Assembly (NCBI GenBank): GCA_945983015.1
Contig: CAMFSN010000003.1
Span: 1 to 35,622 of the forward strand
Direction: 5' to 3'
Source of the DNA: an uncultured Bacteroidales bacterium
Lineage (GTDB): Bacteria; Bacteroidota; Bacteroidia; Bacteroidales; UBA932
DNA: 35,622 nucleotides
Below the pieces are notes generated by a model. That model searched no databases. It was given only the letters and a program-made list of their open reading frames with translations, and was not told the origin of the DNA. Within the stretch, counting starts at the first letter, position 1. Each line of letters starts with the position of its first letter. A program made the position numbers and the translations under genes. Below are positions 1 to 35,622 of the stretch, in pieces.

Positions 1-2
1 TG

Positions 3-1634
3 TCAGTAGTCTATGCCGAATTGGACCTGATTAAGAACTTGAAATTAAGGACTCAGGCCTCCTTTGATTTCACCCATACGGAAGGCTTCAGCCAATCCTT
101 CCCGAGCTATGCTCCAAATCAGGAAGAAGGCAGCGCCTCGAGAAGCAGCGCCACTTATCTGAATCTTCAGATGTCTAACACCTTGACTTATCTTCTGAAT
201 CTAGGCTCCGACCACGATTTCACCTTCCTTTTAGGTCAGGAATACGAAGATTATCACTCCGAGGGCTTCTCCCTGCAGGGTAAAGGCACGAGCAACGACA
301 AGCTCACCGACATAGCCTTCGCCACCAGAGTGACTTCCTGGGACAGCTGGGCCGATTCAGACTACTCCCGACTCTCCTTCTTTGGAAGGGCTGAATATAA
401 CTTCCAGAACCGTATCTATTCCGAGGCTTCCCTAAGAGCCGACGCCTCATCCCGCTTCGGAAAGAACAATCGTTGGGGCGTGTTCGGAGCACTGGGTCTG
501 ATGTGGGACCTTAGAAACGAAGATTTCTTCTTCCCTTACAGGGATTACTTTAGCACTGCCCAGATTTCCCTGAGCAGTGGCACCTCCGGCAACTCTTCCA
601 TCCCTAACTACGAACACCTGGCCCTTATCGGAGGTAGCGGGGACTATCTGGGAGATTCAGCCTTGAGCCCCGTACAGCCTGGAAATGAAAACCTTAGCTG
701 GGAGAACTGCTGGACCACAAACCTGGCTTTCCATCTGGGCATACTCAGCAGGATAAATGCCGATATCGAGCTTTATAACAAATACACCTCCGATATGCTG
801 ATGATGGTACCACTCTCCTATGCCCAGTCGAACGGTTTCGGCTACCGCTGGGACAATGTGGGAGCTATGGTTAACCGCGGTATCGAGCTTAACCTGAGCG
901 CTGACCTGCTCAGAAGCGGCAAGTTCGTATGGAATATAAATGCCAATGTCGGCTATAACCATAACCGTATCAAGGAACTTTACAACGGCGTTACAGAATA
1001 CGAGAATGCCAACACCAACACCAAACTGGTGGTAGGTCACCCTCTGGGTGAGTTCTACCTGAACCGCTATGCCGGAGTCAATCCGGCCAATGGTGATGCC
1101 CTTTGGTACGACAAGGACGGAAATCTCACAAATGAGCTCAGAGACGAGGATAAAGTTCTGATAGGAAAGAGTTTCTATGCTCCTTGGCAGGGAGGGTTCG
1201 GCAGCACCATAAGCTACGGGGCTCTGAGTCTAAGCGCCCAATTCAGCTGGGTGGCAGACAGGTGGATGATAAACAACGACCGCTATTTCGACGAGAGTAA
1301 CGGACGCTTCGCATCCTACAACCAGTCCAGACGACTGCTGGACAGGTGGAAGCAACCCGGGGACATCACTGATATTCCTCGTCACGGAGTTTACACCGAG
1401 TTCGACAGCCGTCTGCTCGAGGATGCCTCTTTCCTAAGACTTAAGAATCTGATGCTCAGCTATAATGTCGGCAAACTCGCCTTCATTAACAATCTGAGAA
1501 TCTATATTCAGGCCCAGAACCTGTTGACATTCACCAACTTCTCCGGACTTGATCCAGAAGGTGTAGCTAATATCTACGCTGCCCAGTATCCTATGTCAAG
1601 GCAGTTCACCTTCGGTCTGGACATTAATTTCTAG
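3..1634 (+). CDS. SusC/RagA-family TonB-linked outer membrane protein, C-terminal part (5' end off the window)
   Basis: The frame is open back to base 3 with no stop, so the listed TTG at 21 is not a real start. Beta-barrel-like alternating sequence typical of a SusC C-terminus, ending in ...RQFTFGLDINF; followed directly by a SusD gene. Confidence 0.93.
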   Translation, partial: SVVYAELDLIKNLKLRTQASFDFTHTEGFSQSFPSYAPNQEEGSASRSSATYLNLQMSNTLTYLLNLGSDHDFTFLLGQEYEDYHSEGFSLQGKGTSNDKLTDIAFATRVTSWDSWADSDYSRLSFFGRAEYNFQNRIYSEASLRADASSRFGKNNRWGVFGALGLMWDLRNEDFFFPYRDYFSTAQISLSSGTSGNSSIPNYEHLALIGGSGDYLGDSALSPVQPGNENLSWENCWTTNLAFHLGILSRINADIELYNKYTSDMLMMVPLSYAQSNGFGYRWDNVGAMVNRGIELNLSADLLRSGKFVWNINANVGYNHNRIKELYNGVTEYENANTNTKLVVGHPLGEFYLNRYAGVNPANGDALWYDKDGNLTNELRDEDKVLIGKSFYAPWQGGFGSTISYGALSLSAQFSWVADRWMINNDRYFDESNGRFASYNQSRRLLDRWKQPGDITDIPRHGVYTEFDSRLLEDASFLRLKNLMLSYNVGKLAFINNLRIYIQAQNLLTFTNFSGLDPEGVANIYAAQYPMSRQFTFGLDINF

Positions 1635-1640
1635 AAGAGT

Positions 1641-3134
1641 ATGAAGAGTCTAAAAAATATTATTCTGACATCTATTGCAGCTCTGGGTCTGGTTTCCTGT
1701 CTGGACAAGACTCCAGCGGACAATCTACTTCTGGGCGAAGGAATGAGTTCGCTTAACGGAGCTGACCAGATATGTAACGGAATTTACAAGAAACTAATGA
1801 GCGGAGCCCTATACAGTGGCCACCTCACTCTTTGCCCTGACATTCAAGCAGACCTGGTCTATGCGGTTCAGGGTAATTCCAACACCTACGGAAACTTATG
1901 GAGATGGAAAATCCTCTCCACGAACAGCGAGATAGGCAGCATCTATGCCGGACTCTATTCGGTAATAGGCTCCTGCAACTTCTTCCTGGACGGAGTGGAT
2001 GAATTGAAAGCGAGCCTGACCGACGACGAGCAGATTCAGTATCTGGACCACCTTCACGGGGAGGTTTTGTGCGCGAGGGCATTGGCATACAGCGAACTGG
2101 CCAAATGCTTCTGCAAGGCATACAGCGAGCAGACAAAGGAGGAGCTGGGGCTTGTACTCGCGGATAGCTATTATAAGGAAGCCCCGAAGAAAAGAGCCAC
2201 ACTTGCCCAGACTTATGAATTTATAATCAAGGACTTGCAGAAGGCAAGCGAACTCTTTGACCCTGATTCGGACCAGTCTAACGCCCCGTATTTCTCTTAT
2301 GGAGCAGTTCAGGCGCTCTGGGCGAGAGTATGCTTGAATATGGAGGATTGGGACGGGGCCATCGAGCACGCCAGCTATCTGATAGACAGCGGGGTATATA
2401 AATTGGCAGACGCCAATTCCATCTACACCGGAACGAAATCCTACCTGGATTATATGTGGACTAACGATGCCGCCTTCGAGATTATCTTCAAGATAGGCTA
2501 CACCTCCACCTCCTATGGCTCGCCTATAGGACAGGTCTTCCTGAATTTCAACCGTGATTTCACCTATTATTATCCGGATTATGTGCCGGCAAGCTGGGTG
2601 CTGAACCTCTACAATAGCTCTGACCAAAGGTACGATGCCTATTTCACTGAGGCTCAGACCGGATATAGCCACGGACTTACTTGGCCGCTGCTCACCAAAT
2701 ATATGGGCAACGAGGGTTTTATGGCCAATTATATTTACCACGTCTGTATGCCTAAGCCTCTGCGTCTGGCCGAACAGTACCTGATCCGTAGCGAGGCTTT
2801 CTGCCGGAAGGGGAATATCTCCAAGGCCAATTCCGACCTGAATGCCCTTCGCTCCAAACGCTACTCAAATGGCGGAAATGTCAGTATGAACGAACAGAAT
2901 TGGCTTGAAACCATAAGCGAGGAAAGGGTGAGGGAACTCTATATGGAAGGTTTCCGCCTGAACGACCTGAAGAGATGGCACAAGGGATTCGAGAGAAGCA
3001 GTCAGACAGGTTGTCAAAGCGAGGGCAGCAGCCTTAAGGTGGCAGCTGATGATCCGCTCTTTGTATGGCCTATACCGAGAAACGAACTGGAGGCCCCTGG
3101 ATCCGAGATTGAAGGAAATGAAAGCAACAAATAG
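1641..3134 (+). CDS. SusD/RagB-family nutrient-binding outer membrane lipoprotein
   Basis: Lipoprotein signal (...LGLVSCLDK), SusD-like TPR region, and C-terminal ISEERVRELYMEGFRLNDLKRW motif typical of SusD/RagB. 6 nt after SusC. Confidence 0.95.
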   Translation: MKSLKNIILTSIAALGLVSCLDKTPADNLLLGEGMSSLNGADQICNGIYKKLMSGALYSGHLTLCPDIQADLVYAVQGNSNTYGNLWRWKILSTNSEIGSIYAGLYSVIGSCNFFLDGVDELKASLTDDEQIQYLDHLHGEVLCARALAYSELAKCFCKAYSEQTKEELGLVLADSYYKEAPKKRATLAQTYEFIIKDLQKASELFDPDSDQSNAPYFSYGAVQALWARVCLNMEDWDGAIEHASYLIDSGVYKLADANSIYTGTKSYLDYMWTNDAAFEIIFKIGYTSTSYGSPIGQVFLNFNRDFTYYYPDYVPASWVLNLYNSSDQRYDAYFTEAQTGYSHGLTWPLLTKYMGNEGFMANYIYHVCMPKPLRLAEQYLIRSEAFCRKGNISKANSDLNALRSKRYSNGGNVSMNEQNWLETISEERVRELYMEGFRLNDLKRWHKGFERSSQTGCQSEGSSLKVAADDPLFVWPIPRNELEAPGSEIEGNESNK

Positions 3135-3135
3135 A

Positions 3136-4035
3136 ATGAAAAAGTTTAAATACATATTAGTCATTGTACTTGGAGCACTGCTCTGTTCCTGCCAGGAGCA
3201 CTATATAGAATACTCTGATGCCGAATACATTATGTTCGCCGATACCCTGAAAGCCTATGCCGTAGGGCAAGAGGACGGATATTTCAGCGTTCCGGTGGTC
3301 TCGACTGTCAGTTGTAACTATGACAGGGTGATAGCCGTGGAGGTTATAGATACCGAGAGCAGCGCCATAGAAGGGCTGCATTACTCTCTGGAATCAAACA
3401 CCTTGACTATTCCGGCCGGTTCTAACAAGACAGAGCTCAGAGTAAAGGGCCATTACGAGAATCTGGAAAGCGGGAATGATTTGATTATCTGCCTGAATCT
3501 GATAATGAATGAAAAGCTCGCCATGGATCTCTATGGAACCAAGACCAAGGTGCAGCTCGTAAAGACCTGTCCTTTCGACAGGAACAATTTCTGCGGATGG
3601 TGCGTACTCTCTTCCACTTTCCTTCAGAACTTCAACCCTTACGGTTCTTATCAGAGACTTATCAAAACCAAGCCTCACCCGACTAAGGAAGACTGTATCA
3701 TCTGCGAGAATTGGATGAACGATGGCTATGACATTGTGCTCCGATTCGACACTTCCGACCCTCTGAACCCTGTGGTGAGTATGGATGGAGAACAGATCAT
3801 CAGCGACGAGGGCTCTTTCTTCGGAATGGCTCACGGAGATGACAGAATCAGGGCCATAAACAGCTATCTATACGACTCTTACTACTATAACTGTGGCAGT
3901 TACCTCTATATATGGACTGCTATGTACGTGAACGACCTGAACACTTCTATCGGCACCGTAGGCCATTTCTACAACATTATGGAATGGGTTAGCGATGAAG
4001 AGGCCAGACGCCTTCAGGAAGAAAATGGAATGTAA
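3136..4035 (+). CDS. DUF4843-like lipoprotein
   Basis: ATG at 3136 gives MKKFKYILVIVLGALLCSCQEH, a lipoprotein signal, 1 nt after the SusD stop. The longer ORF start at 3049 lies inside susD. EYIMFADT...FSVPVV pattern and SusCD-adjacent position fit DUF4843. Confidence 0.75.
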   Translation: MKKFKYILVIVLGALLCSCQEHYIEYSDAEYIMFADTLKAYAVGQEDGYFSVPVVSTVSCNYDRVIAVEVIDTESSAIEGLHYSLESNTLTIPAGSNKTELRVKGHYENLESGNDLIICLNLIMNEKLAMDLYGTKTKVQLVKTCPFDRNNFCGWCVLSSTFLQNFNPYGSYQRLIKTKPHPTKEDCIICENWMNDGYDIVLRFDTSDPLNPVVSMDGEQIISDEGSFFGMAHGDDRIRAINSYLYDSYYYNCGSYLYIWTAMYVNDLNTSIGTVGHFYNIMEWVSDEEARRLQEENGM

Positions 4036-4054
4036 ATGTTAAATAAATAAAACG

Positions 4055-6367
4055 ATGAAAAATTATTCTAAATTAAGCATCGCTTGCGCTCTAACAGCAC
4101 TGTTCGCAAGCTCTTGTATTCAACCGGAAAACCCTGATGTGGTGGTTGAACCCGTATTCCCTGAGGAAGTTGATATTCGCACAGTAAAGGCAGGAGAATC
4201 TGTGGAACTCAGCCTTGCTGCGAATCTTGACTGGACCCTCAGCATTGAAGGCGAGGGTGCTGGTAACTTCTTCTGGATCGATGACGACGGTCTCAAAGAG
4301 AGCAGCATCTCCGGAGAAGCCGGCGAGATCAAAGCTACCATCGTATTCTCCGAGACTGAAGAATTGGACAACAACCGTGTATGTACCGTCAACCTCACCA
4401 TGGCCGAGCAGACCAAGAAGGTAGCTGAATACACCAGACTTGCCCTCGAAAGAACTTTCGAAATATATGTAGGCCAGGCTGGCGAATATGATTTTGCCAG
4501 GGAAAACGGAGCCTATGTTTATGAGAAAGCAGAGAGCGCAGAGCTCATCAGCTTTGCCGGAAGCGTAAGGTACTCTATCCCTGTTAAGGTTATCAGCAAC
4601 TATGCATGGAACCTTTCCCTGCCAGAGTGGCTTAGCGCAGGTGAAGTGAATTCCGGAGAGGCAGGTGCCACCGAGTTCATCCTGAGCGCCATTCTGAGCT
4701 CAGAAAACGAGAACGGAGCTAAAGACAATGTCAAATTCCTGGACAGCGTTAACACTTCAGTAGAAGAAAGCCTAGAGATCAAGCTGCCCGCATTTGTGGA
4801 CAGACTGGAGATCGAGACCTCTACCAGTTTCATCTTCAACGCAGCCGGTGAGCAGCAGATGCCTACCGGAGGATTCAGCGAAGTACCTGGAATAGCTTAT
4901 GTCCGCGGAGTGGAAGGTTTCGTAGTTAAAGCCCTGGAATTCAATGGTGAGAGGCACGAGACCAGCTATGCTGACTGGGTAGAGTCAGAGATCAAGTTCA
5001 ATTCCGGCGATTCATACCTCAAGAACGCCACTGTAGAGATTACTCCTAAAGCTAACGATGGAGATGCCAGAGTAGCCGACATTCTCATCCTGCCTAAGAG
5101 CCTCTCAGCGACTCCAGTAGAAGATCTTTGCGATCCTAACAGCTGCGAGTTCCTCGAGAAATTCCAGCCTTATGTCCTCTGCCGTCTGGAGCAGGAAGCC
5201 GCCCCTAAGACTGATCCTGTAGGTGGAGATTATATCACCCTTTCAGATAATGAAGATGACACTTACAAGGCTGAACTTGTAAAACTCGAAAAGGGTTGGA
5301 TGCACTCTATGTTCTACTGCGAAGAGGCCTACACCCTTACCTATACCGACGAATATTCCCAGGCTACCCTAATATTCAGCGAGGCCTTCGATCACTATGA
5401 GTTCTGCAACTTCTGGGGCAGCACTGTACCAGAGGACGGATTCTGGCTGGAACTGAATCCTTTCTCAAATAACAGCAAGAGCACTCTCTATATGAACCCT
5501 CAGCTCTACAAGCCATTAGAGGGCGAAGAGCCTGAGTCCTTCGTAGTGTTCTACGATGCCGAAGGGAAGGGCAAGGCCGTGATCCAGTGCCTTTACAGAG
5601 AAGGTCAGGAGATAGGAGGAGGAGACGATGAGACTGATGGAATTATCTCCATCGTAAACGGAACAGGTAATGTACAACACCTCAGCGAATCCGATGATAT
5701 CTATCAGGGAGTCTACTCCATTACAGGTGTCTCCGATATATATGCGGTTACCGTATCGTCTTTCGACACCGTGCTCAAATCCGAGACCAGCTACTGGAAC
5801 GTTCAATTACTTGGGTTTGACGGCAATGAGCTCAACGACGGGACCTTCTATCTGGAGCCTTTCAATGAGCAGCAGTTCACCGTCTCTAAGGGCGAGAGCG
5901 TTCAAGAGGTCACTTCCTGCGTCATCACACTCCGGGGTAAAAGCGCTCCTTTTGCCGCCATCTATTTCACCTGGGATCCTGAAGCTAAGGACGAGAATGC
6001 TACCAATACTCCATTCAGTTTTCTTACTCCTGAATATGTAACGGGTGCTCAGCTCCAGAAAGGAGCTTCAGACGAAGTCCTGCAGATGCTTAAAGGTGAA
6101 TTCGGCTCAATTCTGGACGTGGAGAAGGTTTACACCCTGACCTATACGAGCGCATTCCCTCAAATGCCTACAGTTAAGTGCCCTTCCTATAATCCTGGTC
6201 CAGCTTATGGGAACGGGGAAGGATCCTACGACTATTGGCTTCAGGGAGAATACGAAGACGGAACACTGTGGGTTAGTATGAGCGAAGTCGGGCTGGTCGA
6301 TTACTTCTGGTTCCACGATGCCCAATGGTCCGAGCACTATTTTCTCGTTTGCACAAGAACACAATAA
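4055..6367 (+). CDS. Large multi-domain lipoprotein with BACON/Ig-like N-terminal regions, unknown function
   Basis: Lipoprotein signal (...LFASSCIQPE). N-terminal segments (AGESVELSLAANLDWTLSI; RYSIPVKVISNYAWNLSLPEWL) resemble BACON-like Ig folds. Acidic, repeated YTLTYT segments in the C-terminal half. Confidence 0.7.
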   Translation: MKNYSKLSIACALTALFASSCIQPENPDVVVEPVFPEEVDIRTVKAGESVELSLAANLDWTLSIEGEGAGNFFWIDDDGLKESSISGEAGEIKATIVFSETEELDNNRVCTVNLTMAEQTKKVAEYTRLALERTFEIYVGQAGEYDFARENGAYVYEKAESAELISFAGSVRYSIPVKVISNYAWNLSLPEWLSAGEVNSGEAGATEFILSAILSSENENGAKDNVKFLDSVNTSVEESLEIKLPAFVDRLEIETSTSFIFNAAGEQQMPTGGFSEVPGIAYVRGVEGFVVKALEFNGERHETSYADWVESEIKFNSGDSYLKNATVEITPKANDGDARVADILILPKSLSATPVEDLCDPNSCEFLEKFQPYVLCRLEQEAAPKTDPVGGDYITLSDNEDDTYKAELVKLEKGWMHSMFYCEEAYTLTYTDEYSQATLIFSEAFDHYEFCNFWGSTVPEDGFWLELNPFSNNSKSTLYMNPQLYKPLEGEEPESFVVFYDAEGKGKAVIQCLYREGQEIGGGDDETDGIISIVNGTGNVQHLSESDDIYQGVYSITGVSDIYAVTVSSFDTVLKSETSYWNVQLLGFDGNELNDGTFYLEPFNEQQFTVSKGESVQEVTSCVITLRGKSAPFAAIYFTWDPEAKDENATNTPFSFLTPEYVTGAQLQKGASDEVLQMLKGEFGSILDVEKVYTLTYTSAFPQMPTVKCPSYNPGPAYGNGEGSYDYWLQGEYEDGTLWVSMSEVGLVDYFWFHDAQWSEHYFLVCTRTQ

Positions 6368-6373
6368 CATAAA

Positions 6374-8977
6374 ATGACTTTTAAAAATCAATTCTTCTTT
6401 AGACTGGCAGCTATCCTGCTGACGATTCTTCCGGCTTTCTCCTGTATTCAGGAGGAAGCGGAAGACCTGCGGGAGAAGGATTACGGATATGTACAGTTCA
6501 AGCTCTATAAGGAAGCCTCCTATGAGAGCAAAGCCATAGTGAGTGAACTGGACTATCTGAAAGATGCCAGCAAAATCCTTTTAATGCTGGAGTACTCTAA
6601 CAAACAGATTTCCCAGACCCTTGTGCTTCGAGCTCAGGATCAAAGCAGCACGGAGTGGGGTTTGAGAAGTGAGAAACTCCAACTGGTAAAAGGCAATTAT
6701 AAAATCAAAGCCTTTACGCTTTTCGACGCCTTGGACGAAGAACTCTACAATGGAGGAAGTGCAGGAGAATTTGAAGTGCTTGCAGGAGGTCTGACCAGCC
6801 ACGACATTACTGTCAAGGTTAGTCCTCGAGGACAGGTCAAATTCACCCTCGAAAAAGTCTTTACCAAGGCCTCTGTCAGGGAATACACCTTCGATGAAAT
6901 CGCCGAAGTGGACCTGGAGCTCAAGAACAGCCAGACCGGAGTCAAAACCCTGATAGAGCATCTGAAAGGCAATTTCGACATCCATTTCAAAGAGGAAGGC
7001 TCCTACTACAGGACCTCTTCCGTAGTCTGCGACAGCATAGTCACAGTCAAAGGTGGCACTTATCTCATTAACTCCTACACCGTAAGAGATAAGGAAGGCA
7101 AACTGCTGGAGTATAATGCAGACCTGAACGCGGAAGTCTTCGAGGTAAAGGACAACTGTCTGACAGAAGTGAAGGTGCCAGTGAAACTGAACGAGTCTGC
7201 CGCTTATATGCAGGACTATCTGGCACTAAGAAAAATTTGGGAATCTCTGGACGGTCCGAATTGGTATTATTTCGGAGAGGATTGGCCTAGAGGAGCGAAC
7301 TGGAATTTCGAGAAGGATCCGGACCTATGGGGCGACCAGCCAGGAGTGCAGCTTCACAGCAACGGCAGAGTGGCCCTGATCAATATCAGCGATTTCGGCT
7401 TCAGAGGACATCTCTCCCCAGCCATAGGAGATCTTAGCGAGCTGGTGGAACTATATCTGGGTTCTCACAACGACATCAACCTCTTCGAATTCGACCCTAG
7501 CATACAGCCAGGGATGAACGAGACAAACAGAATGGAAAGGCATAAGGAATATCTGAAAATGATACACCCTGCCACTCCATTTACCGAGCCTATCGCCGTG
7601 GCTCTCAGGGAAAACGGGATAAGCCTGCCTCAGACAGAACTTTACGAACGCTACAGCGAGGAAGAGCTGATAGACAAAGAAGATGGGCACAGCCTTATCC
7701 AGCCTATGGACGTAGTGCACCGCAAACTCTGCAACGGGCTCAAGTCCCTACCGGAAGAGATTGGCAATCTGAAAAAACTGGAAACCCTCTACATAGCCAA
7801 CGGCGAACTCGCCGAACTGCCGCAGAGATTCTCGGAGCTCGAATCCCTGACGGATCTGGAGCTCTATAACTGCACAAAGATGAGCAAGGCTCCGGAAGCC
7901 CTCAAAGAACTTCCTAACCTGATCTCCGTAAATCTGGGGAACAACTCCCAGATGAGCAGTGAAGAGATAGAAAAAGCTCTGGAATACCTCTGCACCGGAG
8001 CCTCCCAGACAAAGTTGCAGATACTTTACTTTAATTTGAACAACATCAGCCGCATAGACGGCGCGCAGATAAGGAATCTGAAAAAGCTGGGTCTGTTCGA
8101 TTTGGCATACAATCAGATAAGTGAAATCACTGAGGCCTTCGGACAGGAGATTTCCGTAGTGCAGCTTTATCTGGACCATAACAAGCTCAGCAGTCTGCCG
8201 GTGGACGAAAAGGGTCTGTTTATGAAAGTGGATGATGTGGAGAGTTTCACCGCCGCCTTCAACCTCTTTAGCGAACTGCCTGACATCTTCACCACCCAGA
8301 CTCCATACTTTATGGGTTCCATAGATTTCTCATTCAATCACATCAGCGGAGTCCAGAACAGCGGAAGCTCCTACAAGGGACTTAAGGCCGAGACCCTCAA
8401 CCTGGGAAACAATATGGAATTGACAAGTCTTCCTACGGCCTTTGCCGAAAGCAACTCCTCCATACAGAACTTCTCCTTCAGAGGCTGTGCGATAAAGGAG
8501 ATTCCTTCGGAATGCTTTATCTATGAGAATGCCAAGTATATCAAGTCTATCGATTTGTCCTACAATCGTTTGAATGACCTGCCAAGCAGTTTGAACGGAG
8601 TTAACCTGCCATACCTTTACGGCATAGACCTGTCTTATAACAGCTTCAAGGTATTCCCATTCGAGCCGCTGGACAGCGCCTACCTTACCGTATTCGCCAT
8701 ACGAGGACAGAGAGAAAACGGAGAAAGATGTCTGGAACAATGGCCAAACGGAATTTACAACCACAAGGGTCTAAGAGGATTCTACATAGGCTCAAATAAT
8801 CTGGGAAAAATAGATGACACCATCTCCACCCTCTGTTACATCCTGGAAATCAGCGACAATCCTAACATCGTCTTCGATGCCTCAGATATCTGCACGGCCT
8901 ACGCCAGAGGTCAGTTCCACCTCATCTATGACGAGACCCAGGACATCAGAAATTGCCAGTATATCCCTACAGTTTAG
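6374..8977 (+). CDS. DUF4458-like leucine-rich-repeat surface lipoprotein
   Basis: Lipoprotein signal (LPAFSCIQEEAED) with acidic residues after Cys; YVQFKLYK N-terminal module; many LRR units (e.g. IGNLKKLETLYIANGELAELPQRFSELESLTDLELYNC; IDLSYNRLNDLPSSLNGVNLPYLYGIDLSYNSFKVFP). Confidence 0.82.
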   Translation: MTFKNQFFFRLAAILLTILPAFSCIQEEAEDLREKDYGYVQFKLYKEASYESKAIVSELDYLKDASKILLMLEYSNKQISQTLVLRAQDQSSTEWGLRSEKLQLVKGNYKIKAFTLFDALDEELYNGGSAGEFEVLAGGLTSHDITVKVSPRGQVKFTLEKVFTKASVREYTFDEIAEVDLELKNSQTGVKTLIEHLKGNFDIHFKEEGSYYRTSSVVCDSIVTVKGGTYLINSYTVRDKEGKLLEYNADLNAEVFEVKDNCLTEVKVPVKLNESAAYMQDYLALRKIWESLDGPNWYYFGEDWPRGANWNFEKDPDLWGDQPGVQLHSNGRVALINISDFGFRGHLSPAIGDLSELVELYLGSHNDINLFEFDPSIQPGMNETNRMERHKEYLKMIHPATPFTEPIAVALRENGISLPQTELYERYSEEELIDKEDGHSLIQPMDVVHRKLCNGLKSLPEEIGNLKKLETLYIANGELAELPQRFSELESLTDLELYNCTKMSKAPEALKELPNLISVNLGNNSQMSSEEIEKALEYLCTGASQTKLQILYFNLNNISRIDGAQIRNLKKLGLFDLAYNQISEITEAFGQEISVVQLYLDHNKLSSLPVDEKGLFMKVDDVESFTAAFNLFSELPDIFTTQTPYFMGSIDFSFNHISGVQNSGSSYKGLKAETLNLGNNMELTSLPTAFAESNSSIQNFSFRGCAIKEIPSECFIYENAKYIKSIDLSYNRLNDLPSSLNGVNLPYLYGIDLSYNSFKVFPFEPLDSAYLTVFAIRGQRENGERCLEQWPNGIYNHKGLRGFYIGSNNLGKIDDTISTLCYILEISDNPNIVFDASDICTAYARGQFHLIYDETQDIRNCQYIPTV

Positions 8978-8982
8978 AGTAT

Positions 8983-10656
8983 ATGATGAATAATAGAAGA
9001 TATATTACAAGCCTCGTCCTTCTTTCTGCCCTGTTATCTTCCTGCGTGGAGGAAAAGCAGGTGGAATTTGAGATTTCGGGACAGGAAATCAGTCTGGGAC
9101 CGGAAGGTGGTACCAGAGCTCTGAGACTCTCCTCCGACTCTGAATGGATAGCTAAGACCCAGGAGCCCTGGATTACCGTATCCCCTGCCAATGGAGTAGG
9201 CAGCGTAGAGTGCAAGATAATAGTTGATTCTGCGCTTACCGTTAATCCTCGGGAAGGTCTGGTTAGACTGGAAAGACTCTCTGACGGAAAAAGACAGGAA
9301 ATCAAGGTCAAACAGGAGGGCTTCAACTACGAGATCAGCTGCGAAAAACAAGAACTGGAGATAGAGAGCTATGCTGATTTCGGAAAGCGCAGTTTCACTC
9401 TGGAACTTACTGCCAACACCCCTTTCGAGGTGAAGATAATAGACAAGAACGATCCTCTCCAAACCAAAGCCAAGTGGCTTAGATGCTCGGTTCCGGAGCT
9501 CAATTTAGACAGAGGGGCAAGACCTCGCAAAGTCAAATTGAACTTCGAATGGGATATCAACATCTATCAGTATGACAGGCAGCTCGAAGTCGAGTTCCTC
9601 GCCCTGGACCAGAGCATAAGCCTTAGCAGACAAGACAAGCTGGAAATCAGACAGAAGTCTGCAGAGCCTATAGAGATAGGAATAAAGGGAGATTCCCTCG
9701 CTGTTTTAGCCATACATAATGCTCTGGGCTGTATGGGACAGATCAACAGCTCCGAAAGGATGGCCAATTGGGACAATGTGACCGTGTGGAAATCCGGTCC
9801 CAACAAGGGCAGAATCCGCTCGGCCTCCTTCGTACTGTTTAACATCAAGGAAGGCATTCCTTTCCAGGTACAATACCTGACTGCTGCCGAGACACTTACA
9901 TTCTTCGGTAACACGAACACCTTCCTCTACAGTTTCGACCCGGGCGAGTTCATCTGCAAACTTCCTCAACTCAAAAACTTGACTATCAGCGCATACGGTC
10001 TTACCTCCCTGCCTGAAGATTTTTATAAACTGGAGAATCTCGAGTATCTGGACCTGAGCGGAAACAATTTCCAGGCTTTCCCTGAGGTACTCTGCAAGGA
10101 GAACTTCCCTAAGCTCAGGACTTTGCTGCTGAATGCCAATATCCGATACAGCGATTACGACCTGTCCAATTTCAACAAGGATAACATAGGCGGTTTCGTG
10201 GAAGAATGTCCTAAGGACGAGAACGGCAAGAGGCACTTCCCTGTCAAAATTCTTAAATGGGATACTCTAGACACCCTTAGGCTGAGCGTAAATCACTTCC
10301 AGGGCAGTATTCCTTCCCTCGAAGACGATCCCGACTTCCCTAAGTGGACGGAGGAGGAAGTCAACGCCTGCGACACCCTGCCGAGCATCCTGATAGGTCT
10401 GCCTAAAGTGTTAGCTAACACTAACTTCTTCTCCATCAACCTGAACCGTCTAAGCGGAGAACTCCCAAACTGGCTGCTTTACCACCCGAAGTTGGATCTC
10501 TGGATTCCGGACGCTCTGATTTTCCCTCAGTCTGATGGAAGGGACCAAGACGGCAATTCCACCGGATTCAGCAACGAACCGGCGAACCTGGATTACTATT
10601 ATAAGGAATATGTAAACAAGAAGTTTAACCCTAACAATATGACAGACAATGAATAA
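8983..10656 (+). CDS. BACON-domain plus leucine-rich-repeat lipoprotein
   Basis: ATG at 8983 gives MMNNRRYITSLVLLSALLSSCVEEKQ. BACON-like unit (ISLGPEGGTRALRLSSDSEWIAKTQEPWITVSPANGVG...), then LRRs (LPQLKNLTISAYGLTSLPEDFYKLENLEYLDLSGNNFQAFPE). Confidence 0.82.
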   Translation: MMNNRRYITSLVLLSALLSSCVEEKQVEFEISGQEISLGPEGGTRALRLSSDSEWIAKTQEPWITVSPANGVGSVECKIIVDSALTVNPREGLVRLERLSDGKRQEIKVKQEGFNYEISCEKQELEIESYADFGKRSFTLELTANTPFEVKIIDKNDPLQTKAKWLRCSVPELNLDRGARPRKVKLNFEWDINIYQYDRQLEVEFLALDQSISLSRQDKLEIRQKSAEPIEIGIKGDSLAVLAIHNALGCMGQINSSERMANWDNVTVWKSGPNKGRIRSASFVLFNIKEGIPFQVQYLTAAETLTFFGNTNTFLYSFDPGEFICKLPQLKNLTISAYGLTSLPEDFYKLENLEYLDLSGNNFQAFPEVLCKENFPKLRTLLLNANIRYSDYDLSNFNKDNIGGFVEECPKDENGKRHFPVKILKWDTLDTLRLSVNHFQGSIPSLEDDPDFPKWTEEEVNACDTLPSILIGLPKVLANTNFFSINLNRLSGELPNWLLYHPKLDLWIPDALIFPQSDGRDQDGNSTGFSNEPANLDYYYKEYVNKKFNPNNMTDNE

Positions 10657-12607
10657 GAAACTCTATATCATATTGGGTGCAAGCCTGCTGATATGCGGAT
10701 GCCAGAACGCAGAACTCATCCTGCCTCAGGAGCAAACTGCTCCAGGAAGGGATGACTCCGTGGTTCAGGGTGAACTTCTGGTAAAATTCAGCCCTCAAGT
10801 CGCCGGCATCATAGAACAGCAAGGCTTGTGCAAAAGTTCCTCCATCTCAGTGAATGAAGTGCTTCAGACACTTCAAGGCTGCACTGTAGAAAGGGTATTT
10901 CCCGTGGATAAAAGAACTGAGGAAACTGCAGTAAAGGAAGGCCTGAACCTCTGGTACGTAGTCCGCTTTGATGAAGGAGTGGAACAGGACAAGCTGGGAA
11001 GCAGACTCAACAAACTGGGAGAAGTCAGCCGCGTGGAATACAACCGCAGCCTCAAAAAGGCCTACACCGGCCGCTCCATACCTTTTCAGCAGACCAAGGC
11101 AGGAGGCGAATCCTATTTCAAGTATCAGTGGAACCTGCATAACACGGGCGATCTGAAAGAGCGGAAATTCATAGCCGGAGCAGATGTCAATGTTCTGAAA
11201 GCCTGGGATTTAAGCTGCGGAGATCCGGATATCATAGTAGCCGTTCTGGACGAAGGCGTGGATTATACCCATCCTGAACTCGCCCCTAATATGTGGACTA
11301 ACGAAGACGAGATCTTCCGCTCCCACCAGGACAATGACGGCAACGGCTATGTCGGGGACTATTACGGTTATAATTTCACCAGAGGCACCGGAGTCATATC
11401 TACTGACGACGTAAACGACAGCGGACACGGCACACACGTGGCCGGAGTCATAGCAGCTCTGAATGACGGAGAAGGACTCGAAAGCATAGCAGGAGGCAAA
11501 AATGGACAGAAAGGCGTACGCATTATGTCCTGCCAGATTTTCAGCGGGAACTATGCCGGCACCGTGCTCGACGAAGTCAGGGCCATCAAATACGCCGCTG
11601 ACAACGGAGCGGTAATCCTGCAGTGCAGCTGGGGCTATACTTCCGGTGCCGCAAACCCATACGACTGGATGCCACAGTACGGGGATGACGACAGTTGGAA
11701 GAAGGATAATATGCTGGAGGCCAAGGCTCTTGACTACTTTATCCACAATGCCGGCTCCCCTGACGGAGTAATCGACGGAGGCATAGCCATCTTCGCCGCC
11801 GGCAACGAAAGCGCTCCTGCTGCAGGATACCCTGGAGCCTATCCGGACTTCGTATCCGTAGCCGCAACTGCCGGAGATTACAGCCCGGCCATCTATACGA
11901 ACTTCGGCCCCGGAACCACCATCAGTGCCCCGGGCGGAGATCAGGACTACTACTATGACTGGGGCGAAGGCTCGAACAAGGGTGCCATAGGCTGCATCCT
12001 CTCCACGATGCCACGCACTGTCAGCCCGAGCGGCTACGGCTATATGGAAGGCACCTCAATGGCCTGTCCGCACGTAAGTGGAGTAGTGGCCCTCGGACTA
12101 TCCTATGCCGCCCAGCTGCGCAGGCACTTCAAGGCTGAAGAAGTCATAGAATTACTCTATTCTTCGGCTCAGGAGATAGAGAGTCACTGGAATACGGATG
12201 AACTCAAATACTATTACAAATGGGTGGCAGACCTGGGCGAAAACCATTACAACTCCATAGACCTGAATGCCTACAAGGGTAAGATGGGTGCCGGTCAGGC
12301 CGATGCCTACGCCTTCCTCAAAGCCATAGAGGGAGCAGGAGTGGAGATGAGTTTTCCAAATGTCCTGCTGACTCTGGGCCAAGAGGCCCGATACTCCCCT
12401 GCCAGGTATTTCCAAAACGGAGAAAATCTCAGCTACAGCCTCGAGATTGAACAAAAGGGCATAGCAGATGCCAAGTTAGAAGGCTCGCAGCTGTTATTCT
12501 ACGGACTCGCTCAGGGTCAGACCAAGGCCAAAATCAGTGCAGGGGACGGCCAGAGCTTTGATTTTGTGATTACTGTCAGAGAAAACAGCGGACAAGGCTG
12601 GTTATAA
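10649..12607 (+). CDS. S8 family subtilisin-like serine protease, predicted lipoprotein
   Basis: Catalytic motifs VAVLDEGVDYTHP (Asp201), DSGHGTHVAGVIA (His260), AAGNESAPAAGYPG (oxyanion Asn region), MEGTSMACPHVSG (Ser470). Lipobox LLICGCQN. Confidence 0.95.
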   Translation: MNKKLYIILGASLLICGCQNAELILPQEQTAPGRDDSVVQGELLVKFSPQVAGIIEQQGLCKSSSISVNEVLQTLQGCTVERVFPVDKRTEETAVKEGLNLWYVVRFDEGVEQDKLGSRLNKLGEVSRVEYNRSLKKAYTGRSIPFQQTKAGGESYFKYQWNLHNTGDLKERKFIAGADVNVLKAWDLSCGDPDIIVAVLDEGVDYTHPELAPNMWTNEDEIFRSHQDNDGNGYVGDYYGYNFTRGTGVISTDDVNDSGHGTHVAGVIAALNDGEGLESIAGGKNGQKGVRIMSCQIFSGNYAGTVLDEVRAIKYAADNGAVILQCSWGYTSGAANPYDWMPQYGDDDSWKKDNMLEAKALDYFIHNAGSPDGVIDGGIAIFAAGNESAPAAGYPGAYPDFVSVAATAGDYSPAIYTNFGPGTTISAPGGDQDYYYDWGEGSNKGAIGCILSTMPRTVSPSGYGYMEGTSMACPHVSGVVALGLSYAAQLRRHFKAEEVIELLYSSAQEIESHWNTDELKYYYKWVADLGENHYNSIDLNAYKGKMGAGQADAYAFLKAIEGAGVEMSFPNVLLTLGQEARYSPARYFQNGENLSYSLEIEQKGIADAKLEGSQLLFYGLAQGQTKAKISAGDGQSFDFVITVRENSGQGWL

Positions 12608-13266
12608 TGAATAAAGGCTTTTTGAGCATATTCCTAGGATTGTCTCTGTGCCTGAGTGCAGGCGCACAGAGTCTCTATTTTCCTGTTAGCGTTCTGGAAG
12701 GAGGCAGTATCAAGGAGAGCGATCCCATACAGAGTTTCAGCTACGAGTTCGAGAACATAAGCGGGAAGCCACTGAGGATCAGTTCCCTTAGGACCAACTG
12801 CTCCTGCTCGTCAGCCACTTGCAGTGCAGACTTGATTCAGCCCGGAGAAAAGGCTAGCATCATCCTGAAATACTCACCAAAGGGCAGAAGCGGAAGTTTC
12901 GACAGCAAAGTATATGTTTATACCGACCAGTCTGAGGAAGTAGAAAGCATCCTAAGCCTTAGGATAAGAGTGGTGGACGATTCCCCTTATCCCTATAGAA
13001 TGGGGCCTTACGCCCTGCAGACTAAGGAGATAGTCTTCCAGAAAGGAAAAAGGGCGAAGTCCAGGATAGGCTATAGGAAACTCTCCGACCAGGCCTCGGA
13101 GCTGAAATTGAGACAGGACTTCCTCCCGCCTTTCCTGAAGGCTAAACTGGGCAAGGAGAGCATTCTGGTGGAATATAAGCCGGACAAGGCTCACTCCAGC
13201 GGGGAGTACCCTCTGTATCTGGAATGTAAAGAGAAACAGACTAAAGTGATAATAAAGGTAAAATAA
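12607..13266 (+). CDS. DUF1573-like secreted protein
   Basis: Signal peptide (FLSIFLGLSLCLSAGAQ). FEFENISGKPLRI...TNCSCSSATCS...IQPGEKASIILKYSPKGRSGSFDSKVYVYTD matches the DUF1573 pattern. 1-nt overlap (TAATG) with the protease. Confidence 0.85.
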   Translation: MNKGFLSIFLGLSLCLSAGAQSLYFPVSVLEGGSIKESDPIQSFSYEFENISGKPLRISSLRTNCSCSSATCSADLIQPGEKASIILKYSPKGRSGSFDSKVYVYTDQSEEVESILSLRIRVVDDSPYPYRMGPYALQTKEIVFQKGKRAKSRIGYRKLSDQASELKLRQDFLPPFLKAKLGKESILVEYKPDKAHSSGEYPLYLECKEKQTKVIIKVK

Positions 13267-13267
13267 T

Positions 13268-13705
13268 ATGAAATTCGTGAAATTCCTTTTGGGCCTGTGC
13301 CTTGCCACAGCGCTGCTATCCTGCAGCAAAGAGAACTCAAAAGACGGAAGTGAACCGCTTCTGGAAGTGAACTATAACAATATCAGCGGAAAGTGGACTC
13401 TGGAGCAAGTTAACGGAAAGACTCTGCTCGATGGAACTTTTCTGGAATTGAGCCTGGAGAGAAGCGAGCACAGTTTCGAGATAGTCACTAATCTGGACAG
13501 CTTCCAGGATGCTCCCCACACGATGAGCGGAACTTATGCCCTGAGCATCAGTGCAGAGCAGGGTGCAGTAATAGAAGGCAAATACGACCACGACAGCGGA
13601 TTCTGGAGCCACGACTATGTAATAGAACGCCTCAGTGCAAGCTCTATGCTCTGGATAGCACTGGACAATCCGGAATTGACACAATTCTTCACGAGAATCA
13701 AGTGA
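13268..13705 (+). CDS. Small lipocalin-like lipoprotein
   Basis: Lipobox (TALLSCSKE), then ISGKWTLEQVNGK...LELSLERSEHSFE...MSGTYALS typical of a small beta-barrel/lipocalin-like domain. Last gene of the operon. Confidence 0.65.
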   Translation: MKFVKFLLGLCLATALLSCSKENSKDGSEPLLEVNYNNISGKWTLEQVNGKTLLDGTFLELSLERSEHSFEIVTNLDSFQDAPHTMSGTYALSISAEQGAVIEGKYDHDSGFWSHDYVIERLSASSMLWIALDNPELTQFFTRIK

Positions 13706-13723
13706 TTTTACATAGCTTTTTGT

Positions 13724-13731
13724 TATATTTG
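13724..13731 (+). promoter_or_regulatory. Candidate -7 promoter box (TATATTTG) for fabD-nifJ
   Basis: Exact match to the Bacteroidetes TAnnTTTG -7 consensus, 28 nt upstream of the fabD ATG. No convincing -33 element. Confidence 0.6.
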
Positions 13732-13759
13732 TAGGAAACTACTAAAACACAAGGCCAAT

Positions 13760-14644
13760 ATGTCTAAAGCATACATTTTCCCCGGCCAAGGGTCACAGTT
13801 CAGCGGTATGGGTCGGAGCCTCTACGAGAGTTCCAGGCAGGCGCGCGAACTTATGGAGGAGGCTGACAAGATACTTGGCTTCAAGATAACTGATATTATG
13901 TTCAATGGCAGCGCAGAGGATCTGAAAAGAACGGAAGTGACTCAGCCTGCCATTTTTATACACTCTTGTGCATTGGCCTTATGCTCTGGACTAAGCAGAC
14001 CGGATATGGTCGCAGGACACTCGCTGGGAGAATTAGCCGCCCTGTGCACAGCCGGAGTGCTGGAATTTCCTCAGGCACTGGAGCTGGTGAGAAGAAGAGC
14101 CGAGGCCATGCAGCGCTGCTGTGAAAAGAATCCGGGAGGAATGGCAGCCATAATAGGACTGGAAGACAAGCTCATAGAAGATTGTTGTGCCTCCGTGCAG
14201 GAAGGGCTCGTGGTAGCAGCAAACTATAATTGTAAAGGTCAAGTGGTTATCTCCGGTGAGATAGAAGCGGTGAATGCCGCCTGCCGGAAGTTAAAGGAGC
14301 TCGGAGCCAAAAGGGCGCTGCCACTGGCGGTGAGCGGAGCTTTCCACAGTGCACTGATGGAAGGGGCCGCGGAGGAATTGGCAGACATAATAGAAAAACT
14401 AGACTTCAAAGACGCACAGATACCTGTATATCAGAACGTTACAGCGAAGCCCGAGAAGGAGGCTTCCAGAATCAGGGAAAACCTGCTGAGGCAGCTCACG
14501 TCACCTGTACTCTGGACAAAGACGGTGGAGAATATGCTCGCCGACGGAGCCGACTCCTTCTTGGAACTGGGTCCCGGAACAGTGCTTCAGGGACTGGTAA
14601 GAAGGATTGCGGGAGCGGAAGTGGAAATCAGTGGAATTCAATAA
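13760..14644 (+). CDS. fabD: Malonyl-CoA:ACP transacylase
   Basis: FPGQGSQFSGMG, GHSLGELAALCTAG (nucleophile Ser), GAFHSALM; full-length. Confidence 0.97.
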   Translation: MSKAYIFPGQGSQFSGMGRSLYESSRQARELMEEADKILGFKITDIMFNGSAEDLKRTEVTQPAIFIHSCALALCSGLSRPDMVAGHSLGELAALCTAGVLEFPQALELVRRRAEAMQRCCEKNPGGMAAIIGLEDKLIEDCCASVQEGLVVAANYNCKGQVVISGEIEAVNAACRKLKELGAKRALPLAVSGAFHSALMEGAAEELADIIEKLDFKDAQIPVYQNVTAKPEKEASRIRENLLRQLTSPVLWTKTVENMLADGADSFLELGPGTVLQGLVRRIAGAEVEISGIQ

Positions 14645-14667
14645 ACAAATCATCATTTATACAAACT

Positions 14668-17600
14668 ATGTCTAAAGAAAAGAAATTTATTACCTGTGAT
14701 GGTAATCAGGCTGCGAGCAACATCGCATACCTTTTCAGCGAGAGCGCAGCCATCTACCCTATCACGCCTTCATCCACTATGGCCGAGAATGTGGATGAAT
14801 GGTCAGCAGCAGGAAAAAAGAACCTTTGGGGTGAGACCGTAAAGGTGACCGAGATGCAGAGTGAAGCAGGTGCAGCAGGTGCCGTTCACGGAGCTCTTCA
14901 GGCCGGTGCCCTTACCAGCACCTTCACCGCTTCTCAGGGACTGCTGCTGATGATACCTAATATGTACAAAATCGCAGGTGAGATGCTTCCTACAGTGTTC
15001 CACGTATCTGCCCGCGCCCTTGCCAGCCACGCCCTCTCCATCTTCGGAGATCATCAGGACGTTATGGCCTGCAGGCAGACAGGTTTCGCCATGCTTGCTT
15101 CAGGCTCTGTTCAGGAGGCCCAAGATATGGCAGCTGTAGCCCATCTGTCCACCATCAAGAGCAGCATTCCATTCCTGCATTTCTTCGATGGATTCCGCAC
15201 CTCACACGAGATTCAGAAGATAGAACTGTTAGACGAGCAGGAACTCAAGGGACTGGTCAGCGAGAAGGCCCTTCAGAACTTCCGTAACCGCGCCCTGAAC
15301 CCTGATGCCCCTGTTACCCGTGGTACAGCCCAGAACGGAGACGTTTACTTCCAGGCTGTAGAGTCCAGGAATCAGGCTTACGATGCCGTTCCAGACATCG
15401 TCGCCAGATATATGGGAGAAATCGGAGAGATCTCAGGCCGCCAGTACAGACCTTTCGACTACTACGGTTCCCCTGATGCCGAGAACATCATCATCGCTAT
15501 GGGTTCAGTTACCGAGACCATCTGCGAGACCATAGACTACCTGAGAGAAAGAGGTCGCAAGTACGGAGTTGTATCCGTTCACCTCTATCGTCCTTTCAGT
15601 GCCAAGTACCTGCTTAAGGTCCTGCCTAAGAATGTAAAGAAAATTGCAGTTCTGGACCGCACCAAGGAGCCTGGTTCTCTGGGAGAGCCTCTTTACCTGG
15701 ACATCAAGACCGTATTCCAGGGTCAGGCCAATGCCCCTCTCATCGTGGGCGGACGCTACGGACTTTCCAGCAAGGATACCACCCCTGCCCAGATTATCGC
15801 CGTATTCGACAACCTCGAGCAGAAAGAGCCTAAGAACGACTTCACCATCGGTATCGTGGATGACGTCACCTTCAAGAGCCTTCCTATCAAGAGCGAGGTC
15901 AGCATCGTAAAACCAGGCACCACCGAGTGCAAGTTCTACGGATTGGGTTCAGACGGTACCGTGGGTGCTAACAAGAACACCATCAAGATCATCGGTTCTC
16001 ACACCGATCTCTACAGCCAGGCTTACTTCGACTACGACTCTAAGAAGTCCGGCGGTTACACCTGCTCACACCTGCGTTTCGGTCAGAAGCCTATCCACGC
16101 CCCATACCTGGTAAACACTCCTGACTTCGTAGCCTGCCACGTTCCTTCCTATCTCGAGAAATACGACGTTCTGAAGGGCATCAAGGAGGGAGGTTCCTTC
16201 CTGCTCAACTCCCTCTGGGACGAAAAGGAAACCATAGAGAGAATCCCTGACCATGTTAAGGCAGTCATCGGACGCAAGCATATCAACTTCTACATCATAA
16301 ACGCTACCAAGATAGCAGCCGAGATCGGTCTGGGCGGAAGGACTAACACCATACTCCAGAGTGCCTTCTTCAGAATCACCGGCATCATCCCTACCGAGGA
16401 TGCAGTAAGCTATATGAAGGCTGCCGCTCTGAAGAGCTACGGAAAGAAGGGTGAGAACGTGGTGAATATGAACTACGCCGCCATCGACCGCGGTGGAGAA
16501 TATGTAAAGGTAACAGTTCCTGCCGAGTGGGCTCAGATCAATGCCAAGTTCAGCAATCACAATGCCAGCCGCCTGGCTACTCCTTTCGTGAAGGAAATCG
16601 CAGATAAGGTTAACGCCCAAGAGGGTGATTCCCTGCCTGTAAGCGCCTTCCTGCCTTACCAGGACGGTACAATGCCTAACGGTACCGCAGCTTATGAGAA
16701 ACGTGGTGTGGCAGTGAACGTTCCTGTATGGGAGCCAGAGAAGTGTATCCAGTGTAACACCTGCGCCTTCGTCTGCCCTCACGCCGCTATCCGTCCATTC
16801 CTGCTCACTGCAGAAGAGGCCGAGAAAGTACCTCAGGGTCTCAAATTCGCTGACGGAAAAGCTAATCTCAAGGAGTACAAATACGCCCTCTCCATCTCTG
16901 TGGCCGACTGTACCGGTTGCGGAAACTGTGTGGACGTATGTCTGGCAAAGGACAAAGCCCTTAGCCTCAAGCCTTATATCGACAACACCGCCGAGCAGCA
17001 AAACTTCGACTATCTTAACTCCAAGGTCGGCTACAAGAAAGTATTCGACCCTAAGAGCAACCTTAAGAACGCTCAGTTCGCCCAGCCTCTCTTCGAGTTC
17101 AGCGGCGCCTGTGCAGGCTGCGGTGAGACTCCATACATTAAGAACATCACCCAGCTATTCGGTGACCATATGATGATAGCCAACGCTACCGGTTGCTCTT
17201 CCATCTACGGTGCATCCTTCCCTTCCAGCCCTTATTGTACAGACGAAAAGGGTCACGGACCTGCTTGGCAGAACTCCCTCTTCGAGGACTTCTGCGAATT
17301 CGGTCTGGGTATGAGACTTGGAAGCGAGAGAAAGAGAGAGACAGTAGCCGAGTTGATGAAGAAGGGGCTGCAGTGCTCTTGCTGCTCTGACGAGATGAAG
17401 ACTCTCTTCCAGAGCTGGCTGGACAACCGCTCCGACTATAAGACCACCCGCGAAATCGCCGACAAGCTTGTTCCTCTTATGGAGGCTTGTGGCTGCGACA
17501 CCTGCAAGGAGCTCCTTGCCCTCAAGCAGTTCATTCCTGCCCGCAGCCAGTGGATTATCGGTGGTGACGGTGCCTCTTACGACATCGGTTACGGCGGACT

Positions 17601-18192
17601 CGACCACGTACTCGCTTCAGGTGAGAACGTGAACATACTCGTACTCGACACTGAGGTCTACTCTAACACCGGTGGACAGTCCTCCAAGGCCACCCCTGCA
17701 GGAGCCATCGCCAAGTTCGCGGCTTCCGGAAAGAAGATACGCAAGAAGGACCTCGGAATGATGGCTATGAGTTACGGCTATGTATATGTGGCTCAGGTAG
17801 CTATGGGTGCCAGCCCTGTTCAGTACCTGAACGCTATCAAGGAGGCCGAGGCATACGACGGACCATCCCTTATCATCGCCTACGCTCCTTGTATCAACCA
17901 CGGACTCAAGGCTGGTATGGGACTTAGCCAGAAAGAAGAGAAACTCGCAGTGGAATGTGGATACTGGCATCTCTACCGTTATAATCCTACTCTCGAGGAG
18001 CAGGGTAAGAAAGCCTTCAGCCTCGACAGCAAGGAGCCTGACTGGAGCAAGTTCCAGGACTTCCTCAAGGGCGAGGTTCGTTTCTCATCCCTGACCAAAC
18101 TCTATCCTGAAAAGGCCGGAGAGTTGCTCGAGAAGACTGAGGAATACGCAAAGATCCGCTATAACAACTATAAGAAACTTTCTCAGGAATAA
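14668..18192 (+). CDS. nifJ: Pyruvate:ferredoxin (flavodoxin) oxidoreductase
   Basis: 1174 aa; N-terminal GNQAASNIAYLFSESAAIYPITPSS; ferredoxin clusters CIQCNTCAFVCP and CTGCGNCVDVC; TPP region GGDGASYDIGYGGLDHVLASGENVN; EVYSNTGGQ. Confidence 0.98.
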   Translation: MSKEKKFITCDGNQAASNIAYLFSESAAIYPITPSSTMAENVDEWSAAGKKNLWGETVKVTEMQSEAGAAGAVHGALQAGALTSTFTASQGLLLMIPNMYKIAGEMLPTVFHVSARALASHALSIFGDHQDVMACRQTGFAMLASGSVQEAQDMAAVAHLSTIKSSIPFLHFFDGFRTSHEIQKIELLDEQELKGLVSEKALQNFRNRALNPDAPVTRGTAQNGDVYFQAVESRNQAYDAVPDIVARYMGEIGEISGRQYRPFDYYGSPDAENIIIAMGSVTETICETIDYLRERGRKYGVVSVHLYRPFSAKYLLKVLPKNVKKIAVLDRTKEPGSLGEPLYLDIKTVFQGQANAPLIVGGRYGLSSKDTTPAQIIAVFDNLEQKEPKNDFTIGIVDDVTFKSLPIKSEVSIVKPGTTECKFYGLGSDGTVGANKNTIKIIGSHTDLYSQAYFDYDSKKSGGYTCSHLRFGQKPIHAPYLVNTPDFVACHVPSYLEKYDVLKGIKEGGSFLLNSLWDEKETIERIPDHVKAVIGRKHINFYIINATKIAAEIGLGGRTNTILQSAFFRITGIIPTEDAVSYMKAAALKSYGKKGENVVNMNYAAIDRGGEYVKVTVPAEWAQINAKFSNHNASRLATPFVKEIADKVNAQEGDSLPVSAFLPYQDGTMPNGTAAYEKRGVAVNVPVWEPEKCIQCNTCAFVCPHAAIRPFLLTAEEAEKVPQGLKFADGKANLKEYKYALSISVADCTGCGNCVDVCLAKDKALSLKPYIDNTAEQQNFDYLNSKVGYKKVFDPKSNLKNAQFAQPLFEFSGACAGCGETPYIKNITQLFGDHMMIANATGCSSIYGASFPSSPYCTDEKGHGPAWQNSLFEDFCEFGLGMRLGSERKRETVAELMKKGLQCSCCSDEMKTLFQSWLDNRSDYKTTREIADKLVPLMEACGCDTCKELLALKQFIPARSQWIIGGDGASYDIGYGGLDHVLASGENVNILVLDTEVYSNTGGQSSKATPAGAIAKFAASGKKIRKKDLGMMAMSYGYVYVAQVAMGASPVQYLNAIKEAEAYDGPSLIIAYAPCINHGLKAGMGLSQKEEKLAVECGYWHLYRYNPTLEEQGKKAFSLDSKEPDWSKFQDFLKGEVRFSSLTKLYPEKAGELLEKTEEYAKIRYNNYKKLSQE

Positions 18193-19463
18193 TCCTGAAA
18201 AAGTCCATACTTTAGAATTATCGAGGCGATTTCGGGATCGAGATTGCCTCGATATTTATATGTAGGCTCCATAGCTACAGCCAATTCCAATTCCTCCACC
18301 GCCTTCTGCTCAAGACCTCTTCTGGCATAGGCTATGGATAGCAGGTAATGCGAGGCTGCGCTCTTCTGACCCAGAGCCTCGAGAATCTGACTCGCGGTGG
18401 CATTGTATTCCAAGGCCAAGTATGCCAATGCGCTATGGTAGTCGCCATAGTCCGCGAGCAATTCCAAAGCCTGCTCCCAACTGCGCTGCTTAAGCAGAGC
18501 CACTCCCTTCAGGTAAGTGCTGTCCCCAGAGTGCCTTCGACAAAGCGCTTCGTCCGTAAGGGAACTCAGCGAACTGACATAATAAGTGATAGGCTCAGTG
18601 GCCTTGAAGGAATACAGGACTTTCTTCCCATCCCAGATCTCGGTTTTAATTTTCAGGCTGAATTTGTTAAGTGAAGCTCTGGATTTTATACTCTGTCTGT
18701 AGAGATAGACAAAACTCCTGCTTGGATCCAAGCAGGTACTGTCCCTTCTTACGGAACTATCCTCCAGGGGAGTCGTAATCAGTTTATCCCTATATTCCTG
18801 CTGACGGGATTTCTTAAAGGCATTGAAACCGATAAGCAGGGGTCTTCTAAAATGTCTCTCCAGACTTTCATCGGACATATCGGAGTTTGGAAAACGAGCT
18901 TTAAACCAGTCCACCTGCCCCCTGTCTACAAATCTGCTCGAATCGGCGGAAAGAGAAGAGAGGAAAGAATCGTACTTTCTGGCCGCCTTTAACTGAGCCT
19001 TTCTGAAATCTTCCCCGGTTAAGTAAACGGGGCTTAGACTCAGAGAGTCATTCTCGAAATACAGCACCGGATAAAAGCGAAGCTGCCAGGAAGGGTCCTG
19101 AAGGGAATCTGTAGCCACTATCATAAAGTCAAAGCGGATAAGTCCGGCCCTTTCGGCCGTGTTACGAAACCTGGCCACTATCACCGCCGCATCCAGGTTC
19201 TCAAAGGCAGTCACTTCCCCACTGTCCTCATCCCTTTTTACTGACATAGCATACAGGCCCTCCGAATCCTCTGCGTAAGACCTTCCCTCCCCAGCATATC
19301 GCCGCAGTTCGCCTTCCCCTGGGAGCATTAGAGAAGAATTTACCCCGCTCTTACGGATGGAATTGAGTTTGGCCGTGGGACCACAGGAGACAAAGAAGAG
19401 ACAGAAAAGCAATTTCCAAAGTGGCGACAAAGGGCCGCCGGATAGTTTAAGATTAGAAATCAT
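18183..19463 (-). CDS. Hypothetical secreted/lipoprotein with C-terminal TPR-like repeats
   Basis: Signal with lipobox-like LFCLFFVSCGPT. C-terminal helical repeats (LAYLALEYNATASQILEALGQKSAASHYLLSIAYARRGLEQKAVEELELAVAMEP). Overlaps the nifJ 3' end by 10 bp, convergent. Confidence 0.75.
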   Translation of the reverse strand: MISNLKLSGGPLSPLWKLLFCLFFVSCGPTAKLNSIRKSGVNSSLMLPGEGELRRYAGEGRSYAEDSEGLYAMSVKRDEDSGEVTAFENLDAAVIVARFRNTAERAGLIRFDFMIVATDSLQDPSWQLRFYPVLYFENDSLSLSPVYLTGEDFRKAQLKAARKYDSFLSSLSADSSRFVDRGQVDWFKARFPNSDMSDESLERHFRRPLLIGFNAFKKSRQQEYRDKLITTPLEDSSVRRDSTCLDPSRSFVYLYRQSIKSRASLNKFSLKIKTEIWDGKKVLYSFKATEPITYYVSSLSSLTDEALCRRHSGDSTYLKGVALLKQRSWEQALELLADYGDYHSALAYLALEYNATASQILEALGQKSAASHYLLSIAYARRGLEQKAVEELELAVAMEPTYKYRGNLDPEIASIILKYGLFQDYS

Positions 19464-19493
19464 AGTCGTATAAGTTTGGTTTATAATAAGTTT

Positions 19494-19847
19494 TTACTCT
19501 GTTTTAAGTTTCAGGTGCAAGTCATCTCCGAGGGCCCATATCTGAACTGTCCTTCCACTGTCCAGTTCCACTTCCAAGGGTCTGGGGGCATCGGGGCTGA
19601 AAGCCTGATTAGCCGCATCGTACCAGTGCAGGATATTCGAGGCATACTCTTCGAACTTCCGCCCGTCTTCATTCAATTCCACTCTGAAAGCCTGCCTTTC
19701 GAAAAGACTTCTGCCCAAGGCTTTCTCCAACTCAGCTATCTGCTGACTCACAGCAGGCTGACTTATACCCAAAAGCTTGGCGGCAGCGGAAAAACTGCCA
19801 TTCTTACACACAGTCTCGAAGACTCTCAGTCTGAAATCCTCTATCAT
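19494..19847 (-). CDS. Mini LysR-type regulator: winged-HTH domain without an effector-binding domain
   Basis: MIEDFRLRVFETVCKNGSFSAAAKLLGISQPAVSQQIAELEKALGRSLFER is a canonical LysR HTH. The protein ends at 117 aa and only 30 nt separate its stop from the next gene. Confidence 0.85.
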   Translation of the reverse strand: MIEDFRLRVFETVCKNGSFSAAAKLLGISQPAVSQQIAELEKALGRSLFERQAFRVELNEDGRKFEEYASNILHWYDAANQAFSPDAPRPLEVELDSGRTVQIWALGDDLHLKLKTE

Positions 19848-19851
19848 AGGG

Positions 19852-19859
19852 CAAACTTA
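19852..19859 (-). promoter_or_regulatory. Candidate -7 box (TAAGTTTG on the minus strand) for the mini-LysR gene
   Basis: Plus-strand caaactta equals TAAGTTTG on minus, an exact TAnnTTTG match. Only 4 nt separate it from the ATG at 19847. Confidence 0.55.
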
Positions 19860-19873
19860 CAAAATTTATTTAT

Positions 19874-19881
19874 TATTTTTG
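19874..19881 (+). promoter_or_regulatory. Candidate -7 box (TATTTTTG) for pncB
   Basis: Exact TAnnTTTG match 28 nt upstream of the pncB ATG at 19910. Confidence 0.6.
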
Positions 19882-19909
19882 CCTACTTATTCTTAACAAT
19901 GACCGATAA

Positions 19910-21382
19910 ATGTTAGAAGATATCGCATACTGCTCAGACAAGTACCAGTACACGATGGGAAAGTCCTTCTTCGACTGCGGAATGCAGGACAAACGCGCCG
20001 TTTTCAATCTCTTTTACCGAAAAGCTCCAGAGAATAACAACTGGGCCGTGGTAAGCGGTGTGGACGAAGTGATCGAGATGGTTCAAAGTTTAGGCTCCAA
20101 GCCATCATCCTTCTTTGAGAAGTTCCTGCCAGGGGAAGAGTACGCTGACTTCAGAGAATATCTCAGCAAGATGAAGTTCACGGGTAACATCTACGCTATG
20201 AGAGAAGGAGAGATAGCCTTCCCTAAGCAGCCTATCATCACCGTGGAGGCCCCGCTCATCGAAGCCCAGGTACTTGAGACTCCTATGCTCTGCATAATGA
20301 ACCACCAGATGGCAGTAGCCACCAAAGCCTCCAGGGTATGCCGCTCTACGAACAAAGCGGTCAGCGAATTCGGATCCAGAAGAGCCCACGGTCCCTGGGC
20401 TGCCATCTATGGGGCAAAGGCCGCCATTATCGCCGGCTGCGCCGGCACTTCCAACATCCTGACAGGTAAGATTTTCGGCTGTGGAAGCACCGGCACTATG
20501 GCCCACAGTTTCGTCACCTCCTTCGGCTGTACGGTGGAAGGGGAACACGAAGCGTTCAAGGCCTATATCGACACCCACAAGGGAGAGAATCTCATCCTGC
20601 TGATAGACACTTACGACACCCTCAAATGCGGTCTTCTGAATGCTATCCGCAGTTTCAGAGAAGCTGGGATTGACGATAGCTACCCCTACGGTTATGGGGT
20701 GAGACTGGACAGCGGAGACTTGGCATACCTGTCCATAGAGGTGCGCAGGGTTCTGGACGAGAACGGGCTGAAGAACTGCAAGATCTTCGCCACCAACTCT
20801 TTGGACGAATACCTCATCTCCGACTTGGAAAGGCAGGGCGCGAAGATTGACTGCTATGGCGTGGGCGATGCCATCGCCACCAGCAAGGAAAACCCTTGCT
20901 TCGGAAATGTCTATAAGCTCGTGGAACTGGACGGGAAAGCGGTTATGAAAATGTCTGAGGACAGGGGAAAGATGATAGACCCCGGCTTCCAGGTCACCTG
21001 GCGTCTGGAAAAGGAAGGGGTTTACAAACTCGATGTCACCTGCCTTAGAGGCGACGCTACGGACAGGACCATAGCTGAAGGTGGGAGCGTTAGCATCTTC
21101 GACGAATTCGACAAGTACAAATACAAGAGCTTTATCTCAGGAGAATACAAAGCCCATAGGCTGCAGGAACAAGTTATGAAGGATGGACAGCGCTGTGGAC
21201 AGAGCTATAGTCTCCAGGAGAAAAAGGCATATTACCAACATAATCTAAATTGCCTGAGCCAGAGCGAGAGGCGTCTTATCAACCCGCATTTTTATAAGGT
21301 GGATATCTCCGAAGAACTGCTACAGGAAAAGATGCACATCATAGAACGCCTGGTTAAGGAGATAGAAGACTTCAGTATATGA
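19910..21382 (+). CDS. pncB: Nicotinate phosphoribosyltransferase
   Basis: YQYTMGKSFFDCGMQDKRAVFNLFYRKAPENNNWAVVSG; EFGSRRAHGPWAAIYGAKAAIIAGCAGTSN; VRLDSGDLAYLS; typical NAPRTase motifs. Confidence 0.96.
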   Translation: MLEDIAYCSDKYQYTMGKSFFDCGMQDKRAVFNLFYRKAPENNNWAVVSGVDEVIEMVQSLGSKPSSFFEKFLPGEEYADFREYLSKMKFTGNIYAMREGEIAFPKQPIITVEAPLIEAQVLETPMLCIMNHQMAVATKASRVCRSTNKAVSEFGSRRAHGPWAAIYGAKAAIIAGCAGTSNILTGKIFGCGSTGTMAHSFVTSFGCTVEGEHEAFKAYIDTHKGENLILLIDTYDTLKCGLLNAIRSFREAGIDDSYPYGYGVRLDSGDLAYLSIEVRRVLDENGLKNCKIFATNSLDEYLISDLERQGAKIDCYGVGDAIATSKENPCFGNVYKLVELDGKAVMKMSEDRGKMIDPGFQVTWRLEKEGVYKLDVTCLRGDATDRTIAEGGSVSIFDEFDKYKYKSFISGEYKAHRLQEQVMKDGQRCGQSYSLQEKKAYYQHNLNCLSQSERRLINPHFYKVDISEELLQEKMHIIERLVKEIEDFSI

Positions 21383-22587
21383 AAAAAAGTACACTTGCCT
21401 TCATTCTATCCATAGCCCTTCTATCGGGATGTAATCCGGACTCCTACTCCCCATTCCCTAATTTGGGAGGAGAGGTTCCAGAGAGAGGAGTTGAGGAACT
21501 GGAGTATGAAAAGCTGCTTATACTCTATCTGGAAGGCTATAACAACCTCACCTTTGACATTCAGAAGAACATCTCGGAGTTCAGCCAGGGCTACCTTCCG
21601 AAGAAATCAGACAAGCAGGCGGTGCTAGTGTACTCTCATAATGCTATGAGCAAAGTGGATTGGCATACAAAGACAGAGCCGGTCATATACCGGATGTACA
21701 CTCATTACGGCGAAGTGATAAGGGACACGCTCTTCCGCTTTCCTGCCGACGAAGTCGCCCTCAGGCCGGAAGTCCTTAGGAAGAGCCTGAATTTCATCCG
21801 TAAAAATTTCCCTTCAACTTCCTACGGAATGCTGTTTAGCTCCCACGCAACTGGTTGGATTCCAAAAGATTATACCCTTAAATCAGAAGATATGAGTCCA
21901 TTTTCCTTAGGGGCGGAATACGACAATTCTACTTCCATCAACAAAGAGTATAACTTGGACATAACAGAATTTGCCGAGGCCATTCCTATGCATCTGGACT
22001 ATATAGTCTTCGACTGTTGTCTGATGGGAGGAGTGGAGACAAACTATGTCCTTAGGAACTGTACGGACAAAATAGTGGCTTCCCCCACCGAAGTTCTTAG
22101 CGAAGGATTTGATTACTTAGGTCTTGGAGAGAGACTATTAAGGGAAGGTGAAGCGGATCTGATAGGCGTATGCGAAGATTACTACAGCAAATGCGCTGAC
22201 AGTTACGCCACGGTGGCCCTCTACGACTGCTCTTATATGGACGAATTGGCAGACAAGTGCAAAAGTATCTTCGGCAATCACCCGAACCAAGTTCTGGAAG
22301 TAAAGAGCAGTGAGGTTCAAAGCTATAACTTCAGCTTTGACTACCACTATGACTTTAGGGACATAATAGCGAAGATGGGAGCAAGCCAAGAGGAACTCGC
22401 AGACTTGGACGAGACTATGGAGAAACTGGTCATATATAAGAAATCCACCCCGCGATTCATTAATGTCACCATCGAGGCGGAGCGCTATAGCGGAATGAGT
22501 ATGTATCTTCCGAGAAAAGGATGGAACGAACTGAATGATTACTATATGGATACGGACTGGAATAAGGCTACAGGTCTGCTTCGCTAA
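21379..22587 (+). CDS. C11 (clostripain-like) cysteine peptidase, predicted lipoprotein
   Basis: Lipobox ALLSGCNP; LILYLEGYNNL; catalytic-type His in MLFSSHATGW (His156) and Cys in YIVFDCCLMGGVE (Cys214). 4-nt overlap with pncB. Confidence 0.88.
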   Translation: MKKSTLAFILSIALLSGCNPDSYSPFPNLGGEVPERGVEELEYEKLLILYLEGYNNLTFDIQKNISEFSQGYLPKKSDKQAVLVYSHNAMSKVDWHTKTEPVIYRMYTHYGEVIRDTLFRFPADEVALRPEVLRKSLNFIRKNFPSTSYGMLFSSHATGWIPKDYTLKSEDMSPFSLGAEYDNSTSINKEYNLDITEFAEAIPMHLDYIVFDCCLMGGVETNYVLRNCTDKIVASPTEVLSEGFDYLGLGERLLREGEADLIGVCEDYYSKCADSYATVALYDCSYMDELADKCKSIFGNHPNQVLEVKSSEVQSYNFSFDYHYDFRDIIAKMGASQEELADLDETMEKLVIYKKSTPRFINVTIEAERYSGMSMYLPRKGWNELNDYYMDTDWNKATGLLR

Positions 22588-22619
22588 GAGCAGGGCATAG
22601 CATTTCGGAAAAGAATTGT

Positions 22620-22627
22620 TATCTTTG
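22620..22627 (+). promoter_or_regulatory. Candidate -7 box (TATCTTTG) for the YegS/DGK-family gene
   Basis: Exact TAnnTTTG match, 27 nt upstream of the ATG at 22655. Confidence 0.55.
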
Positions 22628-22654
22628 TAGAAGAGTTAAACTTAAATATAATTA

Positions 22655-23599
22655 ATGGCTATAAAAAGGAAAGAATGGTACACCATAGTCAACCCCCACG
22701 CAGGCTCGGGAAAGACGATGTCCAAGTGGGTTCCTGCAGAGGAGCATCTGAAAAAGCTGGGCGTACCCATCCATACAGTTTACACTACACATAAACACCA
22801 CGCCGCAGAACTCGCAGCAGCGGCTGCCCGTATGGGATACAGAAAGATATTGGCCGTGGGTGGAGACGGTTCCATTCACGAAGTGTTCGAAGGGGTGCTC
22901 TCCTGGTGTGAGAGTTCCGGAGTGAATCCTCAGGAGTTCTATCTGGCATTGGTTCCCATAGGCAGCGGAAATGACTGGATCAAGTCTTTCAACATTCCCC
23001 GAGATACTATTAAGACCGCAGATATCCTGGCCAAAGGGCATTTCGTTCAGGAGGACGTAGTCAGGGTTAAATTTGCCGATTCGGTATCTTATATGGCTAA
23101 CATAGGCGGGATAGGCTTCGACTCCCACGTCTGCGAGAAAGTGAATTTCAGCAAGGAACAGGGAAAGCGCAAAGCCAGAATCTATCTGCACGCCCTACTG
23201 AACAATCTTTTCACCATCAAGCCCTTTAATGTGGAGTTCTACACGGATGACACTCTGGTGTACAAGGGCCCTGTTCTGGACATAGCCTTTGGAAATGGCT
23301 CCTACTGTGGCGGAGGTATGCAGCAATGCTGTCTGGCAGACCCGACTGACGGCATCTTGGACGCTATCATTGTCCCTAAGATAGCCATAAGCAAACTCCT
23401 GCCTGAACTCCCGAGAATCTATAACAAGAGCGTTAACGAATCGAAGCGTATCATCTATCAGAGGGGTAAGAAATTCAAGATCATTCCTCTGAACAAAGCT
23501 TCCGAGGACATAGTGGAACTGGACGGGGAGATTGAGGGCAGATTGCCTGTGGAAATCGAACTGCTTCCATACCATATAAACGTGCTTTCAAACAAATAA
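22655..23599 (+). CDS. Diacylglycerol/lipid kinase family protein (YegS-like)
   Basis: [67 protein letters not shown] are family motifs. Confidence 0.93.
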
Positions 23600-23605
23600 T
23601 TTTAT

Positions 23606-23613
23606 TATATTTG
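23606..23613 (+). promoter_or_regulatory. Candidate -7 box (TATATTTG) for parAB
   Basis: Exact TAnnTTTG match ending 6 nt before the parA ATG at 23620. Confidence 0.6.
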
Positions 23614-23619
23614 TCCCCT

Positions 23620-24396
23620 ATGGGAAAAGTTATTGCTATCGCAAATCAAAAAGGCGGCGTGGGCAAGACCACCACTGCCATTAATCTGGCTGCCTCTCTG
23701 GCAGTTCTGGAAAGGCGGGTGCTCATTATCGACGCCGACCCTCAGGCTAATACCACTTCTGGTCTGAACTATTCTCCGGATTCATCCGACGGACACACCC
23801 TGTATGAAGTAATGATAGGCTCCGTGACAGTAAAGGACTGTATAGTCCCTACCGAGATGAATTACCTGAAGATGCTTCCATCCCATATCAATCTGGTGGG
23901 AGCGGAGATCGAGATAATAGACCTTCCTGGCAGGGACCATATACTTAAAAACGCCTTGGAAGAAGTCCGTAACGACTACGACTATATCATAATAGACTGT
24001 GCCCCTTCCCTTGGGCTGATCACTGTCAACTGCCTGACTGCAGCTGACTCTGTGATAATACCGGTTCAACCGGAGTTTTTCGCACTGGAAGGTATTGGCA
24101 AGCTCCTTCAGACCATTCGTCTAGTGCAGAGCGGAAGTAATCCCGACTTGAACATCGAAGGCTTTGTGGTCACTATGTTCGATGGCAGGACAAAGGTGCA
24201 CGCCCAAGTGGTCAAACAGTTGAAGGAATACTTCAAGTCTATGGTTTTCAATACCATTATCCAGAGAAATATCCGTCTTTCCGAGGCTCCGTCCCACGGC
24301 AAGCCTATAGTTCTCTACGACATTAACAGTAACGGAACAAACAATTACCTGAATCTCGCCAAGGAGGTTCTGGAAAGAAATCACGATACTATATGA
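23620..24396 (+). CDS. parA: Chromosome-partitioning ATPase ParA/Soj
   Basis: [28 protein letters not shown] (deviant Walker A), [35 protein letters not shown]. The ATG at 23620 fits ParA N-termini better than the listed TTG at 23611. Confidence 0.96.
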
Positions 24397-25331
24397 GTGC
24401 AGTCAACAGAGGTCTTGGCCGCGGTCTCGAGGCCATTTTGGGAGATATAACGGAGATAGATCAGCTCCGCAAGCCCGTAGGCTATCAGGATAAGAGCAGC
24501 GCTTCCAGCATTAACAGGCCAAGCGCTGACGTGCTTAGGGTACCTCTCTCCCAGATAGAACCGAACCCATTTCAACCTCGCATCAGTTTCGACAGGGAGG
24601 AACTGGAAGGCTTGGCATCTTCCATTAAGAGCCTTGGACTCATCAGTCCCATCACAGTCAGAAGGCTAGGTCCTGAGCATTATCAGATCATCAGTGGAGA
24701 AAGGCGTTACAGAGCCTGCCAGATGGCCGGTTTCTCAGAGGTACCTGCTTATGTAAGAGAAGCTGATGACCAGGGAATGCTGGAGATGGCTATAGTGGAA
24801 AATGTTCAGAGAGAGAATCTGGACCCTATAGAAGTGGCTCTCAGTTTCCAAAGACTACTCTCCGAATGTAATCTCACCCAGGAGCAGATGGCAGAACGTC
24901 TGGGTAAAAGCCGTTCTTCTATCGCTAACCAGATTCGCCTGCTCAGACTGCCGGTTAAGGTGCAGCACGACCTGAAAGTGGGTCAGATCAGCGTAGGTCA
25001 CGCTAAAGTCCTGCTCTCGGTGGAGGACCCTGAACTTCAGACCAAACTCTGCGACTACACCATTAAGAACGAATTGAACGTCAGACAGCTAGAGGCTAAG
25101 GTTAAGTCAATTCTGGACAGATTGGCTCAGCAGGAGACTCAGCAGCCTAGTCAAAGCGTCGCTGCTCCCGATATTCCTTCCGAGCACAAGGAACTCTGCA
25201 AGGAGATGGCTAGGTATTTCAAGGGTAAAATCAGCTTGAAACGCGCCGAGACCGGCAAGGGTTCCATTACTGTCAACTTCAACTCTGACGAGGAGGTAAA
25301 GCGATTCCTGGATGCACTCAAGAACGTTTAA
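24393..25331 (+). CDS. parB: Chromosome-partitioning protein ParB/Spo0J
   Basis: [83 protein letters not shown]. 4-nt overlap with parA. Confidence 0.97.
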
Positions 25332-26166
25332 AATACTTCTGCTCTGCACTATCACCCTGTGTATCACCGCTTTGAAGGCCCAAGCCCAGTTTAAGGATGA
25401 GGCCTTCAGTCAGAATTATGGGGAGGATAACGAAGCCCCTGCCGATTCCACGGATAAGATTTTCGACGTGAAAAAATACTTCCGCGGGCTTGGGCATAAG
25501 ACTACTCTGGATGTAGCCACAGCCTTTGAAGGCTCCCTTATATGCGTGGGCGGTATGCAGATTTATAATAAAGACTACTGGAAACTGCCCATAGTCTATG
25601 GTGGAATAGCTGCAGGAATTGGCGGAGGCATCTACTACGGGAATCAAGGGAACAGCACTGCCAGCACCCTCTGTTACCTGGGCGCAGGTCTGATGTACTG
25701 GGGCAGTTTTATGGACGGAGTAATCTGCTATGAGCCAAAGGATTGGCCTAATCCCCAGAAAGCTACGCTCTACTCCCTGCTGGTGCCTGGTCTGGGCCAG
25801 ATATATAACCACGAGATATGGAAACTCCCCCTCTACTGGGGCATAATGATAGGAGGAGCCAGCTACTATGTAAAGTTCAAGCAGAACTATGAGCGCTTCC
25901 GCGACCTCTATAATGCCGAAGACACCACATACATTCCTCTGGAAACCTCCAAATACTATAAAAATCTCTACCGCAGGTATCGTGACTACGCCCTCCTGGT
26001 CACCTTCGCCGGCTATCTGCTTCAGGTCATCGATGCCAATGTCTTTGCCTATATGCACGACTTTGAAATCTCCGAGGACATATCCCTGAAGCTCTCCCCT
26101 TCCCTCATAGCCCCTGACCCATTCAGCGCCCCTGCACTTGGGATGGGACTCTGCCTGACATTCTAA
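25312..26166 (+). CDS. DUF5683-like membrane protein
   Basis: Signal peptide; ATLYSLLVPGLGQIYNHEIWKLPLYWGIMIGGASYYV motif; position after parAB is common in Bacteroidota. Overlaps the parB 3' end by 20 nt. Confidence 0.85.
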   Translation: MHSRTFKILLLCTITLCITALKAQAQFKDEAFSQNYGEDNEAPADSTDKIFDVKKYFRGLGHKTTLDVATAFEGSLICVGGMQIYNKDYWKLPIVYGGIAAGIGGGIYYGNQGNSTASTLCYLGAGLMYWGSFMDGVICYEPKDWPNPQKATLYSLLVPGLGQIYNHEIWKLPLYWGIMIGGASYYVKFKQNYERFRDLYNAEDTTYIPLETSKYYKNLYRRYRDYALLVTFAGYLLQVIDANVFAYMHDFEISEDISLKLSPSLIAPDPFSAPALGMGLCLTF

Positions 26167-27712
26167 ACTGCAGATACATACGCAGTTCTAACAAGGGCTG
26201 CCGAGCATCCAGCCTGCCTATATAGGAGAATTTGAGCGCCAGATCCCCGAATCTGCCATAAAGTCCGAGAGCGTAGCCCTTGCCGTAATACTGCCTTATA
26301 GCGAAACTCCCCGGCACATCGGGGCTGTAGGCGTATATCCTCTCCGTCCACTGCGGCGCGTCAAAGTATGCCAATTGACAGCTTAACTCCCTTACACTCA
26401 AGCACATTTCCGCGTAAGCAGAAAAGCATCTGCCGCTTTGCACAAGCCCCATCAGCTTTAGGCCAATTTCCTCTCTCCTCGCCTGGATTTCCGCCTTCAA
26501 TTCATTGACAGCTGGCTCTTCGGGCTTGATTTTCAGCCTATGTCTCAGTTTTCCAAGCAAAGACCAATCTGCCAAGTCCCACTGCCCATACAAATTCTCG
26601 CTGCTTCTTAATGCCTTATCAGAATTGGAGATTCTTCCTCCGCCATCCAGACAGAAGTCAAAGCCCGGACTTTGATAGCCAAGGCTTAGGGCCCACTGGT
26701 CCGTGGATTTGCCGAAAAGACTTAAGGCGGAGGAATATGGGGACTGATAAAGAGGGCTATAGACTCTAAGGGATAAACTGAGGTGTTTCTGATAGGCTAT
26801 GTTATAGCGGATTCCTCCTATACTGGCAGTGCTAAGGATTCCCTCCCTTAGTATGGCAGCGCTTTCATTCCAGAGAGTAAATTTTCCAAGACTGCTTTTC
26901 AAATCGAAGCCTGCAGCGACATATTCTTCTGAGCATAAAGCACTTAGTGCTAGGCTAAAACGGGAACTGTAATGATTCAGGCGAGCAGAAAGGCAGCGGT
27001 CAAAGGCAGAGAGTTCGAATGAGAATTGGCCTGGAGAAAAAGAAAGCGAGGCACCCTTCAGAGCATAGGCGGCGGAAGAAGAATTGGAAGCGGTGGCAAG
27101 CGATGGATTACGGCTTAAAGTCGAAGGACTGGAGACCGTGCTTAGGGAAAAGCCAGTCCAAAGCAGCAGGCCCTGGCCGTAATGAAGGTTGAAAGAGCCC
27201 AGCAGAAGGCGAAAGCGAGAATCGGAATAGGCGATGTGATAATTCTGAAGCTTATCGGTGGAACTCAGGGCAAGGCTCCAGGGTCCATAGTCCCCCTGAA
27301 GTTTAAACAGAGAAGATATCTCTTTGTTTTTTAAGGAATTACGCATATTCACCCTAAGTTGATAAGTCTTAATTCCTTCCCTCTGAGAGGGCCTATGGCG
27401 ACTCTCGAAATTCAGGAAATAGGAGAGGTCCAGCGCTTTCTGTAGGTCAATTCCTATGACAGATGAGAGTTCGGCTACGGAGAAAATATCTCCGTTTCTT
27501 CCCCGATAATCCAGAATGGATGCTATCTCGAAAGGGCTGAGGAAATCCAAGACAAGGAGTTCGCTGCGACTAGCCTCGTTCAAGTTCAGGGGATGTTCAG
27601 CCAAATGGTAATAATGCTCCAGGCGGGCCTCACCCAATTCCTCAAGGGAGCTGGCTCCGCTTAATCTTAAAATGGCGTCCAATACAGAAAGGACCAGGGA
27701 TAAAGTCTTCAT
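26123..27712 (-). CDS. Helix-hairpin-helix (ComEA-like) domain protein with beta-rich, barrel-like C-terminus
   Basis: HPLNLNEASRSELLVLDFLSPFEIASILDYRGRNGDIFSVAELSSVIGI is a ComEA-like HhH. The rest alternates like an outer-membrane barrel and ends LRMYLQFRMSG.... Confidence 0.82.
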   Translation of the reverse strand: MKTLSLVLSVLDAILRLSGASSLEELGEARLEHYYHLAEHPLNLNEASRSELLVLDFLSPFEIASILDYRGRNGDIFSVAELSSVIGIDLQKALDLSYFLNFESRHRPSQREGIKTYQLRVNMRNSLKNKEISSLFKLQGDYGPWSLALSSTDKLQNYHIAYSDSRFRLLLGSFNLHYGQGLLLWTGFSLSTVSSPSTLSRNPSLATASNSSSAAYALKGASLSFSPGQFSFELSAFDRCLSARLNHYSSRFSLALSALCSEEYVAAGFDLKSSLGKFTLWNESAAILREGILSTASIGGIRYNIAYQKHLSLSLRVYSPLYQSPYSSALSLFGKSTDQWALSLGYQSPGFDFCLDGGGRISNSDKALRSSENLYGQWDLADWSLLGKLRHRLKIKPEEPAVNELKAEIQARREEIGLKLMGLVQSGRCFSAYAEMCLSVRELSCQLAYFDAPQWTERIYAYSPDVPGSFAIRQYYGKGYALGLYGRFGDLALKFSYIGRLDARQPLLELRMYLQFRMSGRVPSQVQGR

Positions 27713-27799
27713 AGCAAGTTTAAATAATAAAGCGCAAGTTATAGATAATCTCTCGAAAGCGCAAGGATTCCGAGGAAAGCTGTCGATAAAGAATGCGGA

Positions 27800-29146
27800 T
27801 TAATTATTTAAAACGCTGCGTTTAAAATGGCGACGGAGGTAAAGAGCACTAAAACTGAGAATGGCTATGGCGTAAACTGCCTCTGACAACCAGGCGATAG
27901 CCACATCGCAGCGAAGTATCTGTACTGCTACTAGACAATAAAGAGTATAAATCACCAGAGAAGCCGACTCCAGGAAGAAGGCCGCCTTGGTCTTCCCGCT
28001 TCCACTGACCGCCTGAAAACAGATGAATGCAGGAATGGTAAACAGATATGAGCCACACAAAACCCAAAGCGAAGGGATGCTCGCCTGAATCAAATCCGGC
28101 AAATCGGTAAAAATGGACAGAACCGACTTTGGAAAAATACAAAATAGAATCAGCAAAGGAAGGAGAATCGCATAAGTCAGGCGAATAATCCTGAAAAGCA
28201 GCGGCAAAATCTCCTCCTCCTTCTTCATTCCCACCAAATTACTGCTAAGAGTACAGGTAGTGGAAGCAAAAGCTGACAAACCCATCCAGATAAAGCCCGA
28301 AGTATTGCGGATAATGTTCGACACTGCCAAGGACCTCTCCCCCGTATGCTCCACAAACAAAAAGAAAATGAACCAGGTCGCTATGGACAGGCAATTCTGA
28401 ATCATAGTCCATACTGACAAAGACATAATCTCCTTCAATCCGGCCCATTTGAAAGGCTCAATCTTATCCAACGAGAACTTTTCCCTGTGCTTTAGCCTCG
28501 AAGTATAAATTACGAGGAAGAGTAAAGATATGGCCTCCGCCAAGGTGGAACCCAGAGCCGCGCCCGCTATACCCATAGCCGGAAGGCCAAGTTTTCCGAA
28601 GATAAGTATCCAATTCAGCGCTATATTCGATACTACCAGGATAATAGAGTTGATACTCAAGACTTTGGTATCAGTAGTCCCCACATAGAAAGCCCTGAAC
28701 GCACAGCCCACGAAGACGAAAAGAAGACTCGGTATTCTCCACCTAAGATATGACACAGAGGCAGCAGCCACCCGCTCCGACTCCACCATCAGAGACATCA
28801 GAGGACCCGAAAGAAACTCAAAGAGCAGGCAAAGCAGAACTGCCAGAAAAAACAGAAAATACAGGCTCTGATAAAACACAGAGCCTATTTTTTCATATCT
28901 GTTTTCACCGTTGAACTTGCCTATCAGAATCTGCCCTCCGAGACTAAATCCGAAACCTATCATAAAGAGGACTGTGTAGAAGACTCCGGCGAGGGCAGCG
29001 GCCCCCAACTCGATCTCTCCCACCCTTCCCAGAAAGGCAGTATCCGTCATTCCCAACATCTGCTCCATCACCAGGCTCAAAAGAATTGGCCAGGCGACAC
29101 GCCACAAATCCCGAAACGAATATGTCAATTCAACTTTTCTCATCAA
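27800..29146 (-). CDS. MATE family efflux transporter
   Basis: 12-TM pattern; WPILLSLVMEQMLGMTDTAFLGRVGEIELGAAALAG typical of MATE. Confidence 0.95.
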   Translation of the reverse strand: MMRKVELTYSFRDLWRVAWPILLSLVMEQMLGMTDTAFLGRVGEIELGAAALAGVFYTVLFMIGFGFSLGGQILIGKFNGENRYEKIGSVFYQSLYFLFFLAVLLCLLFEFLSGPLMSLMVESERVAAASVSYLRWRIPSLLFVFVGCAFRAFYVGTTDTKVLSINSIILVVSNIALNWILIFGKLGLPAMGIAGAALGSTLAEAISLLFLVIYTSRLKHREKFSLDKIEPFKWAGLKEIMSLSVWTMIQNCLSIATWFIFFLFVEHTGERSLAVSNIIRNTSGFIWMGLSAFASTTCTLSSNLVGMKKEEEILPLLFRIIRLTYAILLPLLILFCIFPKSVLSIFTDLPDLIQASIPSLWVLCGSYLFTIPAFICFQAVSGSGKTKAAFFLESASLVIYTLYCLVAVQILRCDVAIAWLSEAVYAIAILSFSALYLRRHFKRSVLNN

Positions 29147-29167
29147 CTTTTACAAACACTCCCTCGC

Positions 29168-29905
29168 TTAAAGTTCCACGATGCTCATAGAGATATCCTT
29201 AAGAGGCCTGTCCTGAGCATCAGTGGCGACTTTCTCTATCTGGGACAGCACATCGAGACCGCTCTCAATCTCCCCAAACACAGTATATTGCCCGTCCAGG
29301 AAAGGCGTTCCGCCCAATTCGGCATAAACCTTCTTCTGCTCCTCAGTAAAACTGCCTGCCCCACTTTCACGTACTCTGGAATGTGCCTGGGCTTCCAGTT
29401 CTTCCTGCAGTGCGTAAAGGGAAGCCTGATCCCTTTCCCTGCGATAGCGGATGATTTCCTCCCTATGCTGCATAGCCAATGCGTTGAACTCTGTCTGTAG
29501 GGCCTGCATCTTCAGCTGTTTTTCCAGCTGGGCCAATTCTGACTCCTTATACTTCTTTCCCCACACTATGTAGAACTGACAGCCGCTGCTGCGCCGCTCG
29601 GGATTTACCTGATCCCCCTGGCGGGCAGCGCAAAGAGCTCCCCGCTTATGGAAAAGAGCAGGATTAAACTCAGCTGGAATGGTATAGCCGACATCCCCAC
29701 TGCCCAAAGCCTTAGACTTAGGAGCCCCTTTGCTCTCAGGGTCTCCACCCTGAATCATAAAATCCTTTATTACCCTATGAAAGAGAGTCCCGTCATAGAA
29801 GCCCTCCCTTAACAGTTTCAGGAAATTGTCCCTATGAAGCGGGGTCTCGTCGTAAAGCCGGAGGATAATATCCCCGAAAGAAGTCGTAATCTTAACTTTT
29901 GACAT
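29168..29905 (-). CDS. Cyclophilin-type peptidylprolyl isomerase with an internal helical insertion
   Basis: TSFGDIILRLYDETPLHRDNF, GTLFHRVIKDFMIQGGDP, SSGCQFYIVWG, FLDGQYTVFGEI; about 70 charged residues inserted between the last two motifs. Confidence 0.94.
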   Translation of the reverse strand: MSKVKITTSFGDIILRLYDETPLHRDNFLKLLREGFYDGTLFHRVIKDFMIQGGDPESKGAPKSKALGSGDVGYTIPAEFNPALFHKRGALCAARQGDQVNPERRSSGCQFYIVWGKKYKESELAQLEKQLKMQALQTEFNALAMQHREEIIRYRRERDQASLYALQEELEAQAHSRVRESGAGSFTEEQKKVYAELGGTPFLDGQYTVFGEIESGLDVLSQIEKVATDAQDRPLKDISMSIVEL

Positions 29906-29929
29906 ATCAATTATTTACTAAGCACACAA

Positions 29930-29983
29930 GTTTCGCAAGTAACTAATCATCTAATATCAAGAGATTTGTACATCTTGCGAAAC
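29930..29983. repeat. Intergenic inverted repeat, 10-bp perfect arms (GTTTCGCAAG / CTTGCGAAAC), 34-nt spacer
   Basis: Arms at 29930-29939 and 29974-29983, in the 93-nt gap between the EamA gene stop and the PPIase start. Confidence 0.75.
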
Positions 29984-29998
29984 CATCATAATATCTGT

Positions 29999-30412
29999 TC
30001 ACAATATCATCAGGATAGTCCCCACGCAGATCAAAACGCAGCCTGCCACCGCCTTGACACTCAAAGTCTCATGCAGAAAGATGAAAGCCAGCACTACGGT
30101 AAAAACGATGCTCAACTTATCCACCGGCACTACTTTCGAGACTTGGCCTAACTGAAGAGCTCGATAATAGCAGAGCCATGAAAGCCCCGTCGCCAGACCG
30201 GAAAGGATGAGGAAAAGCCAGCTTCGAGGCTCGATAGTGCGTATGCCCTGCTGTCCGTGAGTTAGAAAGACCATTCCCCAGGCCAATAAGACTACGACCA
30301 CAGTGCGTATAGCCGTAGCCAGATTACTATCCACGCCGTCTATTCCTATCTTGGCCAATATCGACGTGAGCGCTGCGAAAACCGCAGACAGCAGGGCAAA
30401 TACGAGCCACAT
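29999..30412 (-). CDS. Half-size EamA/DMT-type membrane protein
   Basis: MWLVFALLSAVFAALTSILAKIGIDGVDSNLATAIRTVVVVLLAW...SFLCYYRALQLG-like EamA motif (LSWLCYYRALQLGQVSKVVPVDKLSIVF). ATG at 30412 preferred because the longer ORF start overlaps panE. Confidence 0.85.
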   Translation of the reverse strand: MWLVFALLSAVFAALTSILAKIGIDGVDSNLATAIRTVVVVLLAWGMVFLTHGQQGIRTIEPRSWLFLILSGLATGLSWLCYYRALQLGQVSKVVPVDKLSIVFTVVLAFIFLHETLSVKAVAGCVLICVGTILMIL

Positions 30413-30416
30413 AACA

Positions 30417-31418
30417 TTAGAAGAGCCTGAGGTTCCCGAATTCGGCTTTAAGTTCCCCATTTTCAATCTTATGGACTATCTCCACCACCTTGTCGTTACA
30501 AGGAGTAGGCACTTTATACTTACGCCCATACTCGCAAACCACGCCGTTGATGGCATCTATCTCTGTCTTCTTCCCGTGCTCTATGTCCTGAAGCATACTG
30601 GCCTTAAGCAAAGCGTGCTTCTTAATAGCCAGAGGAATGATGGCAAAGGATATAGCCTTCTTCACAGGGCCGTGATAATCCAGAAGTTTCACTATATCCT
30701 TCCCCTGAACAGGCTCGATCCGGATTCCGGCGGCACTGCACACATCGATACACTCCTTTATGATAGCCTGAACTATCTTTCTGGAAGCCTTATCGGAAGC
30801 CGCCTCCCCAAAGGTACTGCCCAAGACAGTACTCATTCCGGAGAAAGCCGAATTGATAAGGAGTTTACTCCACCTTGAACCTATGAAGTTCTCATCCACC
30901 TCCACAGGTCCCATCTTCTCAAGCAAGGCCTTCACCTCCTCAAAATGAGCATTTCTGGTCTTGGAGATGCTGCCCAGAGAAAAGGTGAGCGAATCAGGCT
31001 CGCTGGTCAGCTCGCAGACCCCGGGCTCCTGCATAGTGGCACCCCAGGCTACGGTGCAGCCCAACACCCTTTCCTCTCCCACTATCTGAGCTATCTTATA
31101 CTCAGGAAGTCCGTTTTGGAGAGTCACTATTACTCCGTCATCCTCCAGATAATCTTTGAGGAAAGTCACCACCTGCTCATTGAACTGCTGCTTGGTAAGA
31201 AGGATGATGATGTCATACTTCCCCTCCATCTGATCAGGAGTAAAGGCATTTACCTTCTGGGTAAAATTAAGCGTACCGCAAACCTTGGCCCCGTTCTGGC
31301 GCAATGCCTGGACGTGAGCCTGATTACGGTTAATAAGATCTATCTCAGTGCCGCTCTTGCTGATAAAAGCGCCGAGAATGGTTCCAAGGGAACCTGCTCC
31401 ATAAATCGCTGCTCTCAT
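30417..31418 (-). CDS. panE: Ketopantoate reductase-family protein (2-dehydropantoate 2-reductase)
   Basis: N-terminal Rossmann MRAAIYGAGSLGTILGAFISKSG; LTKQQFNEQVV...LQNGLPEYKIAQIVG; C-terminal SMLQDIEHGKKTEIDAINGVVCEYGRKYKVPTP. Confidence 0.88.
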   Translation of the reverse strand: MRAAIYGAGSLGTILGAFISKSGTEIDLINRNQAHVQALRQNGAKVCGTLNFTQKVNAFTPDQMEGKYDIIILLTKQQFNEQVVTFLKDYLEDDGVIVTLQNGLPEYKIAQIVGEERVLGCTVAWGATMQEPGVCELTSEPDSLTFSLGSISKTRNAHFEEVKALLEKMGPVEVDENFIGSRWSKLLINSAFSGMSTVLGSTFGEAASDKASRKIVQAIIKECIDVCSAAGIRIEPVQGKDIVKLLDYHGPVKKAISFAIIPLAIKKHALLKASMLQDIEHGKKTEIDAINGVVCEYGRKYKVPTPCNDKVVEIVHKIENGELKAEFGNLRLF

Positions 31419-31421
31419 ATT

Positions 31422-32729
31422 TTATCTTCTTTTTCTCTTACGAGATTTCTTTGCCTGAGACTTAGATACAAAATAAATAATGGCGGCCAGCAGCACTACG
31501 CCTATCACCACGAAAGTGAAAGTATTCGTCTGGCTGCCCTTGACAGTCTGCCACATAGCCAAAAGCCTCTCGGTATCCTCGCCCCAGTCGTGCTCCAGAG
31601 CACATCTTTCGATGACAGCCTTGTCAGGATAAAGTATAGGGTCCACCCTCACTGAAGAAGCCTCAGGGCCGAAGAAATAGGAAAGGTCAATTGGCTCAAG
31701 ACTCTCATCTATCTGAGACTCAAGAACCTCAGGAGCCGCATTGGAAGCCACATAGCCGGTCTCTTCCATATTGCGGATAGCTATGTCCGGCCTGCACATA
31801 AAGTTGATGAAGAAGGTGGCAGCCTTCGTATTCTTAGCATACTTAGGGATGACCCAGCCGTCAAACCATACTGTAGAACCTTCCTCCGGAACGATATAGT
31901 CCAATTCCACACCCACTGCTGCAGCCTCCTCAATAGCCCATACTGCATCTCCACTCCAGTTCAGGGACACCCAGGCCCTGTTCTTGGTCATCTGTTCCTT
32001 ACCCAGGTCGGCCTCCCAGCCATAAACCCCGCTCTTGCACTGCAGCAGATAGTCTTTGACCAGTTCGAGAGACTCTTCGGAAGAATCGTACATCAGCTCC
32101 TGCAGAGTAGTCTCACCACTGGCCAATTCCTTCTGTTTCAAGTAGATAAGTACAGGGCCATAGACATCGCGCGGAGCGTCCTTGATCAGGATCTTGCCGG
32201 CGAACTTCGGATTGCGGATAACATCCCAGGTGGAAGCCTCCTCCTTGGTAACGAAAGCAGGATTATAGATGATGCCGGTGGTGCCCCACATATAGGCTAC
32301 GGAGTAGTCATTGGCATCGATATTAGGATTGATGCTGCGGAACATCTGCTCTATGTAAGGAGAACGGTTGGCAGCAATATAATTAGGAGTATCTCCCAGG
32401 ACGGACATATCCAAAGGCAGCAGAAGCCCGTTGTTCAGCATTCTCTCGATGATATAGTCGGAAGGGCAGACCAGGTCATAGTCCTCGTGTCCCTTCTCTA
32501 TCTTAGAGAGCATGGCCTCGTTCACGTCGAAGGTCATATATACGACCTCAATTTCCTCTCCGGTCTGCTCCTTATACCAGGCCTCGAAGTCTTCTATCAC
32601 TCCTTCGGCGATATAGTCAGACCAGTTGTAAACCTTAAGAATCTCTTTCCTGTCCTTAGCGGAAAGACTCAGGGCCTGCAAGGCCAGAAAGACGCAGGCC
32701 AAAAATCCAAATATTTTTTTCATTTTCAA
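31422..32729 (-). CDS. potD: Spermidine/putrescine-type ABC transporter substrate-binding protein with C-terminal TM anchor
   Basis: Signal peptide; LKVYNWSDYIAEGVIEDFE and DYDLVCPSDYIIERM typical of PotD; C-terminus TFTFVVIGVVLLAAIIYFVSKSQAKKSRKRKRR. Confidence 0.92.
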   Translation of the reverse strand: MKMKKIFGFLACVFLALQALSLSAKDRKEILKVYNWSDYIAEGVIEDFEAWYKEQTGEEIEVVYMTFDVNEAMLSKIEKGHEDYDLVCPSDYIIERMLNNGLLLPLDMSVLGDTPNYIAANRSPYIEQMFRSINPNIDANDYSVAYMWGTTGIIYNPAFVTKEEASTWDVIRNPKFAGKILIKDAPRDVYGPVLIYLKQKELASGETTLQELMYDSSEESLELVKDYLLQCKSGVYGWEADLGKEQMTKNRAWVSLNWSGDAVWAIEEAAAVGVELDYIVPEEGSTVWFDGWVIPKYAKNTKAATFFINFMCRPDIAIRNMEETGYVASNAAPEVLESQIDESLEPIDLSYFFGPEASSVRVDPILYPDKAVIERCALEHDWGEDTERLLAMWQTVKGSQTNTFTFVVIGVVLLAAIIYFVSKSQAKKSRKRKRR

Positions 32730-33535
32730 TTATTCTGTTTTTTAGCAGTTTTGACGGCGCGTAGGTTCACAAAGAGCAGCACCACCAGAAGCAATAGGAA
32801 AATTATAGTCATCATCGGCTTCAGTTCCGGAGTAAGGCCACCCTTGCGCACATCGGCATAGATGAAGGTGGAGAGGGTCTCGATTCCCGAAGAACCGGCC
32901 GTGAAATAAGTAACCGCAAAATCATCCAAACTCATAGTAAAAGCCAGGATGAAGCCAGAAATCATACCCGTTTTCAGCTGAGGGATAATCACTTTCATAA
33001 GAGCCTGGAAAGGATTGGCCCCCAAATCCAGGGCGGCGTCGTAGATGTTCGGATTCATCTGGCTGAGCTTTGGCATCACATTCAGCACCACATAGGGGGT
33101 ACAGAAGGTGATGTGCGATAGGATGATGGTGGTGTAGCCCTTGCTCACGCCCAGAAAGACGAAGAGAAGGAAAAGCGATACACCGGTGATGATGTCCGGA
33201 TTCAGCATAGGGACATTGTTCAGGAACTGGATGCTCTTTTTCCATCTTCCCCTCATATTGAAGATGCCTATGGCTGCCAGGGTCCCCAGTACGGTGGATG
33301 CCAGAGAAGCCACAAGAGCTATGAAAAGGGTGTTCTTCAGGGCCACTATCAGAGCTTCGGAGCCGCTGGTAGCCCCACTGAAGAGGGATTTGTACAGATC
33401 CAGGGTAAAACCGGTCCAGTTACCCAGAGACTTAGCCTCGGTAAAGGAGAATACGGCTATGAAGATAATTGGGGCATAAAGCACCGCAAGTACAAGCCAG
33501 AGATAGGCTTGGGAAATCACTCTTTTAGCTTTCAT
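32726..33535 (-). CDS. potC: Polyamine-type ABC transporter permease
   Basis: Multi-TM permease with LGANPFQALMKVIIPQLKTGMISGFILAFTMSLDDFAVTYF (EAA-like loop). 4-nt overlap with potD. Confidence 0.94.
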   Translation of the reverse strand: MKAKRVISQAYLWLVLAVLYAPIIFIAVFSFTEAKSLGNWTGFTLDLYKSLFSGATSGSEALIVALKNTLFIALVASLASTVLGTLAAIGIFNMRGRWKKSIQFLNNVPMLNPDIITGVSLFLLFVFLGVSKGYTTIILSHITFCTPYVVLNVMPKLSQMNPNIYDAALDLGANPFQALMKVIIPQLKTGMISGFILAFTMSLDDFAVTYFTAGSSGIETLSTFIYADVRKGGLTPELKPMMTIIFLLLLVVLLFVNLRAVKTAKKQNN

Positions 33536-34289
33536 TCCTGTTCCCCGGTATTAAGGTGGTAATTCCTATGATGATGAGCATCACCAGAGACAGGGCAGCG
33601 CCCTGATTCCACATCAAGTTATTGAAATTCTCCTGAATAATAGTTCCAAAGAGCTGTATCGTATTGTTAGTCAATATCTCAGATATAGCGAAAGTGGACA
33701 CTGTAGGCATAAACACCATCATCACACCACTCATCACCCCTGGCATAGACAGCGGCAAGGTCACCTTGAAAAAGACCTTTACCGGACTCGCCCCCAGGTC
33801 CTGAGCTGCCTCTATATAAGAACGGTCAAGTTTCGAGAGTACCGTATATATAGGGTAGATCATAAATGGGAGGTAGTCGTAAGCCATACCGAAAAGCAGG
33901 GTTCCCTTTCCCAGACCTATTCCCATAGCCGTGAATATCTCGGCCGTGGCGATGGTACGCATCAAAGCGTTGATCCACATGGGAAGGATAAAGAGTACCG
34001 CTGTTACGGCGGAGCGGTTAAGGGATTTGTCTGCAAGTATATAGGCTACAGGATAGCCTATAAGTATGCAGATGGTGGTATTCTCCAAAGCCACTTCCAG
34101 AGATACCAGGAAGGGATTGACTATCTTCGGATCTGTAAAGAAAGCCGCTATGTTAGACAGGGTAAAATGACCAGCGGAATCCCGCAGGGCATAAATCGCT
34201 ATCAACAGCAGCGGCAACACCACGAATAGCAGCAGGAAGAAGGAGTAGGGCGTAGCCCAATATGCTTTCTTGTTCGTAGTCATCTTCAC
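33525..34289 (-). CDS. potB: Polyamine-type ABC transporter permease
   Basis: Multi-TM; EAAQDLGASPVKVFFKVTLPLSMPGVMSGVMMVFMPTVSTFAISEIL. 11-nt overlap with potC. Confidence 0.94.
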   Translation of the reverse strand: MKMTTNKKAYWATPYSFFLLLFVVLPLLLIAIYALRDSAGHFTLSNIAAFFTDPKIVNPFLVSLEVALENTTICILIGYPVAYILADKSLNRSAVTAVLFILPMWINALMRTIATAEIFTAMGIGLGKGTLLFGMAYDYLPFMIYPIYTVLSKLDRSYIEAAQDLGASPVKVFFKVTLPLSMPGVMSGVMMVFMPTVSTFAISEILTNNTIQLFGTIIQENFNNLMWNQGAALSLVMLIIIGITTLIPGNRNES

Positions 34290-35622
34290 TATGCCTCGAG
34301 TTTAGTGATCCGCATATCCTCAGGAAGTATCTTGATACCTACCAAGTCGTTGCGATCCCATACGTCGTTAGTGTCCACAAAGAGGGTAAAGCCTCTGTCG
34401 GTCTTCACCTCCAGGTGATAGTGGTCTCCCTTATAAAGGATATTCCTTACGTGAGCCTGAGCAGAGGCTTCCTCGCTGTCATCCAGAAGGTCCACCTTGT
34501 CAAAAGCCACTTCGACTTTAAGGATATCGCCCTTTTGGAACTCGGAAACTTCGCATTCAAACTCCTCGTCCAGCATCAGGATAGTGTTCTCCGACAGCAC
34601 CTCGGCCTCAAAAGTGTTGCAAAGCCTCTGCTTGTGCATCACCTGAATGTCGAAAGGCTTGATGATAAGACCTACCCTGCTACCTGGTTCAAAGGCGTTA
34701 TAGTCTTGAATACAAAGCTCATATCCCTTATCTGAATCCACGAACATCTCATAGTGGACTCCCTTGAAGGTACAAGACTTCACCACAGCGGTAAACTGAG
34801 CCGCCTCGGTATTGTTCATAATATAGATATCCTCAGGACGAACGACCACATCCACCTGCTCATTCTGTGCGAATCCCTCATCCACGCAGTCGAACTCGTG
34901 ACCGGCGAAAAGCACCTTCCTGTCGCAAGGCATCACCCCGTCCAGGATGTTCGAATCCCCGATAAAGTCTGCCACAAAGGCATTCTGCGGCTCATTATAG
35001 ATGTCGGTAGGCGTTCCTATCTGCTGAATCCGCCCGTCATTGAGCACCACTATCGTATCCGACAGGGTCAGCGCTTCCTCCTGATCGTGAGTCACATATA
35101 TGAAAGTTATGCCAAGTTTCTTGTGCATCTCCTTGAGCTCTATCTGCATATCCTTGCGCATCTTCAGATCCAATGCACTCAGCGGCTCGTCGAGCAGAAG
35201 CACCTTCGGCCTGTTAACTATGGCTCTGGCTATGGCAATCCTCTGCTGCTGACCTCCGGACAGAGAATCCACATTCCTGTCTTCGTAGTCAGTCATAGAC
35301 ACCAGTTTCAGCACCTTTTCCACCCTGCTGTTGATTTCCTCCACAGGGAGTTTCTGCAATTTCAATCCGAATGCCACATTGTCATAGACATCCAGATGAG
35401 GGAAAAGCGCATAACGCTGGAATACAGTATTTAAAGGACGCTTGTGAGGCGGAAGTTCAGAGATGTCCTTCCCCTCCAGAGTAATCACTCCCTCGTCCGG
35501 GCTGAGGAAACCTGCAATCAGTCTCAACAAAGTGGTTTTGCCACAGCCTGAAGGCCCGAGAAAAGTGATGAATTCTCCTTTTTTTATGTATAAGTTGATA
35601 TCCTGGAGCACTTTTTTATCCC
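34289..35622 (-). CDS. potA: Polyamine-type ABC transporter ATP-binding protein (5' end off the window)
   Basis: Walker [10 protein letters not shown], signature [16 protein letters not shown], Walker [13 protein letters not shown], then two TOBE-like segments. The frame stays open upstream of the listed GTG (DKKVLQDIN...), so the gene is truncated. Confidence 0.96.

Follow-up and report, generated by a model that had tools for sequence, protein, structure and literature searches.

SusCD operons, peptide import by RagAB, S8 proteases and potempins are each already known; the searched literature gave no description of a conserved operon that combines them. In glycan utilisomes and polysaccharide utilisation loci, a single operon encodes an enzyme along with the SusCD core and accessory surface lipoproteins, and BT2261-2264 is a SusCD complex with two accessory lipoproteins. 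In Porphyromonas gingivalis, RagAB imports peptides produced by surface proteases, and how it is connected with binding proteins and peptidases is described as an open question (PMC11817032). Potempins are small lipoproteins that are reported to act as inhibitors of the protease whose gene adjoins their own (PMC7296668). The operon described here resembles glycan utilisomes in the SusCD core, the accessory lipoproteins and the co-encoded enzyme, but the enzyme is a protease, and no glycoside hydrolase or lyase accompanies it. It resembles RagAB in that its SusC is nearest to RagA, its SusD is of the lid type and no sugar enzymes are encoded alongside; however, in this case a protease, capture lipoproteins and a proposed guard protein share the operon with SusCD.

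The window analyzed is a stretch of 35,622 nt from an uncultured Bacteroidales bacterium, and represents an entire contig of a 1.42 Mb metagenome-assembled genome (81% complete). Because the contig ends inside the SusC gene, this gene is truncated at its 5' side; of the 16 plug domains in the genome, none belonged to an N-terminal fragment that would fit. Nine ORFs on the plus strand tile positions 3-13705 (table 1), which bears out the preliminary description of nine co-directional genes with short gaps or overlaps. The intergenic gaps from gene 1 to gene 6 are 6, 1, 19, 6, and about 8 nt, and the junctions of genes 6 to 9 consist of overlaps of 8 and 1 nt and then a gap of 1 nt; these figures presume that genes 3 and 6 start at 3136 and 8986, for which the ORF caller gave the upstream starts 3049 and 8953. 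The SusC barrel gene is followed by an adjacent SusD lipoprotein gene, the arrangement that characterizes SusCD systems. Domain searches detected no sugar-active family, glycoside hydrolase or lyase among the nine genes, in agreement with the earlier view of a protease without glycoside hydrolase; thus, the operon lacks the carbohydrate-active enzyme that defines a polysaccharide utilisation locus. In a scan for a sigma-70 promoter and terminator near the end of gene 9, none was found. At 54 nt 3' of gene 9, an apparent fabD and a pyruvate:ferredoxin oxidoreductase gene, both named by reading the sequence, were observed.

Table 1. Features of the nine-gene operon in the window, with the evidence for each assignment
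Feature	Coordinates	Strand	Evidence
SusC, C-terminal 543 aa, RagA-like	3..1634	+	TIGR04056 346 bits; RagA 320 bits
SusD lipoprotein (lid)	1641..3134	+	SusD-like_3, SusD_RagB; PDB matches 3kez, 3mcx, RagB
DUF4984 / DUF4843-type lipoprotein	3136..4035	+	DUF4984 135 bits; third position conserved
770-aa tandem Ig-like lipoprotein (gene 4)	4055..6367	+	AlphaFold model; tandem-Ig fold matches
DUF4458 (two copies)-LRR_10-LRR lipoprotein	6374..8977	+	Pfam; full-length match to 4ecn, 668 bits
BACON-like + LRR lipoprotein	8986..10656	+	LRR_4/LRR_8 above cut-off; BACON 21.0 bits, below cut-off
S8 subtilase lipoprotein, Peptidase_S8_N prodomain	10649..12607	+	Peptidase_S8 130 bits, S8_N 73 bits
DUF1573 protein, signal-peptidase-I leader AGA/QS	12607..13266	+	DUF1573 62 bits; leader pattern
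Small lipocalin-like barrel lipoprotein, proposed S8 guard	13268..13705	+	Predicted 8-stranded barrel; recurrent S8 partner

We addressed the unity of the operon by analyzing homologous loci. A single S8 sequence used as query against the genome contigs gave no match, and an LRR alignment succeeded; the profile was built from the LRR protein of the window and four homologues from the same genus, the GTDB species collection yielded 186 related stretches, of which the best 80 were taken, and all ORFs of the retrieved loci were scored with profiles for the nine genes. The records of these loci belong to uncultured Bacteroidales, Rikenellaceae, Alistipes, and Tidjanibacter, many of them from ruminant and other animal guts. 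All nine genes were present in each of the 61 complete loci, and their order was identical in 58 of these, the other three differing by a swap of the DUF1573 and barrel genes. Since this order was kept in spite of median protein identities of only about 25-69% across the homologous loci, its conservation is far beyond chance, and the search for the same gene order across Bacteroidales suggested in the preliminary description thus gave a positive outcome. The median intergenic distances across loci were 1.5-23 nt. A further 23 loci were partial, and all but one reached a contig end; the exception is L145, which has gene 5 but lacks genes 1-4 ahead of it.

The 100 nt preceding SusC contained the promoter element of Bacteroidetes, TAnnTTTG, in 38 of 65 loci, compared with an expectation of 5.2 from shuffled sequence; ahead of each of the other genes, the element occurred in no more than 5 loci. 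In addition, the pairwise divergence of every gene tracked that of SusC (r 0.71-0.88). Among 300 genomes of the window's family, 16 carried the LRR gene of the operon, as did 10 of 121 genomes from a second family. Thus, we concluded that the nine genes are one operon, a single transcription unit whose genes are inherited, gained, and lost jointly. A tenth, upstream gene was considered and rejected, because the upstream genes differ between clades (DUF4906, DUF4493-DUF6359, GH2, M24, and others) and the promoter element separates them from SusC. Sugar enzymes in the missing upstream part would have spoken against a proteolytic role; the upstream neighbours of the homologues are not conserved.

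The cargo of the transporter was addressed through the relationships of SusC. Complete SusC homologues are 980 aa long, with a carboxypeptidase-regulatory domain and a plug and without an STN domain. The truncated SusC of the window scored 156 and 107 bits with the next SusC structures after RagA, and a profile of its homologues scored 779 bits with RagA, compared with 536 for 8aa4 (which we take to be a glycan importer), 453 for 5t3r, and 182 for BT_2264. As a control, 14 other SusCs of the same loci had median scores of 216 with RagA and 199 with 8aa4, and thus showed no group preference, whereas the SusCs of the nine-gene operon scored 426 with RagA and 231 with 8aa4. By these comparisons, the SusC of the operon is specifically RagA-like, closer to RagA than to the other solved SusCs. 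Of the two relatives named in the preliminary description, RagAB was therefore borne out by the SusC scores, and BT2261-2264, which is similar in joining SusCD to accessory lipoproteins, proved distant and was rejected as nearest relative. The similarity of SusD was not specific for RagB, which came third with 115 bits after 3kez (126 bits) and 3mcx (116 bits). Since RagAB imports peptides, peptide cargo is the best-supported reading for a RagA-like SusC, and it is further backed by the protease in the operon and by the lack of sugar enzymes.

An alternative is that the system acts on a glycoprotein, either mucin-type or from plants, of which S8 trims the backbone and SusCD imports the glycopeptides, the sugar enzymes being encoded elsewhere. 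BACON domains have often been proposed to bind glycoproteins, and a pair of S8 and barrel genes homologous to those of the operon lies directly behind GH53 and GH2 genes in one locus (L043), with the same GH2 preceding the pair of another (L040). However, no glycan enzyme is found in the nine-gene operon or consistently beside it, and its SusC is nearest to a peptide importer; we therefore regard a glycoprotein substrate as unlikely. The earlier proposal that the locus captures, cleaves and imports a protein or glycoprotein gained indirect support from the RagA-like SusC, the invariant S8 residues, the linkage of the protease to SusCD and the lack of a glycoside hydrolase in the operon; the substrate may be plain protein or glycoprotein.

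Several lipoproteins of the operon are candidates for substrate capture. For genes 2-7 and 9, the majority of homologues had a lipobox with acidic residues after the Cys, which is in keeping with the lipoprotein signals noted earlier on most genes; the DUF1573 protein is the exception, with a leader of the signal-peptidase-I/Q-rule type, which a simple motif search detected in 40 of 69 homologues, and is probably periplasmic. Most of the earlier gene identities held, but gene 3 had been labeled DUF4843-like and encodes a DUF4984 protein, the match to DUF4843 being below the cut-off of that family. Similarly, the LRR part of the BACON-LRR assignment of gene 6 stood, but its BACON match fell short of the cut-off of 25 bits, as did that of gene 4 (14.7 bits). 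The AlphaFold model of gene 4 (pLDDT 75) is a string of beta sandwiches, for which the fold search returned generic tandem-Ig matches only. Gene 4, with a median pairwise identity of 25%, diverged fastest together with the DUF1573 gene. No literature on DUF4458 was found in the searched literature.

The S8 protein has the Asp-His-Ser triad and oxyanion Asn of a subtilase, and D201, H260, S470, and N386 were identical in 71 of 71 homologues. The preliminary description would have been weakened had the protease not been conserved with the SusCD pair; the two occurred together in all 61 complete loci. In three loci from two other families (L078-L080), SusC, SusD, the DUF4843-type gene, the fourth gene, the LRR and the BACON-LRR genes were present and SusC was similarly RagA-like, and S8, DUF1573, and the barrel gene were all absent, with a third LRR protein in their place. 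These protease-free core operons indicated that the protease is an added module and that the capture-import core is separable from the protease cassette. They would also fit a non-nutritional S8 that matures or sheds the lipoproteins of its own operon or further surface proteins, or attacks the proteins of competitors, with SusCD importing something else, and a guard protein would be compatible with any surface protease. However, the presence of S8 at a fixed position in every complete locus and a SusC of the peptide-importing type argue against a non-nutritional role, which we consider quite improbable.

The 145-aa protein of gene 9 had no match in the domain searches and no sequence match in the PDB. 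Its predicted structure is an 8-stranded barrel (pLDDT 84), and a Foldseek search with this model placed potempin E (8ehd) at rank 3, with a TMt of 0.63 and a weak E value of 3.8e-3, lipocalins following close behind. Homologues of gene 9 were identified in other loci by profile-profile comparison with 99% probability, and of 11 related S8 genes outside the operon, 9 were immediately followed by a barrel homologue, in settings that included positions behind SusC-SusD and an unassigned protein as well as the GH53-GH2 locus mentioned above. In a further set of S8 genes, mostly from new genomes, the barrel gene followed 17 of the 21 short S8 genes, of which 9 belong to nine-gene operons and 8 to other loci, and none of the 13 long ones. 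For many of the long S8 genes, only ~300 nt of downstream sequence was available, in which an adjacent gene would be only partly visible. Thus, a small lipoprotein is recurrently paired with one S8 subfamily in unrelated loci, as in the genomic arrangement of potempins. The pairing seen in the first of these sets had suggested a potempin-type guard ahead of the fold-search result.

The potempin/KLIKK pairs of Tannerella forsythia are similar in placing a small barrel lipoprotein, here with a fold match to potempin E, beside a secreted protease, and the S8 protein also matches mirolase (8ehe). They differ in that potempin genes precede the protease gene, whereas the barrel gene is downstream, after DUF1573 in the nine-gene operon; moreover, the S8 protein is a lipoprotein without the KLIKK end, and inhibition by the barrel is a prediction. 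Given the potempin E-like predicted barrel and the homologues beside the same S8 subfamily, we infer that the gene 9 protein is probably the cognate inhibitor of the S8 protease of the operon. Gene 9 could instead encode a conventional lipocalin, which would bind a hydrophobic ligand or a peptide and offer it to SusCD. This is a real possibility, although not the one we favor: Pfam Lipocalin_4 matches occur among the gene 9 homologues, and the fold scores of ordinary lipocalins nearly equal that of potempin E, but in unrelated loci, including some where no SusCD or LRR gene adjoins, the homologues stay with a single S8 subfamily, and S8, DUF1573, and the barrel gene are jointly missing in L078-L080. 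Thus, the earlier term lipocalin-like was appropriate for the barrel, and a potempin-like protease partner is a better reading than a binding protein.

The gene 5 protein matched the solved structure 4ecn, presumably BT_0210 of Bacteroides thetaiotaomicron, over nearly its full length. In a published table, BT0207-08 are given as SusD and DUF4984, and BT0211-13 as a BACON protein, an S8 peptidase, and DUF1573 (PMC10434189), in agreement in kind and order with genes 2-3 and 6-8. Within the region BT0206-BT0214, these five genes were taken from that table, and the identities of BT0206, BT0209, and the last gene were assumed from the numbering; no report of BT0206 as SusC was found in the searched literature. 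By this comparison, B. thetaiotaomicron appears to carry the operon, its nine genes presumably annotated singly. Iron regulation of this copy, for which the same study gives significance values of 0.08-0.57 (PMC10434189), was given no weight. BT_0212 has been mutated in earlier work, in which the mutant retained cleavage of the single protein assayed (PMC6282197).

We proposed, as the reading toward which we lean, that the operon encodes a surface-exposed proteolytic utilisome with a potempin-like guard. The LRR, BACON, and Ig-like lipoproteins would catch a protein substrate, which the lipid-anchored S8 subtilase would cut at the cell surface; the RagAB-type SusC/SusD "pedal bin" would then use TonB energy to bring the peptides through the outer membrane, and the potempin-like barrel lipoprotein would restrain S8 and thereby protect the neighbouring surface proteins. 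More tentatively, the products may form a self-contained protein utilisome, in which the RagAB-type SusCD physically carries S8, the LRR capture proteins, and the guard, and the S8-guard pair may be a portable cassette that was added to several SusCD or glycan loci. Glycan utilisomes are already established; this operon would genetically tie a peptide-importing SusCD to binding proteins and a protease, and the apparent copy in the tractable B. thetaiotaomicron makes the question directly testable. The barrel lipoproteins, in turn, are candidates for a protein family that guards subtilases at the bacterial surface.

Two types of SusCD operon were linked to the S8 subtilase gene (coordinates within each stretch from other genomes are listed below). 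The second comprised SusC, SusD, a protein of ~800-835 aa and the S8 protease, with the small lipocalin-like barrel gene added in L042 and L045. The ~800-835-aa protein showed just 30-37% identity between copies, and the L042 copy had no Pfam match. The additional SusC/SusD pair of L045 was divergent from the S8-linked operon there, and its SusC was also strongly similar to RagA (432 bits vs 174).

In the core operons of L078, L079 and L080, a third LRR lipoprotein stood in place of the S8, DUF1573 and barrel genes. L145 retained genes 5-9, with other genes occupying the positions of genes 1-4, followed by a different SusC-SusD pair. The split of the DUF4458-LRR gene between two frames in L126 and L143 reflects either a frameshift or an assembly error. 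In close relatives, the DUF4493-DUF6359 lipoprotein and the DUF4906 protein, possibly parts of a surface appendage, were encoded 50-250 nt upstream of SusC.

GH2-type genes lay immediately ahead of the S8 gene in L043 and L046. The L043 locus, which is galactan-type, also placed a GH53 gene before the S8 gene and carried a barrel gene; both its enzymes had close homologues in L046. Glycan loci, too, have apparently gained the S8 cassette.

Features of homologous or S8-linked loci
Feature	Location
Second S8-linked SusCD operon	L041:6214-15675
Second S8-linked SusCD operon, with barrel gene	L042:6428-16507
Second S8-linked SusCD operon, with barrel gene	L045:6239-16172
Additional SusC/SusD pair	L045:1-3667
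Core operon without S8, DUF1573, barrel	L078:6786-19858
Core operon without S8, DUF1573, barrel	L079:198-13511
Core operon without S8, DUF1573, barrel	L080:7943-19898
Partial operon, genes 5-9	L145:1-17610
DUF4458-LRR gene in two frames	L126:948-3632
DUF4458-LRR gene in two frames	L143:2830-5532
DUF4493-DUF6359 lipoprotein and DUF4906 protein	L055:455-4614
S8 gene with GH53/GH2-type neighbours	L043:4587-10806
S8 gene with close homologues of L043 GH53 and GH2-type enzymes	L046:9829-15517
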